64,000 nt of DNA from contig NZ_NCSY01000006.1 of the NCBI RefSeq assembly GCF_002156875.1, positions 62,001 to 126,000 of the forward strand, in the 5' to 3' direction. Source of the DNA: Bacillus sp. EAC. GTDB lineage: Bacteria; Bacillota; Bacilli; Bacillales; Bacillaceae_G. Shown piece by piece: positions 1 to 64,000 of the stretch. The stretch's first letter is position 1. Every line of letters begins with the position of its first letter. The notes under the pieces were generated by a model. That model saw only the letters and a program-made list of their open reading frames with translations. It had not been told where the DNA came from and did no database searches. A program made the translations under genes and the position numbers.

Positions 1-122
1 AGCACACGAAGTGAATAATCCGAATAATTGGTTAAACGCATATTTTGTCCTCACTCACTTATATTTGATTTATCATATCATAATTGTGAACATTTTTTAA
101 ACTTTAATAGATTTCACCCGAA
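1..122. other. Gene-free AT-rich start of the window
   Basis: No supported gene, hairpin or known element is seen before the NsrR-like boxes. It may be the leader of a gene beyond the left edge. Confidence 0.4.
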
Positions 123-190
123 AAGATGTATTTTAAATATTGCTTTTGTGCATTTTCGGACTTAAGATTAAGATGTATTTAAAATACTAC
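123..190 (+). promoter_or_regulatory. hmp promoter region with two NsrR-like boxes
   Basis: Two near-copies of an AT-rich dyad lie upstream of hmp: AAGATGTATTTTAAATATT at 123-141 and AAGATGTATTTAAAATACTA at 170-189. Both resemble the NsrR site (AAGATGYATTT half-sites) known to repress hmp under NO-free conditions in Bacillus. A candidate sigma-A promoter is TTGTGC (146-151), 17 bp, TAAGAT (169-174), so box 2 would cover the -10. Binding is inferred from sequence and gene identity. Confidence 0.6.
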
Positions 191-213
191 TTTAAAGAAA
201 AGAAGGGGTTTAC

Positions 214-1430
214 ATGTTATCTCAAAAGACAATTGAAATAATCAAATCAACAGTACCTGTTTTAGAAGTAAAAGGAACTGAAATCACAACAGTATTCTAT
301 AAAAATTTATTTACAAACCACCCTGAATTATTAAATATCTTTAATCACGCGAATCAACAAAAAGGTAGACAACAAACTGCTCTTGCTAATACTGTATTGG
401 CTGCAGCAACTTATATAGATAAACTTGAAACAATTATTCCTGTCGTCAAACAGATCGCACAAAAGCATCGAAGTCTATTAGTAAAACCTGAACATTATCC
501 TATTGTTGGTGAGCATTTATTAGGAGCAATTAAAGAAGTACTTGGCGAAGCTGCTACTGAGGAAATAATTTGTGCATGGGCTGATGCATATGGTGTAATC
601 GCAGATGTATTTATCAATATTGAAAAAGAAATGTATGACAATGCCGCTACTCAAAAAGGTGGTTGGGCTGAGTTTAAAGAATTTAAAGTAATCGAAAAAG
701 TTAAGGAAAGCGATGTCATTACTTCATTTTATTTAGTCCCAAACGACAATTCAGTCGTACCTACGTTTAAAGCAGGTCAATATATTACAGTACGATCTAA
801 AGTTCCTGGTGAAAATTTTTTTTAAATCGACAATATAGTTTATCCGATTCACCTGGCAAAGAATATTTGAGAATTTCTGTTAAAAAAGAAGCGGAAGTAA
901 ATCAACCAGATGGTATTTTCTCAAATTATTTACACGAGCATATTCAAACTGGTGACACTTTAGAAATAACTGCTCCTGCGGGTGACTTTATATTAAATAA
1001 TAAAAAAGAAGCACCAGTTGTCTTCATTAGCGGCGGGGTTGGAATTACTCCATTAATGAGTATGGTTAAAGATATTGCTATTAACCAGCCAGATCGTAAA
1101 GTTGAATTTATTAACGCTTCTAGAAACGGTAAACTCCAAGCATTTGAAGAAGAATTAAGATTTTTAGAAAAGCAATTAACAAATTATTCATTATCATTTA
1201 TTTACGAAGCTCCTTCAGAAGAAGATTTGAAAAATCCTAATTTTAAAAAGCAAGGCTACATCGATGTAAATTGGCTACAAAATAATGTAAATTCGATTAA
1301 AGCTGATTACTATGTTTGTGGTCCAGTCCCATTTTTAAAAGCAATCATTAATGGTCTAAAACAATTAGGAATAGACGATGATGCAATTCATTATGAATTC
1401 TTCGGCCCGTCTATGAGTTTAGAATCTTAA
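214..1430 (+). pseudogene. hmp: Flavohaemoglobin (nitric oxide dioxygenase) Hmp, frameshifted
   Basis: Hmp oxidises NO to nitrate with O2, haem, FAD and NAD(P)H. The first part (214-825) holds the globin domain (residues about 1-140, with QKHRSLL around the proximal His) and the start of the FAD domain, ending at GENFF-stop. The second part (from about 822 to 1430, other frame) continues with RQYSLSD, the NAD motif FISGGVGITPLMSM and the C-terminal YEFFGPS. The break falls in a run of eight T at 816-823; nine T would restore about 405 residues, the normal Hmp length, with the usual five-residue spacing before RQYSLSD. SD AAGGGG at 203-208. It could be a true mutation, slippage phase variation or a sequencing error; the sequence alone cannot decide. 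Confidence 0.9.
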
Positions 1431-1459
1431 CAATTAAGAATTTGTTCGAAAAAAAACAT

Positions 1460-1496
1460 AAAAAAGGATGCTTCGTATAGCATCCTTTTTTATGTT
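1460..1496 (+). terminator. Rho-independent terminator after hmp
   Basis: The stem AAAAAGGATGC / GCATCCTTTTT with a short loop and a T run lies about 30 bp after the hmp stop. The remaining 1500-1787 shows only AT-rich sequence with no gene I can support. Confidence 0.8.
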
Positions 1497-1787
1497 CTAC
1501 TTAGATAGCTTGCAGTTTTTTTTAGTGCAGTTGGGATAACAAAGCTTCCAAAAATACCCATTAGATCACTTGAGGAGTATTTTTTTATACATCCATATGT
1601 GAGAGTACTAATTAATATATCGTACAAAAAAAATCGACCTAAATCATTTTTAGTAATGACTAAAAAAACGACAGATGATTTTCTCGTTGTCAGACTAAGC
1701 CCACCTTTTTAAAAGTCACATTACTATTTTTGAATTTTTTTAAGCTAAATAGTTTAGCAGAGTTCTTTAATAATATACTTAAATTCA

Positions 1788-2303
1788 TTAATTTAATTGA
1801 CTGTAAGGGAGTTCCCAATAATATTTCTCTAGCTCTTCATATAATTTTTTCATACCTATTTTTTCTAAAACTCTAATTGAAGCATGATTGTAAATAGAGC
1901 AAGTGGCAATTATCTTATGAACATTCTCCTTGTTCATTCCCCATTTACAAAATGCCTTTCCCATTTCTGTCGCATAACCATTTCCTTGGTACTGAGGTAA
2001 GATACTATATCCTATTTCCATTATGCCATGTTTATCTGGGCCACCTTTAAAACCCATGTCACCGATAACTAACTGATCTTTTTTATGTATAATGATCCCC
2101 TCATATTCTTCCTCTTCAGGATGACTTTGAAATCGGGAAATCTTATAAGGAAATAAGTTTTTGTATGCATTTATCGGCCAACCTTTTCCGAGCCCATATG
2201 ATGTTTTATCATGTAAAAATGAACTTTTCCCATTTAAAACATCAATCATAGCATTCGCAGTAAAAGTTAATAGAATAAGATTTTTAGTTTCAACAATAAC
2301 CAT
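1788..2303 (-). CDS. GNAT family N-acetyltransferase (RimJ/RimL-like)
   Basis: A 171-residue acetyltransferase of the GNAT_3 type. The motif-A region is readable as EIGYSILPQYQGNGYATEM, the acetyl-CoA pyrophosphate loop (QGNGYA), followed by the typical NHASIRVLEKIGM segment near the C-terminus. The substrate cannot be told; relatives acetylate ribosomal protein N-termini or small amines. I placed the start at the ATG at 2303 because AGGGGC lies 7 bp upstream of it; an in-frame ATG six codons earlier has no good SD. It is monocistronic and convergent with hmp. Confidence 0.8.
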   Translation of the reverse strand: MVIVETKNLILLTFTANAMIDVLNGKSSFLHDKTSYGLGKGWPINAYKNLFPYKISRFQSHPEEEEYEGIIIHKKDQLVIGDMGFKGGPDKHGIMEIGYSILPQYQGNGYATEMGKAFCKWGMNKENVHKIIATCSIYNHASIRVLEKIGMKKLYEELEKYYWELPYSQLN

Positions 2304-2403
2304 TATTTTGCCCCTATTCAAATATTATTTAGCAATTTAGAAAGTATATTTTCGTACTTTCTAAATTGCCAATCCAACCAATTCGTAATAAAGGAATCCA
2401 TTT

Positions 2404-4059
2404 TTACTTACTCTTAAAAAATATTCTTGAAATGATCAAACCAATTAGTCCAAGAATAATAAATAATCCGGCTCTAACGAGTAAGGAAATAGATGGTAAA
2501 TCAACTAATACTAGCTTACCCAGCGTAAGTAATAACAAGGCAACGCCAATATACGTCCAAGTTTTAATTTTCTTTATACTTCCTAATACCATTGCTACTA
2601 TAGCTATGACAATCCAGCTACTATTAATTGATAAACTAATGACATTATCAGATAAATCTAATGTAATGATTTGAACCAATTGAGTAACAAAAGCAATCAG
2701 TAATAAAGTAATTAAGGAGGAAGAAGTTACTAAGATGAATTGTTTTTCCTTTTCATTTTTATAAGCCAAAGTTGAAATAGTTATCGTTGCAATGATCAAT
2801 ACAATCCAATCCATTGTTACAAAAGACCATATTGAATTAATGGGTATAGAGATAATTGCAATACCTACAGGAATAATTGTAAGTGCTGCGATGATTAATT
2901 TAAATAAATCCCTATATCGCAAATAAAATAAATACGTTAAAATAGCTTGAATAATCAAGACTGTGTTTAGTAGTTTGTCAGTGACATTATCTATACATAA
3001 AAATGAAAATGCTAGAAGAAAATTAGTCGAAAATGCAAAGAAAAGGTCCGCTTGTTTTTTATAAAAATTAGTTAAGAATAAATATGAAACACATAATATG
3101 ATCAAAATAATCGTTCGTGTATTTTCTTCATAACTACTAAAAATCCATCCAAGTGTAACCACAAAGCTACTATGCAATATCAAAACTTGCTTCTTTATTG
3201 TAAATTTGGAGATTAATAAAATGATAAGTAAACCTAAATGCTGTACAAGTATACTTGTGGCGAAGTATTCAAATCCTTTAGTTGAAGCATTAGTTAAACC
3301 TACTATTAAATAGACTAAATGAAGTAATACTGCCGATGATATATATAAAATTTTATAGTTTCTATACGTTGCATAAAACAAAAACAGTAAATAAATTGAT
3401 GTCTCATAAAACGATAAAAATAAATAATTAGGCGAAGTACTTTTAACTAAGAAAGGAACAAAAACTGCACCTAGAATACTTATAAGTCCTATTGCTTCAG
3501 ATTTAAATTTATTCATAGAATAAAAACCGATTCCTACCCAAATTACTTGTAGTATGAAAGCAATGCTTGGGCCAATCATATTATATAAATGATGCATTGC
3601 AAAAGTAGTTAAAAATAAAACAGGTAGTACTCCACCTATTAATGTTTGACCAAGAGTTAAACGTTTCGCTTTAATCTGTCGCTGACCATACCAATATAGT
3701 AAAATCGCAAATACAAAACCAATTCCTACTTTGGCATATTTATTAAGTACCCCATAATCTGATGCTGCCTTAAATCCCCACATTATTCCTATAATAAAAA
3801 TAAAGATAAAAAATCTTGGTAAAATTTTTTGGAATATCAGTGCCTCAATATCAATTTTTTCTTTTTCAGGAGCTTTTTTAACTTGTTTATTATTTGGCCT
3901 CGCTTGTGGTACTCGGACTGTTTGACTCTGATTTGATTGTATTCTTTCTGATCTCGCTTCCTTCGCAATAAGTAGAAATTCAATTTGCTTTTTCATTTCA
4001 CTTACTTCAGATTCAAGTTTTTCTACCTTTTTTTGAAGCTCTTCATTTTGATTATCCAA
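2404..4059 (-). CDS. DUF2339 multi-pass membrane protein
   Basis: About 551 residues. The first 35 or so residues form a charged coiled coil (heptads rich in E, K, L), followed by a basic Q/N-rich linker and then many closely spaced hydrophobic segments (roughly 14) up to the C-terminus. This layout fits the DUF2339 predicted membrane protein family, whose function is unknown. The start is set at a TTG at 4059, six bases after AGAGGTG; the upstream in-frame GTG lies inside that SD. No cofactor or catalytic motif is visible. Confidence 0.7.
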   Translation of the reverse strand: MDNQNEELQKKVEKLESEVSEMKKQIEFLLIAKEARSERIQSNQSQTVRVPQARPNNKQVKKAPEKEKIDIEALIFQKILPRFFIFIFIIGIMWGFKAASDYGVLNKYAKVGIGFVFAILLYWYGQRQIKAKRLTLGQTLIGGVLPVLFLTTFAMHHLYNMIGPSIAFILQVIWVGIGFYSMNKFKSEAIGLISILGAVFVPFLVKSTSPNYLFLSFYETSIYLLFLFYATYRNYKILYISSAVLLHLVYLIVGLTNASTKGFEYFATSILVQHLGLLIILLISKFTIKKQVLILHSSFVVTLGWIFSSYEENTRTIILIILCVSYLFLTNFYKKQADLFFAFSTNFLLAFSFLCIDNVTDKLLNTVLIIQAILTYLFYLRYRDLFKLIIAALTIIPVGIAIISIPINSIWSFVTMDWIVLIIATITISTLAYKNEKEKQFILVTSSSLITLLLIAFVTQLVQIITLDLSDNVISLSINSSWIVIAIVAMVLGSIKKIKTWTYIGVALLLLTLGKLVLVDLPSISLLVRAGLFIILGLIGLIISRIFFKSK

Positions 4060-4238
4060 ATGCCTCACCTCTTATCATAACTATTATTTCCATTTAAGCT
4101 ATATAACCTTTGTACTGATCTATCTCTAATTGATTTCGATAAAATTATTAGTTTTCCTATTTAAACTTTTCCAATTACCTTAATATGGCAAAATTCGTCA
4201 TATTTCCCAGAAAATAAATTTTATTAATCTCAGCGTTA

Positions 4239-4331
4239 ATTTCTACTCCAACTAACCTTTTTGACCCTTGTGTCAGTCTCAACTGTCCCGCTACTCGCAC
4301 AGGAGTCTTGCATATCCAATCCAAACAACTT
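4239..4331 (+). repeat. Degenerate copy of the intergenic repeat family
   Basis: The right half is recognisable (CAGTCTCAACTGTCCCGCTA, CACAGGAGTCTTGCAT, CAAACAACTT); the left half is decayed apart from TTTCTACTCCA. It sits in a 341-bp gene-free gap between the DUF2339 gene and a GNAT gene; nothing else is seen there. Confidence 0.6.
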
Positions 4332-4400
4332 CTTTTCAATTTCATACTTTTTCATAAACTTTTTAAAACAACAATCCTTTAGTAAAATGCTTTCTTTAAA

Positions 4401-4940
4401 TTAATTTTGATTCCATTCATGTTCTAATATGCTGTATAAATAAGTGTCCCTCCATCCGTCTCTCAATAACATGTCTTCACGCATCTTCCCCTCTAATTTT
4501 AATCCCATTTTTTCTAATACTTTTGCTGACCCTATATTCCTTACATCACATGTCGCGTAAATTCTATGTAGTTTTAGCTCAGAAAATCCAAATGAAATTA
4601 TTTTGTTTGCTGCTTCAGTTGCAATTCCTTTTCCCCAGTAATCAGGATGAATAATATATCCGATTTCGCCAGATTTATTAGTACAATCTCTAACATTGAA
4701 CTCTATTGCGCCAATTACTCCTTGATACCCTTTAAGTGTAATTGCAAATACAAATCGGGTTCTAGGAGCTTGTTTTGAATCAACAAGAACTTGCTTTACA
4801 AAATCTTTCGTTTCATTCTCTGTATTTGGTCCCCAAGGCTGATATTGACATACATTTGCTAAAGAAGCGTATTTATGTACATCTATCCAATCTGTTACTG
4901 CGAGTTCACGTAAAATCATTCTTTCGCTTTCTAGATTCAT
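4401..4940 (-). CDS. GNAT family N-acetyltransferase (RimJ/RimL-like)
   Basis: A 179-residue acetyltransferase. The sequence opens with MNLESERMILRELAVTDW, typical of RimJ/RimL-type enzymes. The CoA-binding motif is GEIGYIIHPDYWGKGIATEA, followed by NIGSAKVLEKMGLKLEG. The start is the ATG at 4940 behind AGAGGGG; a longer frame to 5018 would run through the thrS terminator and is unlikely. The target is unknown. It lies just downstream of thrS on the same strand but beyond a terminator, so it is probably transcribed separately. Confidence 0.8.
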   Translation of the reverse strand: MNLESERMILRELAVTDWIDVHKYASLANVCQYQPWGPNTENETKDFVKQVLVDSKQAPRTRFVFAITLKGYQGVIGAIEFNVRDCTNKSGEIGYIIHPDYWGKGIATEAANKIISFGFSELKLHRIYATCDVRNIGSAKVLEKMGLKLEGKMREDMLLRDGWRDTYLYSILEHEWNQN

Positions 4941-5000
4941 TTTTATAACCCCTCTTAAAAAATAATGACTTTGTATACTTACTACTTTAACGGTCGTTTT

Positions 5001-5036
5001 AAAAAAATCCTCTATCAATAAGATAGAGGATTTATA
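5001..5036 (-). terminator. Terminator of thrS
   Basis: On the minus strand, AAATCCTCTATC / GATAGAGGATTT forms a stem with a short TTATT loop, followed by a T run, immediately after the thrS stop. Confidence 0.8.
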
Positions 5037-5038
5037 AA

Positions 5039-6955
5039 TTAAAACATAACTTTTTCTAATTTTTGTTGCTTAATCATTTCTAAGAAACTTTCGAATGACT
5101 GAGTTCCGATGTCACCTTCGCCACGCTTACGAATTGCAACCGCATTATTTTCAACCTCTTGATCACCTACCACTAACATATAAGGTAATTTTTGCAGTTG
5201 TGCTTCACGGATTTTGTATCCGATTTTTTCACCACGTAAGTCAGCTTCTACTCGGATACCTGCATCTTTTAATTGACTAGCTAGTTTTTCTGCATATTCA
5301 TTATGAACGCTTGAAATAGGAAGTACAGCTACTTGAACTGGCGCTAACCATAATGGGAATGCTCCAGCAAAGTGTTCAGTTAAGATCCCTAAGAAGCGAT
5401 CAATCGAACCGTAAATCGCACGGTGAATTACAACTGGGCGATCTTTTTGATTATCTTCATTAACATAAGTTAAATCAAATTTTTCCGGCATTTGGAAATC
5501 TAATTGAATTGTTGCACATTGCCAACTACGTTTTAATGCATCTTGAATATGGAAATCTATTTTTGGTCCATAGAATGCACCATCGCCTGGATTTAGTTTG
5601 AAATCTAGATTTTCAGATTTAAGAACATTTTCTAACGCTTGTTCTGCAGAATTCCATAATTCTTCAGAACCCATTGAATCTTCTGGACGAGTAGATAATT
5701 CCACTTTATAAGTAAATCCAAATACGCCATAAATTTCTTTTATTAAGTTAATTACTTCAATAATTTCGCCTTCGATTTGATCTGGACGACAGAAAATATG
5801 TGCATCGTCTTGAGTGAAAGTACGAACACGCATCATACCATTTAAAGCACCAGAGAATTCGTGACGGTGTACTTGACCATTTTCACACATACGGATTGGT
5901 AGATCACGGTATGAATGTAATTTATTTTTATAAATTAACATATGACCTGGGCAGTTCATCGGTTTTAATGCAAAGTTTATGTCATCAACTTCAGTAAAGT
6001 ACATATTTTCATGGTAATGGTGCCAGTGACCTGATTGTTCCCATAAACGTTGGTTCATGATAAATGGTGTACGAACTTCCTGGTAATCTTTACGAGTTTG
6101 AAGACCACGCTCATATTGTTCTAATTCATTACGAATGATTGTACCTTTTGGTAAGAAAAATGGCATACCAGGTGCTTCTTCAGAAAACATGAATAATTCA
6201 AGTTCTTTACCTAATTTACGATGGTCACGCTTTTTAGCTTCTTCTAATAAATGTAAATGTTCTTCTAATTCCTTTTTGCTTGGGAACGCAGTACCATATA
6301 CACGTTGAAGCATTTTATTATTTGCATCGCCTCTCCAGTATGCACCTGCTACAGATAAAAGTTTAATTGCTTTTACTCTACCAGTAGATGGAACATGTGG
6401 TCCACGGCATAGGTCAACAAATTCACCTTGAGCATACATTGAGATAACTACATCTTCCGGTAAATCACGAATTAATTCTAATTTAAATTCATCATCTAAT
6501 TCAGTGAAGAATTTAATTGCTTCCTCACGACTAACTTCTGAACGTGTAATTGGTAAATTTTCTTTAATGATTTTTTCCATTTCTTTTTCAATTTTTGGTA
6601 AATCTTCAACCTTAATTGAAACAGGTAGATCAATATCATAATAAAAACCATCAGCAGTTACAGGACCTACACCAAAAGCAGTTTTTTGATCTTTGTAAAG
6701 ACGCTTAACAGCTTGAGCTAAAATATGCGCTGAACTATGGCGCATCATTTCTACTCCCTCTGGATCATCTTGAGTAATGATCTGTACTTCACACTCTTCA
6801 GTAAGTTGTGTATTTAAATCCACTAATTTTCCGTTAATTTTACCACCAAGGGCTTTTTTCTTTAAACTAATGGAGATTGAACCAGCGAAGTCTTCTACTG
6901 TCGTGTTTTTTTCCACCTCGCGAATTGATCCATCTGGTAATTTAATTGAAATCAT
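5039..6955 (-). CDS. thrS: Threonyl-tRNA synthetase
   Basis: Charges tRNA-Thr in the cytoplasm. At 638 residues it matches the Bacillus family length. Order: TGS domain (about 1-60), the editing domain with HSSAH near residue 73 and a later C-x-x-x-H region (DLCRGPHVP), the class II core with PMNCPGHM near residue 335 and the arginine motif RCENGQ/RHE..GxxxGMMRVR, then the anticodon domain beginning near VAVLPIS. I chose the ATG at 6955 (AAAGGAGTG nine bases upstream) rather than an in-frame GTG that lies within the SD. Expression is controlled by the T-box leader just upstream. Confidence 0.97.
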   Translation of the reverse strand: MISIKLPDGSIREVEKNTTVEDFAGSISISLKKKALGGKINGKLVDLNTQLTEECEVQIITQDDPEGVEMMRHSSAHILAQAVKRLYKDQKTAFGVGPVTADGFYYDIDLPVSIKVEDLPKIEKEMEKIIKENLPITRSEVSREEAIKFFTELDDEFKLELIRDLPEDVVISMYAQGEFVDLCRGPHVPSTGRVKAIKLLSVAGAYWRGDANNKMLQRVYGTAFPSKKELEEHLHLLEEAKKRDHRKLGKELELFMFSEEAPGMPFFLPKGTIIRNELEQYERGLQTRKDYQEVRTPFIMNQRLWEQSGHWHHYHENMYFTEVDDINFALKPMNCPGHMLIYKNKLHSYRDLPIRMCENGQVHRHEFSGALNGMMRVRTFTQDDAHIFCRPDQIEGEIIEVINLIKEIYGVFGFTYKVELSTRPEDSMGSEELWNSAEQALENVLKSENLDFKLNPGDGAFYGPKIDFHIQDALKRSWQCATIQLDFQMPEKFDLTYVNEDNQKDRPVVIHRAIYGSIDRFLGILTEHFAGAFPLWLAPVQVAVLPISSVHNEYAEKLASQLKDAGIRVEADLRGEKIGYKIREAQLQKLPYMLVVGDQEVENNAVAIRKRGEGDIGTQSFESFLEMIKQQKLEKVMF

Positions 6956-6991
6956 TAAGTTCACTCCTTTTTTAAATTAATTTTTTGCAAA

Positions 6992-7248
6992 TAAAAAGAG
7001 CACACTCGTAGGGACGAATGTGCTCGTGGTTCCACCCTAATTAAATGTACGCAAAAAAAACATACAAAAATCTCAACGTTTTAACGGTCTGCACCGATAG
7101 CAGTTACTAGTAATCATACGTTCCCCACTATAGCTACAAGGTGGTAAGTCATTCAACGTATAGAGAATTCTCGCACCATTTGAATTCCTCTCTTAACTAT
7201 CGTCTTGAACGCTCGTGTCCTTGATCTTTGCTTATACATTATTCATAT
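6992..7248 (-). promoter_or_regulatory. T-box riboswitch leader of thrS (Thr, specifier ACC)
   Basis: The minus strand carries the T-box sequence AATTAGGGTGGAACCAC (7042-7026), complementary to the tRNA acceptor end, then a terminator stem GAGCACA / TGTGCTC with a U run (7025-6992). Stem I sequence includes AGAGAG and, on its 3' side, a specifier ACC followed by A (7145-7143), which reads Thr. Uncharged tRNA-Thr should stabilise the antiterminator and turn thrS on. Only part of the fold was checked by eye. Confidence 0.93.
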
Positions 7249-7254
7249 AAAAGT

Positions 7255-7283
7255 ATTATATAGAATGTAATCAAATTCTTCAA
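7255..7283 (-). promoter_or_regulatory. Sigma-A promoter of the thrS leader
   Basis: On the minus strand, TTGAAG (7283-7278), 17 bp, TATAAT (7260-7255). Initiation would fall near 7248, just at the start of the T-box stem I. Confidence 0.7.
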
Positions 7284-7360
7284 GTACTCATCTTAAGAAT
7301 AATCAAAATGTTTTATTATACTATGCTTCTATTATTAAGTATGCAACAATATTATCAAGT

Positions 7361-7831
7361 TTAAACACTCACTACTATATTTAATTCATTCTGAAGCTTT
7401 GCTTTCCATTCATTCGGCCACTTTTCACTTCGTCCAGTATTTCTGTTCATGTTCACTATCGAATTTCGACCTGTGAAACAAATTGCTCCATTTGGATTAA
7501 TTCCCATATAATGAATGTCAATTGATGAATTTCCTATACTGGAAACTTTAACAAAGACATCTATTTTTTCATCGAAGTAAACTTGCTGTAAAAAGTCGCA
7601 TTGTAAATCTGCAACAACCGGTATTATTTCACTATTTTTAGCTGTCCACTCCTGCATGAAGCCAAGATAATTTAAAAATTCAATGCGTGCTTCTTCAAAA
7701 TAGGTAAATGGTACATTGTTATTCATATGACCAAACATATCTGTTTCACTAAATCGAACTTTTACTGTAATTTTAAATTTAAATTCTGCCTGCCATTCAT
7801 TCATATTTGAAATATAATTCATTTTCGCCAT
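7361..7831 (-). CDS. ysmA: Acyl-CoA thioesterase, hotdog fold (YsmA-like)
   Basis: A 156-residue protein of the 4-hydroxybenzoyl-CoA thioesterase/YbgC class: the fold start KITVKVRFSETDMFGHMNNNVPFTYFEEARIEF contains the active-site segment (D-x-F-G-H-x-N). It would hydrolyse an acyl-CoA thioester. The gene lies beside sdhB as ysmA does in B. subtilis, which supports the name. The start is the ATG at 7831 behind AAGGAGTG; an upstream frame has no SD. A FadR-like operator lies about 50 bp upstream, suggesting a role in fatty acid turnover. Confidence 0.8.
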   Translation of the reverse strand: MAKMNYISNMNEWQAEFKFKITVKVRFSETDMFGHMNNNVPFTYFEEARIEFLNYLGFMQEWTAKNSEIIPVVADLQCDFLQQVYFDEKIDVFVKVSSIGNSSIDIHYMGINPNGAICFTGRNSIVNMNRNTGRSEKWPNEWKAKLQNELNIVVSV

Positions 7832-7881
7832 TTGATCACACTCCTTATTAATAATAATATTATACATTAATTTTCAGAAAA

Positions 7882-7899
7882 AGAATGAGTATTCATTCA
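7882..7899 (-). promoter_or_regulatory. FadR-like operator upstream of ysmA
   Basis: The minus strand reads TGAATGAATACTCATTCT, matching the Bacillus FadR consensus TGAATGANTANTCATTCA at all but the last fixed base. FadR itself is encoded at 24.1-24.7 kb in this window. Regulation is inferred, not shown. Confidence 0.7.
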
Positions 7900-8057
7900 T
7901 TTTTTTGAAAGAATTATACCCTTTAAAATATTCAAATCCTGACTTTTAAAAAAGGGATGCTTATTCAAAAATCAGAGCCTTCTTAAAGTAATTAATTTTA
8001 TCCCAAATAATGAAATGACTGTTTTCTTATACTTTCTTGCTTTTCGAGCGTTTATTA

Positions 8058-8183
8058 GTTGATTTTCACTCCAGGATGCTCCCTTTTCCGTGGGGCATGA
8101 GCTGAGCCTCCTCGCCAAGCCTACGGGGTCTCACCCTTCCCGCTACTCCCACAGGAGTCTCGCATATCCGATACAATCAACTT
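8058..8183 (+). repeat. Intergenic repeat, full copy (plus orientation)
   Basis: Starts GTTGATTTTCACTCCAGGAT, continues with CTTTTCCGTGGGGCATGAGC, GAGCCTCCTCG, GGGGTCTCACC, CCCGCTACTCCCACAGGAGT, CTCGCAT and ends CAATCAACTT. The GTTGATT/AATCAAC ends are inverted. It occupies the gap between sdhB and ysmA. An apparent 62-codon frame over it is not considered a gene. Confidence 0.85.
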
Positions 8184-8245
8184 CTGTCTATAAAGTTACA
8201 AACATCCTATTTAAAAGCAGCAATCGTTTAGAAAAGAGATTAAAT

Positions 8246-8280
8246 AAAAAAGACATGTCCATTTTGGACATGTCTTGATT
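8246..8280 (-). terminator. Terminator of the sdhCAB operon
   Basis: AAGACATGTCC / GGACATGTCTT stem with an AAAAT loop and a T run (minus strand) directly after the sdhB stop. Confidence 0.85.
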
Positions 8281-8284
8281 AACT

Positions 8285-9061
8285 TTAAATTTCGTCGCTA
8301 CCAAAGAAATCTTTGAAAGATTGAATTGTTGTAGCACGGTTTAACGCAGCAATTGAAGTTGTTAAAGGAATACCTTTTGGACAAGATTGAACACAGTTTT
8401 GTGAGTTACCACAGTTAGCAAGTCCTCCATCACCCATAATTGCATGTAGACGTTCTTCCTTATTCATCTCACCAGTTGGATGTGCATTGAATAAACGAAC
8501 TTGTGAAAGTGGTGCTGGTCCAATAAAGTTCGATTTACTATTAACGTTTGGACATGCTTCTAAACATACTCCGCAAGTCATACATTTAGATAATTCGTAT
8601 GCCCATTGACGTTTTCTTTCTGGCATTCTTGGTCCAGGTCCTAAATCATGTGTTCCATCGATTGGTATCCATGCTTTAACACGTTTTAGAGAGTCAAACA
8701 TACGACTACGATCTACTTGTAAGTCACGAACTACTGGGAACGTACTCATTGGCTCAAGACGTATCGGCTGTTCTAATTTATCAACTAGAGCAGAGCATGA
8801 TTGACGTGGTTTTCCATTGATTACCATCGAACATGCACCACATACTTCTTCAAGACAGTTCATATCCCAAGAAATAGCAGTAGTTTCTTTACCTTTTGCA
8901 TTAATTGGATTTTTACGAATCTCCATTAATGCTGAGATTACGTTCATATTCGGACGATAAGGGACATTAAATGTTTCTTCATAAGGCGCCGTGTTTGGTG
9001 AATCTTGACGTTTAATAATTAACGTAATCGTCTTTTCAGCAGTCATTGTTCCATTATGCAT
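8285..9061 (-). CDS. sdhB: Succinate dehydrogenase iron-sulfur subunit
   Basis: Electron-transfer subunit of complex II. A 258-residue protein with the [2Fe-2S] cysteines in CLEEVCGAC (Cys69, 74, 77) plus a fourth near 89, and the C-terminal [4Fe-4S]/[3Fe-4S] signatures CMTCGVCLEACP and NCVQSCPKG. The ATG at 9061 has AGGAGG nine bases upstream and overlaps the end of sdhA (the sdhA stop at 9054 lies inside the first codons), so translation is probably coupled; an in-frame ATG five codons later is a weaker alternative. Third gene of sdhC-sdhA-sdhB. Confidence 0.97.
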   Translation of the reverse strand: MHNGTMTAEKTITLIIKRQDSPNTAPYEETFNVPYRPNMNVISALMEIRKNPINAKGKETTAISWDMNCLEEVCGACSMVINGKPRQSCSALVDKLEQPIRLEPMSTFPVVRDLQVDRSRMFDSLKRVKAWIPIDGTHDLGPGPRMPERKRQWAYELSKCMTCGVCLEACPNVNSKSNFIGPAPLSQVRLFNAHPTGEMNKEERLHAIMGDGGLANCGNSQNCVQSCPKGIPLTTSIAALNRATTIQSFKDFFGSDEI

Positions 9062-10820
9062 TTTGTTTGTCCTCCTTCTTCTTAGAATAATCACGTTTTC
9101 TTGGTTGGATTAAAGATGTATCTACTTCTTCATAGTGGAAAATTGGTGAGTTTAACTTCTCATCAAATTTAGCCATAGTTGTTTTTAAGAAATCTTCATC
9201 ATTACGTTCTGGGAATTCAGGTTTGTAATGTGCACCACGGCTTTCATTACGGTGATATGCACCTAATGTGATAACTCGTGATAAATGAAGCATATTTTCA
9301 AGCTGACGTGTAAATGAAGCACCTTGGTTACTCCACTTAGCAGTATCATTAATATTAATGTTTTGGTAACGCTCAAGAAGCTCTTGAATTTTATCATCAG
9401 TTTTTAATAAACGATCATTAAATCGAACAACTGTTACGTTGTCTGTCATCCATTCTCCAAGTTCTTTGTGTAGAAGGTAAGCATTTTCTTTACCGTCCAT
9501 AGAAAGGATACGATTCATTTTTTCTTTTTCTTCTCCAACATGAGAATCAAATACTGAAGATGAAATATCATCAGTTGACTTCGCTAATCCATTTACATAT
9601 TTTACTGCGTTTGGTCCTGCAACCATACCGCCGTAAATTGCTGATAGAAGTGAGTTAGCACCTAAACGGTTTGCACCGTGCATTGAATAATCACACTCAC
9701 CAGCTGCAAATAATCCTGGAATTGCAGTCATTTGATCATAATCCACCCATAATCCACCCATAGAATAGTGAACTGCAGGGAAGATTTTCATTGGTACCTT
9801 TTTAGGATCATCACCAGTGAATTTTTCATAAATTTCAATGATTCCGCCAAGCTTAATATCTAGCTCTTTTGGATCTTTATGTGATAAATCTAAATACACC
9901 ATGTTTTCTCCGTTGATTCCAAGTTTTTGGTCAACACATACTGAGAAAATTTCACGTGTAGCGATATCCCTTGGTACAAGATTACCGTAAGCAGGATATT
10001 TATCTTCCAGGAAGTACCATGGCTTACCGTCTCTATATGTCCAAACTCGTCCGCCTTCTCCACGAGCACTTTCACTCATTAAGCGGTTTTTATCATCACC
10101 AGGGATTGCAGTTGGATGAATTTGAATAAATTCTCCATTTGAATAAGTTGCTCCTTGACGGTAAACAGCTGCTGCTGCAGATCCTGTATTAATGATCGAG
10201 TTTGTTGTTTTACCAAAGATAATACCAGGTCCACCTGTAGCCATAATTACTGCATCAGCAGGGAAACTTACAATTTCCATAGAAGTTAAGTTCTGTCCAA
10301 CGATACCACGACATACGCCTTCATCATCAACAACAACTTTTAAAAACTCCCAGCCTTCAAACTTTTGAACTAGACCTTCTGATTCGTATCGACGAACTTG
10401 CTCATCTAGTGCGTATAATAACTGTTGACCAGTAGTTGCACCAGCAAACGCTGTTCTGTGATATTGAGTTCCACCAAAACGACGGAAGTCTAAAAGTCCT
10501 TCAGGTGTACGGTTGAACATTACACCCATTCGGTCCATCATATGAATAATACCAGGTGCTGCTTCTGCTAATGCTTTAACTGGTGGTTGGTTCGCTAAAA
10601 AGTCTCCACCATAAATCGTATCATCAAAGTGCTCATAAGGAGAGTCACCTTCACCTTTTGTATTAACTGCGCCATTAATTCCGCCTTGCGCACATACTGA
10701 ATGTGAGCGTTTAACAGGAACTAATGAAAATAAATCTACTTTTGTACCAGCTTCAGCGGCTTTAATTGTAGCCATTAATCCAGCTAAACCGCCACCAACG
10801 ATAATTACTTTTCCACTCAT
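9054..10820 (-). CDS. sdhA: Succinate dehydrogenase flavoprotein subunit
   Basis: Oxidises succinate to fumarate in the TCA cycle on the inner face of the membrane. 588 residues, matching the Bacillus family. It shows the FAD dinucleotide loop VGGGLAGL (about 8-14), the covalent flavin attachment His40 in RSHSVCAQGG, and the substrate-site segment MSESARGEGG with the catalytic arginine region. The ATG is preceded by AAGGAGAG. It lies between sdhC (12-bp gap) and sdhB (overlap), a single operon. Confidence 0.98.
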   Translation of the reverse strand: MSGKVIIVGGGLAGLMATIKAAEAGTKVDLFSLVPVKRSHSVCAQGGINGAVNTKGEGDSPYEHFDDTIYGGDFLANQPPVKALAEAAPGIIHMMDRMGVMFNRTPEGLLDFRRFGGTQYHRTAFAGATTGQQLLYALDEQVRRYESEGLVQKFEGWEFLKVVVDDEGVCRGIVGQNLTSMEIVSFPADAVIMATGGPGIIFGKTTNSIINTGSAAAAVYRQGATYSNGEFIQIHPTAIPGDDKNRLMSESARGEGGRVWTYRDGKPWYFLEDKYPAYGNLVPRDIATREIFSVCVDQKLGINGENMVYLDLSHKDPKELDIKLGGIIEIYEKFTGDDPKKVPMKIFPAVHYSMGGLWVDYDQMTAIPGLFAAGECDYSMHGANRLGANSLLSAIYGGMVAGPNAVKYVNGLAKSTDDISSSVFDSHVGEEKEKMNRILSMDGKENAYLLHKELGEWMTDNVTVVRFNDRLLKTDDKIQELLERYQNININDTAKWSNQGASFTRQLENMLHLSRVITLGAYHRNESRGAHYKPEFPERNDEDFLKTTMAKFDEKLNSPIFHYEEVDTSLIQPRKRDYSKKKEDKQNA

Positions 10821-10832
10821 GTCTCTCTCTCC

Positions 10833-11468
10833 TTACATGTTTGCTAGCTGCGGATCAATGAATGCAAAAATCGCACGTAATCCAACGATTGATAAAGCAA
10901 CGAAAATTCCTAAAGTAACATATGTGGAAATGCGTTGCGATCTAGGTGTTACAGTTATTCCCCAAGAAACACAGAATGACCATAATCCATTAGCAAAGTG
11001 GAAAATTGTTGAAATAACACCTACAATATAGAAAATTAACATGAATTTTGAAGTGAAAATATCCGCCATCATATCATAGTTAACTTCCGCTCCTAATTGA
11101 GCCGCAATACGTGTTTGCCACACGTGCCAAGTAATAAAGATTAAAGTAATTACTCCGGAAATACGTTGGAATAAGTATAACCAGTTACGCAAATATCCAT
11201 AATTTTTAACATTGCTAGTGCCTGTAAAAGCAATGTACAGTCCATAAATAGCATGGTATAAGATCGGTAATAAAATGATAAAAATTTCTAACACATAACG
11301 AAATGGTAAATTCGCCATAAATTCAGCAGCCTTGTTAAATGATTCTGCTCCATTCGTCGCAAAATGATTGACAACTAAGTGCTGAGTTAAAAACAATCCT
11401 ACTGGAATTACTCCTAACAATGAATGAAGTTTCCTTAGAAAAAACTCCTGTCCATTCTTGTTGCTCAT
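10833..11468 (-). CDS. sdhC: Succinate dehydrogenase cytochrome b558 subunit
   Basis: Membrane anchor that binds two haems b and passes electrons to menaquinone. 211 residues with five hydrophobic segments and conserved His residues in FLTQHLVVNH, LPILYHAIYG, ITWHVWQT and TIFHFANG, the positions expected for haem ligands in the Bacillus-type single-anchor enzyme. The start is the ATG at 11468 behind AAAGGGGGCAGGGG. First gene of the operon, with a long leader (about 120 nt) from the promoter. Confidence 0.95.
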   Translation of the reverse strand: MSNKNGQEFFLRKLHSLLGVIPVGLFLTQHLVVNHFATNGAESFNKAAEFMANLPFRYVLEIFIILLPILYHAIYGLYIAFTGTSNVKNYGYLRNWLYLFQRISGVITLIFITWHVWQTRIAAQLGAEVNYDMMADIFTSKFMLIFYIVGVISTIFHFANGLWSFCVSWGITVTPRSQRISTYVTLGIFVALSIVGLRAIFAFIDPQLANM

Positions 11469-11592
11469 GTAAACCCCTGCCCCCTTTAATTTGTGAACAT
11501 GAAAATTAACCTCTTCTATTAGTCTATAAAAAATAGAAAACATTGTAATATGCATAAAAAGTCGAAATTTTTATGACATTTATCTAAAGTTC

Positions 11593-11621
11593 ATTTTACT
11601 CCTGATAATATAACAGGTCAA
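11593..11621 (-). promoter_or_regulatory. Candidate sigma-A promoter of sdhCAB
   Basis: Minus strand: TTGACC (11621-11616), 17 bp, TAAAAT (11598-11593). It predicts a 5' leader of about 120 nt before sdhC. Confidence 0.55.
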
Positions 11622-11700
11622 GAAAACGCGTACATTTTTCTTTACTGAAAAGACTTCTCAATTGTATAATTATTTCTTTCAATATAAGGGTTTTCTATTA

Positions 11701-11730
11701 TTGTTTTTATTATTGATTATTGTATATAAT
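11701..11730 (+). promoter_or_regulatory. Candidate sigma-A promoter of yslB
   Basis: TTGTTT (11701-11706), 18 bp, TATAAT (11725-11730), followed by AGGAAAGGGAGAG before the gene. Confidence 0.6.
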
Positions 11731-11769
11731 AAAATCATGTTTTTTTAGGAAAGGGAGAGTTATCCGACC

Positions 11770-12216
11770 ATGACGAACGGCAATGAAATTTTTAATACTC
11801 CAGGGACTATCTCTGCTTTTGGTTATGAAATTTTAAGAAATGATTTACTTGCAGATTTGTTAGGAAAAGATCAACACGATATATTATATTGGGCGGGTAA
11901 AATGATAGCGAGAAAATATCCATTAGCGACTTTTGAGGAAATTATCGAATTTTTCGAAATAGCTGGTTGGGGAACTTTAACGGTTGATGAAGAAAAGAAA
12001 CAAGAAGTATTTTTCTCATTAACTTCTGAATTAATTACACACAGAAATCAACAAAAGAAAAATGTCTCATATCAATTAGAGTCTGGGTTTCTTGCAATGC
12101 AAATTCAGCAACAAATCGACGTAATAGCTGAAACATATGAAGAACAAAGTAAACGTGGCGATAAAGTGAAATTCCATGTAAAATGGGATTTAAAAGATCC
12201 GATCACAAAAAAATAA
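11770..12216 (+). CDS. yslB: YslB family protein (DUF2507)
   Basis: 148 residues, the same length as B. subtilis YslB and in the same position beside sdhC but divergent. Recognisable segments are GYEILRNDLLADLLGKD and ILYWAGKMIARKYP, with FFEIAGWG in the middle and the C-terminal FHVKWDLKDP. The family (DUF2507) is related to V4R-type small-molecule binding domains; its function is not established. SD AGGAAAGGGAGAG upstream. Confidence 0.85.
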   Translation: MTNGNEIFNTPGTISAFGYEILRNDLLADLLGKDQHDILYWAGKMIARKYPLATFEEIIEFFEIAGWGTLTVDEEKKQEVFFSLTSELITHRNQQKKNVSYQLESGFLAMQIQQQIDVIAETYEEQSKRGDKVKFHVKWDLKDPITKK

Positions 12217-12219
12217 TAT

Positions 12220-12258
12220 AAAAAATAAGCCTGATCAATTTTTGATTAGGCTTATTTC
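12220..12258. terminator. Bidirectional terminator between yslB and a small membrane gene
   Basis: AAATAAGCCTGATCAA / TTGATTAGGCTTATTT stem with A runs on one side and T runs on the other serves both converging genes. Confidence 0.8.
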
Positions 12259-12443
12259 AATTTTTCTTGATTATGTTCTCTCATTAATTTACGGTTAATT
12301 CTATTAAATTGTTTATTTTTCTTTATATTTTTAATCATTAAATTTAAGCTATATAGGCAAATAGTTAAAAATAATAAAATGACTATAATTAGAATAAACA
12401 ATTGTCCAGCCGTATTACTATAAGAAATTCCTCCAATCACCAA
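12252..12443 (-). CDS. Small membrane protein of unknown function
   Basis: 63 residues: one hydrophobic segment (about 14-38, FILIIVILLFLTICLYSL) followed by a strongly basic, Asn/Lys/Arg-rich tail. By the positive-inside rule the tail is probably cytoplasmic. The start is TTG (or the next-codon GTG) seven bases after AGGGGGGAG. I do not recognise a family. The SD and codon pattern make it more likely real than chance, but this is not certain. Confidence 0.5.
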   Translation of the reverse strand: MVIGGISYSNTAGQLFILIIVILLFLTICLYSLNLMIKNIKKNKQFNRINRKLMREHNQEKLK

Positions 12444-12579
12444 AATTCTACTCCCCCCTTCTTATAAAGTAGTAATCTAATGGGAAAAGCTAGTACCTAT
12501 TTTCTACCTATTCTATTTCTTTCTAATCTTTTTAATGAACTATATTATCTTGATACCATAAATTAATTTTTTTCTTCGT

Positions 12580-12690
12580 ATATGCGAGACCCTTGTGTGA
12601 ATAGCGTGACAGATGAGACCCCACTGGCGAGCCGAGGAGGATCATCGCACGCTTCACGAAAAAGCGAGCATCCTGGAGTGGAAATCTACA
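12580..12690 (-). repeat. Intergenic repeat (minus orientation)
   Basis: Contains TATGCGAGACCC, GATGAGACCCCACTGGCGAG, GAGGAGGATCATCGCACGC and AAAGCGAGCATCCTGGAGTG followed by GAAATCTAC; this is the reverse of the copy at 8058. It lies in a 342-bp gap between the small membrane gene and lysC, which holds nothing else. Confidence 0.8.
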
Positions 12691-12785
12691 TTTCTCCATG
12701 TTTATTAGCAACGAAGTTTACGAAAACAGCCTAAATATGAAAATCCCTTTCAGATTAACTCTAAAAGGGATTCAATAAACAATTA

Positions 12786-13292
12786 TTAGTTTTCTACTAC
12801 TACTTTGTTATTAATTTCATCTAGTTCATAACCTTTATGCAGTGCATGAACTGCATTTTGCAACTCTGATTTTGGAATGACTGTTGAGACTTTAATTTCA
12901 GAAGTACTTACCATTTTTACAGGAATACTACTTTCAGCAAGGAATTTAAACATATTTGCAGCCACACCTGGGTTCGAAACCATTCCGCTTCCAACGATAG
13001 ATACTTTTGCTAGTTCACTCTCAAAATCAAATGAACGATAGCCTAAATATTCTTTTTGTGATTCAAGTATCGTAATCGTTTCTAACATATTTTCAGATTT
13101 AATTGAGAATGAAAGATTCACTAAATTGTCTGATGTTACACTTTGAATAATAATATCTACATCAATACCCTCGCTTGCAAGTAATGTAAAGATTTTTGGT
13201 AATAAATCGACTTGGTTGTGTAAACCATTTAATGTCATTCTTGTTACGTTTGATTCGAATGCGATTCCTCTTACGACTGATTGTTGTTCCAT
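12786..13292 (-). CDS. lysC: Aspartokinase II beta subunit (internal in-frame start)
   Basis: The B. subtilis enzyme is an alpha2beta2 complex in which beta is made from an in-frame internal start. Here the ATG at 13292 (MEQQSVVRG) has GGGGAGG (13307-13301) eight bases upstream, one of the best SD sequences in this region, and would give 168 residues covering the two ACT domains. Production is inferred from the SD and the known family behaviour. Confidence 0.65.
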   Translation of the reverse strand: MEQQSVVRGIAFESNVTRMTLNGLHNQVDLLPKIFTLLASEGIDVDIIIQSVTSDNLVNLSFSIKSENMLETITILESQKEYLGYRSFDFESELAKVSIVGSGMVSNPGVAANMFKFLAESSIPVKMVSTSEIKVSTVIPKSELQNAVHALHKGYELDEINNKVVVEN

Positions 13293-14027
13293 TTGATTTT
13301 CCTCCCCAATAAACGTTCCAATTTCATCATGTTGACTTGATCGAACTTGAATAATTAATCCATAATTTTTAGCAAACTCAACTGCCCTTGGATGCAGTAC
13401 CCCCGCACCAAGTGCTGCAAGCTCTAACATTTCATCATAGGATACATGACTTAATTTAGCTGCTTCAGGCTCAATTCTAGGATCTGTAGTATAAACCCCA
13501 AGTACATCTGTATATATATCACAACGTTCTGCTTTCAGTGCTGCAGCTAATGCAACTGCAGTAGTGTCCGAACCGCCACGTCCTAATGTTGTTATTTCAT
13601 TTTCACCACTAATTCCCTGGAAACCAGCAACAATCACAATAAAACCTTCATCAAGTAGTTTTTGTATTCTTTCAGTATGAATGGTTTCAATACGTGCATT
13701 TCCGTGAATTGATTCAGTTTGTATACCTGCTTGCCAACCTGTAAGAGAAATTGCTTTAAAGCCCTTAGCTTGGATTGCCATAGCTAATAAAGATATTGAA
13801 ACTTGTTCACCTGTTGATAAAAGCATATCTAATTCTCGCTTACTATTTTGCGGACTAATTTGATTAGCTAGACTAACTAATTCGTCTGTATTATGTCCCA
13901 TAGCAGAAACAACTGTAACCACACTATTGCCTTCTTTATAAGACTTTGTCACAGTTTCAGCAACATGCTGAATACGTTCGATCGAACCTACCGAAGTTCC
14001 TCCAAATTTCTTAACAATAATTCCCAT
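12786..14027 (-). CDS. lysC: Aspartokinase II, alpha subunit (lysine-sensitive)
   Basis: Phosphorylates aspartate, the first step to lysine, threonine and methionine. 413 residues: kinase domain starting IVKKFGGTSVG, the LGRGGSDTTAVALAAAL and DIYTDVLGVYTTDPR motifs, then two ACT domains (after about residue 260) for feedback. The start is the ATG at 14027, eight bases after GAGGA; GTG and ATG codons just upstream lie in the SD. The gene is under the lysine riboswitch next to it. An internal start for a beta subunit is described separately. Confidence 0.95.
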   Translation of the reverse strand: MGIIVKKFGGTSVGSIERIQHVAETVTKSYKEGNSVVTVVSAMGHNTDELVSLANQISPQNSKRELDMLLSTGEQVSISLLAMAIQAKGFKAISLTGWQAGIQTESIHGNARIETIHTERIQKLLDEGFIVIVAGFQGISGENEITTLGRGGSDTTAVALAAALKAERCDIYTDVLGVYTTDPRIEPEAAKLSHVSYDEMLELAALGAGVLHPRAVEFAKNYGLIIQVRSSQHDEIGTFIGEENQMEQQSVVRGIAFESNVTRMTLNGLHNQVDLLPKIFTLLASEGIDVDIIIQSVTSDNLVNLSFSIKSENMLETITILESQKEYLGYRSFDFESELAKVSIVGSGMVSNPGVAANMFKFLAESSIPVKMVSTSEIKVSTVIPKSELQNAVHALHKGYELDEINNKVVVEN

Positions 14028-14065
14028 TTTACCCATCCTCACTTATTTAACTTAAAAAAGAATAC

Positions 14066-14096
14066 AAAAAAGCGCGTGAAGCAATGTTCACGCGCC
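14066..14096 (-). terminator. Regulated terminator of the lysine riboswitch
   Basis: GGCGCGTGAA / TTCACGCGC stem with a CATTGC loop and TTTTTT on the minus strand, between aptamer and lysC. Confidence 0.85.
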
Positions 14097-14320
14097 TAAT
14101 TTACAAATAAGAAATAAAATAGACAAACCATCAACATCTCTTCAATAGCTCCCCGCATAAAATATGCGACAGTACTACACTTCTTAAATGTAGTCCCAAC
14201 AAAATGAACTGTGGATTCATTTCATTTCGGCAAGCCTTCCTTTCAACTGTCCATCACAACGCCACACGTCTATGACAGTTTACTCTTAAGTCTTGCACCT
14301 CTATTACGAGAGAAAATCTT
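14097..14320 (-). promoter_or_regulatory. Lysine riboswitch (L-box) of lysC
   Basis: The minus strand shows conserved L-box blocks in order: AGAGGTGCAAGACTTAAGAG, GACAGTTGAAAGGAAGGCTT followed by GCCGAAATG, TGTTGGGACTACA, and GCATATTTTATGCGGGGAGC. Lysine binding should favour the downstream terminator and shut off lysC. This is a known class in front of lysC in Bacillus. Confidence 0.95.
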
Positions 14321-14333
14321 ATATTTTTAACTA

Positions 14334-14362
14334 AATATAATTTATTTTGCAAATACTGTCAA
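14334..14362 (-). promoter_or_regulatory. Sigma-A promoter of the lysC leader
   Basis: Minus strand: consensus TTGACA at 14362-14357 (TGTCAA on plus), 17 bp, TATATT (14339-14334). Confidence 0.75.
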
Positions 14363-14416
14363 GAAAAAATTCGACAGAAAGATTACATTTAACAAACTTA
14401 TAAATCCCTAAACACA

Positions 14417-16189
14417 TTACTTTTTAAAATGATTAAAGATTTCTTCAGCCACGTTTTTAGGCATTTTAGCACCCATTAGTTCATCGATTGTTGCTTCTTT
14501 TATTTTTTTAACCGAGCCAAAATGTTTCAGTAACGCTTTCTTTCTTGTACCGCCGACACCAGTGATGCCATCTAGTGCTGATTGCACCATGGATTTACTA
14601 TGAAGCTGACGATAAAACTCAATCGCAAATCTGTGAACTTCATCCTGAATTCTTTGTAATAAAAAGAACTCTTGGCTTTGACGTCCAAGTTGAACGATTT
14701 GGGGTGGTTGTCCGATCAATAATTCAGAAGTACGATGCTTTTCATCTTTAACTAATCCTGCTGTAGGAATAAATAAGCCTAATTCATTATGAAGAACATC
14801 TTCAACTGCAGACAAATGCCCTTTACCTCCATCGATAATAATTAAATCTGGTAAAGGTAGATTTTCCTTTAAAGCTCTTGAATATCTTCTTCTAACGACT
14901 TCACGCATCGAATCATAATCATCTGGTCCTACTACTGTTTTAATTTTATATTTTCGATAATCTTTTTTAGAAGGTTTTCCATCAATAAAAACAATCATTG
15001 CAGAAACTGGATTTGTACCTTGAATATTTGAATTATCAAAAGCCTCGATTCGATATGGGGTTTCAATATTTAAGATTTCGCCAAGTTTTTCAATTGCTTT
15101 AATCGTTCTCTCTTCATCTCTTTCAATCAATTTAAACTTCTCTTGCAGACCAATTTTTGCATTTTTATTGGCTAAAACTACAAGTTCTTTTTTAGGTCCC
15201 CTTTTTGGCTGATGAACTGGTGTTTTTAATAATTCTTTTATGATTTCTGTATCAACTTTATCTGGTACAAAAATTTCTTTTGGTTTCAAATTGTGTGGCT
15301 TTTCATAAAACTGGCCAATAAAAGATAAAAATTCTTCTTCTGCTTCATCATAAATTGGAAAATATGATACATCTCTTTCAATTAATTTTCCTCTCCGAAC
15401 GAAGAAAACTTGAATACACATCCAGCCTTTATCTACAGCAAAACCAAAAACGTCACGATCTACTAAATCACTATTCATCATTTTTTGTTTTTCCATTGTA
15501 GCTTCAATCGATACGATTTGATCCCTAAACTCTTTTGCGCGTTCAAAATCAAGTTGCTCCGAAGCAGCTAACATTTTTGCTTCTAATTCTTTCCTAATTT
15601 GGTCCTCGCCACCATTTAAGAATCGCACAATCTCATTAACTATTTCTTGATTTTGTTCATCGGTGATTTCTTTAATACAAGGTGCAAGACATTGACCAAT
15701 ATGATAATATAAGCAAACTTTGTCCGGTAAGGTAGAACATTTGCGAAGTGGATATAAACGGTCTAATAATTTTTTAGTCTCAGTAGCAGCTGTTACATTA
15801 GGAAATGGTCCAAAATATTTCCCTTTGTCTTTTTTTACGTTTCGAGTGATCAGTAATCTTGGATGCTTTTCAGCTGTTACTTTTATAAATGGATAAGACT
15901 TATCATCCTTTAACATAATATTATATTTAGGATCGTATTTTTTAATTAAGTTCATTTCAAGAATAAGTGCTTCCATATTAGACGATGTTACAATGTACTC
16001 GAAATCAACGATTTCTTGCACTAAACGATACGTCTTCCCATCATGAGAACCAGTAAAATATGATCTAACTCTATTCTTTAAAACCTTTGCTTTACCTACA
16101 TAGATGATTGTCCCCTGAACATCTTTCATTAGATAGCATCCTGGTTGATCGGGTAAAAGTGCTAATTTTTCTTTTAAATGATTGTTCAA
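14417..16189 (-). CDS. uvrC: UvrABC excinuclease subunit C
   Basis: Makes the dual incisions in nucleotide excision repair. 590 residues: N-terminal GIY-YIG nuclease (PGCYLMKD...IIYVGKA), Cys-rich segment ([21 protein letters not shown]), UVR motif ([14 protein letters not shown]), an RNase H-like second nuclease with [10 protein letters not shown] and IIDGGKGHL, and C-terminal helix-hairpin-helix ([19 protein letters not shown]). The start is TTG at 16189, eight bases after AGGAGG; this gives the same N-terminus ([17 protein letters not shown]) as B. subtilis UvrC. Confidence 0.97.
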
Positions 16190-16335
16190 TGTTCTACCTC
16201 CTCTCACGGTTTCTTTATTTAATTATAATCTCCAGAGTAAAAAACATAAAATACTTTAATTTATTAAGTAAAAATTAAGCATTGTCACTTACTATACCTC
16301 TTATAAATCACTACATTAAGAGGAGAAAATTAATT

Positions 16336-16794
16336 ATGAAAAAAGTAAGAATCATTCATTTTTGGATTGGTGTTATCGTTTCTTTATTTTTATTAATTGA
16401 ATCAACTACAGGAATCATTCTGTATTTTGATAAAGGAGGGGAACGCCCAAATATTACCATGCAAGGACAATTTCCATCTGATCAAATGGGAGAAAATAAG
16501 CAATCTGATTTTCAAAATGAACAAACTAATGGTAATGGAAACAATACTACTTCGAATGGCCAAGGAACTGATAATCAGCAGCTTCCTTTCCAAAATGGAG
16601 CACCTAATTTCGGTGAAAATAAAGTACAGCAATCTGCATTTTCAGTCAAAAACTTACACACCGGAATTATTGGTTTAATAAGTGGAATCGGTCTGTTTAT
16701 TCTGACAGGAACTGGGCTAGTACTATCATGGTTTATTTGGAAAAATAAACGTAAAAGTAAAATGAAAAATCGCAAGGTAACCATGGCTAGTTAA
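16336..16794 (+). CDS. PepSY-TM-like membrane protein with N/Q/G-rich loop
   Basis: 152 residues: an N-terminal hydrophobic helix (about 5-30, IIHFWIGVIVSLFLLIESTTG), a low-complexity external loop rich in N, Q and G (about 35-100), then LHTGIIGLISGIGLFILTGTGLVLSWFIW as a second membrane helix and a basic tail. The two helices resemble PepSY-associated TM helices (FWIGVIVSLFLLIESTTG; HTG..G..SG.GL), but the PepSY domain itself is missing. The ATG follows AGAGGAGA. It is the first gene after the divergent uvrC. Function unknown. Confidence 0.6.
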   Translation: MKKVRIIHFWIGVIVSLFLLIESTTGIILYFDKGGERPNITMQGQFPSDQMGENKQSDFQNEQTNGNGNNTTSNGQGTDNQQLPFQNGAPNFGENKVQQSAFSVKNLHTGIIGLISGIGLFILTGTGLVLSWFIWKNKRKSKMKNRKVTMAS

Positions 16795-16811
16795 AATACG
16801 TTTTTTAGATA

Positions 16812-16840
16812 TTTGTGAGCATCCAGGAGTGGAAATTAAC
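16812..16840 (-). repeat. Remnant end of the intergenic repeat
   Basis: TGTGAGCATCCAGGAGTGG then AAATTAAC matches one end of the repeat family in minus orientation; the rest is absent. Confidence 0.6.
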
Positions 16841-16861
16841 TAAAAGTAAAAAATAGCAATG

Positions 16862-16897
16862 AAAAAACCTATGGTTAGTTCCATAGGTTTTTTCGTT
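16862..16897. terminator. Bidirectional terminator
   Basis: AAAAAACCTATGG / CCATAGGTTTTTT stem with a TTAGTT loop between converging genes. Confidence 0.85.
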
Positions 16898-16905
16898 ATT
16901 TATAA

Positions 16906-18540
<1,635 letters not shown>

Positions 18541-18626
18541 TTATATCCCCTTTCTCTCTCTACCTAGCTTTTTACTTTATATAATTACTGATTCAGTAAA
18601 TTATTTTGTAAATATTTCTAATAAGA

Positions 18627-19061
18627 TTATTTTGATACAGATTGTGCGAGCTTTTCTGCTATTTTTGCAAATTGTAAAAGTTCTTCGTCTGTAAGCGAAA
18701 ACAATGAACTCTCAAAAATAGCTTTTCGATCTTGAACAACAAGCTCAAGTTTCTTTACTCCCTCTTCACTTAATTTAATGTTAACTACCCTTCTGTCTTT
18801 TTTATCATGCTCTCGAAAAACAAAATTGCTATGTTCAAGCCGGTCAATCATAAAAGATACCGCGCTTGGTTTCACACCCATTAACTCTGCTATTTCAGAT
18901 ATTTTGCAGCTTTCATTTTTTCGTAAATACATTAGTACAAAAAATTGTGTCGCTGTCACACCATGCTTATTCATACTTTCCATCATTTTAGGCTGCATTT
19001 TATGAACTGCAGTTTGAAGTGCCATCTGAATCCGCTCAATGTACTCATTTTTAATCTGCAA
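18627..19061 (-). CDS. MarR family transcriptional regulator
   Basis: 144 residues with the winged helix: ATQFFVLMYLRKNESCKISEIAELMGVKPSAVSFMIDRLE (recognition helix) and the wing REHDKKDRRVVNIKLSEEG. The start is TTG behind AAAGGAGG. It precedes the MFS exporter, the usual repressor-pump arrangement; a palindrome in its promoter region is a likely autoregulatory operator. The ligand is unknown. Confidence 0.9.
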   Translation of the reverse strand: MQIKNEYIERIQMALQTAVHKMQPKMMESMNKHGVTATQFFVLMYLRKNESCKISEIAELMGVKPSAVSFMIDRLEHSNFVFREHDKKDRRVVNIKLSEEGVKKLELVVQDRKAIFESSLFSLTDEELLQFAKIAEKLAQSVSK

Positions 19062-19094
19062 AGCTTAACCTCCTTTAAAAATTAATCTATATAA

Positions 19095-19116
19095 ATATTT
19101 AATGTATGTTAAATAT
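19095..19116 (-). promoter_or_regulatory. Candidate MarR operator
   Basis: Perfect inverted repeat ATATTTAA-TGTATG-TTAAATAT 34 bp upstream of the marR start, followed by a second, imperfect AT-rich dyad to about 19133. The dyad fits a MarR dimer; binding is inferred. The rest of the gap to 19378 holds only a hairpin-like stretch near 19240-19275. Confidence 0.5.
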
Positions 19117-19377
19117 TAATGCTTATTAAATATAAACTGTGACAAAAAAATAGTCAATATAAAAAACATTAGACTTTTTTAATGAAAATCAATCGTTTAT
19201 TTTAATGTTTGTATTTAAAAAAATACTAATACATACGGAATCACGACATCCCTGGAGAATATCGTGTGACTAAAGTATATCCGTGAGGAATGAATAAAGA
19301 GGCTTGTTTGTTATTTACGGAAAAGAGAATGGTTCTCCAATTAACACAATGTAACAACATACCCTTTAATAAATTGT

Positions 19378-19417
19378 AAAAAAAAGAAATGCACTCATAT
19401 TATGAGTGCATTTCTTC
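19378..19417 (-). terminator. Terminator of trxA
   Basis: AAGAAATGCACTCAT / ATGAGTGCATTTCTT stem and T run (minus strand) directly after trxA. Confidence 0.85.
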
Positions 19418-19427
19418 CAAATAATAA

Positions 19428-19745
19428 TTATCCAATATGAGGAGTAATTAATTCTTCTAAAGCTTCTTTTGGTTTGAAACCTAAAGTTTTTTCTACAACT
19501 TCTCCATCTTTAAGTACGAATAATGATGGAATGCTCATTACATCGAATTTAACAGCTGTTTCTTGATTTTCATCAACATCAACTTTAACGATTTTAACTT
19601 TATCACCATATTCAGAAGCTAATTCTTCTAATACAGGAGCAATCATTTTACAAGGACCACACCAAGTTGCCCAAAAATCTACTAAAACTACACCTTCTTT
19701 AGTTTCTTCTGCGAAAGTTGCGTTTGTTGCATTTACAATTGCCAT
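19428..19745 (-). CDS. trxA: Thioredoxin
   Basis: Reduces cytoplasmic protein disulfides with the WCGPC active site (Cys29 and Cys32 in WATWCGPCKMIAP). 105 residues, the family length, with the cis-proline loop MSIPSLFVLKDG and C-terminal GFKPKEALEELI. SD AGGAGG just upstream. It is transcribed alone. The position near uvrC and etfA follows the B. subtilis order. A long hairpin lies immediately before its SD. Confidence 0.97.
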   Translation of the reverse strand: MAIVNATNATFAEETKEGVVLVDFWATWCGPCKMIAPVLEELASEYGDKVKIVKVDVDENQETAVKFDVMSIPSLFVLKDGEVVEKTLGFKPKEALEELITPHIG

Positions 19746-19761
19746 TTAATTTCCTCCTAAG

Positions 19762-19794
19762 GTCAATCTACATAAGTACAATATGTAGATTGAC
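19762..19794 (-). promoter_or_regulatory. 13-bp perfect inverted repeat in the trxA leader
   Basis: GTCAATCTACATA - 7 nt - TATGTAGATTGAC, ending a few bases before the trxA SD (19759-19750). It could be an operator or a 5' stem-loop that protects the mRNA or gates ribosome access. No known box fits. Confidence 0.6.
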
Positions 19795-19914
19795 ATAATT
19801 TGTTATAATTTTAAAGAAAGTATACCATATGAGAATTAGCATTTTCTATTTATTTGCTCAAACTTACTATTTCCAAACAAATTGTTGATATACCGATGAA
19901 AGGACTAAAAAAAA

Positions 19915-20406
19915 ATGATAACTTTTGAAAAAATTACACAAGATTTAATTGATGTAATTGTAGAAATCACAAATTCAAACCCAAATTACAATTTAATGGA
20001 GAACGGGAAACTAGATCGGTCGAAAAAAGCACTTTTTGAAGAATATTTTGGGCCATCTCATCCTAGTGAAACTTACTTTATTAAATTAGATGATACTTAT
20101 ATAGGATTAATTGATTTTCTTGAACTAAATCCAAGAGATGGTTTTCCTTGGCTTGGACTATTAATGATTCATGGTGATTATCAGGGCTATGGGTTTGGTA
20201 CTAATGCGTTCATATTTTTTGAAGACTTATTGAAGGAAAGAAATAAACATGCACTTAGACTAGGCGTTTTGGTGAATAATCCTCAAGCTAAATCTTTTTG
20301 GTTATCTCACGGATTCAAATACATTGAAAATAAAATAAACACTGAAGGTATTGAAGTAGAAGTTTACGAAAAAAATTATTCTGCCGAGAATATAAGCGAC
20401 AATTAA
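19915..20406 (+). CDS. GNAT family N-acetyltransferase
   Basis: 163 residues. The fold core is FPWLGLLMIHGDYQGYGFGTNAFIFFEDLL, with the acetyl-CoA loop QGYGFG, followed by LRLGVLVNNPQAKSFWLSHGFKYIE, typical of the Acetyltransf_1 group. SD AAAGGA. Substrate unknown. It stands alone, divergent from trxA. Confidence 0.75.
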   Translation: MITFEKITQDLIDVIVEITNSNPNYNLMENGKLDRSKKALFEEYFGPSHPSETYFIKLDDTYIGLIDFLELNPRDGFPWLGLLMIHGDYQGYGFGTNAFIFFEDLLKERNKHALRLGVLVNNPQAKSFWLSHGFKYIENKINTEGIEVEVYEKNYSAENISDN

Positions 20407-20489
20407 CTTAAATTACTTTTTTTATTTTTTCAGACTCTTTTTTGTAGATTTTTGACTTGAAAAAAGTTTTGTTACAGAAAATTGCTGAA

Positions 20490-20597
20490 AGTGTGAGTTA
20501 ACTGTGTGTCGAGTGGTAAGATGACTTGCAGGAGGTCCTGCTTCGGAAGCTACCTCTTACCGCACCGAAAGTAAACATCCTGGAGTGTCAATCAACT
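20490..20597 (-). repeat. Intergenic repeat, diverged (minus orientation)
   Basis: GTTAACTG at the left end, GCAGGAGGTCCTGCTTCGGA inside and AAACATCCTGGAGTGTCAAT then CAAC at the right end. The centre differs from other copies. It fills most of the 336-bp gap between the GNAT gene and the FbpB-like gene. Confidence 0.65.
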
Positions 20598-20686
20598 AAA
20601 TAACAAAATGTTTACAAAAACAGCTATATTTTTATGGACACAATTTTGTAATAAATAGAATAAATTTTCTCTTTATTTTATGTTAA

Positions 20687-20715
20687 TATAATATTGAATA
20701 TAGAAATAATATTCA
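20687..20715 (+). promoter_or_regulatory. -10 element and dyad upstream of the FbpB-like gene
   Basis: TATAAT (20687-20692) followed by an inverted repeat TGAATAT-7 nt-ATATTCA (20695-20715). FbpB in B. subtilis is Fur-regulated, but this dyad is a poor match to the Fur consensus, so its ligand is open. Confidence 0.35.
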
Positions 20716-20742
20716 GAAATTAACATAGATAGGAGTGGCACA

Positions 20743-20901
20743 ATGAGAAAAACTTTTCGAAAATCATTTAATCAATTAGTAAATGAAAATAAACAATCTT
20801 TACTAAGTAACAAAGAGGAAATTGAAAAAATCGAAAGAAAGATTGAAAAACGCCACGAATCTGGATCCGGGGCTAATAGACTAACGAAAGTTATTTCATA
20901 A
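20743..20901 (+). CDS. FbpB-like small basic protein
   Basis: A 52-codon gene: MRKTFRKSFNQLVNENKQSL, then a charged E/K helix ending IEKRHES. This pattern (basic N-terminus, K-S-F-x-x-L-V-x-x-N-K, then amphipathic charged helix) fits the FbpB/SenS-type small basic proteins. B. subtilis FbpB acts with the sRNA FsrA in the iron-sparing response. SD AGGAGTG eight bases upstream and a terminator after it support a real gene. Family assignment is from memory of the motif. Confidence 0.7.
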   Translation: MRKTFRKSFNQLVNENKQSLLSNKEEIEKIERKIEKRHESGSGANRLTKVIS

Positions 20902-20907
20902 ATTTAA

Positions 20908-20945
20908 AAGTAATCCTTGAATTTTATAAGGATTACTTTTTTTAT
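20908..20945 (+). terminator. Terminator after the FbpB-like gene
   Basis: AAAGTAATCCTTG / AAGGATTACTTT stem followed by a T run. Confidence 0.85.
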
Positions 20946-21081
20946 TTTGTAATCTTTAAATGTTTTTGAAATGTTAATGTTCAAGTGAATCAGAGACACC
21001 TTTTCTTTCAAAAATAGGCGAACTCTTATAATTAATTAATCGTACTATATTGTACATTGGTCTAGGAATAGGAGGAATCGT

Positions 21082-21306
21082 ATGCATCCGTTTTGGAATT
21101 TCCCGCCGCAATACCCTACTAGAAATGGTCATGGTCATGTACAAATGGATAATCAGAACGTCATCCAAATGATTATGAATCTTGAAAATCAAATTGGAAA
21201 CCTTGTTAAAGCGATTGAAGCAAATAATGAATTACTTCGATCAATTGAGCAAAAACAAAATCAAGTCGTCACAAGTGGCGGCGGCTCAGTCATTGTTAGA
21301 ATGTAG
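21082..21306 (+). CDS. Small protein of unknown function with coiled-coil centre
   Basis: 74 residues: an aromatic/Pro N-terminus (MHPFWNFPPQYPTRNGHGHV), a predicted coiled coil (about 26-62, heptads of I/L/N with E and K) and a short GGGS-V-I-V-R tail. AGGAGG lies six bases before the ATG and a strong terminator follows. The layout recalls small spore-associated proteins such as the GerP group, but I cannot name a family. Confidence 0.65.
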   Translation: MHPFWNFPPQYPTRNGHGHVQMDNQNVIQMIMNLENQIGNLVKAIEANNELLRSIEQKQNQVVTSGGGSVIVRM

Positions 21307-21345
21307 TAAGTCAAAAAACATTATCTTAAATAGAAGGAAAAGAAC

Positions 21346-21382
21346 AAAAAGGGACTTCATTCAAAATGAAGTCCTTTTTGTT
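21346..21382. terminator. Bidirectional terminator between the 74-residue gene and etfA
   Basis: AAAAAGGGACTTCATT / AATGAAGTCCTTTTT stem between convergent genes. Confidence 0.85.
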
Positions 21383-21426
21383 GATAGCATTATTTCTAAA
21401 TTGCTTTACTGTTTAGATCACACGTC

Positions 21427-22404
21427 TTACGAATTAACTAGAACTGCTTTAAATTCTTCTGTTAATAATGGTAATACTTCAAATAGATCTCCTACAATAC
21501 CGTAGTCAGCTACTTTGAAGATATTTGCTTCAGGGTCTTTGTTGATAGCTACAATAACTTTTGAGTTCGACATACCAGCTAAATGCTGAATGGCACCAGA
21601 AATACCACATGCAATATATAAATCAGGCGTAACTACTTTACCAGTTTGACCAATTTGTAATGAGTAATCACAGTAATTAGCGTCGCATGCACCACGCGAT
21701 GCTCCTACAGCTGCGCCTAATACAGTTGCTAATTCTTTTAATGGATTAAAGCCTTCTTCACTCTTCACTCCACGTCCGCCAGCAACAACGATTTTTGCTT
21801 CTGAAAGATCTACACCTTCACTCGCTTTACGTACCACATCTTTAACGATTGAACGTAAGTCTTTAATTTCAACTGTTACAGATGTAACATCTCCTGTACG
21901 AGAAGTATCTTTTTCTAGTGGAGCGATATTATTTGGACGAATTGTCGCAAATATGAAAGGATCGACCATTACTTTTTTCTCGAACGCTTTACCAGAGTAA
22001 ATTGGGCGAGTAAATATAACATTTCCACCAGCTAATTCAATAGCAGTTACGTCAGATATAAGACCACTTTGAAGTCTAGCAGCTAGTTTAGGTGATAAGT
22101 CTTTACCTAAAGCTGTATGACCTATTACAAGTCCTTCTGGTTTTTCTTGTTCAATTACTGCAAGAAGTGCTTGAGAATAGCCATCAGAAGTATATGAAGC
22201 TAATTTTGCATCTTCAACAACGATTGCGCGATCTGCTCCAAATTGAATCATTTCACTTGCTAATGCATTTACTGATTGACCTACTATAACGGCAACAACT
22301 TCTCCACCTTCAGCAATTGTCTTAGCCGTACTTACTGCCTCGAATGAAACATTACGTAGTGAACCTTCGCGAACTTCGCCTAATACTAATACTTTACGTG
22401 ACAT
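21427..22404 (-). CDS. etfA: Electron transfer flavoprotein alpha subunit
   Basis: Accepts electrons from acyl-CoA dehydrogenases and passes them to the membrane quinone pool. 325 residues with the C-terminal FAD-binding segment IVVAGGRGVKSEEGF, GASRGACDANY, QIGQTGKVVTPDLYIACGISGAIQHLAGM and AINKDPEANIFKVADYGIVGD. The start is the ATG at 22404 behind GGAGGG. Last gene of a block lcfA-fadR-fadB-etfB-etfA that runs in one direction, as in B. subtilis. Confidence 0.96.
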   Translation of the reverse strand: MSRKVLVLGEVREGSLRNVSFEAVSTAKTIAEGGEVVAVIVGQSVNALASEMIQFGADRAIVVEDAKLASYTSDGYSQALLAVIEQEKPEGLVIGHTALGKDLSPKLAARLQSGLISDVTAIELAGGNVIFTRPIYSGKAFEKKVMVDPFIFATIRPNNIAPLEKDTSRTGDVTSVTVEIKDLRSIVKDVVRKASEGVDLSEAKIVVAGGRGVKSEEGFNPLKELATVLGAAVGASRGACDANYCDYSLQIGQTGKVVTPDLYIACGISGAIQHLAGMSNSKVIVAINKDPEANIFKVADYGIVGDLFEVLPLLTEEFKAVLVNS

Positions 22405-22462
22405 GTTATTTCCCTCCAAAATTTTCTATTACTCTATTATTCTGTTCCAATATTCTAATAAA

Positions 22463-23236
22463 TTAGATTACTTTTGCTTCTGAGCGTAATAAAGATACTA
22501 GTTCTTTTACTTGATCAGCTAAGTCACCAGAAAGTACTTTACCAGCTTCTTTTTTAGCAGGTAAATAAATTTCGATTGTTTTTGTTTTAGCTTGAACATC
22601 ATCTTCTTCTAAATCTAAATCATCTAATTCAAGTTCATCTAAAGGTTTTTTCTTAGCTTTCATAATACCTGGTAAAGAAGGATAACGTGGTTCGTTCAGC
22701 CCTTGTTGAGCAGTAATTAATAAAGGTAGAGATGTTTCGATAATTTCTGTATCCCCCTCTACATCACGCTCAATTGTAACTGTTGTCCCACTGATTTCTA
22801 ATTTAGTAATTGTAGTCACGTAAGGAATATTTAACAATTCTGCGACGCGAGGTCCTACTTGACCAGTTCCACCATCAATTGCAACATTTCCAGCTAAAAT
22901 AATTGAAGGGTCTTTGTCTTCTAAATATTTAGCAATAAGTGTAGATGTTGTGAATTGATCACTATTTTCTACATCATCTTCAACGTTAATTAAAACAGCT
23001 TTATCAGCTCCCATTGCTAATGCAGTGCGAAGTTCTTTTTCGCTATCTTCATTTCCAATTGTAACTATAGTAACTTCACCACCGTGAGTATCGCGGATTT
23101 GAATTGCTTCTTCAACTGCATACTCATCGTATGGATTTATAATAAATTCAGCGCCATCCTCTTGAATCGCACCATTTGAAATTGTAATCTTTTCTTCAGT
23201 ATCAAACGTTCTTTTTAATAGTACATAAATGTTCAT
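22463..23236 (-). CDS. etfB: Electron transfer flavoprotein beta subunit
   Basis: Partner of EtfA. 257 residues with the AMP-binding region and the ETF-beta signature region (VAELLNIPYVTTITKLE..., EPRYPSLPGIMKAKKKPL). The N-terminus MNIYVLLKRTFDTEEKI matches the family. Of two adjacent ATG codons, the second (23236) has the better spacing to AGGAGGG. It is 58 bp upstream of etfA. Confidence 0.96.
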   Translation of the reverse strand: MNIYVLLKRTFDTEEKITISNGAIQEDGAEFIINPYDEYAVEEAIQIRDTHGGEVTIVTIGNEDSEKELRTALAMGADKAVLINVEDDVENSDQFTTSTLIAKYLEDKDPSIILAGNVAIDGGTGQVGPRVAELLNIPYVTTITKLEISGTTVTIERDVEGDTEIIETSLPLLITAQQGLNEPRYPSLPGIMKAKKKPLDELELDDLDLEEDDVQAKTKTIEIYLPAKKEAGKVLSGDLADQVKELVSLLRSEAKVI

Positions 23237-23292
23237 CATTAAACCCTCCTAGGATATGTTAACTACATCTATTTTTTAAAATATTAAACTAC

Positions 23293-24063
23293 TTATTTAT
23301 TAAAAACAGGTTTTCTTTTTTCTAAAAATGCCGTAATTCCTTCTTTTGCATCAATAGTAGTGAAGATTTCACCAAATAATCTCGATTCTTCTTCAACAGC
23401 TTCATGATAAGCAGAAGTTCTAGTAGATGATAGTAGTTGAATCACATATTCAATTGATTGTTTGCTTTTTTGAGAAATTTTCATTGCTAAATTTTTAGCT
23501 TCTTCTAATAAATTTTCTTCAGGCACAACAATCGTTGCTAAGCCGTACTTACCAGCTTCGACTCCAGAAATTGGTTCAGCTGTTGCCAACATCACTAACG
23601 CTTTGTCTCTACCAACGTAACGTGGAAGTCGTTGTGTACCTGCAAACCCTGGGATAATCCCTAAATTTAATTCAGGTAATCCAAGTTTGGCATTCTCTGC
23701 AACAATTCGAATATGACAGCTCATTGCAAATTCAAGTCCTCCACCTAATGCCGCACCATGAATTGCTGCAATGATAGGTTTAGGGAAATTTTCAACACGG
23801 TCAAATACTAATTGGCCTTTTCTTGCAACAGCTGCTGCATCTTCCGCACTTTTGAACGAAGTAAATTCTTTAATATCCGCACCAGCAGAAAAAAATCTAC
23901 CTTCTCCATGGAATACTAGAACTCTTACATCATCATTTTTTTCTAATTCATTTAACTGTTGAACTATATCAGCAAATACTACTGATGACATTGCATTTGC
24001 TGGTGGATTTTGAATTGTTAAAATTGCTACACCATTCGAAATTGAACATTGAAGTAAGCTCAC
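23293..24063 (-). CDS. fadB: Enoyl-CoA hydratase
   Basis: Hydrates trans-2-enoyl-CoA in beta-oxidation. 256 residues of the crotonase family: oxyanion segment RFFSAGADIKEF, the second oxyanion Gly in HGAALGGGLEFAM, and the catalytic pair of Glu in GGGLEFAM and LPELNLGIIPGFAGTQRLPR. The start is GTG (MSLLQCSI) nine bases after AGGGAGG. It lies 12 bp after fadR, matching the B. subtilis ysiB/fadB position. Confidence 0.92.
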   Translation of the reverse strand: MSLLQCSISNGVAILTIQNPPANAMSSVVFADIVQQLNELEKNDDVRVLVFHGEGRFFSAGADIKEFTSFKSAEDAAAVARKGQLVFDRVENFPKPIIAAIHGAALGGGLEFAMSCHIRIVAENAKLGLPELNLGIIPGFAGTQRLPRYVGRDKALVMLATAEPISGVEAGKYGLATIVVPEENLLEEAKNLAMKISQKSKQSIEYVIQLLSSTRTSAYHEAVEEESRLFGEIFTTIDAKEGITAFLEKRKPVFNK

Positions 24064-24075
24064 AACTTTTCCTCC

Positions 24076-24687
24076 CTATTGTCCTATTGTACTAGAACGT
24101 TCTTTTTGATACCCGCACCCTCTTATTAATAATTGGTGAACTCTCTCGGCATTTGCTTGTAGACTTTGATTTTGCCCAGTCATTACCCAATGAGTCATCA
24201 CTTCATCAATTGTGCCAAATATCATTTGTCTAGCCAAACGAATATCTAATTGATTATCAAACAAACCTTCTTTTACACCTTCATTTAAAATTGAATCAAT
24301 GATATGTAAATATTCTCTAAGTACCTCATTAATCCTTAAACGAAGGTCTAAATTTGTTTGTCTAACTTCTAATTGCATGACGATAGCTAAATTTGAATCC
24401 TTCGACATTTCATGAAAATGAGTTTTCACCAACGTTAATAATTTCGATACCGCGTCAGGATTACCTGCAATTTCTTCACGAATTTTTTCGGAAAACATAC
24501 CCATTTTTTCTTCAAATAAAGAAATTAAGATAGATTCTTTATTTTTAAAATATAAATAGATCGTTCCATCAGCTACTCCAGCTTGTTTCGCAATTTTTGA
24601 TACTTGCGCTTGATGGTAACCGTTTTCAGCAATAACTATAACAGCAGCATCAATTATTTGTTTATATTTTGGTTTATCTCTTTTCAT
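24076..24687 (-). CDS. fadR: TetR family fatty acid degradation repressor FadR
   Basis: 203 residues with an N-terminal TetR HTH (KYKQIIDAAVIVIAENGYHQAQVSKIAKQAGVADGTIYLYFKNKESIL, about 8-55) and a C-terminal ligand domain. In B. subtilis FadR represses beta-oxidation genes until long-chain acyl-CoA binds. The same position next to fadB and lcfA supports this. The start is the ATG at 24687 behind AAAGGAG; the frame extends further up but over the operator. A perfect FadR box overlaps the promoter, implying autorepression. Confidence 0.93.
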   Translation of the reverse strand: MKRDKPKYKQIIDAAVIVIAENGYHQAQVSKIAKQAGVADGTIYLYFKNKESILISLFEEKMGMFSEKIREEIAGNPDAVSKLLTLVKTHFHEMSKDSNLAIVMQLEVRQTNLDLRLRINEVLREYLHIIDSILNEGVKEGLFDNQLDIRLARQMIFGTIDEVMTHWVMTGQNQSLQANAERVHQLLIRGCGYQKERSSTIGQ

Positions 24688-24708
24688 CTTCGTATACTCC
24701 TTTAACAG

Positions 24709-24726
24709 TGAATGAATCATCATTCA
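24709..24726 (-). promoter_or_regulatory. FadR box upstream of fadR
   Basis: TGAATGATGATTCATTCA, 18 bp, fits TGAATGANTANTCATTCA with one change and lies about 22 bp before the fadR start. Confidence 0.8.
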
Positions 24727-24791
24727 TATTTTCATAATACTAACTTATCAGAAAATTGTCAATTGTCCTTTAATACATTTTTCTGTAAAAA

Positions 24792-24809
24792 ACATGAACC
24801 ATCATTCTA
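24792..24809 (-). promoter_or_regulatory. Second, weaker FadR-like box
   Basis: Minus strand GAATGATGGTTCATG: half-sites GAATGA and TCAT at FadR spacing, about 70 bp above the first box. Confidence 0.4.
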
Positions 24810-24919
24810 ACTATATTTTTTATTTATTTTACCATTCTTCACTATTCTAGTTTGGTAGAATTTCAAAAAAATATTAATAAAAATAGGGATGTAGGAAATA
24901 ACATCCCTTAAATAAATTT

Positions 24920-26626
24920 TTATGATAATTTTTCTTCAGTATCTTCATTTTCACTATTTCTTTGTTTTTCTTCTTCCACTAATGTTCTTCTTAATATTTT
25001 ACCAATCGCAGTTTTTGGAAGTTCATTTCTAAACTCATAATGTCTTGGTACTTTATAAGCAGCCAAATATTTACGACTAAATTCATCTAGTTCGGCCTCA
25101 GTAACAAATTTACCTTCTTTTAAAACAATAAATGCCTTAACTGTTTCACCACGATATGGATCTGGAATTCCGATTACAACAGTTTCCTGTACTGCTTCAT
25201 GTTCATATAATACTTCTTCTACATCTCTTGGATAAACATTAAATCCACCAGCATTAATCATGTCTTTCTTCCGATCAACAATATAAAAGAAGCCTTCTTC
25301 ATCCATATATCCTAAATCTCCAGTGAACAACCAACCATCTTTTAACGTTGCAGCCGTTTCCTCAGGACGATTCCAATACCCTTTCATTACCTGAGGACCA
25401 GAGACGATTAATTCACCGATTTCTCGAACTGGTACTTCTTCTCCCGTTTCCAATGAAACAATTTTAGCGTCCGTATTCGGCCATGGAACTCCTATACTTC
25501 CTGAAACTCGTTTATCCCAAAGAAAATTACTATGAGTTATTGGAGAAGCTTCTGATAATCCATAACCTTCTACTAATTTCCCGCCTGTCACTTTTTCAAA
25601 TTGTTCCTGCACCTCTACTGGTAATGCTGCTGAACCGCTCAAGCAAGAGTGTATACAAGAAATATCATATTTTGAAAGATCAGGGTGATTTAATAAAGCA
25701 ATATACATTGTCGGTGCACCAGGAAACAGTGTTGGTCGATATTTCTTAATGGCTTCAAGCATTTGAGAAGCATCAAATTTAGGTATTATAATCATTTCGT
25801 ATGCGCACATAATCGAAAGATTCATACAAGCAGTCATTCCATAAACATGGAAAAATGGTAATACAGTTAGAATTTTTTCTTGTCCTTTACGGCTTTTATA
25901 TAACCATTTTTCAGACATTAGTGTATTTGATGCCAAGTTTTTATGAGTTAACATTACCCCTTTTGGAAAACCAGTTGTTCCACCCGTATATTGAAGAATA
26001 GCCACATCATCTATACTTGTATTTGATAAATCCGTCTCAATCGGAGCTGATACTTGCATTATATAATTAAATTGGTGAATTGAATGATCTGATGGAATTT
26101 CAGGTGCTTTAGGTTGCTTAGAAAGTGGGTATAGAATTTTTTTTACAAACGGTAGATAATCTCTAACTCCAGTAACGAAAATATGCTGAAGGTTAGTCGC
26201 TTTTTTTACTGAGTAAACTCTATTAATCAATAAATCTAAACAAATAATAGCAACTGCTCCGCTATCGTTCATTTGGTATTCTAATTCACGTTCGGTATAT
26301 AGGGGATTTGTTTGAACAATAATTGCATCAGCAAAAAGTATACCGTAATATGCAATGACTGCTTGAGGACTATTTGGTAACATGATTGCAACTCGATCAC
26401 CTTTTTTAATACCTAAGTTTCGTAAATAATTTGCAAATCGTAAAGATTGAATATAAATTTCATTAAACGTCATTTCTTTCCCAAGGAAATTAAGCGCTTT
26501 CTTATTAGGATATTTTAAAGCAGTCTTTTTTAAATAAATTGGAAGAAGTTCAAAATCGTCGTCTAATGTTGTTGGTATTTGCTCAGGATATTGACTCACC
26601 CATGGTTTTACTCTTAGTTCCTCCAT
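24920..26626 (-). CDS. lcfA: Long-chain fatty acid-CoA ligase
   Basis: Activates fatty acids to acyl-CoA with ATP, the entry to beta-oxidation. About 568 residues of the ANL superfamily: P-loop YTGGTTGFPKGVML (A3), EGYGLSEASP (A5), GWLFTGDLGYMDEEGFFYIVDRKKDMI (A7/A8) and the catalytic lysine segment LPKTAIGKILRR near the C-terminus. The start is taken as the ATG at 26626 with GGTGGTG upstream; GTG codons four and three codons earlier are possible. First gene of the lcfA-fadR-fadB-etfB-etfA block. Confidence 0.93.
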   Translation of the reverse strand: MEELRVKPWVSQYPEQIPTTLDDDFELLPIYLKKTALKYPNKKALNFLGKEMTFNEIYIQSLRFANYLRNLGIKKGDRVAIMLPNSPQAVIAYYGILFADAIIVQTNPLYTERELEYQMNDSGAVAIICLDLLINRVYSVKKATNLQHIFVTGVRDYLPFVKKILYPLSKQPKAPEIPSDHSIHQFNYIMQVSAPIETDLSNTSIDDVAILQYTGGTTGFPKGVMLTHKNLASNTLMSEKWLYKSRKGQEKILTVLPFFHVYGMTACMNLSIMCAYEMIIIPKFDASQMLEAIKKYRPTLFPGAPTMYIALLNHPDLSKYDISCIHSCLSGSAALPVEVQEQFEKVTGGKLVEGYGLSEASPITHSNFLWDKRVSGSIGVPWPNTDAKIVSLETGEEVPVREIGELIVSGPQVMKGYWNRPEETAATLKDGWLFTGDLGYMDEEGFFYIVDRKKDMINAGGFNVYPRDVEEVLYEHEAVQETVVIGIPDPYRGETVKAFIVLKEGKFVTEAELDEFSRKYLAAYKVPRHYEFRNELPKTAIGKILRRTLVEEEKQRNSENEDTEEKLS

Positions 26627-26660
26627 ACCATTCACCACCAGTAGTTTTATAGTAAGTTCA

Positions 26661-26676
26661 TACTAAAATTAGTATA
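26661..26676 (-). promoter_or_regulatory. Perfect palindrome upstream of lcfA
   Basis: ATACTAA-AA-TTAGTAT, 35 bp before the lcfA start. It does not match the FadR box; it could be another operator for the fatty acid genes. Confidence 0.4.
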
Positions 26677-26758
26677 TGACAGTAATTATCTACGCACAAT
26701 CAAAATATTAAGAATATTTAATCTTTTAAGTCAATAATGTGATTTTCTGATTGTCTTA

Positions 26759-27568
26759 TCAGTTGACAAGTTCCTTAATCAACGTTTCATTTTGATAGTT
26801 AAAATCGGAAGGAAGATCGTTTCGGTTAATTAATAAACCAAAATTATATTCTTCTACATTTTCTAGTTTTAAAGATTTTACTTTTGCTTCAGAAGAGATC
26901 TGTGCAATTAGGTTATTAATGAATGCATATTGAGATTCAATAACTGTTGTTGCTAGATGAAACGTTCCTTTTAAATCATTTTCTATAATCATGCGAGCTT
27001 GTTTGGCAATTCTGTTGTCTAAAGCATGATTTAAATAGATATTTTCATAAGCTTCAATTTCCAATGCATTCTTAATTTTATCCTTTATTTCATTTAATCT
27101 AGGAGAATTTTGCCCCCAAACCATTGGCAGCCTTAAAATGATCCCGCGTTCACCTAATTCTTCTTTAATAAGATTCTCGCAGTTAATCTTAAATTGACCA
27201 TAATCAGATTCGGCACGAGGCAAATCGTCTTCCGCATGATGCTTTGTTACTTCACCATCAAAAACATTCGTCGTTGAACAAAATAAAAATTTCGTTGAAG
27301 TGGATTTTATTTTATTTACGATATTCTTGTGTGCTTCTATTTGAGTAGTAAAATCTCCTCTTAAGCATGAGATAATAATATTCGGATTAATCTTTTCAAT
27401 CCAATCCGAAATTTTCTTATATTCATCTATATTCCATTGAAGTTGGAATGAATCTGCAATTTCTAATTTTGTTTGATTATATGTACCATATACCTCATAA
27501 GTTGAAGATAATTCCTTCGTTAAAGCTTTCCCAACTAGTCCACTTGCTCCTAATATTAATATTTTCAT
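26759..27568 (-). CDS. RmlD-like NAD(P)-dependent sugar nucleotide reductase/epimerase
   Basis: 269 residues. Rossmann start MKILILGASGLVGKALTKEL (GxxGxxG), a Ser/Thr pair in FLFCSTTNVFDG, and the catalytic YGQFK (Y-x3-K), all as in extended short-chain dehydrogenases of the dTDP-4-dehydrorhamnose reductase (RmlD) group. The usual RmlD substrate motifs cannot be confirmed, so the substrate is open. SD AAGGAGA. A monocistronic gene away from rfbA. Confidence 0.7.
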   Translation of the reverse strand: MKILILGASGLVGKALTKELSSTYEVYGTYNQTKLEIADSFQLQWNIDEYKKISDWIEKINPNIIISCLRGDFTTQIEAHKNIVNKIKSTSTKFLFCSTTNVFDGEVTKHHAEDDLPRAESDYGQFKINCENLIKEELGERGIILRLPMVWGQNSPRLNEIKDKIKNALEIEAYENIYLNHALDNRIAKQARMIIENDLKGTFHLATTVIESQYAFINNLIAQISSEAKVKSLKLENVEEYNFGLLINRNDLPSDFNYQNETLIKELVN

Positions 27569-27700
27569 AGTTGCATCTCCTTTTTACAAAATATTTAAAT
27601 GACTTGTGTTATATTGAATGTAACACAAATAATCTTATTATTAAAAATTTATTTTTTTATCTGTTTTCATATTCTTTGTTGCTATTTATCTTGTAGAATA

Positions 27701-27832
27701 GTTGATTTCAACTTTAGGATGCTCGCTTTCCTTTTGGCAGGCGGAGAGCCTGCTTTAGCGCATTCTAGTCTAAGGTGTCTCACCTTCCTGCTATTCCCAC
27801 TGAAGTATCGCACCTTCTGTTCCAATCAACTT
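27701..27832 (+). repeat. Intergenic repeat, full copy (plus orientation)
   Basis: GTTGATTTCAACTTTAGGAT, GCTCGCTTTCC, GAGAGCCTGC, GTGTCTCACCTTCCTGCTA, CCAATCAACTTC. The ends are inverted (GTTGATT/AATCAAC). It fills the 358-bp gap between the RmlD-like gene and dat; nothing else is seen apart from the dat SD. Confidence 0.85.
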
Positions 27833-27926
27833 CTTTATTAACAGTTTGCTTTAAAACCACATTCTTTTTGAAGAGAGTTTTGTTTTTTTCTGCCTATATT
27901 TAAAATGTTAAAGGAGTGAGAATGAT

Positions 27927-28808
27927 ATGAAAACGAAAGTTCTATTAAATAATCGCATTGTCGATTTAAAATCAGCAAGTATCAATATTTTAGATCGAGG
28001 TTACCAATTTGGAGATGGAGTCTATGAAGTTATTCGTTTCTATAACAAGTCTTTCTTTGAACTAGAGGCGCATTTAATCCGATTGAAGGAAAGCTGTGAA
28101 AAAATATTAATTCCTTTTAAAATGCATATAAAGAAACTCGAAAGTGATTTAGTGTATTTAATGAACACTTGTGACTACAATAACGGCTATGTTTACATTC
28201 AGATAAGTCGAGGGGTCATGGATCGAAACCATATATATCAAGAAGAATCTAACCTAAAGCCACAGTTGATTGCTTATACAGTAAAAGAGGATAAAAGACC
28301 AATACAACAAATGGAAAAAGGAATTGCTGGATATATTACAAATGACATTCGATGGCTCCGCTGTGATATTAAAAGTTTAAATTTACTTGGCAGTGTGCTT
28401 ACTAAAAACGAAGCCTATTCAAAAGGGGCAAAAGAAGCAATTTTACACAGAGATGGTGTTGTTACAGAAGGTTCTGCTACAAATGTTTTTATGGTTAAGG
28501 ATTCTGTTTTGTATACTCATCCTGCAAATAACTTGATTCTAAATGGAATCACTAGACGAGTCATAATTGATATCGCTAAGAATGAGGGTATAGAAGTAAA
28601 AGAAACTGCTTTTACAATCGATCAATTACTCAAAGCTGACGAAGCATTTACCTCTGCTTCTGTTTCTGAAATTTGCCCTATTGTTTCTCTTATATTAGAT
28701 GATAAAACGTATACTGTAAGTACTGGAAAACGTGGTGCTATCACAGAAAGAATTCAAGATGCTTATACTAATTTAATTGAAAAAATCCCTCAGGATTTTC
28801 ATATGTAA
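27927..28808 (+). CDS. dat: D-amino acid aminotransferase
   Basis: PLP enzyme that interconverts D-Ala/2-oxoglutarate and pyruvate/D-Glu for peptidoglycan. 293 residues of class IV: DRGYQFGDGVYEVIRFY at the start, PLP lysine about K149 in RWLRCDIKSLNLLGSVL, the motif EGSATNVF, and NLILNGITRR. The surroundings of the lysine match the thermophilic Bacillus D-amino-acid enzyme. SD GGAGTGAG. Divergent from the RmlD-like gene; a terminator follows. Confidence 0.9.
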   Translation: MKTKVLLNNRIVDLKSASINILDRGYQFGDGVYEVIRFYNKSFFELEAHLIRLKESCEKILIPFKMHIKKLESDLVYLMNTCDYNNGYVYIQISRGVMDRNHIYQEESNLKPQLIAYTVKEDKRPIQQMEKGIAGYITNDIRWLRCDIKSLNLLGSVLTKNEAYSKGAKEAILHRDGVVTEGSATNVFMVKDSVLYTHPANNLILNGITRRVIIDIAKNEGIEVKETAFTIDQLLKADEAFTSASVSEICPIVSLILDDKTYTVSTGKRGAITERIQDAYTNLIEKIPQDFHM

Positions 28809-28833
28809 AAAAGGATACTATTCGCATCCTTTT
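28808..28833 (+). terminator. Terminator of dat
   Basis: AAAAGGAT-ACTATTCGC-ATCCTTTT stem-loop right after the stop, sharing its loop sequence with the next terminator. Confidence 0.8.
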
Positions 28834-28872
28834 AGTCTAAATCTTGTATTTAGGGGAAATTATCTACACATT

Positions 28873-28903
28873 AAAAGGGATGCTATTCGCATCCCTTTTT
28901 TGA
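28873..28903 (-). terminator. Terminator of the YhaQP-like operon
   Basis: AAAAGGGAT-GCTATTCGC-ATCCCTTTT stem-loop directly after the permease stop, near-copy of the dat terminator 60 bp away. Confidence 0.8.
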
Positions 28904-30133
28904 TTATTGTCTTTTTAGAAGTCTTCCTACGTCTTTCCATTTTACCTTTTCGCTGTAATACATTACTCCGTTTACATAGATACGACTAGCAACTCTAGTT
29001 AAAATTGCAATCGTAACGACTAAAATGATAATACTTGCACTTACCTCAAAGAAGTTCATTTCACCACTCACAAAACGCGAGAATGCTACTAGAGGAGCAA
29101 AAAATGGTATATACGAGCTTATTTGTACAAATGTACCATTTGGATTCACTAATGCATTTATGCTAATGAAAAATGCTGCTACTACTAAAATTGTAAGAGG
29201 CATCAATACCATTTGAAGCTCTTCTGTTCTAGAAACGACAGATCCAATTGCTGCGTAAAGCAAGCCATAGATAAAATAACCTAAGAGGAAGTAAACAACA
29301 AAGGCTACAATTGTTGCAAAGCTTAATGAGTCCAAATTAATTTTAGTCCCAAAAAATGATAAAGCATCAAGATTAACCCAATCTAATAGATAAGCAAACA
29401 AAAATCCTATTCCTAAAACACCTAATTGTACACATGCTACACAAAATACTGCGATTACTCGACCGTATAATGTCACGACAGGGCTAACTTTAGGTAATAA
29501 AACTTCCATTACTCTTGATGATTTTTCAGCAACGATCCCTGTAGCAATTGAATTCCCATAAATTAATAGAAACATATATAATAAAAATCCAAAAAAGTAT
29601 GCTATTCCGAATGTAGCCATAGGATCCTTTAGTACTTCTTCGTTCACTTCTACTTTTTGTAATAATTTTGTAGCTGCTTCAGGAGAAAGTTTAAGATCTT
29701 GAGCAGTTTTCGTTAAATAATTTTGCTGTAGTGTCATATTTAGACTAGAAATGACTTCATTATTTGAAAACTTTTTATATGTATATTGAACAGTCGGAAC
29801 ATCGTTTTTTTCTGAAATAACAATTAAACCATCTTTAGTTTCATCAGATACTTGTTTTTTTATCTCTTTTTCTTGATTTGGATCAGCTTGCTCTATTGTT
29901 GCTGTTTTTATTAAATTGGACAAACTCCTCTTATCTAATTTGTAGCTTGCCGTCTCATTTATAATAACAATTTTATCCTTCTCTTCTTTACCTTTTTCAG
30001 AAGTCGCAAAGTATTTCTGTATTCCAAATAACCCTACAACTAATACAAATAAGATTACACTCATAATCATAGTTGCTTTTGCCATTAACCCTTCACGTAA
30101 ATGAAATAAAAAGACCGTTTTAAATTTATTCAT
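28904..30133 (-). CDS. yhaP: ABC transporter permease (YhaP/NatB-like)
   Basis: 409 residues of the ABC-2 type: one N-terminal membrane helix (about 18-40), a large extracytoplasmic domain (about 45-175, K/E rich), then five or so C-terminal helices. This architecture matches YhaP and NatB, exporter permeases with a suggested role in Na+ or peptide efflux. The ATG follows the ATPase stop without any gap (TAAATG), so the two are translated together. Confidence 0.8.
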   Translation of the reverse strand: MNKFKTVFLFHLREGLMAKATMIMSVILFVLVVGLFGIQKYFATSEKGKEEKDKIVIINETASYKLDKRSLSNLIKTATIEQADPNQEKEIKKQVSDETKDGLIVISEKNDVPTVQYTYKKFSNNEVISSLNMTLQQNYLTKTAQDLKLSPEAATKLLQKVEVNEEVLKDPMATFGIAYFFGFLLYMFLLIYGNSIATGIVAEKSSRVMEVLLPKVSPVVTLYGRVIAVFCVACVQLGVLGIGFLFAYLLDWVNLDALSFFGTKINLDSLSFATIVAFVVYFLLGYFIYGLLYAAIGSVVSRTEELQMVLMPLTILVVAAFFISINALVNPNGTFVQISSYIPFFAPLVAFSRFVSGEMNFFEVSASIIILVVTIAILTRVASRIYVNGVMYYSEKVKWKDVGRLLKRQ

Positions 30134-31018
30134 TTATTTCGCCCTCTCAATAAAGATATCATTTAGTGTTGGTTCTAATAATTGGAATTTTCGAATAGAA
30201 CCTACTTCTGACTTGATATGATTTAAAATGTTAAATGCTTCTTCATCACTTTTAACCTTTACATATATTCCTAGTTGTTTACTTTCAAAATTAATTTCAA
30301 GTGAGTTTAAGATATTCTTAGTCGAATCAATATCTTCAAGTATTAAATTTCGATATCCATACTCTTCTTTTAAACTAGTTAAGCTTCCTTCAGCTACTAC
30401 ATTTCCATTTTTCAAAATACAAACATGCTCACAGAATGCTTCCACTTGATCCATTCGATGACTAGATAATACAATTGTCTTTCCTTTTTTAATTTCTTCA
30501 GAAAGAATGGTTGCCATTAATTCTGCGTTAACTGGATCTAATCCACTAAATGGTTCATCTAAAATAATTAACTCTGGGTTATGTAATAGCGTTACAATTA
30601 ACTGGATTTTTTGCTGATTCCCTTTCGAAAGCTCTCCAGCTTTTTTATGACGATAGTGTGGTATTTCTAACCTTTCTAACCAATAAGTTATCGCTTCATC
30701 TAGCTCTTTGTTCGACATTCCTTCCAATTTCCCAAAGTATTTAAGCTGGTCTACTACCTTACTTTTTGTATATAATCCTCTTTCTTCAGGTAGATAGCCT
30801 ACTTTTACTTTTGAAGATTGAAACGACCTTCCATTCCATTTCATTTCCCCACTTGTTGGTGTGAGAAGACCTAAAATCATTTTAATCGTAGTAGTTTTGC
30901 CAGCACCATTCCTACCTAATAAACCAAGTACTCTTCCTGTAGGTAAAGATAATGACAATTGATTAACTGCAATCGTTTCACCAAATTTTTTTGACAGTTG
31001 CTCGATTTCTAGTGTCAT
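30134..31018 (-). CDS. yhaQ: ABC transporter ATP-binding protein (YhaQ-like)
   Basis: 294 residues: Walker A GLLGRNGAGKTTTIKMI (about 36-52), signature LSKGNQQKIQL, Walker B LIILDEPFSGLDPVNA, H-loop LSSHRMDQVE, and an extended C-terminal region as in exporters of the NatA/YhaQ type. The start is the ATG at 31018 behind AAAGGAGG. With the permease it forms a two-component exporter; the substrate is not visible. Confidence 0.85.
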   Translation of the reverse strand: MTLEIEQLSKKFGETIAVNQLSLSLPTGRVLGLLGRNGAGKTTTIKMILGLLTPTSGEMKWNGRSFQSSKVKVGYLPEERGLYTKSKVVDQLKYFGKLEGMSNKELDEAITYWLERLEIPHYRHKKAGELSKGNQQKIQLIVTLLHNPELIILDEPFSGLDPVNAELMATILSEEIKKGKTIVLSSHRMDQVEAFCEHVCILKNGNVVAEGSLTSLKEEYGYRNLILEDIDSTKNILNSLEINFESKQLGIYVKVKSDEEAFNILNHIKSEVGSIRKFQLLEPTLNDIFIERAK

Positions 31019-31266
31019 ATATTGGCCTCCTTTAAAAAGCTGTTTATATACATATAGTTTAAGCATACATTTAATTTACCTTTAGCAAAAGGGAAAAAAT
31101 GTAAAATTACAAAAAGTTTTAAACTCCGTTAAAGTTTAAATTTGATACCATTAGACTCCTGCAGAAAAACCAGATTACCAAAATCCATAAAATGGTACTA
31201 ATAAGAAGTCTCGGTGGTTCGTCTCCGGAAACACTAATGATTTTTAACGTAATACATGATGATTAA

Positions 31267-31397
31267 GTTGATTGGAACGGAAGGTGCTTGACACCTGTTG
31301 GAGTTGCGGGAAGGGTGATAGCCCGCAGACGCGAATGGGTCGAGGAGGCTCACCTATCGCCCCACTAAAAAGCAAGCATCCTGGAGTGGAAATCAAC
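31267..31397 (-). repeat. Intergenic repeat, full copy (minus orientation)
   Basis: GTTGATTGGAACGGAAGGTG at the left, GTCGAGGAGGCTCACC inside, AGCAAGCATCCTGGAGTGGA and AATCAAC at the right. It lies in a 461-bp gap upstream of the YhaQ-like gene. The stretch 31120-31260 has a decayed match (AGACTCCTGCAG, GTCTCGGTGG) that may be an older copy. Confidence 0.85.
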
Positions 31398-31439
31398 AAA
31401 GATTCCACTTAAATATAATCAAAGTTTAAAAGAACCCCC

Positions 31440-31471
31440 AAAAAAGAGAATGCCAACTCCAGCATTCTCTA
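31440..31471 (-). terminator. Terminator of the yshE operon
   Basis: AGAGAATGC / GCATTCTCT stem, 8-nt loop and T run on the minus strand after yshE. Confidence 0.85.
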
Positions 31472-31479
31472 AATTTAAA

Positions 31480-31881
31480 TTAATACGAAATACTACCTGA
31501 AATTAATAAACCAACTGTCACACTTAATGTTAATAATAAAATTGCTACTGCAATATTTCCTTCTTCCACCTTTTTTGCAAAAGAAATTTTCGGGAATAAA
31601 ATAAACTCAGCGATCCAATATGTAATCATCTGTGCTACTACACCAAAAAAGCTCCACAAAATGAAATCTGTAAAATTAACTGAGTATTTCGCAGCTGACA
31701 TGATGACAATTGCTAAACCAACTAATTTTCCAGCTAATTTTAATGCAACAGCTATATTTCCATCTTCTAATATCAATTTTTGTTCACTCATTTTAGTTGT
31801 AAAAGTAAAAGCTATAAACCCAATAAATAAAATAATAAGTCCTGTGACTAAATATAATAATGTACTTAAAATACTATCCAT
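31480..31881 (-). CDS. yshE: DUF350 family membrane protein
   Basis: 133 residues with four hydrophobic helices in two related halves (each contains an EDGNIAVA / EEGNIAVA segment followed by a helix), the hallmark of DUF350 (E. coli YjfL, B. subtilis YshE). Position upstream of mutS2 and downstream of the fatty-acid block matches yshE. It is the last gene of a three-gene operon with the ATP-grasp ligase (29-bp gap) and the lipoprotein. Function unknown; a membrane partner for the ligase is likely from conserved gene neighbourhood. Confidence 0.85.
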   Translation of the reverse strand: MDSILSTLLYLVTGLIILFIGFIAFTFTTKMSEQKLILEDGNIAVALKLAGKLVGLAIVIMSAAKYSVNFTDFILWSFFGVVAQMITYWIAEFILFPKISFAKKVEEGNIAVAILLLTLSVTVGLLISGSISY

Positions 31882-31910
31882 TTACAAACTCATCTCCTAA
31901 TACTATGTTT

Positions 31911-33161
31911 TTATTTTTCTTCTAAATGCTCGATCAATCCAACTGGTAAAAAACAACTTTCATTACCTGTTATAAGATTTCCTGCACGAACGCCAATCGC
32001 ACCAGCTTCTTCTTTAATAAGAAAACTTCCTACTAAAATATGTAACTCTATTAATCCTTCAGGAGTCATCACTTTTTTCTTAGGTAATGGCGCAAACTGC
32101 TGATATACCATCACTTGATTTTGATAGGTATTCTGCTTACTTTGCTGATTACAATCACCATCTATTATTCTTATTGTATCTCCCTCACGTCCAAAAGCTG
32201 GCTTCTCAACGTACGCAAGATTATTTTCAATAAAATAATCCGGTTCTAGGTAAGTTGGTAAAAAGTGCTTCTCAATAATGTTATGTTCTTCACTTGTAAA
32301 TAAATCTGAGCCTTCAGTATGCAGGTTCCAAATTAATGATTGAACTGCCTTTGATTGAAGTAAAAAGGAAGATATTGGATTTAGAATAATTAACTTTCCA
32401 CTTTTTACAAGCTCTAATAAGGCCAAGCCAATTAAAGTCCCATCTGGAGATTTATCTAACTCCATATGTTCAAGTGGATAAGTTTGTCGATAAAGAACGT
32501 GGATCTGTTCGCCATTTGGAGTAAATAGCCCTTTATTTTCAATGATCTGTAATTCAACTAGTGGCACTAACTGACTCTCACCATGATACAGAGATTGTAG
32601 ATATTGTGTTGTTTTCCAATCCTCCTCATGATCACCATGAGCTGTAAATACTACAATTGGTTTTTCTAGTCTATTAATACTTTTTGATATGACTTGATTT
32701 AAAACGTTTGATAATTGTTTTTCACTTTTCCCGTTCGGATTTTCCACATTAAAATGCTCTGATACAAATCCATTTACATGATGAGTCTCCATAATAAATG
32801 TAGGTGTGTCACTGTTACATTCGAAATGTTTCCATCCGTCAACAGTTTGAACAAGGTCAATTCTTCTAATAATCCCTTCGCTTTCCATCGTTTTTTGACG
32901 TAGAAAAGGTACAATTTCCTTCGAATATCCAAGTAAATAGAATATATCATCTGGAAGTTGCCTCATTAAACGAGCAGTTTTATCGTAAATTTCCCCAATT
33001 TGTTCAGTAATTATATGAATTTCTTCGACTTCTAATTTTGTTATTGGATAAATATCTAATAGAGCATAATACGTATTTTGTAAATCAGCCCAAAAATCGG
33101 GAAGTCTTTTATAAAATTCTTCTCGACTTCGCTGATGTTTTTTTAAATTGGATTTATCCAT
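31911..33161 (-). CDS. Glutathionylspermidine synthase-like ATP-grasp ligase
   Basis: 416 residues of the GSP_synth family (E. coli YgiC/YjfC type, without the amidase domain). Recognisable blocks: HFECNSDTPTFIMET, VVFTAHGDHEEDWKTTQYL, YVEKPAFGREGDTIRII (ATP-binding lysine and GREG loop), VMVYQQFAPLP and GAIGVRAGNLITGNESCFLP. The enzyme should form an amide bond using ATP; the true substrates of YgiC/YjfC-type proteins are not known. It starts 2 bp after the lipoprotein stop, so the two are translationally coupled. Confidence 0.85.
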   Translation of the reverse strand: MDKSNLKKHQRSREEFYKRLPDFWADLQNTYYALLDIYPITKLEVEEIHIITEQIGEIYDKTARLMRQLPDDIFYLLGYSKEIVPFLRQKTMESEGIIRRIDLVQTVDGWKHFECNSDTPTFIMETHHVNGFVSEHFNVENPNGKSEKQLSNVLNQVISKSINRLEKPIVVFTAHGDHEEDWKTTQYLQSLYHGESQLVPLVELQIIENKGLFTPNGEQIHVLYRQTYPLEHMELDKSPDGTLIGLALLELVKSGKLIILNPISSFLLQSKAVQSLIWNLHTEGSDLFTSEEHNIIEKHFLPTYLEPDYFIENNLAYVEKPAFGREGDTIRIIDGDCNQQSKQNTYQNQVMVYQQFAPLPKKKVMTPEGLIELHILVGSFLIKEEAGAIGVRAGNLITGNESCFLPVGLIEHLEEK

Positions 33162-33163
33162 TC

Positions 33164-33520
33164 TTAACCACCAAATCCCCCAAACGATCCTTTACCAAAA
33201 CCACCTTTAGAAGATGAACTATGACCAGCAAATTTACTAGAGGTTTTATAGCTTTTATATGAACTGCTTCCATGTAATGACTTTCTCGAGGGATAAAAAA
33301 ATCCTCCATGGTAATAACTGTGATAATGGGAACTAGTACTGTCATCACATACCCAAACACCTTCATCATCATCAAACTCCCAATCACGGCAATCATCATT
33401 TTGAGGCTTATCTGGTCTATCTGCAGTTTGTGACGAACCACAACCTGCTAATGAAGTTACTACTATTCCTCCTGTTAGTGCAACACTAACTTTTTTCATT
33501 AATAATGATGTTTTAGACAT
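33164..33520 (-). CDS. Lipoprotein with acidic centre and Ser/Gly-rich tail (YgiB/YjfM-like)
   Basis: 118 residues. N-terminal lipoprotein signal VALTGGIVVTSLAGCGSS (lipobox LAGC, Cys about 27), an acidic Cys-containing stretch (NDDCRDWEFDDDEGVWVCDD), a His/Tyr-rich piece (SSHYHSYYHGGFFYP), then a Ser/Lys/Gly tail ending GKGSFGGFGG. The lipobox plus S/G-rich C-terminus beside a YgiC-type ligase recalls E. coli YgiB/YjfM (DUF1190), but the sequence is diverged. The ATG at 33520 follows AGAGGAG. First gene of the operon; its tail may be the ligase substrate (inference). Confidence 0.75.
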   Translation of the reverse strand: MSKTSLLMKKVSVALTGGIVVTSLAGCGSSQTADRPDKPQNDDCRDWEFDDDEGVWVCDDSTSSHYHSYYHGGFFYPSRKSLHGSSSYKSYKTSSKFAGHSSSSKGGFGKGSFGGFGG

Positions 33521-33766
33521 ACGTATCTCCTCTTTATGATTAAAGTTATTCACTACTATAGTAAACTATCTTATCTCTTAAAGTATATAAAAAGTATGAT
33601 TCAATTTAACGATATTTTAATTATTTCAGTGATTTCTTTTACCCATTGTAGCAACTTGAAATGCCACTTCCAAAACTTCCCCTCATCATGAAATAAATTC
33701 ATACTTCCCTATCCTAAAGTGTGTTATATAATTATGTATATACAAATATTAAAGGAGTTTGAACTT

Positions 33767-34207
33767 ATGTTTAATACAAACAACATATTTGTTCTTGAAT
33801 ATAGATTAATCGATGGTGATCTAATTCGACCAATCTATCATTTTCCATTTTTATCTAAAGTACAAATTTTTACTAGAAGACATTGTGATTATTTTATTTT
33901 AAATGGTTTCGTTTATGAAAATAGAGGATCATATATTGAAAATGATCGGTATGTAATTGAAGTTATTGGATCAGAGATAGAAAACACCCCGTTTTACCAG
34001 GTTAAGAGGCCAATCGGAATTGAAATAAGGGATGTAGATACTTTTGAAGAAATCCATTTTTTTGAAAGTGAAGATGAGCTGGATCTATACTCATGGTTGC
34101 AATCAACTTATATTACAATCAATAATCAAATTTATGAACAAACTTCAAATGAAGTCGATCAAGACCGTGATACATATGTAATGTACGTCAAACCTTTTAC
34201 TGATTAA
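33767..34207 (+). CDS. Protein of unknown function
   Basis: 146 residues, no signal or membrane segment, acidic (many D and E) and rich in I, Y and F, with alternating beta-like stretches (VLEYRLIDGDLIRPIYHFPF; RYVIEVIGSEIENTPFYQV). The start is the ATG at 33767, nine bases after AAAGGAG; a longer upstream frame lacks an SD. It is divergent from the lipoprotein operon and followed by a terminator. No family recognised. Confidence 0.65.
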   Translation: MFNTNNIFVLEYRLIDGDLIRPIYHFPFLSKVQIFTRRHCDYFILNGFVYENRGSYIENDRYVIEVIGSEIENTPFYQVKRPIGIEIRDVDTFEEIHFFESEDELDLYSWLQSTYITINNQIYEQTSNEVDQDRDTYVMYVKPFTD

Positions 34208-34208
34208 A

Positions 34209-34253
34209 AAAATGGAGCTACCAAGCCTACTAAAAAGGTAGCTCCATTTTTTG
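34209..34253 (+). terminator. Terminator
   Basis: AAAAAATGGAGCTACC / GGTAGCTCCATTTTTT stem after the unknown gene. Confidence 0.85.
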
Positions 34254-34295
34254 CTATTTTCGTAAACTTTGATGCAAGTAAACATTGAGACCTGT

Positions 34296-34384
34296 AGATT
34301 TCCACTCCAGAATGCTCACTTTCCATGGGACGGCGGTGAGCTCATGAAATCAAGTATGTAGGGTCTCATCTTCCGCTTCAATCA
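34296..34384 (+). repeat. Intergenic repeat, shortened copy (plus orientation)
   Basis: TAGATTTCCACTCCAGAATG, CTCACTTTCCATGGGACGGC, GGTGAGCTC, AGGGTCTCATCTTCCGCTTC, AATCA. The ACTCCCACAGGAGTCTCGC segment is missing, which shortens it by about 40 bp. Confidence 0.75.
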
Positions 34385-34449
34385 TTTTCTATATTAACCG
34401 AATACTTAAACGAAACCTTAAAAAACAAAAATCTTTTAGAGGAAAGCCA

Positions 34450-34905
34450 TTATAAAACTTGTTCAAGCTTGATTAAATCTTTGCATTGAATTCCATTTTC
34501 CCATATCTCATCTTTATAATTTTTAATAAAGAAATCTTTGAAAATATTCGATATTTGAAATCCACATTTTTTATATAAGGCTAACTGTAATGTACTTGAG
34601 TTCCCAGTACATATAAAAATTTTTGAATAACCAAGTATTTTAGCTTCTTTAATCCCAAAATTTATTAATTTTTTTCCAAAACCTCTTCCCTGAAACGAGG
34701 ATTCAATTGCAATATTCTTAATCTCAACTTCTTCTTTAGAAATTTCAAATAAAACAATAATCCCCATTAATGAATTATCTTCTAAAACTTCATAAATCTT
34801 ACTTTTATGAATATACATCTCTACCATTTTTTTTGACGGATCAGCTAGTAATAAGAGACTCCAATGTTTATTTGTAAGATTTTTAGTTTTATTTATTGTT
34901 AACAT
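34450..34905 (-). CDS. GNAT family N-acetyltransferase (YvbK-like)
   Basis: 151 residues. Core EIKNIAIESSFQGRGFGKKLINFGIKEA holds the CoA loop Q-G-R-G-F-G, followed by IFICTGNSSTLQLALYKKCGFQ. The overall pattern resembles B. subtilis YvbK. The start is the ATG at 34905 (TAGGA upstream); another ATG two codons earlier is too near the SD. 8 bp upstream of it ends the esterase gene, so both are probably co-transcribed. Substrate unknown. Confidence 0.75.
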   Translation of the reverse strand: MLTINKTKNLTNKHWSLLLLADPSKKMVEMYIHKSKIYEVLEDNSLMGIIVLFEISKEEVEIKNIAIESSFQGRGFGKKLINFGIKEAKILGYSKIFICTGNSSTLQLALYKKCGFQISNIFKDFFIKNYKDEIWENGIQCKDLIKLEQVL

Positions 34906-34918
34906 GACCATTCCTACT

Positions 34919-35785
34919 TTATTTTTTTAATCTAGCTTTTAAAAAATTAATCGTATCATTTGTAGACTTCTGGATGGAAAGATTCGTAAATCCATGATTT
35001 CCGTTTTTTAATGCGATTAAGGTTACTTTTTTGGGATTTTTTTTAGCAAACTTCTCTGATTGACTAAAAGGAACTAGTGCGTCTCCCGTCCCATGAACAA
35101 TAAAGATTGGAATTTTTGCTTGTTTAACATATTGGATTGGGCTCATACGATTATATTCATCTGTCATTTGCTCAACCGTACTATTCATGTAGCTTTCAAC
35201 TATTTCAGTACTTTTCAAGGAAGGTGATTGATGCATAGTCGTTAGATCTGAAATGGGATACCAGGCTATAATATAATTAATTTTATTTTGTATGTCTGGT
35301 TGAAGACCAGTCAATAACGCTAAGTGCCCTCCAGCAGATGCACCAGCAAGACCAATTTGCTTTCGATCGATACCTAATTCAGCTGAATTTTTATAAATAA
35401 AATTGATTGCCGATTTTACATCTCGTACAGGATAATTATACGAATATTCTTTTTGAGAATATAGGGTATAGTCAATGCTAATTGCAGTGTAACCGTCTTT
35501 TACAATTTCGTTAAATATTGTTTTCCAGCGTTTATTTAATTCTTTACTTCCGTATCTCCAAGATCCACCGTGTACAAAAATCAATGCAGGAGAAGGTCCA
35601 TGATAATTTTTAGAACGGTATAGATCAAAGGTTTCCGGAAGTTCAACTGGATTAGTGTAGCGTACATTCCTTTGAACAATTATATCTTTATTCTCTTTAA
35701 TCTGTTTCGGTGGATTATGTTGAAACAAATTAATGCCTACAAACGCAACGACAAAGATGATTAACGCTATAATGCCTTTCTTCAA
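34919..35785 (-). CDS. Membrane-anchored alpha/beta hydrolase (esterase)
   Basis: About 288 residues. N-terminal signal anchor (GIIALIIFVVAFVGINLF), then an alpha/beta hydrolase of the BD-FAE/esterase-lipase type: oxyanion motif FVHGGSW, nucleophile GLAGASAGGHLALL (G-x-S-x-G), acid in VHGTGDALVP and His in KNGNHGF. The active domain would be outside the membrane. The start is set at a TTG at 35785, eight bases after AAAGGTGA; a GTG four codons earlier overlaps the SD. Substrate unknown. Confidence 0.8.
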   Translation of the reverse strand: MKKGIIALIIFVVAFVGINLFQHNPPKQIKENKDIIVQRNVRYTNPVELPETFDLYRSKNYHGPSPALIFVHGGSWRYGSKELNKRWKTIFNEIVKDGYTAISIDYTLYSQKEYSYNYPVRDVKSAINFIYKNSAELGIDRKQIGLAGASAGGHLALLTGLQPDIQNKINYIIAWYPISDLTTMHQSPSLKSTEIVESYMNSTVEQMTDEYNRMSPIQYVKQAKIPIFIVHGTGDALVPFSQSEKFAKKNPKKVTLIALKNGNHGFTNLSIQKSTNDTINFLKARLKK

Positions 35786-35923
35786 CTTCCATTTCACCTT
35801 TCTTCATATACTAAAAAGAGACTTACTAAATTATGAGTTCTCTATCAATTTTATGTAGTAATACTAATTTATACTCTACATAAACCGTTAGAAATCACAT
35901 AATTTAGCAGCCTCTAAATTTGA

Positions 35924-36007
35924 TTATTTAATGACTGTTACGTATAAAATTCCCCATAACAGAAACACAGCACATACGCCGAATAATATTTTAGCCAACT
36001 TTTCCAT
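35924..36007 (-). CDS. 27-residue single-pass membrane peptide
   Basis: MEKLAKILFGVCAVFLLWGI followed by LYVTVIK: a short basic start, then one hydrophobic helix of about 20 residues. The second of two adjacent ATG codons lies 7 bp after AAAGGGG, an excellent SD for such a small frame. It sits 27 bp past the mutS2 stop on the same strand, so could be in the mutS2 transcript. Small, so chance is possible; the SD and composition favour a real gene. Confidence 0.55.
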   Translation of the reverse strand: MEKLAKILFGVCAVFLLWGILYVTVIK

Positions 36008-36034
36008 CATTGAACCCCTTTAGATCATATAACC

Positions 36035-38389
36035 TTATTTTAAATCCACTACTGTTACACCAATACCACCTTCAGAAGCAGCTCCATAACGGTATGATTT
36101 AACAGATCGATGATTTTTTAAATACTCCTGTACACCTTGTCTTAATGCTCCAGTTCCTTTTCCATGAATAATATTAATTCGAGGATAACCTGCTAAGAGG
36201 GCATCATCTATATATTTTTCAACCCGAATTAATGCATCTTCATATCGCTCTCCCCTTAGATCAAGTTCAAGATTAACATGGAAATCTTTCCCTTTTACAG
36301 CTGTAACAGTTCGTTCCTTCACAACTTTTGGTGAACTAATAAATTCAATATCGTTTTCTTTAACCTTCATCTTAATGATACCAAGTTGTACTTGCCACTC
36401 GCCACTACCTAATTGCTCAAGTAATGTACCTTTTTGATTAAAACTTAATACCTTTATCTCGTCACCTTCACGTAGCTTTCTTTGTTTCTTCTCAGCTACT
36501 TGAGGAACTGATTTTTTAGGAGCATAAGGAATTGCCCCTTCTAAACGAGTTCTAGCTTCAATTAATTCGTGATCTTTAATAGACGATAGTTCAAGGTTTT
36601 TCAGATTACGAAGCTCTTTAATAATATCCTCAGCTTCTTGTTGTGCAATCTTTACTCTCTTCTTCGCTTCATCCTGTGCTTCACGATATAAATCATCACG
36701 ATGTTCATAGAAATCCATCATTTGCTTTTGCAAATCTTTGAAAATACGTTCTGACTCTTTACGGAAATCTTCAGCTTCCTTCCACTCAGTTTCAGCACCT
36801 TTTCTGCTTGCTTCTAACGATGCAATCATATTTTCAACTTCATTGCTTTCTTCACTCACATGATTTCTAGCTTTTTCAATGACTCTATTTGACAAGCCTA
36901 ATCTTTTAGAAATCTCAAATGCATTACTTCTTCCAGGAACACCAATTAATAATCGATAAGTTGGACTCAAAGTTTCTACATCAAATTCTACACTTGCATT
37001 CATTACATGCTCACGATTATAGCTATATGCTTTAAGTTCAGGATAATGGGTAGTTGCAACAACTCTCGCACCAAAATCACTTACCTCATCTAAAATAGAA
37101 ATAGCCAAAGCTGCTCCTTCTTGCGGATCAGTTCCTGCTCCTAATTCGTCAAACAATACTAAGCTATTTTGATCAACATTTTTCAAAATGTCTACAATAT
37201 TAACCATATGAGAAGAGAATGTACTTAAGCTTTGTTCAATCGATTGCTCATCACCTATATCAGCAAATATTTGTTCAAACACACAAATTTCTGAACCATC
37301 AAGTGCTGGAATCTGTAGACCTGACTGCGCCATAAGTACACAAATGCCAATTGTTTTTAAAGTTACTGTTTTACCGCCAGTATTCGGACCAGTAATAACA
37401 ATCGTTGTAAAATCTTTTCCCAATTCAATATCATTAGCTACTACAACGTCTCTTGGAATAAGCGGGTGGCGTGCTTTTTTTAATTTAAAGTATCTCTCAT
37501 TATTTAAAACAGGTTTACTAGCCTTTATCTTATGAGAGTAATTCGCTTTCGCAAATAAGAAATCCATCTCTGCAAGTATTTCTACATTTTGCAATAAGTC
37601 TGTTGATACTTCAGCAACTTGACCAGTTAATGCCATTAATATTTTCTCAATCTCTTGTTCTTCCTTAACCTTTGCTTCTTGTAAGCTATTATTTAATGTC
37701 ACAACAGCTTGAGGTTCAATAAATAGGGTTTGTCCAGAAGATGATTGATCATGAACAATACCACCGTAAACATGGCGATATTCTTGCTTAACAGGAATAA
37801 CAAAACGGTCATTACGTATTGTAACGATTGCATCAGATAACATTTTTTGCGCATTATTTCCTCTGGTTAAACTTTCTAACTTTTCACGAATGCGAGCCTC
37901 AGCTGTTCGAACTTGCTGGCGAATCGTTCGTAGGGTTACACTTGCATCGTCTAAAACCTCACCATTATCACCAATAGCAGATTTTATATTTTTATCTAGT
38001 TCCAATAAAGGAATAATTTGTTCATTTAATGATTCTAAATAAGGGATTTCAACTTCACTTTCTAGAAGCCCCTCAATAAAACGAATCATTTGACGCCCCG
38101 CATAAGTCACACCTGAGATTGCAATTAATTCAGAAGGCGATAGTGTTCCACCTATTTCTGCTCTCTTCACTTGCATTCTTATATCAGTTAGCCCTCCAAG
38201 TGGCACATTGCCACGTAAACGAATAACTTTAACTGCTTCGTCAGTTGATTCGTGTAACTCAACAACTTCATCATAATCCGTGCTAGGCATTAGATTTTTA
38301 ATACGTTCTTTACCAAGCGATGATGAAGCATGTTTAAGTAATTGTTCTTTTATTTTATCGTACTCTAATACTCTTAATGTACGTTGCAT
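36035..38389 (-). CDS. mutS2: Endonuclease MutS2
   Basis: 784 residues, same as B. subtilis MutSB. Order: N-terminal clamp/core, ATPase with Walker [16 protein letters not shown] (about residue 335), signature [12 protein letters not shown], Walker [17 protein letters not shown], a long E/K-rich coiled coil (about 510-630), a KOW-like piece and the C-terminal Smr domain ([42 protein letters not shown]). MutS2 acts on recombination intermediates and, in B. subtilis, on collided ribosomes. SD AAGGAGG. 12 bp after polX. Confidence 0.97.
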
Positions 38390-38401
38390 TCCGTAACCTC
38401 C

Positions 38402-40126
38402 TTACACCCGATTACGTTTCCCTTCGATCAGAGCTAAAAGTTCATGTAATTCAAATGTATTTACAATATTTTCTCTTTTTAACCAGGCTTTTTTGGCTGC
38501 ACTAACTCCAACTGTCATATGCTCTAACATTTCAAGGTTATGAGCATCAGTATTAATTGATATTTTCACACCAGCTTCTTGTGCCATTATTAGCATATCT
38601 TTATTTAAATCTAATCGATTAGGATTTGCATTTAATTCTAAAATTGTTCCTGTCTCTTTTGCTACAGCAATTAGTTTTTCAGCATTTACTTTATAACCAG
38701 CTCTTCTACCGATCTTACGGCCAGTAGGATGTCCAATCATACTAACATAAGGATTATTCATTGCATTTATTAAACGCATCATTATTGTTTCTTCGTCTTG
38801 ACTAAAACTAGAATGAATTGATGCAATGACAAAATCCATCGAACGTAATACATCATCATCATAATCAAGTGAGCCATCAGGTAAAATATCCATTTCTACG
38901 CCGTGAAGAATCGTGAAATCAGTATATTTTTGATTGATACGTTGAATTTCTTCTTTTTGCTTCCATAAACGCTCCGGTGTTAACCCATTTGCAACCTTCA
39001 AATATTGAGAGTGATCTGTGATTGCAATATATCGATAACCTTTTGCTCGACAAGCCTCTGCCATTTCTTCAATTGAATATCCCCCGTCACTCCAAGTCGA
39101 ATGCATATGAATATCAGATTTAATATCTGCTAATTGAATCAGAGGGTAATCTTTTGTAAACTTAGCAATCTCTTTACCATCTTCTCGTATTTCAGGTGGG
39201 AAACATGGTAAGTCAAAATGTGCATAAAAATCTTCTTCATTTTCAAATGTAAGAATTTCCCCGGTGTTTACATCTTCAACACCATACTCACTAATTTTTT
39301 CGTCTCGTTCTTTAGCTAGTTGACGCATTGCTACATTATGATCCTTTGAGCCAGTAAAATGATGAAGTGTGGACGCGAATTCCTTAGGTTGAATAATACG
39401 GAAATCAACCGAAATCTCATATTCAACTCCCTTTAAAACAAGTGATACTTTTGTATCACCTTGAGCAATTACACGTACAATATCAGGTATTGAAAGCAAT
39501 TGCTCTTTAATACTTTCAGGATTATTTGAAGCAATGATAAAGTCTAAGTCTTTCACAGTTTCTCTAACACGACGTAAACTTCCAGCTCTTGAGTATTTTA
39601 CAGCATCCTTCATCTCGGCTAAATATGCCTCAATTTTATCAGCAATTGGTAATACATCTGCTAAAGGTAAACGCTCAGGTTGTTTTCCATATTCCTCAAT
39701 AGATTCTAAAATATTCTTTTCCGTTTTTTTTCCGAAACCAGCTAGTCCTTGAAGTTTCCCATCTTGGCATGCCTCTTTTAATTGATCCATGCTTTCAATC
39801 TTTAGTTCTTGGTATAGCTTAGCTACTTTTTTCCCACCTAAACCAGGTAGTCTTAACAAAGGAAGTAATGTTTTTGGTAAAGACTCTTGTAGTTCTTCTA
39901 GAACTGTACTTTTTCCGGTTTCTACATACTCTAAAATAACTGCTGAAGTTCCCTTGCCAATTCCCTTGATTGCGGTAAAGTCATCTATTTGTTCTAAACT
40001 TCTTTCATCTGTTTCTAATGCATTTGCTGCTTTACGGAAAGCTGAAATTTTAAATGCATTTTCACCTTTTAATTCTAGATAAGTTGCAATTTGCTCTAGT
40101 AATTTTATTAACTCTTTTTTATGCAT
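38402..40126 (-). CDS. polX: DNA polymerase/3'-5' exonuclease PolX
   Basis: Family X repair polymerase. 574 residues: N-terminal 8-kDa and HhH motifs (LPGLGGKKVAKLYQEL, LAGFGKKTEKNI), nucleotidyltransferase core (AGSLRRVRETVKDLDFIIAS with the metal Asp residues), and a C-terminal PHP exonuclease domain (DIHMHSTWSDGGYSIEEMAEACRAKGYRYIAITDHS...IGHPTGR...NTDAH). The ATG at 40126 (MHKKELIKLLEQ) equals the B. subtilis start. In the run zapA-cvpA-polX-mutS2. Confidence 0.96.
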   Translation of the reverse strand: MHKKELIKLLEQIATYLELKGENAFKISAFRKAANALETDERSLEQIDDFTAIKGIGKGTSAVILEYVETGKSTVLEELQESLPKTLLPLLRLPGLGGKKVAKLYQELKIESMDQLKEACQDGKLQGLAGFGKKTEKNILESIEEYGKQPERLPLADVLPIADKIEAYLAEMKDAVKYSRAGSLRRVRETVKDLDFIIASNNPESIKEQLLSIPDIVRVIAQGDTKVSLVLKGVEYEISVDFRIIQPKEFASTLHHFTGSKDHNVAMRQLAKERDEKISEYGVEDVNTGEILTFENEEDFYAHFDLPCFPPEIREDGKEIAKFTKDYPLIQLADIKSDIHMHSTWSDGGYSIEEMAEACRAKGYRYIAITDHSQYLKVANGLTPERLWKQKEEIQRINQKYTDFTILHGVEMDILPDGSLDYDDDVLRSMDFVIASIHSSFSQDEETIMMRLINAMNNPYVSMIGHPTGRKIGRRAGYKVNAEKLIAVAKETGTILELNANPNRLDLNKDMLIMAQEAGVKISINTDAHNLEMLEHMTVGVSAAKKAWLKRENIVNTFELHELLALIEGKRNRV

Positions 40127-40179
40127 CTCATTCACCTACTTTATTTGCTTTTTCATACAATTCGATCTTTCATTCTAAA

Positions 40180-40710
40180 TTAATAGATGGTTGTACTTGA
40201 AATCCCGTTCCATAATTCCAATAGTTTGGCAGATACAATTGGTGTATTTTTCACCATAAAAAATACAATATTTGATTTATGTAACAATATATGTAGAGTT
40301 TCAATCGGAACAATTAAGGCAATGAATAAGGCCAAAACTAAAAATAAATAAACCTCCACAAAACCTAGTATTCCACCTAATAGAGAATTCACTTGTTTTA
40401 ATATAGGTAACTGAAAAACTCCATTTAATAGAGAGCCTAAAAAAGAAATAACTAAACGTGTTCCAATAAATAAAATCGCGAAAGCAATGATTTCATAAAT
40501 AAATTGTTCGAAATTATCTATTTGACTATTACTTATGTTAATTGGAAATAACTTTTTAAGTGATGTAGCCGTTTGTTCATAATAATGATAAGCTAGGTAT
40601 AAGGATATTAAAAATCCAAGTATACGGATTAGGCTACTTATAAATCCCCTTCTCCATCCTGTAAAAATTCCCAGTATAAATATTGCGATTACAATTAAAT
40701 CAATCATGTC
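40180..40710 (-). CDS. cvpA: CvpA family membrane protein (YshB)
   Basis: 176 residues with four hydrophobic helices; the opening [42 protein letters not shown] is the CvpA signature. In other bacteria CvpA relates to colicin V export or envelope stress; its role here is unknown. The ATG at 40710 overlaps the end of zapA by 11 bp, so the longer upstream frame is rejected. Same order as yshA-yshB in B. subtilis. Confidence 0.88.
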
Positions 40711-40984
40711 TCTTCGTCTCACCTTTTGCTTCTTTTTCAAGCAGATTTTCGAGCATTTCTACTCTTTCTTTTAACTTCACATAATCACTTACTAGATTTA
40801 TTGCTGTTAGAACCGCTAATTTATTTGAATCCAAGAATGGATTTTTTTGATTTATTTCTTTCATTTTTTCATCTACAATTGAGGCAACATGACGAATATG
40901 ATTTGTAGATTCGTCACCTAGAATTGAATATTGTTGCCCATAAATAGTCACATTAAGTCTTTGTTTTGATGAAGAATTGGACAA
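40700..40984 (-). CDS. zapA: Cell division protein ZapA
   Basis: Stabilises the FtsZ ring. 94 residues: beta start [17 protein letters not shown], then the dimer/tetramer helix ([56 protein letters not shown]). The start is TTG at 40984, behind GGAGGT. The neighbour order rnhC (divergent)-zapA-cvpA-polX-mutS2 matches B. subtilis. Confidence 0.93.
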
Positions 40985-41084
40985 CTTAATACCTCCATTC
41001 GATTAAACATTCTAACTTTAACTATAACACGAAGTTCCATGCAAGTGAAAGGTTTGCTCATATTACAAAACAAAGGAGAAAATT

Positions 41085-42011
41085 ATGTCTAACATTGTGT
41101 TAACGGTTTCCCAATCAACATTATTAAATATGAAGGAACATTATAAATCTAGTCTGCAATCAAAAGTCCCACAAGGTGGTATTTTCATGGCAAAACCAAA
41201 TGGTTGCACCATTACTGCTTACAAATCTGGAAAAGTAATGTTTCAAGGCTCGAATTGTGAAATTGAAGTTAATAAATGGGAAGGAAAATCCGCAATATCT
41301 GCACCTAAAAAAACAAATGTTTCCAGTTCAAGTTTACCTGCAAATTTCTCAGAACTTGCTGTAATTGGTAGTGATGAGGTTGGAACAGGTGATTATTTTG
41401 GTCCAATGGCTGTAGTGGCTTCTTTTGTAGAACCTAGCCAGTTTGAATTGTTAAAAGAACTTGGTGTAAAGGATTCGAAAGAACTAAATGATGCGGAAAT
41501 ATCTAAAATTGCAAAGAAAATACTTCACGTCGTTCCGTATAGTCTCTTAGTTTTACATAATGAAAAATATAACGAAATGCAAGAAAAAGGCAACAATATG
41601 AACAAATTAAAAGCATTACTACATAATCAAGCAATTCGAAATATAATTAAAAAATTAGAAGGGAAGAATTATGACTCAATCCTAATTGATCAATTTACCC
41701 CTCCAAATTTATATTATAGCTATTTAAAAAATACAAAAGAAGTTATTCGCGATAAAGTTCAATTTGCTACTAAGGCAGAAGGACTGCATCTTTCTGTTGC
41801 TGTTTCTTCTATATTAGCTAGATATGCATTTTTACAACAAATGGATCTTTTAAGTGAAAAAGCAGGAATGACTTTACCAAAAGGCGCTGGCGCAAAAGTA
41901 GATCAAGTTGCTGCAAATTTTATCAAATTAAAAGGGTTTGATGCATTAAGGAGTTTTACAAAACTACATTTTGCGAATACCGAAAAAGCGTTAAAAATAG
42001 CAAAGAAATAG
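41085..42011 (+). CDS. rnhC: Ribonuclease HIII
   Basis: Cuts the RNA strand of RNA-DNA hybrids. 308 residues: N-terminal TBP-like domain (about 1-80), then the RNase H core starting IGSDEVGTGDYFGPMAV (catalytic Asp/Glu), VKDSKELND, DSILIDQFTPPNLYY and SVAVSSILARYAFL. SD AAAGGAGA. It runs opposite to zapA, as in B. subtilis, where its other neighbour is pheT; here that link is broken. Confidence 0.96.
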   Translation: MSNIVLTVSQSTLLNMKEHYKSSLQSKVPQGGIFMAKPNGCTITAYKSGKVMFQGSNCEIEVNKWEGKSAISAPKKTNVSSSSLPANFSELAVIGSDEVGTGDYFGPMAVVASFVEPSQFELLKELGVKDSKELNDAEISKIAKKILHVVPYSLLVLHNEKYNEMQEKGNNMNKLKALLHNQAIRNIIKKLEGKNYDSILIDQFTPPNLYYSYLKNTKEVIRDKVQFATKAEGLHLSVAVSSILARYAFLQQMDLLSEKAGMTLPKGAGAKVDQVAANFIKLKGFDALRSFTKLHFANTEKALKIAKK

Positions 42012-42054
42012 ATTTATTAACAAAAAAAGCTGTATTCTAGATGATTTACATCAC

Positions 42055-42327
42055 TTAGAATACAGCATCTACTATAAATAATAAAAAGCCTAAAAAACTC
42101 GCAACCTGTAATTGCCTCTTGTACCGAATCATTGGTCTGGAAAATAAAAAAAGACAGATCAAAAATCCAAAAGGAATTGGTAACCAAAATAAACGGAATG
42201 GTAAGGATGCTAGTACATAAAAACCAACTAGTTTAAACCCAAAATAATTTCCATCACGTTTTATTGTGTCTTTATAAAGTACTAAAAGCCCTACTAGTAA
42301 CCCTACATAAAGTAAAAAAACAAACAT
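42055..42327 (-). CDS. Small membrane protein of unknown function
   Basis: 90 residues with three hydrophobic segments (FVFLLYVGLLVGLLVLY; FKLVGFYVLASLPFRLFWLPIPFGFLICLFLF; LQVASFLGFLLFIVDAVF). The start is the ATG at 42327 behind GGAGGTG; the frame upstream has no SD. Convergent with rnhC. No family recognised. Confidence 0.6.
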   Translation of the reverse strand: MFVFLLYVGLLVGLLVLYKDTIKRDGNYFGFKLVGFYVLASLPFRLFWLPIPFGFLICLFLFSRPMIRYKRQLQVASFLGFLLFIVDAVF

Positions 42328-42456
42328 TATGCACCTCCATGACTGTCCTACTATTAAACTATTCATCACAGGCTTGTCTAAAGCACTCATATATTAAAAT
42401 GTTTGTACATATTCATTACTACATAACAAATAGAGACTTAATAAGGAGAAATTTTG

Positions 42457-42897
42457 ATGAATAATCTAATAAACGAATTTGAAAGTCTAATCCAAACTGT
42501 CCCAAAACTAATGATGGCTTTAAGCAAGGCAGACTATAAAGCTAACCCAACTAAATGGTCTAAAAAAGAAATATTAGGTCATCTATGCGATTCAGCAACA
42601 ATGAATCATAAACGATTTATTGAGAGATTAATCTCCAAAGATGAACTAACGTTAGAGCTTTATAATCAAAACCTTTGGGTAGAGTTAAATAACTACCAAA
42701 ATAATTTCCCGCTTGAGGAAATACTTTCATTATGGGTTTCACTTAATAAACGAATATTGATTCTACTACGATCTATTTCTGAAGAGCAATGGAATTTACA
42801 ATATAACGTCGATAAAAATAATCAAGTAACTCTAAGTTGGTTATTTACAGAATATATTGACCATTTGAAACATCATTTAAATCAAATAATAAATTAG
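42457..42897 (+). CDS. DinB superfamily protein
   Basis: 146 residues, all-helical. Metal-site histidines characteristic of DinB_2/YfiT-like proteins are visible: KWSKKEILGHLCDSATMNHKRF (first His) and EYIDHLKHHLNQI at the end (His-x3-His). Members are metal-dependent thiol transferases or unknown. The ATG at 42457 follows AAGGAGA; a TTG one codon earlier is possible. Runs with the next two genes (15-bp gap, then overlap). Confidence 0.75.
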   Translation: MNNLINEFESLIQTVPKLMMALSKADYKANPTKWSKKEILGHLCDSATMNHKRFIERLISKDELTLELYNQNLWVELNNYQNNFPLEEILSLWVSLNKRILILLRSISEEQWNLQYNVDKNNQVTLSWLFTEYIDHLKHHLNQIIN

Positions 42898-42912
42898 AAT
42901 TCAGGTGTTACG

Positions 42913-43404
42913 ATGCGGTTTAAAGTGAAGAAAAATCCTGTTTTGGTTCTTATAATACTTGTCTTAATTCCAGGCATTTTTTCAATTCCAATTGCAAGTA
43001 TAATAGAAGATGAAGCAATCTTATTTAGCTGTATTCTTTTCGTCTTTCTCTTACCTTTGATTATTTTTTTTATTTCTGCCCTTTTTAATTCTTATCACGA
43101 AATAACTGATACAGAATTTCGTTCTGTTTTTGGTTTTATAAAAATTAATATCCCTTTAAATGAAATTATTAAAGTAAGCTTTTCAAATAATCCTGTTTCT
43201 TCACCAGCATGGACATTTAAACGTTTAAAAATCGAATATAGAAAATATGATTTCGTCTTACTTTCACTACCAAGAGAAGAAGAATTTTTTTTGCAAACAA
43301 TGATGACACGCTGTCCTAGTGCAGTAGTCATAAGCAGAAAAGCAGAAATAATCTCTACGAAATTACAAAAGGAGAATCAAGATGAAGATAGAGGACATTT
43401 TTAG
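42913..43404 (+). CDS. Membrane protein with bacterial PH-like domain (bPH_4/DUF1200)
   Basis: 163 residues: two hydrophobic helices (about 10-32 and 38-57), then a beta-rich domain with TEFRSVFGFIKINIPLNEIIKVSFSNNPVSSPAWTFKRLKIEYRKYDFVLLSLPREEEFFLQTM, which has the spacing (SSPA..S.RL.I.Y...ISP..E..F) of the DUF1200/bPH_4 family. Function unknown. SD is weak. The 3' end overlaps the next gene by 23 bp. Confidence 0.7.
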   Translation: MRFKVKKNPVLVLIILVLIPGIFSIPIASIIEDEAILFSCILFVFLLPLIIFFISALFNSYHEITDTEFRSVFGFIKINIPLNEIIKVSFSNNPVSSPAWTFKRLKIEYRKYDFVLLSLPREEEFFLQTMMTRCPSAVVISRKAEIISTKLQKENQDEDRGHF

Positions 43405-43954
43405 TAATTTCCCTACACTTGAAAGCGAGCGTATACGATTAAGAAAACTGACATCACACGATGCTGAAAGCCTCTTTAATTATGCTTCAAACCCCGAAGT
43501 AACCAAATATGTAACATGGGAAACTCATCATACAATTGAAGATAGTAAACAATTTATTAACTACGTTCTGGAGCTCTACAAGGAGTCAAAAATTGCTCCT
43601 TTCGCAATTGAAGATAAATCAACAGGTAAATTAATCGGTACAGCAGACTTTGTATCATGGAATACAAATCATCATAATGGTGAAATTGGTTATGTTCTAT
43701 CTCCAGATTATTGGGGAAAAGGTATCGTACCTGAAGTGGTAAATTTATTATTAAAATTTGGATTTAATCAAATGAATATGGAAAGAATTCAAGCGAGATG
43801 TTTCGTCGAGAATAATGCCTCTGAACGAGTTATGCAAAAAGTAGGAATGAAATTCGAAGGAATATCACGACATGCAATGTTTATAAAAGGACAATTCGTT
43901 GATTTAAAAATTTATGCAATTATTAAAAATGACTATCTATTACTAACAAAATAA
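43382..43954 (+). CDS. GNAT family N-acetyltransferase (RimJ/RimL-like)
   Basis: 190 residues. PTLESERIRLRKLTSHDAESLFNYASNPEVTKYVTW at the start, CoA loop HNGEIGYVLSPDYWGKGIVPEVV, then NASERVMQKVGMKFEG; clearly RimJ/RimL type. SD AAAGGAGA falls within the end of the bPH_4 gene, so the two are co-translated. Last gene of a three-gene run, followed by a terminator. Substrate unknown. Confidence 0.82.
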   Translation: MKIEDIFSNFPTLESERIRLRKLTSHDAESLFNYASNPEVTKYVTWETHHTIEDSKQFINYVLELYKESKIAPFAIEDKSTGKLIGTADFVSWNTNHHNGEIGYVLSPDYWGKGIVPEVVNLLLKFGFNQMNMERIQARCFVENNASERVMQKVGMKFEGISRHAMFIKGQFVDLKIYAIIKNDYLLLTK

Positions 43955-43984
43955 AAGAACTCACATATGTGAGTTCTTTTATTT
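43951..43984. terminator. Bidirectional terminator
   Basis: AAAAGAACTCACAT / ATGTGAGTTCTTTT stem between convergent genes. Confidence 0.85.
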
Positions 43985-43991
43985 TGTCTAT

Positions 43992-44606
43992 TTAATTATT
44001 AATATATTTTTCAAAAACATAACCAAAGTCTTTCACTTTATATTGCTCTCTAGACTTAGTTAACCATTCAAAAGTTGCTTCATTAATTTCTTTAAAGCTG
44101 TTTACGAGACTATTTTCATTCGTAGATACTCGGCTTAAGGTCGCAGATGCTATTTCAATACTTTCTTTCGCAAAACCTAGTGCTATTTCATTTTCATGAC
44201 ATATTTCTGCGATCATTAACAATGCTTTATATAGATCCTTTAATTCTTCTATATGTTTTTTATGAACATCGATTGAAAACTCTTTTCCACCTAGATTAAA
44301 TTTTATTTCGACATCTAAATCAATTGTCCCAGCTGTTTCAAGAGTAACATGTGAAATTTTATGAGTGTAATAATTATATCGATACAGTGTACGTTTTTTA
44401 CTAATTGCACTTGTACCATCTAAATGAATTAGTGCTTTATTCGTAAAGCAATACTCATCAGTTTTTGACTTAATTAGAAAATATACTTTTTCATCATCTT
44501 CATGCATTACATAATCATCAGAGTCAACCTTGTCATAATTTTTCGGATCAATCACACTACCTACATCACTTAATCCAAGCATATCTGCTGCAACTTTTCC
44601 AAACAT
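43992..44606 (-). CDS. yvbH: PH-domain protein YvbH-like
   Basis: 204 residues, the same as B. subtilis YvbH. Conserved opening MFGKVAADMLGLSDVGSVID, then the PH-like half (SDDYVMHEDDEKVYFLIKSKTDEYCFTNKALIHLDG, KKRTLYRYNYYTHKISHVTLETAG) and a YvbH-like helical C-terminal half. Function unknown, possibly membrane-proximal. SD AGGAGGAG. Monocistronic. Confidence 0.85.
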   Translation of the reverse strand: MFGKVAADMLGLSDVGSVIDPKNYDKVDSDDYVMHEDDEKVYFLIKSKTDEYCFTNKALIHLDGTSAISKKRTLYRYNYYTHKISHVTLETAGTIDLDVEIKFNLGGKEFSIDVHKKHIEELKDLYKALLMIAEICHENEIALGFAKESIEIASATLSRVSTNENSLVNSFKEINEATFEWLTKSREQYKVKDFGYVFEKYINN

Positions 44607-44798
44607 AATAACTCCTCCTTCAATTACATTTCATCTTTATTATACATGATTCTATCCTTCTTCTCTCAAATTCTATTAATTCATAATCATTCCTTACACA
44701 TTGTGAGATTTTTTAATTAATTGTAAGAATTGGTAAAAAATTCTAGCTTTTGTGTTGTATAATGTAGAAATTAATAGATTAATATTTTTGGAGGATTT

Positions 44799-47018
44799 AT
44801 GAGAAATTTTATGATTGCTTTACTCAGTTTATCAATTTTCATTTCTACTTCCATCCATTCTTTTGCCGAAAAGAATAAAGAGATTTATCTAACTAAGAGA
44901 AGTTCAATTTCGGAAAAAACATTAGATTATGCAAATCAAATTCTAAATGGTGAACTTTTTGTTTCTCCAAACTATCCAGCTTATAAAGTAAATAAGTCAA
45001 TAAACTGGAAAGAAGATCCCTACCATAAGACTACTTGGCGCTTATATTATCAAAGTATGGATACACTTAGCTATTTAACAAATGCATACGAAATGACAAA
45101 TGATACAAAATATTTAAATTATGGTTTGAGCTTAATTCAGTCTTTTTGGCAATTCAATCATAACCCTGATAAGGCAACAGATTCATATACGTACGAAGCA
45201 CATGCAATTGGAAACCGTACGAATAATTTAATGTATTTTTATCATTTTTATGCTAATTCCCCTATCGCTACAGAAAGCAATAAAAATTATCTAAAAACCA
45301 TACTAAGAAAACACGGTAGAATCTTAAATGATTCAAAATACTATAATTTCCGTTCAAATCATGGAATATATCAAGACCGTGCATTACTTGAACTTTCCGC
45401 ATACTTCCCAGCAGAAGATGAAAGTGTAGTCTGGAGAAAAAACGCTATAAATAGAACAAATGAGCATATTAAACGAGATTTTACTGAAGATGGCTTACAT
45501 AAAGAACACAGTCCAATGTATTTTTCTATCGTTTTAGACTTAATAAATGATATGAATCAAATAGCCAAGGATAATGAATTATCAAAACTCATATTAAGAG
45601 CTCAAAATGCCTTTTCTAAGCTAGTTTTATCTGATTTTACACTTCCAGGGATAGGCGATTCAGATTATACCGACGCACCTACCACTACTACTTTTTCAGA
45701 GCTAGATCCTGAATATGAATATATTTTAACGCGTGGAAAAAATGGCAAACAACCCGCTCTAGTGAACAATATTTCTAATTCAGTAGTTGTGATCCGAGAT
45801 GGCTTTGGATTGAACACTTCTTCAATCGTTTTTAATGCAAGTAATTTTAGTGCAGTCCACAAACATGCTGATGATTTATCTTTTCTATTAACGCAGAATG
45901 GACAACCGATTTTTATAGATAGTGGTAAATATAGTTATGATACGAAGGATCCTATCCAAAGGTATTTGCGTTCAACTTTTGCTCATAATGTTGTGACAGT
46001 GGATGGAAAATCATATCCAATTTCAATTGACAATGCAGGTAAAACGAAGATCTCAAATTTCATCGATAATTCTACTAGTGTCATAATTACTGGTGAACAT
46101 ACAATTTATAATGGGGTATCAGTATTTCGTACTTTAATATACTTAAAAGAAAAAAAAGTCATATTAATTCAGGATGAAATACTATCAGATATCTCTCACA
46201 AAACAAATCAAGTTTTTAATATCGCACAAGATCTTTTAACTCAAGCAATAAATCCTACTACCATTTTATTGAATAAAACAATTACGTTGAAACAACATAA
46301 GTCTTCAATTTTCACAGAATATTTTGGTCAAAGCTCGCCATTACGAGGATTTGCATCGACGAGTTTTAATCAATATTACCCGATAAAACAACTCGATTTC
46401 GAATCAAATGGTAAAAACATACAGTATTTTACTAGTATTAGTACGACTCCAATTACAGTATCTAATTTTTCACTTAAAGAAGACCAATACACTGTTACTT
46501 TGTCCGATGGTTCGATTTATAAAATTACCAAACCAATTACTACTCCATTTGTAAACGAAGTATCTGATCACAGTACTAAAATAAGCGGATTCACACAAGG
46601 AAAAGCACAAATAATTATCAATAACGGACAAAAACTAATTGCGCGAGGACAAGCAAACGCTTCTGGAAATTTTTCGATTAGAATTCCGTTACAGGTATCT
46701 GGTAGAACACTGACAATCACAGTAATAAATAAAAATTTACTTAATAGAGCTAAAAATGAAATTATCGTAAAAGATAAAACTGTACCCACTTTAGAAACAA
46801 TCACATACAATCCGAAAACTAAAACAATAAGTGGGAAAACAGATAAAAATAGTAACATTACATTCAAAATTAATCAGAAAACATATTCAACTAAATCAGA
46901 TATATTTGGCAATTTCACAATAAGATTTCCTGAATTAAAAAGCGGCTCTTCTATCACGGTAAACGCTACTGATTTAAGTGGCAATACTAGTATGACAAAA
47001 ATTGTAAAGGTTCAGTAA
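44799..47018 (+). CDS. Secreted heparinase II/III-like polysaccharide lyase with C-terminal Ig-like repeats
   Basis: 739 residues. Signal peptide (ALLSLSIFISTSIHSFA, about 1-23). Next an alpha/alpha toroid (about 25-310; NYGLSLIQSFWQFN, YEAHAIGNRTNNLMYFYHF, NHGIYQDRALLEL) and a beta-sandwich (about 330-600; FSAVHKHADDLSFLLTQNGQPIFIDSGKYSYD, the HKHAD-x-L-S segment with the Tyr/His active region), as in Hepar_II/III and alginate lyases. Two Ig-like domains follow (about 580-660 and 665-739; TDKNSNITFKINQKTYSTKSDIFGNFTIRF). SD GGAGG. Probably cuts an acidic polysaccharide outside the cell; the substrate is unknown. Confidence 0.82.
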   Translation: MRNFMIALLSLSIFISTSIHSFAEKNKEIYLTKRSSISEKTLDYANQILNGELFVSPNYPAYKVNKSINWKEDPYHKTTWRLYYQSMDTLSYLTNAYEMTNDTKYLNYGLSLIQSFWQFNHNPDKATDSYTYEAHAIGNRTNNLMYFYHFYANSPIATESNKNYLKTILRKHGRILNDSKYYNFRSNHGIYQDRALLELSAYFPAEDESVVWRKNAINRTNEHIKRDFTEDGLHKEHSPMYFSIVLDLINDMNQIAKDNELSKLILRAQNAFSKLVLSDFTLPGIGDSDYTDAPTTTTFSELDPEYEYILTRGKNGKQPALVNNISNSVVVIRDGFGLNTSSIVFNASNFSAVHKHADDLSFLLTQNGQPIFIDSGKYSYDTKDPIQRYLRSTFAHNVVTVDGKSYPISIDNAGKTKISNFIDNSTSVIITGEHTIYNGVSVFRTLIYLKEKKVILIQDEILSDISHKTNQVFNIAQDLLTQAINPTTILLNKTITLKQHKSSIFTEYFGQSSPLRGFASTSFNQYYPIKQLDFESNGKNIQYFTSISTTPITVSNFSLKEDQYTVTLSDGSIYKITKPITTPFVNEVSDHSTKISGFTQGKAQIIINNGQKLIARGQANASGNFSIRIPLQVSGRTLTITVINKNLLNRAKNEIIVKDKTVPTLETITYNPKTKTISGKTDKNSNITFKINQKTYSTKSDIFGNFTIRFPELKSGSSITVNATDLSGNTSMTKIVKVQ

Positions 47019-47269
47019 AATGCAATTAATCGATTTGATTTTAATTCTTTATGTGACTTCGTGTTAATAATTTCTATTAGCTCTGTTGTATTTTAAAGTT
47101 ACTTTCGACAAATTGATAAAATAGATAATCATCGAAACTCATACAAAAAATTGCAACAGAGACTCCTTAGATCGAAACGAACGTGTGTCTCTTAGCGGTT
47201 TTCCACTATAAGAGTGGATTCTCATGCAAATTTTTAATCTTGTTTAACAGAGACTTCATTTAAAAAATA

Positions 47270-47340
47270 TTGAACACATACCGCCTTGCAGACTATAATT
47301 AGAAAGTGACTGTTTAAATTCTGTTCCTTCTATAAGGAAC
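47270..47340 (+). promoter_or_regulatory. Sigma-A promoter and leader hairpin of yfmM
   Basis: TTGAAC (47270-47275), 18 bp, TATAAT (47294-47299); the transcribed leader then contains GTTCCTT-CTAT-AAGGAAC (47323-47340). The 365-bp gap from 47019 holds no gene I can support. Confidence 0.65.
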
Positions 47341-47383
47341 ATAACGATATTAGCAAATGAAAAAATAGAAAAGGTGTAGATTA

Positions 47384-48940
47384 ATGAGTATATTAACTGT
47401 AAAAAACTTAAGTCATGGCTTTGGTGATCGTGCAATATTTAATGATGTTTCTTTCCGTTTATTAAAAGGCGAACATATCGGATTAATCGGTGCGAATGGT
47501 GAAGGTAAATCAACTTTCATGAATATCGTAACAGGTAAATTACAACCTGATGAGGGTAAAGTAGAATGGTCTAAAAAAGTACGTGTAGGTTATTTAGATC
47601 AACATGCCGTCCTACAAGCAGGAATGACAATTCGCGATGTGTTAAGTAGCGCATTCCAATATATGTTTGATATGGAAAACGAAATAAATGATTTATATGT
47701 TAAAATGGCTGACGCTACTCCTGAAGAAATGGAAAAAATGCTTGAGGATGTTGGCATTTTACAAGACACTTTAACTAATAATGATTTCTATATTATCGAT
47801 GCAAAAGTTGAAGAAATTGCTCGTGGTCTTGGTTTAGAAGATATTGGCCTTGAACGAGATGTTAATGAATTATCTGGTGGTCAAAGAACAAAAGTTCTTC
47901 TTGCTAAACTTCTATTAGAGAAACCAGATATTTTATTACTAGATGAGCCTACAAACTATCTGGATGAACAACATATCGAGTGGTTAAAACGCTATTTAAA
48001 TGAATATGAAAATGCGTTCATCTTAATTTCACATGATATTCCATTCTTAAATAGTGTAATTAATTTAATTTATCATATGGAAAATCAAGAATTAAATCGT
48101 TATGTAGGTGACTACGATAACTTTATGGGCATCTATGAAATGAAAAAATCTCAATTAGAATCCGCATTCAAACGTCAACAGCAAGAGATTTCTGAGCTTA
48201 AAGACTTTGTTGCACGTAACAAGGCTCGTGTATCAACTCGAAATATGGCAATGTCTCGTCAAAAGAAACTTGATAAAATGGACGTAATTGAACTTGCTAG
48301 AGAAAAACCAAAACCAGAATTCCATTTTAAACCAGCACGTACTTCAGGCAAGCTAGTGTTTGAAGCAAAAAATCTTGTGATTGGTTATGATGAACCACTT
48401 TCTCAACCATTAAACTTACGAATGGAACGTGGTCAAAAAATTGCACTAGTTGGGGCAAATGGAATTGGGAAAACAACATTAATGCGTAGTTTACTTGGAG
48501 ATATCAAGCCAATTTCAGGTGAAGTTGACCGTGGAGAATTCCTTCATATCGGATATTTTGAACAAGAAGTAAAAAACGATAATAATAAAACTTGTATTGA
48601 AGAAGTATGGGACACTTTCCCTTCATTTACGCAATACGAAGTTCGAGCAGCACTTGCAAAATGTGGCTTAACAACAAAACATATTGAAAGTAAAGTTGCA
48701 GTATTAAGTGGTGGTGAAAAGGCAAAAGTTCGTTTATGTAAACTGATTAATGAAGAAACAAACTTACTTGTACTCGATGAGCCTACAAACCATTTAGACG
48801 TTGATGCAAAAGCTGAATTAAAACGTGCATTACAAGAATATAAAGGTAGTATTTTAATTATCTGTCACGAACCTGAGTTCTACCAAGGCCTTGTAACAGA
48901 TGTATGGAACGGTGAAAACTGGACAACTAAAGTATTCTAA
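47384..48940 (+). CDS. yfmM: ABC-F family ATPase (YfmM-like)
   Basis: 518 residues with two ABC domains and no membrane part. Walker A GLIGANGEGKSTFMN (about 33-47) and ALVGANGIGKTTLMR (about 355), signatures LSGGQRTKVLLAK and LSGGEKAKVRLCK, Walker B LLLDEPTNYLD and LVLDEPTNHLD, with a charged interdomain linker (MKKSQLESAFKRQQQEISELKDFVARNKARVSTRN). ABC-F proteins act in trans on the ribosome. Length and opening MSILTVKNLSHGFGDRAIFN match YfmM. SD AGGTG. Confidence 0.88.
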   Translation: MSILTVKNLSHGFGDRAIFNDVSFRLLKGEHIGLIGANGEGKSTFMNIVTGKLQPDEGKVEWSKKVRVGYLDQHAVLQAGMTIRDVLSSAFQYMFDMENEINDLYVKMADATPEEMEKMLEDVGILQDTLTNNDFYIIDAKVEEIARGLGLEDIGLERDVNELSGGQRTKVLLAKLLLEKPDILLLDEPTNYLDEQHIEWLKRYLNEYENAFILISHDIPFLNSVINLIYHMENQELNRYVGDYDNFMGIYEMKKSQLESAFKRQQQEISELKDFVARNKARVSTRNMAMSRQKKLDKMDVIELAREKPKPEFHFKPARTSGKLVFEAKNLVIGYDEPLSQPLNLRMERGQKIALVGANGIGKTTLMRSLLGDIKPISGEVDRGEFLHIGYFEQEVKNDNNKTCIEEVWDTFPSFTQYEVRAALAKCGLTTKHIESKVAVLSGGEKAKVRLCKLINEETNLLVLDEPTNHLDVDAKAELKRALQEYKGSILIICHEPEFYQGLVTDVWNGENWTTKVF

Positions 48941-49037
48941 ACTGAAATTTTGAAGGAACTTGGTCAGCAACCTGGAGCGAGACATAACAAAATTTAGAGT
49001 AAGCTCGTATAACTTGATATTTAAATATACCCTAAAA

Positions 49038-49077
49038 CAAAAAAGAGTGACTGATCTTCATCAGTTACTCTTTTTTA
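49038..49077. terminator. Bidirectional terminator
   Basis: AAAAAAGAGTGACTGAT / ATCAGTTACTCTTTTTT stem between yfmM and the nitroreductase gene. Confidence 0.85.
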
Positions 49078-49079
49078 TT

Positions 49080-49673
49080 TTAAAGTGTAATATTTTGACT
49101 TAATTTTATTGTCCATTCACTTGGATGTTTTCTCTTCTTCGTTGCTTTAGGTAGTGTATTAATATATCCGATGTGTAGTGCCCCTAAAATTTTTCGATTT
49201 TCTGGAATACCCATTTCATTATAAAATTGATTATCAAAAATATAAGGGTTTGTACGCCAAACCATCCCAATATTTTTTTCCCACGCTGCTAATTGTAAGT
49301 TTTGAACAAAAGAACAAGTTGCCCCTATCGCTTCTAAATTCTTTTTCTCATTTTCTGTATGTTCTGTCGTAATGATTAAATGCATTGGCGTTTCAATTAT
49401 ATACGTACTAAAAAACTCCACTGATTTTTTAATTTTTTCAACTGTATATGTATCAGTTAGTTCCATACGTTGATAACTATCTACGATTTTTGAAGCGTAA
49501 AATTCCTTTTCTTTTTCTTCTGAAACCATAATGAATTGCCAAGGTTCTTCTTTACTATGAAAAGGTGCATATGAAGCTGCTTCAAGGAGTTCCATAAGTA
49601 TTTCTTCTGAAACCGGATCTTTTTTAGTATCTCTTATCGTTCTTCTATTTTTAATTGCTTCTAATATTGACAT
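49080..49673 (-). CDS. Nitroreductase family protein
   Basis: 197 residues. N-terminal MSILEAIKNRRTIRDTKKDPV with the FMN-binding RRT(I)R pattern, ELLEAASYAPFHSKEEPWQFIMVS, and C-terminal ILGALHIGY, typical of FMN NAD(P)H nitroreductases (YdjA-like). Substrate unknown. A strong Fur box upstream suggests iron-limited expression. SD AGGGAG. Confidence 0.85.
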   Translation of the reverse strand: MSILEAIKNRRTIRDTKKDPVSEEILMELLEAASYAPFHSKEEPWQFIMVSEEKEKEFYASKIVDSYQRMELTDTYTVEKIKKSVEFFSTYIIETPMHLIITTEHTENEKKNLEAIGATCSFVQNLQLAAWEKNIGMVWRTNPYIFDNQFYNEMGIPENRKILGALHIGYINTLPKATKKRKHPSEWTIKLSQNITL

Positions 49674-49723
49674 ATAAAGTTAATCTCCCTAGTATGATTT
49701 CATTTACTCATCTATTATAAATG

Positions 49724-49742
49724 GAAATGATAATCATTTTCA
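49724..49742 (-). promoter_or_regulatory. Fur box upstream of the nitroreductase gene
   Basis: GGAAATGATAATCATTTTC matches the 19-bp consensus GATAATGATAATCATTATC at 16 positions; its core TGATAATCATTTTCA fits the 7-1-7 model with one change. Confidence 0.75.
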
Positions 49743-49753
49743 ACACATAAATA

Positions 49754-49794
49754 AAAAAACAGATATGAAAGAATCAATCCCTTACATATCTGCT
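49754..49794 (-). terminator. Terminator of argS
   Basis: GCAGATATG / CATATCTG stem with a long loop and a T run on the minus strand, after argS. Confidence 0.6.
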
Positions 49795-49801
49795 TTAATC
49801 A

Positions 49802-51490
49802 TTACATCTCTTTTGGTGAACGTATTCCTAATAGTCTCAGACCTTCTTCTAAGATAGTCGAAACAGTTTTTACTAATGCAAGTCTACTTTCTAATTGATC
49901 ATCGTTTGTTAAAATATGTGTATTTCCATAATATTTGTTAAAAGCTTGAGCAAGATCAATAGTATACTTTGCAATAATAGATGGCTCAAATTGATCAAAG
50001 CTACGTGTTACTTTATTAGGAAACTCTAGTAGTAATTTGATGATCTCCCAACTATAAGTATCATCCAATCCATCTTGTTTGCTCAAATCAGGATTATCAG
50101 CTTTAGATAAAATTGAGTTAGTTCTAGCAAATGAATATTGGACATATGGTCCTGTTTCTCCTTCGAATTTCAGCATTTTTTCCAGTGAAAATTCAAAATT
50201 ATTCATTCGATCATTTTTTAAATCTTGGAAAATAATTGCTCCAACTCCAACCATTTCCGCAACTTCTTCTTTATTATTCAAAGAAGGGTTTTTTTCTGCA
50301 ATATTTTTATTTGCTAAACTAATAGCTTCTTCAATTACCTTTTCAAGTAAAACAATTTTCCCTTTACGAGTTGACATTTTTTTACCATCTTGAAGGATTA
50401 GTCCAAAAGGAACATGAACCATATTTTCTGACCATGTGAATCCCATTTTATTTAACACAGTAAATACTTGATTAAAATGTAGGGCTTGTTCTCCACCTAC
50501 AACATAAACAGCTTTATCAAAATCATATGTTTCTTTACGATAAAGTGCCGCTGCTAAATCTCTTGTAGCATATAAAGTTGCGCCGTCTGACTTACGAATT
50601 AAACACGGAGGTAAATCTTTTTCTACCATTTCAACTACATCGGCACCCTCAGATTCCACTAATAATTCTTTTTCTTCAAGTAATTTGATAATTCGATCCA
50701 TTTTGTCATTATAGAAAGCTTCTCCATTAAAACTATCAAATTCTACGCCTAATAAATCATATACCATCATGAATTCTTTAAGTGATTCCTCTCGAAACCA
50801 CTGCCATATTATTATCGCTTCTTCATTCTTTTCTTCTAATTGTTTAAACCAACTTCTTGCTTCTTCTTCAAGGTTCGGTAATTGTTTTACCTCTTCGTGA
50901 AATTTTACATATAATTTTAATAGCTCTTTAATCGGATTTGCCTTTACACTCTCCTCATTTCCCCAAAGCTTATATGCAACAATTAGCTTTCCGAACTGTG
51001 TTCCCCAGTCTCCTAAATGGTTAACCTTTATTGCTTTATATCCATTTTTCTCTGCAATTTTACCGATAGAATTTCCGATCATTGTTGAGCGTATATGCCC
51101 CATTGAAAAAGGCTTTGCTATATTAGGAGAGGAGCAATCGATTACAATTGTTTTTTCTTTTTCAAGTACTTTATTACCATATTCTTTTCCTTGATTTAAT
51201 ACGATATCAATTACTTGTTTACTAACTACTTTTTTGTTTAAAAAGCAGTTAACATATGGTCCGTTCGCCTCAACCTTTTCAATTACCTCCCCCTTAATTA
51301 GTGGCGCCAATTCATTTGCAATCATTACAGGTGATTTTTTTAATTTTTTAGCGAGTTGAAAACAAGGAAATGCTAAATCACCTTGATCAACATAACTTGG
51401 TTTTTCGATTAACTCACTAATTTCAGTAATTGTTAATGCACCATTTAATGCTTTTTCTAATTGTTCACTGTACAGTAATTCATAATTCAT
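49802..51490 (-). CDS. argS: Arginyl-tRNA synthetase
   Basis: Charges tRNA-Arg. 562 residues: N-terminal ArgS domain (about 1-90), class I HIGH variant SMGHIRSTMIGNS (about residue 130), the KMSKS variant KKMSTRKGK, and a DALR anticodon domain at the end (YVQYSFARTNSIL through LRLLGIRSPKEM). The opening and HIGH/KMS region look closer to the second ArgS of B. cereus-type bacteria than to B. subtilis ArgS; this is an impression only. The ATG follows AGAGAGGA. The T-box leader upstream controls it. Confidence 0.95.
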   Translation of the reverse strand: MNYELLYSEQLEKALNGALTITEISELIEKPSYVDQGDLAFPCFQLAKKLKKSPVMIANELAPLIKGEVIEKVEANGPYVNCFLNKKVVSKQVIDIVLNQGKEYGNKVLEKEKTIVIDCSSPNIAKPFSMGHIRSTMIGNSIGKIAEKNGYKAIKVNHLGDWGTQFGKLIVAYKLWGNEESVKANPIKELLKLYVKFHEEVKQLPNLEEEARSWFKQLEEKNEEAIIIWQWFREESLKEFMMVYDLLGVEFDSFNGEAFYNDKMDRIIKLLEEKELLVESEGADVVEMVEKDLPPCLIRKSDGATLYATRDLAAALYRKETYDFDKAVYVVGGEQALHFNQVFTVLNKMGFTWSENMVHVPFGLILQDGKKMSTRKGKIVLLEKVIEEAISLANKNIAEKNPSLNNKEEVAEMVGVGAIIFQDLKNDRMNNFEFSLEKMLKFEGETGPYVQYSFARTNSILSKADNPDLSKQDGLDDTYSWEIIKLLLEFPNKVTRSFDQFEPSIIAKYTIDLAQAFNKYYGNTHILTNDDQLESRLALVKTVSTILEEGLRLLGIRSPKEM

Positions 51491-51520
51491 CCGTCATCAA
51501 TCCTCTCTTGATAATAAAAT

Positions 51521-51765
51521 AAAAAACCCGTCTCTTATAAAAAGAGACGGGTTTAAATAATCCGCGGTACCACTCTAATTGCTCAATATACTTGAACCAA
51601 CTTTAATTTTGTTAACGAGGTCTTCCCCGGCATAGTCCTACTACTAATTCAGACCGCTTCTCCAAAGTGCGCTTCATCTTACTCGTTCTATTAGGCTTTC
51701 ACTATCCCTAATTCGCTAAAAGACCGTTGATAAGACTACTCTCTTCATCAAAAAATTTTCAATAT
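51521..51765 (-). promoter_or_regulatory. T-box riboswitch leader of argS (Arg, specifier CGC)
   Basis: Minus strand T-box motif AATTAGAGTGGTACCGCGG (51580-51562), then terminator AACCCGTCTCTT / AAGAGACGGGTT with a T run (51555-51521). Stem I has GAGAG and, on its 3' side, GAAG-CGC-A; the specifier CGC at 51671-51669 reads Arg. Sensing tRNA-Arg(CGC) is inferred from this codon. Confidence 0.92.
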
Positions 51766-51862
51766 TCATTTTTATCATTTAATCATATTCAATAAAATAT
51801 AACAAGAAATTTTTAATAAAAAATGACATTTTAGGCATATCAATGTAGTTCACTAACAGAGC

Positions 51863-52921
51863 TTATTTTTTTAAAACATCAACAACATAAGTAGTTAACT
51901 CTACACTTAAATCTAAATTATATGGTAATATTGCTTTCCCATTTTCCTCATAAATACTAATAATTGGTCGATCATTTAATCCTTCATTTTGCTGAATTAC
52001 ATACCCTTTCCTACCGTCATTTAAGCTAAGGAATGTTTTTTTAGGGTAAACGTAAACGGCACTACGGAATGCTTCCACATATTTAATATTTAATTTAGTC
52101 GCCACCATAGTATATAAAATTTCTAAGGCTTGGTGAGGAAGATATGCTTTTCGATATGAACGATTTGTTGTAAGTGCATCAAATATATCAGCTACACTTA
52201 TAATCATTGAAAAAGGGTGTATAAATGGTTCTTTTATTCCTCTTGGATAACCTGTTCCATTTAGAGCTTCATGATGCTCCATTACCATTTTGAGTATAAT
52301 TTTTGGCAAACCAGGATTTTCAGTTAACATTTGATATCCTAATACAGGATGGGTTTTTATGATAGAAAACTCTTCGTTAGTTAATGGACCTTCTTTAAGT
52401 AGAATTTCTTTAGGAATACTTAATTTACCAATATCATGTAGAAGTCCACCTAAAGTTAGCATTTTTAAGTCTTCTTTTATTAATCTCAGTTCATTCCCAA
52501 TAGCTAAAACATACAGAGCTACATTTAATGAGTGTTCATAAAGATAATTATCGTATTCATAAACAGTTGAGAGTAATGAAGATAAATCTCTCTTTTTGGA
52601 AGTTTCTTCTATTAATTGATCTACAATCGGAAAGAAATTCTGTGAGACAAATTCAACACTTAATCCATTTTCAATATTTGATACATTCGTATAAACTTTT
52701 TCTATTTCATTAAGAACTTCTCTTTTATTTAACGATGTCTCAATTCTTTCCGAATTTTCATCATTTAATTCGATATCTTTGAAATCAAACTTTTTTAATC
52801 GATTCAGCATTTCTTTTGTTAAAGGAATATTTTCACGTACTAATACTTTTCCATCCTTACTAATAATCGGTTTTTCTATTTTTATTCCTTCTTTTAAATT
52901 CAGTGTATCTATTAAACTCAT
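51863..52921 (-). CDS. HD-GYP domain phosphodiesterase
   Basis: 352 residues. An N-terminal sensor-like region (about 1-125, beta-rich opening IKIEKPIISKDGKVLVRENIPLT) precedes an HD-GYP domain: HSLNVALYVLAIG, GGLLHDIGKLSIP, HPVLGYQML, MEHHEALNGTGYPRG, SVADIFDALTTNRSYRKA. This family degrades cyclic di-GMP. No membrane segment. The start is the ATG at 52921 behind AGAGGA. A short C-terminal extension (after about 300) is of unknown role. Confidence 0.88.
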   Translation of the reverse strand: MSLIDTLNLKEGIKIEKPIISKDGKVLVRENIPLTKEMLNRLKKFDFKDIELNDENSERIETSLNKREVLNEIEKVYTNVSNIENGLSVEFVSQNFFPIVDQLIEETSKKRDLSSLLSTVYEYDNYLYEHSLNVALYVLAIGNELRLIKEDLKMLTLGGLLHDIGKLSIPKEILLKEGPLTNEEFSIIKTHPVLGYQMLTENPGLPKIILKMVMEHHEALNGTGYPRGIKEPFIHPFSMIISVADIFDALTTNRSYRKAYLPHQALEILYTMVATKLNIKYVEAFRSAVYVYPKKTFLSLNDGRKGYVIQQNEGLNDRPIISIYEENGKAILPYNLDLSVELTTYVVDVLKK

Positions 52922-53148
52922 TTCAAATCCTCTTATCAATGTTATTTAGTAAATATGTAAATATGTAAATAAACGATCTAAATCAAACTTATTTTAAATT
53001 AAGTATAACAAATAAAGTAAAATTTTATTTGTTTAATTCAAAATAATCAAAAAAGTTAATTAAGATCTTACTGTAATCATTTTTTCATTCATCTAAAAAA
53101 GCACCTTTTTATGACAACCTTAATAACATAGAAATTGAGGTGGAATTT

Positions 53149-54234
53149 ATGAAGAAGAACTCGATTACATTAAGTCTTTGTATGATTGTTAAAAACGAAG
53201 AATCTGTTCTTACAAGATGTCTATCATCTATTTCTAATATCGTAGACGAAATCGTAATTGTTGATACTGGATCAACCGATAATACTAAAAAAATTGCAAA
53301 GAAATTTACAGATTGTATTTTTGATTTTAAATGGATAGATGATTTTTCAGCAGCTAGGAATTACGCGTTTTCAAAGGCAACTAAGGATTATATTCTATGG
53401 TTAGACGCCGATGATATCATCACAAAAGAAAATGCAAATAAATTACTTGAACTAAAAAAATCATTAAGTACAAACGTTGACGCTGTTGCAATGAAATATC
53501 ATCTTACATTTGATGAAGATGGCAATCCAAGTTTTAGTTCGGTACGAAACCGGATTGTGAAGCGTAGCAGAAATTTTAAATGGTTTGGCTTCGTTCATGA
53601 ATACTTAGAGGTGTACGGCGAAATTATTCAGTCCGATGCTGCGATCATACATCAAAAAGATAAAGAATATTCTGATCGCAACTTAAGAATTTATGAAAAG
53701 TCAATTTCATCAGGTAAACCGTTAAGTCCCCGAGATAAATATTATTACGCAAATGAATGTTTAGATCATAAAAAATATGAAACTGCCATTGAATGGTATC
53801 GGAATTTTCTAGATGAAGGAGAAGGATGGTACGAAGATAATATACAGGCTTGTGGTAAAATGGCAGATTGCTATTTAAATTTAGATTTAAACGAAGAAGC
53901 AATTAGTAGCTGTCTAAGATCCTTTAGTTATGATAGCCCTCGAGGTGAAAATTGTTGCCGACTTGGCTATATCTACCTTCAACAGGGTGATTATCCTCGT
54001 GCAATTTCATGGTATAAAATAGCTACATTGATTGATTTACCAGCAAATAGCCCATTTATTAATCAAGTTTGTTACACCTGGCTACCCCACTTACAATTAT
54101 GTCTATGCTATAGTCGTTTAGGCGACCAACTCACTGCTAAAAAACACAATGACATAGCAGCTAGCTATGCTCCGAGTAATCCCTCTGTCATTTATAATCA
54201 AGAATATTTCCGAAACTACTTTAAAGAGCAATAA
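53149..54234 (+). CDS. Glycosyltransferase family 2 with C-terminal TPR-like repeats
   Basis: 361 residues. GT-A domain: ITLSLCMIVKNEESVLTRCLSSI, VDTGSTDNT, WIDDFSAARNYAF, and the metal-binding DxD in LWLDADDII (Asp86/88). The C-terminal half holds TPR-like helical pairs (YYANECLDHKKYETAIEWYRNFL, CCRLGYIYLQQGDYPRAISWYKIA). The layout resembles SunS-type transferases that modify proteins. The ATG at 53149 follows GAGGTGG. The next gene is a diverged tandem copy. Confidence 0.85.
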   Translation: MKKNSITLSLCMIVKNEESVLTRCLSSISNIVDEIVIVDTGSTDNTKKIAKKFTDCIFDFKWIDDFSAARNYAFSKATKDYILWLDADDIITKENANKLLELKKSLSTNVDAVAMKYHLTFDEDGNPSFSSVRNRIVKRSRNFKWFGFVHEYLEVYGEIIQSDAAIIHQKDKEYSDRNLRIYEKSISSGKPLSPRDKYYYANECLDHKKYETAIEWYRNFLDEGEGWYEDNIQACGKMADCYLNLDLNEEAISSCLRSFSYDSPRGENCCRLGYIYLQQGDYPRAISWYKIATLIDLPANSPFINQVCYTWLPHLQLCLCYSRLGDQLTAKKHNDIAASYAPSNPSVIYNQEYFRNYFKEQ

Positions 54235-54342
54235 TTCACTGTTAGTTATTTTACTAATTTCCTTCCAGTTATCTATACAATTTCAAAAACCGAATGTCAT
54301 ATTCCGTTATTAGTTTGGATTAATTTAGAAAAGAGTGATATT

Positions 54343-55398
54343 TTGATAACGATTAGTTTATGTATGATTGTTAAAAACGACGAGGCGGTAATTGAGAGAT
54401 GTTTAAATTCGGTTTTTGATTTAGTGGATGAAATTATACTAGTTGATTTAAATTCTACTGATAGAACGTTAGATCTAGCTACAAAATTTACAAATCACAT
54501 TCACAGTTTTGATTCAACTCAGAGTTATGAAGAATCAATAAACTATTTATTTAGTTTAGCAACAAAGGACTTTTTATTTTGGTTAAAACCAAGTGAAGTA
54601 TTACTTGATGAAAGTCGACTGAAGTTCCTACAATTAAAACAAACCATTAATTCTAATACTATGAAAAATCTATCGATAAATTATAATCTTAACTCCGTAA
54701 CTGACCAATTGCTTACTAGAATACTATGTAGAGAGAGTACACTTTCTATTAATAAAGAGAATTTCGATGAATTATCTTTAACTAATCCCGTTTTAATTTC
54801 CGATATTGAAATTTCGAACCTACCATATACTAATGACAATAAAACTAACTTAATTGTATATGGAAAAATGATAAGTCATGATATACAATTCTCACCAAGA
54901 GATTTATTTTATTACGCTAAAGCCTTAAGTGATGATAATCAATATGATAAAGCAATCAAATATTTTTTAAAATTTTTAAGAACAAATCAAACTTTTGAAG
55001 AACATAATATTTTAGCATGTAATTATATTGCAAATTGTTATCACCACTTAAATTTAAACGAACTGGAACAGACTTGGTTATTGAAAGCACTTCAATATGG
55101 TAAGACTCATCCTGAAACTTGCTGTAGACTTGGATATTTATTTTTAGAAAAAAATAATTACGATTCTGCTATTTATTGGTATAAAGAAGCCATTTTAAAT
55201 AAATTTAATGAGAGATTAAAAAGCTGTAACCCTTCTTGTTCAACTTGGCTACCTCATCTTCAACTAGCAGTTTGCTATGATAAAGTTGGTAAATATGAAC
55301 TAGCTTATAATCACAATGAAATAGCTTTGAAATATTTTCCAGCTCATCCTAGTATTTTATCAAATCGAACTTACTTTACTAATCTCTTAAATAAATAG
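54343..55398 (+). CDS. Degenerate tandem paralogue of the GT2-TPR glycosyltransferase
   Basis: 351 residues. Colinear with the gene upstream: ITISLCMIVKNDEAVIERCLNSV, then LVDLNSTDRT for VDTGSTDNT, and FWLKPSEVLL in place of LWLDADDII, so the DxD (residues 80-85) is lost. The TPR half is better kept (YYAKALSDDNQYDKAIKYFLKFL; CCRLGYLFLEKNNYDSAIYWYKEA; STWLPHLQLAVCY). Probably not a working GT2 enzyme. It may be a partner or scaffold for the first. The start is TTG with AAGAGTGA. Confidence 0.8.
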   Translation: MITISLCMIVKNDEAVIERCLNSVFDLVDEIILVDLNSTDRTLDLATKFTNHIHSFDSTQSYEESINYLFSLATKDFLFWLKPSEVLLDESRLKFLQLKQTINSNTMKNLSINYNLNSVTDQLLTRILCRESTLSINKENFDELSLTNPVLISDIEISNLPYTNDNKTNLIVYGKMISHDIQFSPRDLFYYAKALSDDNQYDKAIKYFLKFLRTNQTFEEHNILACNYIANCYHHLNLNELEQTWLLKALQYGKTHPETCCRLGYLFLEKNNYDSAIYWYKEAILNKFNERLKSCNPSCSTWLPHLQLAVCYDKVGKYELAYNHNEIALKYFPAHPSILSNRTYFTNLLNK

Positions 55399-55578
55399 CC
55401 TCTTTTCTTTAAATTGTTGTTTTGAATTGTTGAGGCAAACTGAACGTGAAGAAATGAATTGGATCAGAAGGTTCGATTTCGCAGAGAAAGTTAAGCTCAC
55501 TGCCTGCCCTGCGGAAAGTGATTTTTCTATTGCTTTAATGTAGATTTTCTTAATAAAATGGCTCTGTTATAAAAGATT

Positions 55579-55710
55579 GTTGATTGGAACGATAGGATGC
55601 TCGCTTTTCCGTGGGTCGTGCTGCTTTAGCCTCCTCGGCGCTATGCGCCTGTGGGGTCTCAACTGTCACACAACTCCCACAGGAGTCGAGCCCCTTACGC
55701 TTCAATCAAA
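55579..55710 (+). repeat. Intergenic repeat, full copy (plus orientation)
   Basis: GTTGATTGGAACGATAGGAT, GCTCGCTTTTCCGTGGGTCG, AGCCTCCTCGGCGCTATGCG, CTGTGGGGTCTCAACTG, ACTCCCACAGGAGTCGAG, CTTCAATCAAATTC. The most complete left half of the copies. A decayed fragment lies at about 55460-55525 in the same 452-bp gap. Confidence 0.9.
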
Positions 55711-55818
55711 TTCTTATATTTATAAATTGTCTTCTTTACGTCAATCTCAATGAAAACATTTTTTTAGGTAGCCTTTATTTAAATATCAACAATATACATT
55801 AACAGAAGCAATAAAATA

Positions 55819-55852
55819 AAAAAAGGTAGTTGATATTTTCAACTACCTTTTT
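55819..55852. terminator. Terminator between the GT paralogue and the GT-methyltransferase gene
   Basis: AAAAAAGGTAGTTGA / TCAACTACCTTTTT stem; a T run serves either strand. Confidence 0.8.
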
Positions 55853-57233
55853 AGTTATTTATTTTTTTTACATGTAATAGCATTTGGTACACTTCGAGAT
55901 TAGAGGTTAACTGATCTAGTTGTATACCAAAACTATACGCTAAGTGTACAACCTCTTCAAAAAATAATTTTATATTCTTATCTACATTAATATTTTCATT
56001 GTTTATAGAAACGATTTCGAATGTATAAGAAGGGAATAAATTTCTTATCGATTTTGGTGTAAAAAATCTAAGATGATTTTTATTTAATATACCTGCATGA
56101 ATATAGTTCCAATCTCCATTTAATAATTGAAAAAGAACTTCACCATGCGAGACATTTGGTACTCTACAAATAATAGAACCGTTAGGTTTTAAAAATTTAC
56201 TAATTTCATTTATATAATTCCACGGTTCTTTTAGATTCTGAAGAATATTATCAAGTAAGATGACATCAAAATACTCGTGTGAATAACTAAAATTTGTATC
56301 TTCTGTATTTAACTGATCCACATTATTATAAAATTGCTTAGCGATTGAAGCTAGTTCGGAATTTGACTCAACTCCATATAATTCACAATTGTAACGGTTC
56401 TTAATTTCCAATCCAGTTGCGCCAGCTAAACATCCAATTTCTAAAACTCTACCTACATCTTTAGGAACCATTTCAATAATTTCTATCTTTGGATAAGCAG
56501 TATCAATTAACTTATTTCCCCATTTTTCAATATACCTTATCCGATTTTCGAAATATAGCTGGTTCATATTAATATCAGTATTCCCCTGAAAAGTCACATG
56601 TCCAAAATGATGTACAAATGAATCTAAAGCGATACGCAATTCATACCCTTCTAAAACGGTTCTTAAACAAATGTCATCATCCTCGAATGATCCTAGCCTA
56701 AATCTTTCATCAAATCCGACTAAGATATCCATTAATTCACGTTTTACTAATAAACAAAATCCAACTAATCTTAAAACTTGCTTTGACTTTCCCTTTACCT
56801 TTTCACAGTAGTTTATCGCAAAAGCGTTTATTTCATTATCTGTTTGATAGTCGACTTGAACCTTTTGTAATCCACTTACATAGTTACTCACAGGTCCAAC
56901 CATCCCGATTTTCTCGTGACTATATAAAAGATCGAGCATAGCATCCAACCAATTTTCAGTTACAATTGTGTCATTATTTAAAAATAAAATATTATCACCT
57001 GTTGCAACTTTGACCCCTTGATTGCATCCTTTTGCAAATCCCATATTCCTATCATTCAGAATTGTAATAATTGATTCCATACTGTTTAAATACTCTCTAG
57101 TTCCATCGGTGGATCCATTATCAACGACTATAATCTCTATTTGATCTTTATTCGTATATTTTTCAATACTTTCAAAGCATTTTTTTGATACGTCTAATTG
57201 ATTATAAGTTAAGATAATAATACTAGTTTTCAT
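55851..57233 (-). CDS. Glycosyltransferase family 2 fused to a SAM-dependent methyltransferase
   Basis: 460 residues. Residues about 1-235 are a GT2 domain: SIIILTYNQLDVSKKCFESI, VVDNGSTDGT, ILFLNNDTIV (DxD-type NND), FDERFRLGSFEDDDICLR. Residues about 250-440 form a class I methyltransferase: VGRVLEIGCLAGATGLEI (SAM loop E-I-G-C-x-x-G), GVESNSELASIA, YFDVILLDNILQNLKEPW, FLKPNGSIICRVPN, HLRFFTPKSIRNLF. It could add and methylate a sugar. No membrane segment. The minus-strand gene lies between rfbA and the GT pair. Confidence 0.85.
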   Translation of the reverse strand: MKTSIIILTYNQLDVSKKCFESIEKYTNKDQIEIIVVDNGSTDGTREYLNSMESIITILNDRNMGFAKGCNQGVKVATGDNILFLNNDTIVTENWLDAMLDLLYSHEKIGMVGPVSNYVSGLQKVQVDYQTDNEINAFAINYCEKVKGKSKQVLRLVGFCLLVKRELMDILVGFDERFRLGSFEDDDICLRTVLEGYELRIALDSFVHHFGHVTFQGNTDINMNQLYFENRIRYIEKWGNKLIDTAYPKIEIIEMVPKDVGRVLEIGCLAGATGLEIKNRYNCELYGVESNSELASIAKQFYNNVDQLNTEDTNFSYSHEYFDVILLDNILQNLKEPWNYINEISKFLKPNGSIICRVPNVSHGEVLFQLLNGDWNYIHAGILNKNHLRFFTPKSIRNLFPSYTFEIVSINNENINVDKNIKLFFEEVVHLAYSFGIQLDQLTSNLEVYQMLLHVKKINN

Positions 57234-57432
57234 TCTTTAAGCACCTTCTTAAATTTCGCTTTAAAGGCTTCCTATAATTTAACAGCATCTTATTAATAAA
57301 ATGATATGAAATAATTTTTCTATTTTGTGCTTCAAATTATGTTAATTTTCTTCGATTATCTCAATAGATTTTTTATACTCCATTGAATGACAGTTGACTA
57401 TTGAGCATTAACGAACTAGTCCCGGCATTGAT

Positions 57433-58314
57433 TTATTTCGTTGATTCTGCTAATTCAATTATATAAAGTAGATATTTTCCATAATCGCTTTTCTCTAAAG
57501 GCTTTGTAAGGATTTTTAATTGCTCCAACGAAATATAACCTTTGCGATATGCAATTTCTTCGATACATGAAATTCGTAAACTCTGTCTTTTTTGAATCAT
57601 TTCAATAAATGTTGAAGCTTGAATTAATGATTCATGAGTTCCAGTATCTAACCATGCAAAACCCCTACCTAATATTTCAACATTCAATTGTCCATTATTT
57701 AAATAATGTTCATTTATATCTGTTATTTCATATTCCCCTCTAGCGGATGGTTTGATCTGCTTAGCAATATCTATTACTCTATTATCATAAAAATATAATC
57801 CAGTCACTGCATAGGTAGACTTTGGCACAATTGGTTTTTCCTCTATCGAAATCACTTTTCCATTTCGATCAAATTCTATTACTCCAAATCTTTGTGGATC
57901 ATTGACATGATATCCAAATACTAATGCTCCTTCGTTTAATAAAGCAGCCCTTTCAAGTATTTTTGTAAAATCATGACCATAAAAAATATTATCTCCTAGT
58001 ATTAAGGCAACGGAATCTTCCCCAATAAATTCCTCTCCAATTATAAATGCTTGAGCAATTCCTTCAGGCTTCTCTTGTGCTATAAATTCTATATTTATTC
58101 CAAGATCCGAACCATCTCCTAATAACTCTTTAAATCGTGGCATATCTTGGAGGGTAGAAATTATTAAGATGTCTCGGATTCCGGCAAGCATTAAAATAGA
58201 GAGTGGATAATAAATTAAAGGTTTGTCATAAATAGGCAATAATTGTTTAGAAATTACCATCGTTAAAGGATACAATCTCGTTCCATTTCCACCAGCAAGT
58301 ATGATTCCTTTCAA
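57433..58314 (-). CDS. rfbA: Glucose-1-phosphate thymidylyltransferase
   Basis: Makes dTDP-glucose, first step to dTDP-sugars such as rhamnose. About 293 residues: [90 protein letters not shown], and [15 protein letters not shown]. The start is taken as TTG at 58314 to give the family N-terminus MKGIILAGG; a GTG three codons up is possible. rfbB, rfbC and rfbD are not next to it, so the pathway must be completed elsewhere if it leads to rhamnose. Confidence 0.93.
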
Positions 58315-58449
58315 TCTATACACATCCTAACTCAAACTTAAAACAAAACAATCAATAGCATTAATTAACATATTCAACTTGAGAATAATTTGCTTGTATT
58401 AAAAGCTTACTTGGTAAAATTTCGATCCAACCCTTACTTTCTTAAAAGA

Positions 58450-58501
58450 AAATCCTCATTTATATTTCCAATAGATAACTATTGAATCATAAATGAGGAC
58501 T
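58450..58501 (-). terminator. Terminator of the short collagen-like gene
   Basis: TCCTCATTTAT / ATAAATGAGGA stem with a long loop and a T-rich tail on the minus strand. Confidence 0.65.
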
Positions 58502-58542
58502 ATATCAAATTTTACTTACACTATTATTCTTTAAACTCAGAG

Positions 58543-59265
58543 TTAAAGAATACGATGAACAGCCCAATAAATACCTGCTGTATTGTTTCCACCAAGTGTA
58601 AGTGGAATTGTCAATCCATCTGCTACATAGAAGAGACCAATGACATCTCCTGCAGTAAGAACTAAATCGCCTGTGATAGTGACAGCACCATCTCCAAGGA
58701 TTGCTCTCAAATTCAATACTGCTAATATATTTACATCTAATATTGGAATTAATCCGCTTAATAAATCAGTAGTAGCCGGCGAAGTTCTTCGAATAACAAA
58801 TGAAGGATTTATACCTGCTCCGATTCCTACAGTTAAAGTCGCAGTTGTTGAGTAGTTAATCGTTGCTTCAAATACATATCTACCTGTTGCAGGTACTGTA
58901 AAATTACCAGTAACTGGGTTAAACGATGCATTTCCGTATTGAGGATTTGTTACGCTCCAGTTTATTAATTGCGTACTTGCAGCAGTATTTACTGTCGGAA
59001 GAAAAGCAGAGAATCCGTCAGCAAGAACACTTGGTCCAGTTGCACCGGTTGCTCCTGTTTCGCCTGTTGCTCCCGTTGCTCCTGTTGCTCCTGTTGGACC
59101 CGTTGGACCCGTTGGACTCGTTGGACCTGGTGGGCCTGGTGGGCCTGGTGGGCCTGTAATCCCTGTAATTCCTGTAGGTCCTGGAGGAGCCGGCGGAAAC
59201 GTTACTCCTGTAGGTCCTGGAGGAACTGGATTAGGTGACCCTGGTGGGCCTGGTGGTATTGGCAA
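58543..59265 (-). CDS. Short collagen-like protein, exosporium type, with C1q/TNF-like tail
   Basis: 240 residues. N-terminus [20 protein letters not shown], then G-x-y triplets (about 16-80: [12 protein letters not shown]) with much Thr in the third place, and a 155-residue C-terminal beta domain (from about [17 protein letters not shown]; ends [16 protein letters not shown]) shaped like the C1q/TNF-type ends of BclA proteins. The start is TTG at 59265, six bases after GGAGGTG. Probably a trimeric spore-surface fibre. The Thr-rich repeats are expected O-glycosylation sites. Confidence 0.82.
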
Positions 59266-59293
59266 ATAGATACACCTCCAAAATATATTTGAC

Positions 59294-59329
59294 GTACACT
59301 TTATAGTATTAAAAGTGGACAAGTTGGTT
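59294..59329 (-). promoter_or_regulatory. Conserved promoter-like block of the short collagen-like gene
   Basis: Minus strand AACCAACTTGTCC...TAATACTATAAAGTGTAC. The same 36-bp block (31 identical) stands upstream of the other collagen-like gene at 60990-61025. The ATACTATA core with AC upstream resembles late sporulation (sigma-K or sigma-E) promoters; this is inference. Confidence 0.55.
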
Positions 59330-59469
59330 TGGATATAAATACTATTTCTATTAAAAATCCGCAAAAAAACCCTACCTGCTAGATTCAATTCCTATCACTG
59401 ATAGTCAATTGTAATCTAGTTTGGTAGAGTCAAATTTTTATTCCTATTTTTTTACTATCTATTTATAAA

Positions 59470-60957
59470 TTAATTTATTGCTACTCCTGCGCTAGCGTAT
59501 CCCGTAACTACGTTAATAAGACTAGCACCATTTGCAGTTGCAGTATATACCATCATTAAACGAGTTTGTGCAGCTACTGGTATTACTAATCCTGTAGCAA
59601 TACCGCTCGTAATTTGACCTAATGAAAGTGGACCTACTAGAGCTGGTAATGTGACGCTTGCACCTGCAACTGGAGTAAAGTTATTGCTATTTGCTGGTGC
59701 ACTATATAATTGTGCAGTGACCACAATATTTGTTCCTAAAAGAGCCAAAGCTACTACGTTACTATAAGATGCTGAAATAGACGTAATTATACCAGCTCTA
59801 GGCATTGAGAATGCAAAATCAAGAACTTCAGTTGGCAATCCAGTTCCAGTTAAATTAATCGCTGGGCCTGGTAGTAATGCAACATTCGGAATTGAACTTC
59901 CAAATCCTACAAGACCAGCTGTTCCTGCTAATCCAGTTAAAATTGTAGACATCACAACTGGTGCACCTGATGCAAACGGAATAATTGCACCCGTTCCTGG
60001 TATACCTGTTGCTCCTGCTGTTCCCGTTGCTCCTGCTGGACCTGTTGCTCCTGCTGGGCCTGTTGCTCCTACTGCTCCTGTTGCTCCTGCTGTTCCCGTT
60101 GGACCTGCTGGGCCTGTTGCTCCTACTGCTCCTGCTGTTCCCGTTGGACCTGCTGGGCCTGTTGCTCCTGCTGGGCCTGTTGCTCCTGCTGGGCCTGTTG
60201 CCCCTGCTGCTCCTGTTGCTCCTGCTGCTCCTGTTGCTCCTGCTGCTCCTGTTGCTCCTGCTGCTCCTGTTGTACCTGCTGCTCCTGTTGTACCTGCTGG
60301 ACCCGTTGCTCCCGCTGGGCCTGTTGGACCTGGTGCTCCTGGTGTTCCTGGTGTTCCTGGTGCTCCTGTTGGACCAGGTATTCCTGCTGGGCCTGTTGCT
60401 CCTTGTGGACCTGGTGTTCCTTGTGGGCCTGCTGGACCTGTTGCTCCTGGTATTCCTGCTGGGCCTGCTGATCCTGTCGGACCTGCTGGACCTGCTGGGC
60501 CTGTTGCTCCTGGTGCTCCTGTTGAACCTGCTGGACCTGTTGCTCCCGCTGGACCTGTTGCTCCTGCTGGACCTGTTGCTCCTACTGGGCCTGGAGGACC
60601 TCCTGAAGGACCCGTTGGACCTGTTGGACCTGTTGTTCCTACACCTGTTGCTCCTGTTGCTCCTGTTGCTCCTGCTGTTCCAGGTGTTCCCGGTGTTCCT
60701 GGTGTTCCTGGTGTTCCTGGTACTCCTTGTGGACCCATTGGTCCCATTGGACCTCTTTTTCCTCTATCTCCGTCTTCTCCTTCTTTTCCTCTTTTTCCTC
60801 TTTCACCTTGTGGACCTGTTGGGCCAGTTGGACCTGTCGTGCCAAATCCGAAAGGAGGAGTTGGGCCAGTTGGACCTGTTGGGCCAGTCGGGCCTGTCGG
60901 ACCACATGGAGGGAAAGGTGGTTGTGGCGGCATTGGTGGGATTGGTGGTAATGGCAA
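59470..60957 (-). CDS. Long collagen-like exosporium glycoprotein (BclB-like)
   Basis: 495 residues. N-terminus [19 protein letters not shown] recalls the LPPIPP exosporium leader; next about 300 residues of G-x-y triplets ([12 protein letters not shown]; one charged stretch [19 protein letters not shown]), then a C-terminal domain (about 325-495; [68 protein letters not shown]) that I recognise as the BclB C-terminal domain of B. cereus-group spores. The start is TTG behind AGAGGTG. A spore-surface structural glycoprotein is very likely. Confidence 0.88.
59850..60905. repeat. Collagen-coding tandem repeat tract
   Basis: A degenerate 9- and 18-bp coding repeat (minus-strand units such as GGAGCAACAGGAGCAGCAGG) with several perfect stretches near 60180-60290. 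Such tracts change length by slippage in bacillus collagen genes. The opposite strand makes long Leu-rich false frames. Confidence 0.85.
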
Positions 60958-60989
60958 TTAAAATACACCTCTTATATTAAATTTTATTT

Positions 60990-61025
60990 GTACAATTTAT
61001 AGTATAAAAAAAGGACAAATTGGTT
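60990..61025 (-). promoter_or_regulatory. Conserved promoter-like block of the long collagen-like gene
   Basis: Minus strand AACCAATTTGTCC...TATACTATAAATTGTAC, 31 of 36 bases identical to the block of the short collagen gene, at a similar distance (33 versus 29 bp) from the start codon. Confidence 0.55.
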
Positions 61026-61056
61026 CATTCACACCATAAAAATGAGTCAAAAAATA

Positions 61057-61096
61057 GGTGAATACTCTATTAAAATTTATTAATAGAGTATTCACC
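61057..61096. repeat. Perfect 16-bp inverted repeat
   Basis: GGTGAATACTCTATTA - 8 nt - TAATAGAGTATTCACC between the collagen promoter block and the pheT terminator. No T run of terminator length follows on the minus strand. Confidence 0.6.
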
Positions 61097-61100
61097 CAAC

Positions 61101-61136
61101 AAAAAAACCAGAAATCTAAGATTACTGGTTTTTTGT
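61101..61136 (-). terminator. Terminator of pheT
   Basis: AAAAAACCAG-AAATCTAAGATTA-CTGGTTTTTT stem after pheT, with T runs. Confidence 0.8.
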
Positions 61137-61252
61137 TATTAATATAAATTGTCATTATGATGATATTTTATTTACAAATATATCATTATTCGGGCTTATG
61201 ATACTCTATGGAAAAGTACGATAATCAGCCAACAATTCAACGCGTATAAATT

Positions 61253-63667
61253 TTATCCTCTTAATTGAGCACTATGTGTTTCTTCGACTGCTTTTAGTAC
61301 TTTTGAATGAGATTTAGTTACTTCTTCATCTGTTAATGTACGTTCAGGATCAAAGTAAGTTAATGAGAATGCCACTGATTTTTTACCAGCTTCCATTTTT
61401 TCTCCTTCATATAAGTCAAAAATAGTAGCGTCTTTTAAAAGTTTGCCACCAGCTGATCTGATGGTAGTAAGAATATCTCCTGCAAAAACTGAAGAATCCA
61501 CTACCAATGCCATATCTCTATTCATAGATGGGAATCGAGGGATTGCATTATATAAAATATCATCAAATTCAGTAGTTAATAATTTTGCAAGTGATAATTG
61601 GAATACATAAGTCTCTTTAATATCCCACTCTTTTTGAGTAACTGGATGAACTTGACCGATAAAACCAATTTCTTCCCCATTTAATAAAATACTTGCTGTA
61701 CGACCAGGGTGTAACTCATCTTTTTTAGCTGCTACATATGAAATTTTACTTGTTAGGCCTAATTCATTAAATAATCCATCTAAAATACCTTTTACAACAT
61801 AAAAATCAACGACTTTTTTCTCACCTTGCCAAGCATGTTGTAACCATAAACCAGTTAAAGCCCCCGCTAAGTATTCTTCTTCACGCGGAAGTTCATTCTT
61901 TTCCATCGTTAAGAATACTGAACCAGTTTCAAATAATTGAACATTTTCTTCTTTACGAGCTACATTATATGAAACAGCATCTAATAAATGAGGAACTAAA
62001 CTAAAACGTAATTCACTACGCTCTTCACTCATTGGTAATGATAAGCGCACAGGCTCAGCATCTCCAGATTCCAGAGCAAATCGTTTTACCTTACTATTAC
62101 TTGTTAAAGAATAAGTAACTGCTTCAAAAAGTCCTGTATGTTGTAAAAATTGACGTATTTTTCTACGTTTTGCTTGATATGGAGTTAATTGTCCACGGCT
62201 AGCAACACCAGTTGGTAGAGTAGCTGGAATATGATCGTATCCATATAATCTTCCTACTTCTTCTACCAAATCTTCTTCAATTGAAATATCTCCACGACGA
62301 CTTGGTACAGTTACAGTGAATACCTCTCCGTCTTGTATTGCTTCTAAGCGTAAGCGACGGAATATATCTTTTACAGTTGCAGCATCAATAGATGTGCCAA
62401 GTACACCATTTATTTTAGTTACAGAAACAGAAACAGTTTTAACTTCATCTGCTAAGTGATCAGCAATTACTATGCCATCTACGATAGTCCCACCAGCAAG
62501 TTCTGCCATTAACTCGGCAGCACGTTCTGAAGATGGGAACGTACGAGATGCATCGATACCTTTTTCAAAACGAGCACTTGATTCACTACGCAAACCTAAA
62601 TCTTTTGATGTTTGACGAACACTTTGACCTCTAAAAACAGCTGATTCAATTAATACATCTACCGTTTCTTCATCTACTTCCGTATTTTGACCACCCATTA
62701 CTCCTGCAATCGCAACAGCTTCTTTTTCTGTCGAAATAACTAAATGATGTGGCTGTAATGATCTTTCTTCACCATCTAATGTAACAATTGTTTCATTCTC
62801 ATTAGCTTGGCGAACGATAATTTGCTTACTATTTAATTTATGATAATCAAAAGCATGAAGTGGTTGACCATATTCAATTAAAATATAATTCGTAATATCA
62901 ACAACATTATTAATTGGACGAATCCCTGCACTCATTAAACGTGCTTGCATCCAAAGTGGAGAAGGTCCAATTTTCACACCTTTTACTAATTTTGCGCTAT
63001 AGTAAGGAGCATCTTCTTTCGATTTTACTGAAACAGAAACATAATCAGCAGTTGAAGTGGAATCAGCTTTTACTGATGGTAGTTTTACTTCACGATCTAA
63101 AATGGCAGCTACTTCGTACGCTACTCCAATCATGTTTAAACAATCTGCACGATTTGGTGTTAGACCTAATTCCAATACAGCATCGTCGCGATGTAAAACC
63201 TCTAAAGCGTCCGCTCCTACTTCAGCATCATTCGGTAATACAAAGATACCATTAGAGAATTCTTTTGCGACTACCTTACCTTCAATTCCTAGTTCTTGAA
63301 GTGAACAAATCATTCCTTCAGATACTTCACCACGTAATTTAGCCTTCTTAATTTTAAAATTACCTGGTAATACAGCTCCTACTTTTGCTACGATGACTTT
63401 TTGACCTTTCGCAACATTAGGTGCTCCACAAATAATTTGTACAGGTTGTTCCTCTCCAACATCAACTGTACATTTTGATAATTTATCAGCCTCAGGATGT
63501 TGTTCGCGTTCCATTACATAACCTACTACAACATTTTTGATTCCTTCAGAAAGATTATTTACCCCTTCAACCTCAATACCTGCTTTTGTTATTAATTTCG
63601 CAAGTTCTTCAGGTGTAACACCACTTAAATCAACGTATTCTTGTAACCATTTAGTTGATACAAACAT
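61253..63667 (-). CDS. pheT: Phenylalanyl-tRNA synthetase beta subunit
   Basis: 804 residues, equal to B. subtilis PheT. Order: N-terminal EMAP-like tRNA-binding domain (about 40-150, [26 protein letters not shown]), B3/B4 editing domain ([44 protein letters not shown]), B5 domain, the catalytic-like core ([19 protein letters not shown]), and the C-terminal anticodon-binding fold ([13 protein letters not shown]). Forms alpha2beta2 with PheS. SD AGGAGGGG; 18 bp after pheS. Confidence 0.97.
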
Positions 63668-63685
63668 GTTTTGTCCCCTCCTACC

Positions 63686-64000
<315 letters not shown>

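Follow-up and report, generated by a model that had tools for sequence, protein, structure and literature searches.

Ligases of the YgiC/YjfC type are found in Proteobacteria and Bacillota and take their name from an in vitro peptide-spermidine activity; a study by Pederick in 2023 is reportedly connected with them. No natural substrate is established for these enzymes in the parts of the texts that were searched. A ligase gene of this type in Bacillus sp. EAC lies next to a gene for a small lipoprotein, which raises the question of whether the ligase acts on its neighbour and, if so, at which bond. The lipoprotein, the ligase, a DUF350 gene and a further gene, P4, were analysed within a 64,000-nt stretch of contig NZ_NCSY01000006.1 (the window). 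Judged from its genes, the operon suggests that the cell may cap the lipoprotein tail with an amine.

Gene content of the locus

A preliminary description had recognised a three-gene operon of lipoprotein, ligase and DUF350 membrane protein, and all three genes were found on the minus strand where it had placed them (Table 1); its count fell short by one, the cluster comprising four genes, with the divergent P4 overlooked. The lipoprotein gene is separated from the ligase ATG by 2 bp, as had been noted, and the DUF350 gene starts 29 bp past the ligase stop. A hairpin is present where a single terminator had been proposed, but a scan of positions 30000-35000 returned 2 sites against a mean of 1.7 in shuffled sequence, so that this terminator can only be called suggestive. 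Promoter-like matches overall showed no excess above the shuffle expectation. None of the four proteins gave an anti-phage defence match in PADLOC at E up to 0.1, and no PspA, YjfI or YjfK gene was found among the genes of the cluster.

Table 1. Features of the cluster, in window positions
Feature	Position	Strand	Remarks
Lipoprotein, proposed ligase substrate, 118 aa	33164..33520	-	ATG at 33520; ribosome-binding site AGAGGAG
Lipobox Cys27 (LAGC), predicted lipid attachment site	33440..33442	-	Cys invariant in 75/75 aligned
Acidic core from Cys44 to Cys58	33347..33391	-	both Cys invariant, 75/75 aligned
C-terminal 14-residue tail ending GGFGG, proposed recognition/acceptor site	33167..33208	-	conservation
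Glutathionylspermidine-synthase-like ATP-grasp ligase, 416 aa	31911..33161	-	PF03738 5e-51; YgiC 7uk8
Ligase active-site stretch R100-x-D102 ... E114-x-N116	32814..32864	-	alignment; R-x-D...E-x-N pattern as described for Cp1B
Ligase stretch K320-P-A-F-G-R-E-G327, putatively ATP-binding	32181..32204	-	alignment
DUF350 (YjfL family) membrane protein, 133 aa	31480..31881	-	PF03994 2e-33
P4, 146 aa, unnamed family	33767..34207	+	divergent here; operon strand in many relatives; ribosome-binding site AAAGGAG
Terminator-like hairpin 3' of DUF350 gene	31445..31470	-	2 found vs 1.7 expected (shuffles)
Lipoprotein/P4 intergenic region, expected home of both promoters	33521..33766		one promoter-like match 33645-33673 (-)

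The ligase matched PF03738 (GSP_synth) with 174.5 bits (cut-off 29.3, E 5e-51) over profile positions 14-368 of 371, and the nearest solved structures were E. coli YgiC (7uk8, 1.2e-14; 25 percent identity) and YjfC (7uk6, 3e-11; 21 percent), both of which RefSeq names peptide--spermidine ligase. These matches place the window enzyme, by sequence, among the kin of the peptide-spermidine ligases YgiC/YjfC. The conserved family residues R100, D102, E114, N116, K320, R325 and E326 are intact (alignment, n=19); residues of the R-x-D...E-x-N pattern matter for the enzyme Cp1B, according to the passages seen. Glutathionylspermidine/trypanothione synthetase, which joins spermidine to the C-terminal Gly of a peptide, belongs to the same ATP-grasp ligase family. 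Glutathionylspermidine synthetase acts on glutathione, whereas the window ligase is not GspS proper: its score on the bifunctional GspS model was 32 bits (cut-off 882), and no amidase domain was found in its 416 aa.

The third protein matched PF03994 (DUF350) with 115.7 bits (cut-off 26) and an E of 2e-33. P4 resembled no family convincingly: its best Pfam E was 0.006, in 1/59 members, with no family in more than 3/59, the best NCBIfam E was 0.007 (1/59 members) and the best match among PDB sequences had an E of 2.4. Its AlphaFold2 model is confident (mean pLDDT 91.8). Identity of P4 with YjfK (DUF2491) or YjfI (DUF2170) was rejected on hhalign probabilities of 0.08 and 0.05 percent, which come from 5-sequence profiles and are weak tests.

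The resemblance to the E. coli YjfM-YjfC-YjfL association that had been pointed out is real by domains and gene order. Both yjfI-yjfJ-yjfK-yjfL-yjfM-yjfC and ygiB-ygiC have, like the window, adjoining genes for a lipoprotein (DUF1190 in E. coli) and a GSP_synth ligase, with DUF350 in the yjf cluster, and yjfM and ygiB lie 2 bp and 5 bp upstream of the ligase gene, compared with 2 bp in the window. The two clusters differ in that P4, without a profile match to YjfK or YjfI, takes the place of PspA/YjfI/YjfK, and in that YgiB/YjfM are DUF1190 proteins whereas the Pfam search gave no DUF1190 match for the lipoprotein of the window. The statement that B. subtilis keeps only the DUF350 gene fits our control rows, in which DUF350 was found and GSP_synth was not; that gene is presumably yshE. 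The B. subtilis control also gave SpeE and SpeD matches.

Ligase, DUF350, lipoprotein and channel genes also come together in the PspA-linked group 3 operons, which combine an ATP-grasp ligase, DUF350, DUF1190, DUF2491 and a potassium channel and for which a polyamine link has been proposed in the passages seen (Ravi et al. 2024, mSystems, PMC11237479); a full set of this type was found in Rhizobium. The systems of that paper are PspA-CesT/Tir operons and their variants, and in the part of its text seen the lipoprotein is termed metal-chelating, not a substrate, with no mention of a C-terminal tail or a P4-like gene. The gene association is already in print for Proteobacteria, and a survey of amidoligases from 2009 may discuss such a gene neighbourhood. 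Neither the tail rule nor P4 was described in the listed titles, abstract openings and passages that our literature search covered.

A lipoprotein family that accompanies the ligase

Among 397 genomes of the window's order, 125 were ligase-positive and 272 ligase-negative. The lipoprotein family (E below 1e-4) was found in 118 of the former and in none of the latter, and P4 (E 1e-5) in 107/125 and 0/272, figures obtained with profiles (A1 and A2) derived from ligase loci and in genomes that are related. Seven of the taxonomic families of 20 listed ligase-negative genomes also contain ligase-positive members. At 121 ligase loci we counted the lipoprotein 119 times, DUF350 112 times, P4 103 times and an ion channel 53 times, 21 of these on the ligase strand; an RCK-type channel lies near the ligase in many relatives. 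The preliminary description would have been contradicted had its three genes not co-occurred in relatives, and the lipoprotein and DUF350 counts exclude this.

The signal peptide of the window protein ends, by inspection, in LAG-C27, the Cys of which is invariant in the aligned copies (Table 1); with a signal peptide and a lipobox Cys, the protein is a predicted lipoprotein. An acidic C44...C58 core is followed by a Tyr/His-rich stretch and the GKGSFGGFGG end, and the two core Cys point to a fold outside the cytoplasm. The DUF1190 (PF06693) profile search that had been recommended came out negative, since the window lipoprotein matched no Pfam family even at an E of 10, which rules out direct membership. 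Nor was a DUF1190 match found in 3 genomes of the same genus. Of the family at large, 8/75 members matched DUF1190 at E up to 1; among 10 members scanned singly, 7 matched and 1 passed the cut-off. In hhalign comparisons, the window-type lipoprotein reached 99.6 percent with a clade from tandem-ligase loci and this clade 96.5 percent with DUF1190, whereas the direct comparison gave 61 percent over the signal peptide only. Kinship to DUF1190 therefore appears only through the intermediate tandem-ligase clade and would be remote. When 348 genomes of the phylum were surveyed with the lipoprotein profile, 8 gave matches at E up to 1e-3, but just the window's own genome and one other (G608, 3e-16) were convincing, indicating that the window-type lipoprotein is mostly confined to the order.

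Conservation and spread of the C-terminal tail

The C-terminus of the lipoprotein follows the pattern G-[FIM]-G-x-G-...-G-[GS], and few parts of the protein are as well conserved. A G-[GS] end was present in 127/128 ligase-linked copies; among 316 control frames of at least 200 aa from the same loci, 1 had such an end and none ended in GG. All 11 unlinked paralogues that were fetched also end in G-[GS], the tail of L194 being shortened. In six of the seven Gottfriedia paralogue pairs, 12 of the 14 tail residues are identical, compared with 7-10 of 28-30 in the preceding linker; the signal peptides of these paralogues are alike too (20-25 of 27-37). The seventh pair (L174), the upstream copy of which ends SGVSGG, was omitted from this comparison.

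The tail extends beyond the family profile. The window lipoprotein ends in KGGFGKGSFGGFGG, which has the G-[FY]-G and G-[GS] end of a DUF1190-type tail. Twelve proteins of that kind were compared, namely YgiB, YjfM and 10 DUF1190 proteins fetched for the purpose: G-[FY]-G was present close to the C-terminus in 12/12, a G-[GS] end in 11/12 and an R two residues ahead of G-[FY]-G in 10/12; YgiB and YjfM themselves have R-G-G-[FY]-G and end in GG. Nineteen ligase loci of other Bacillota were also read. Six proteins that fall outside the lipoprotein profile and adjoin these ligases carry the full tail (L232, L234, L237-L239 and L242), although L237-L239 are possibly related to the lipoprotein at a distance and the six need not all be unrelated. 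Five loci have G-[FI]-G with an AS, SS or VS end (L231, L233, L235, L243 and L244), three have a merely Ser/Gly-rich end (L246-L248), and in four (L240, L241, L245 and L249) a tail protein was absent from the sequence stretch examined. No Pfam family was found at E up to 0.01 for the tail proteins of L232, L237, L242 and L159; assignment of the second lipoprotein of L232 to DUF4247 was discarded at the same threshold.

With this distribution, the tail looks like the recognition and acceptor site of the ligase. The earlier guess that the ligase links an amine or peptide to the C-terminal Gly gains weight from a tail that is conserved and common to YgiB, YjfM, other DUF1190 proteins, unlinked paralogues and out-of-profile proteins, but the last residue is Ser in 6/128 linked and 4/11 unlinked copies.

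Proposed capping of the tail and its alternatives

We infer that spermidine, or another amine, is most likely joined by the ligase to the C-terminal carboxylate of the tail before export. The ligase would recognise G-[FIM]-G-x-G-...-G-[GS], phosphorylate its terminal carboxylate and couple the activated group to the amine, most probably spermidine. As the lipoprotein is exported and the ligase requires cytosolic ATP, the modification would have to come before export or accompany it. The DUF350 protein, P4 and, in many relatives, the nearby RCK-type channel may then act with the capped product at the membrane. The host genome contains SpeD- and SpeE-type genes, an arginase-family gene adjoining one SpeE. 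A chemical parallel is offered by the peptide aminoacyl-tRNA ligases, which append an amino acid at the C-terminal end of scaffold peptides (PMC10979984, in the part seen); they too extend the C-terminus of a ribosomal peptide in an ATP-dependent manner but are tRNA-dependent and serve natural-product biosynthesis.

The Gly-rich end might owe its existence to a ribosome-binding site, encoded there, for the gene that follows, and the tail codons of the window, which include GGGGG, are indeed just 2 bp away from the ligase ATG. The tail was, however, kept in 38/38 lipoprotein copies away from a ligase start. Since 28 copies sit 12-73 nt ahead of a DUF350 start, these 38 are a weaker control than they appear, and for the 28 a role of the tail codons in DUF350 translation is possible. 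Against the artefact as a general cause, the upstream Gottfriedia paralogues end 91-115 bp ahead of the next gene, the next frame after each of the six unlinked copies L194-L199 is on the opposite strand (frames of at least 100 aa counted, L193-type cases excepted), the DUF1190 gene is placed after the ligase in 4 Rhodobacterales loci, and SD-like strings were no commoner in adjacent copies (52/90, 21/38 and 6/10 counted); these observations rule it out in that general form and leave it highly improbable. At the protein level, such a Gly/Ser tail might serve for docking or might be a low-complexity element. Were it a flexible spacer or a sorting signal with no tie to the ligase, co-occurrence arising only from a shared membrane-stress pathway, one would understand the low-complexity linker that stands before it in many copies, the variable end residue and the other-Bacillota loci that lack a tail protein (4/19) or deviate (8/19). 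Yet linkers diverge while the tail stays constant, other frames do not end in GG, and none of the 272 ligase-negative genomes yielded the lipoprotein family. Known sorting tails of the GlyGly-CTERM/rhombosortase kind continue after Gly-Gly with a hydrophobic helix and basic residues, neither of which was seen on inspection of the window protein, whose chain stops at the tail. We consider this reading improbable.

Two further readings retain the chemistry of the ligase. GspS-type enzymes act on the small peptide glutathione, and the ligase might similarly make a free peptide-polyamine that the lipoprotein binds or senses, the tail docking the ligase, the DUF350 protein or the channel; in the passages seen of PMC11237479, monitoring of polyamine concentration is indeed proposed, with DUF1190 as a metal-chelating lipoprotein. 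Firmicutes such as Bacillus use bacillithiol instead of glutathione, according to the part seen of PMC4360819, so the classic GspS substrate is probably lacking and glutathione is unlikely as the natural peptide. Moreover, the tail stands at the extreme C-terminus of several different proteins, which is more in keeping with an acceptor than with a docking patch, and we hold a free product to be rather unlikely. Alternatively, the ligase may act on the tail but attach an amino acid or short peptide, or else the amino group of a wall or lipid component, and the lipoprotein would then be anchored or lengthened through its tail. The evidence from the tail and from co-occurrence fits this reading as well, ATP-grasp ligases vary in their amine partner (Cp1B, in the passages seen, couples an organic acid to L-amino acids), and the host polyamine genes lie outside the window cluster; the naming of the closest characterised ligases as peptide-spermidine ligases and the spermidine-synthesis genes of the host speak for a polyamine, and we regard another partner as unlikely.

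Returning to capping with an amine, we put the chance at about even that the locus represents the YjfL-YjfM-YjfC system in a compact Bacillota form and acts in this way on protein tails. A broader and more tentative proposal is that a portable C-terminal tail tags exported proteins of Bacillota and Proteobacteria for ATP-dependent polyamine amidation by YgiC/YjfC-type ligases, one ligase perhaps serving several unlinked and possibly unrelated substrates in a dedicated modification distinct from hypusine and transglutaminase products. Polyamines are classic potassium-channel blockers, and under this proposal a capped tail could act on the DUF350 protein or the ion channel, for example as a tethered blocker.

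Because the tail accompanies the ligases across phyla, genome positions and several proteins, a specific candidate substrate and bond can now be named. The role of YgiC/YjfC ligases, once open, thereby becomes addressable by mass spectrometry; if the proposal is true, protein C-termini would bear a genetically encoded modification with polyamines.

The gene cluster and its conservation in the order

The preliminary description had proposed a three-gene lipoprotein/ligase/DUF350 operon, which was confirmed by the minus-strand coordinates, the gaps of 2 bp (lipoprotein to ligase) and 29 bp (ligase to DUF350 gene) and the Pfam domains. A weak terminator-like hairpin lies 3' of the DUF350 gene. 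The genome harbours a single GSP_synth match and a single DUF350 match. By sequence search, E. coli YgiC and YjfC were the nearest solved structures to the ligase, and close ligases were found on 8 named contigs, all from Gottfriedia or Bacillus sp.

Genes of the window cluster
Product	Length	Coordinates	Strand	Annotation
Lipoprotein	118 aa	33164-33520	minus	
Ligase	416 aa	31911-33161	minus	PF03738 GSP_synth, 5e-51 (Pfam)
Membrane protein	133 aa	31480-31881	minus	PF03994 DUF350, 2e-33 (Pfam)
P4	146 aa	33767-34207	plus	ribosome-binding site AAAGGAG

A GSP_synth match (E up to 1e-3) was present in 125 of the 397 genomes of the order. Lipoprotein and P4 profiles were built from the ligase loci and about 10 candidates were scored per genome, the genomes being related. 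The lipoprotein profile (E up to 1e-3) matched 120 genomes, 118 of them ligase-positive; the two ligase-negative matches, in G125 and G195, were weak (2.4e-4 and 5.2e-4) and covered only the first 44-55 profile positions. The seven ligase-positive genomes devoid of the lipoprotein had fragmentary or weak ligase matches (G004, G039, G103, G396), a ligase at a contig edge (G231), an altered ligase (G332, locus L179) or another lipoprotein (G165, locus L159). P4 matches at E up to 1e-5 occurred in 107 genomes of the order, all 107 ligase-positive. As to relatedness, seven families represented among twenty listed ligase-negative genomes also include ligase-positive genomes.

We fetched 120 stretches around ligase matches, from 117 of the 124 other ligase-positive genomes (two twice) and from G014; G004, G011, G039, G103, G231, G333 and G396 were not included, G004, G039 and G231 being fetched later. 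The co-occurrence predicted for relatives was borne out: by profile, the 121 loci compared (the window included) contained the lipoprotein in 119 cases, DUF350 in 112, P4 in 103 and an ion channel in 53. The channels were encoded on the ligase strand (21) or the opposite one (32), and the three scanned matched Ion_trans_2 and TrkA_N/RCK domains. Gene orders included P4-lipoprotein-ligase-DUF350, lipoprotein-DUF350-P4-ligase-channel and, without P4, lipoprotein-ligase-DUF350-second ligase-channel. As for the two loci lacking the lipoprotein by profile, in L159 the ligase adjoins a lipoprotein of another kind with an AVGG end, and the lone ligase of L179 has D102, E114 and N116 substituted. A lone ligase of this sort, with no lipoprotein and with the active-site Asp, Glu and Asn exchanged (L179, L208), looks as if activity and substrate had been lost together. 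Split or fragmentary ligase matches, some within the genus, were seen in L024, L027 (G011), L204 (G039) and L205 (G004), which suggests repeated loss of the system. In two genomes of other Bacillota, G705 and G489, two GSP_synth matches fall within one frame, as if tandem ligases had been fused.

P4 is divergent in the window, whereas in many relatives it is encoded on the operon strand. Among 59 members scanned, no convincing match was found in Pfam (best E 0.006) or NCBIfam (best E 0.007). A sequence search of the PDB gave none either (best E 2.4). A nearly invariant run, E-x-D-E-D-R-x-x-Y, characterizes the family, with Q replacing the second E in the window copy. AlphaFold2 models P4 with confidence (mean pLDDT 91.8), predicting two similar halves, each beta-beta-alpha-beta-beta-beta by strand and helix order.

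A glycine-ended tail on the lipoprotein

Alignment of 75 lipoproteins revealed invariant columns at the lipid Cys27, Cys44, Cys58, Gly107 and the last residue, Gly118, with K3, T4, P39, S63, G73, G109 and G111 nearly invariant. Ser-ending copies were absorbed by the alignment, and raw C-terminal ends therefore gave a better count. Among 128 copies linked to a ligase, 121 ended in GG and 6 in SGS, and one (L064) had no tail; G-[FIMYW]-G was present within the last 35 residues of 126. By comparison, among 316 further frames from these loci (200 aa or longer, spurious frames not removed), none ended in GG and one ended in G-[GS]. The profile search also yielded 13 second lipoprotein sites in ligase-positive genomes, of which 11 (E up to 1.3e-7) were examined as unlinked copies; those of G070 and G020 (1.1e-4 and 4.2e-4) matched in the N-terminal part only and were left out. 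These 11 ended in GG (7) or GS (4), the tail of L194 being shortened to a final KSGFGS; all four of L189-L192 adjoin a DUF350 gene.

In Gottfriedia relatives, a second lipoprotein with a longer acidic N-terminal linker lies upstream of the first (L164, at 2328-2915, L165, L168, L171, L174, L175 and L176); the window has no such copy. In six of these seven pairs, identity was 12/14 in the tail, 15-17 of 34 in the core, 7-10 of 28-30 in the pre-tail linker and 20-25 of 27-37 in the signal peptide. The L174 pair, whose upstream copy ends in SGVSGG, was left out of this comparison.

Because the window tail codons lie close to the ligase start, the tail could merely reflect the ligase ribosome-binding site. 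Shine-Dalgarno-like strings were found in 52/90 adjacent and 21/38 non-adjacent copies and, L191 having failed a filter, in 6/10 unlinked copies. As a general cause, this explanation is countered by copies lying away from a ligase start. G-[GS] was kept in all 38 copies not adjacent to one, with the caveat that 28 lipoprotein copies are followed, 12-73 nt on, by the start of a DUF350 gene. Less ambiguous are six upstream Gottfriedia paralogues, separated from the next gene by 91-115 bp; L194-L199, after which the next frame (of at least 100 aa) runs on the opposite strand; and the DUF1190 genes of four Rhodobacterales plasmid loci, which are located 3' of the ligase and still encode the tail.

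The tail beyond the family and the relation to DUF1190

E. coli YgiB and YjfM carry RGGFG and RGGYG near their C-termini and end in SMGG and HWGG, respectively. We sampled 10 DUF1190 proteins from plasmid records, out of 60 listed among 107 matches; all contained G-F-G, 8 had R two residues before it (the exceptions being Loktanella and Azospirillum), and 9 ended in G-[GS] and one in CCG. For Halomonas in this sample, the lipoprotein sequence begins at an internal start, and the reading frame of the ligase is interrupted.

Of 348 genomes in the phylum survey, 38 matched the ligase. Apart from the window genome this left 37, of which 19 loci, all outside the order, were examined and 18 genomes with weaker matches left out. 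A full tail was present on the protein adjoining the ligase in 7/19 loci, and only that of L236 fell within the lipoprotein profile (E 1e-3), L232, L234, L237, L238, L239 and L242 lying outside. The L237-L239 proteins share a similar Cys/Tyr-rich core and, from this resemblance, may be remote kin of the lipoprotein; those of L232, L234 and L242 look different. Five loci (L231, L233, L235, L243, L244) had G-[FI]-G with an AS, SS or VS end, three (L246, L247, L248) only a Ser/Gly-rich end, and no tail protein was seen in the stretches covered for four (L240, L241, L245, L249), each of the first three encoding its ligase within one frame exceeding 800 aa. The tail rule thus holds strongly for the order and for DUF1190, and less so elsewhere. 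L232 (823-1485) and L234 (819-1484), loci of the same class, also encode a second exported lipoprotein, immediately 3' of the ligase and ahead of DUF350; for that of L232, a Pfam scan (E up to 0.01) gave no family.

The suggested DUF1190 match of the 118-residue protein was not obtained, since it had no Pfam match at E up to 10. PF06693 (DUF1190) at E up to 1 matched 8 of 75 lipoprotein members; of ten scanned singly, 7 matched and one (L061) was above the cut-off. Profile comparison joined the window type to the lipoproteins that adjoin tandem ligases, at 99.6 percent. The latter were in turn joined to DUF1190 at 96.5 percent (E 7e-10), the shared parts being cores that contain Cys and a W-F-P...A-G-R block; direct comparison of the window type with DUF1190 gave 61 percent and covered the signal peptide alone. 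Judged by these profiles, the putative relation is remote and not one of membership.

Possible chemistry and precedents

Glutathionylspermidine synthetase acts on glutathione, whose C-terminal Gly it couples to spermidine. YgiC and YjfC are peptide-spermidine ligases according to the title of Pederick 2023, cited in PMC12568646, PMC10948618 and PMC12270671. A role of the tail as C-terminal acceptor would fit our data, because a Gly/Ser-ending tail is kept on several proteins and the tail-bearing family is confined, in the order surveyed, to ligase-positive genomes. Searches of the host genome gave two matches each of SpeD and SpeE type, and one SpeE gene adjoins an arginase-family gene, probably an agmatinase. 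In L220 (1-2187; G000:C25, at ~368 kb), a single frame combines an Orn/Lys/Arg decarboxylase domain with a spermidine synthase domain C-terminal to it, and a second AdoMet decarboxylase match lies at 365.8 kb of that contig. Topology is the main difficulty for the acceptor model: the lipoprotein is exported and the ligase is not, so the ligase would have to reach the tail before export, a step for which P4 and the DUF350 protein would be candidates.

The available passages of Ravi et al. 2024 (PMC11237479) describe PspA operons with the same ligase, DUF350, a DUF1190 lipoprotein termed metal-chelating, DUF2491 and a potassium channel, as well as variants without the PspA dyad, and propose links to polyamine concentration and, in general terms, covalent modifications; the operon account in these passages mentions neither a C-terminal tail nor P4. 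In literature searches that left out most subscription papers, the tail came up in neither titles nor abstract openings, which does not prove its absence from print. The operon association is already known in kind; the Bacillota form, with P4 and a common tail, appears to be new.
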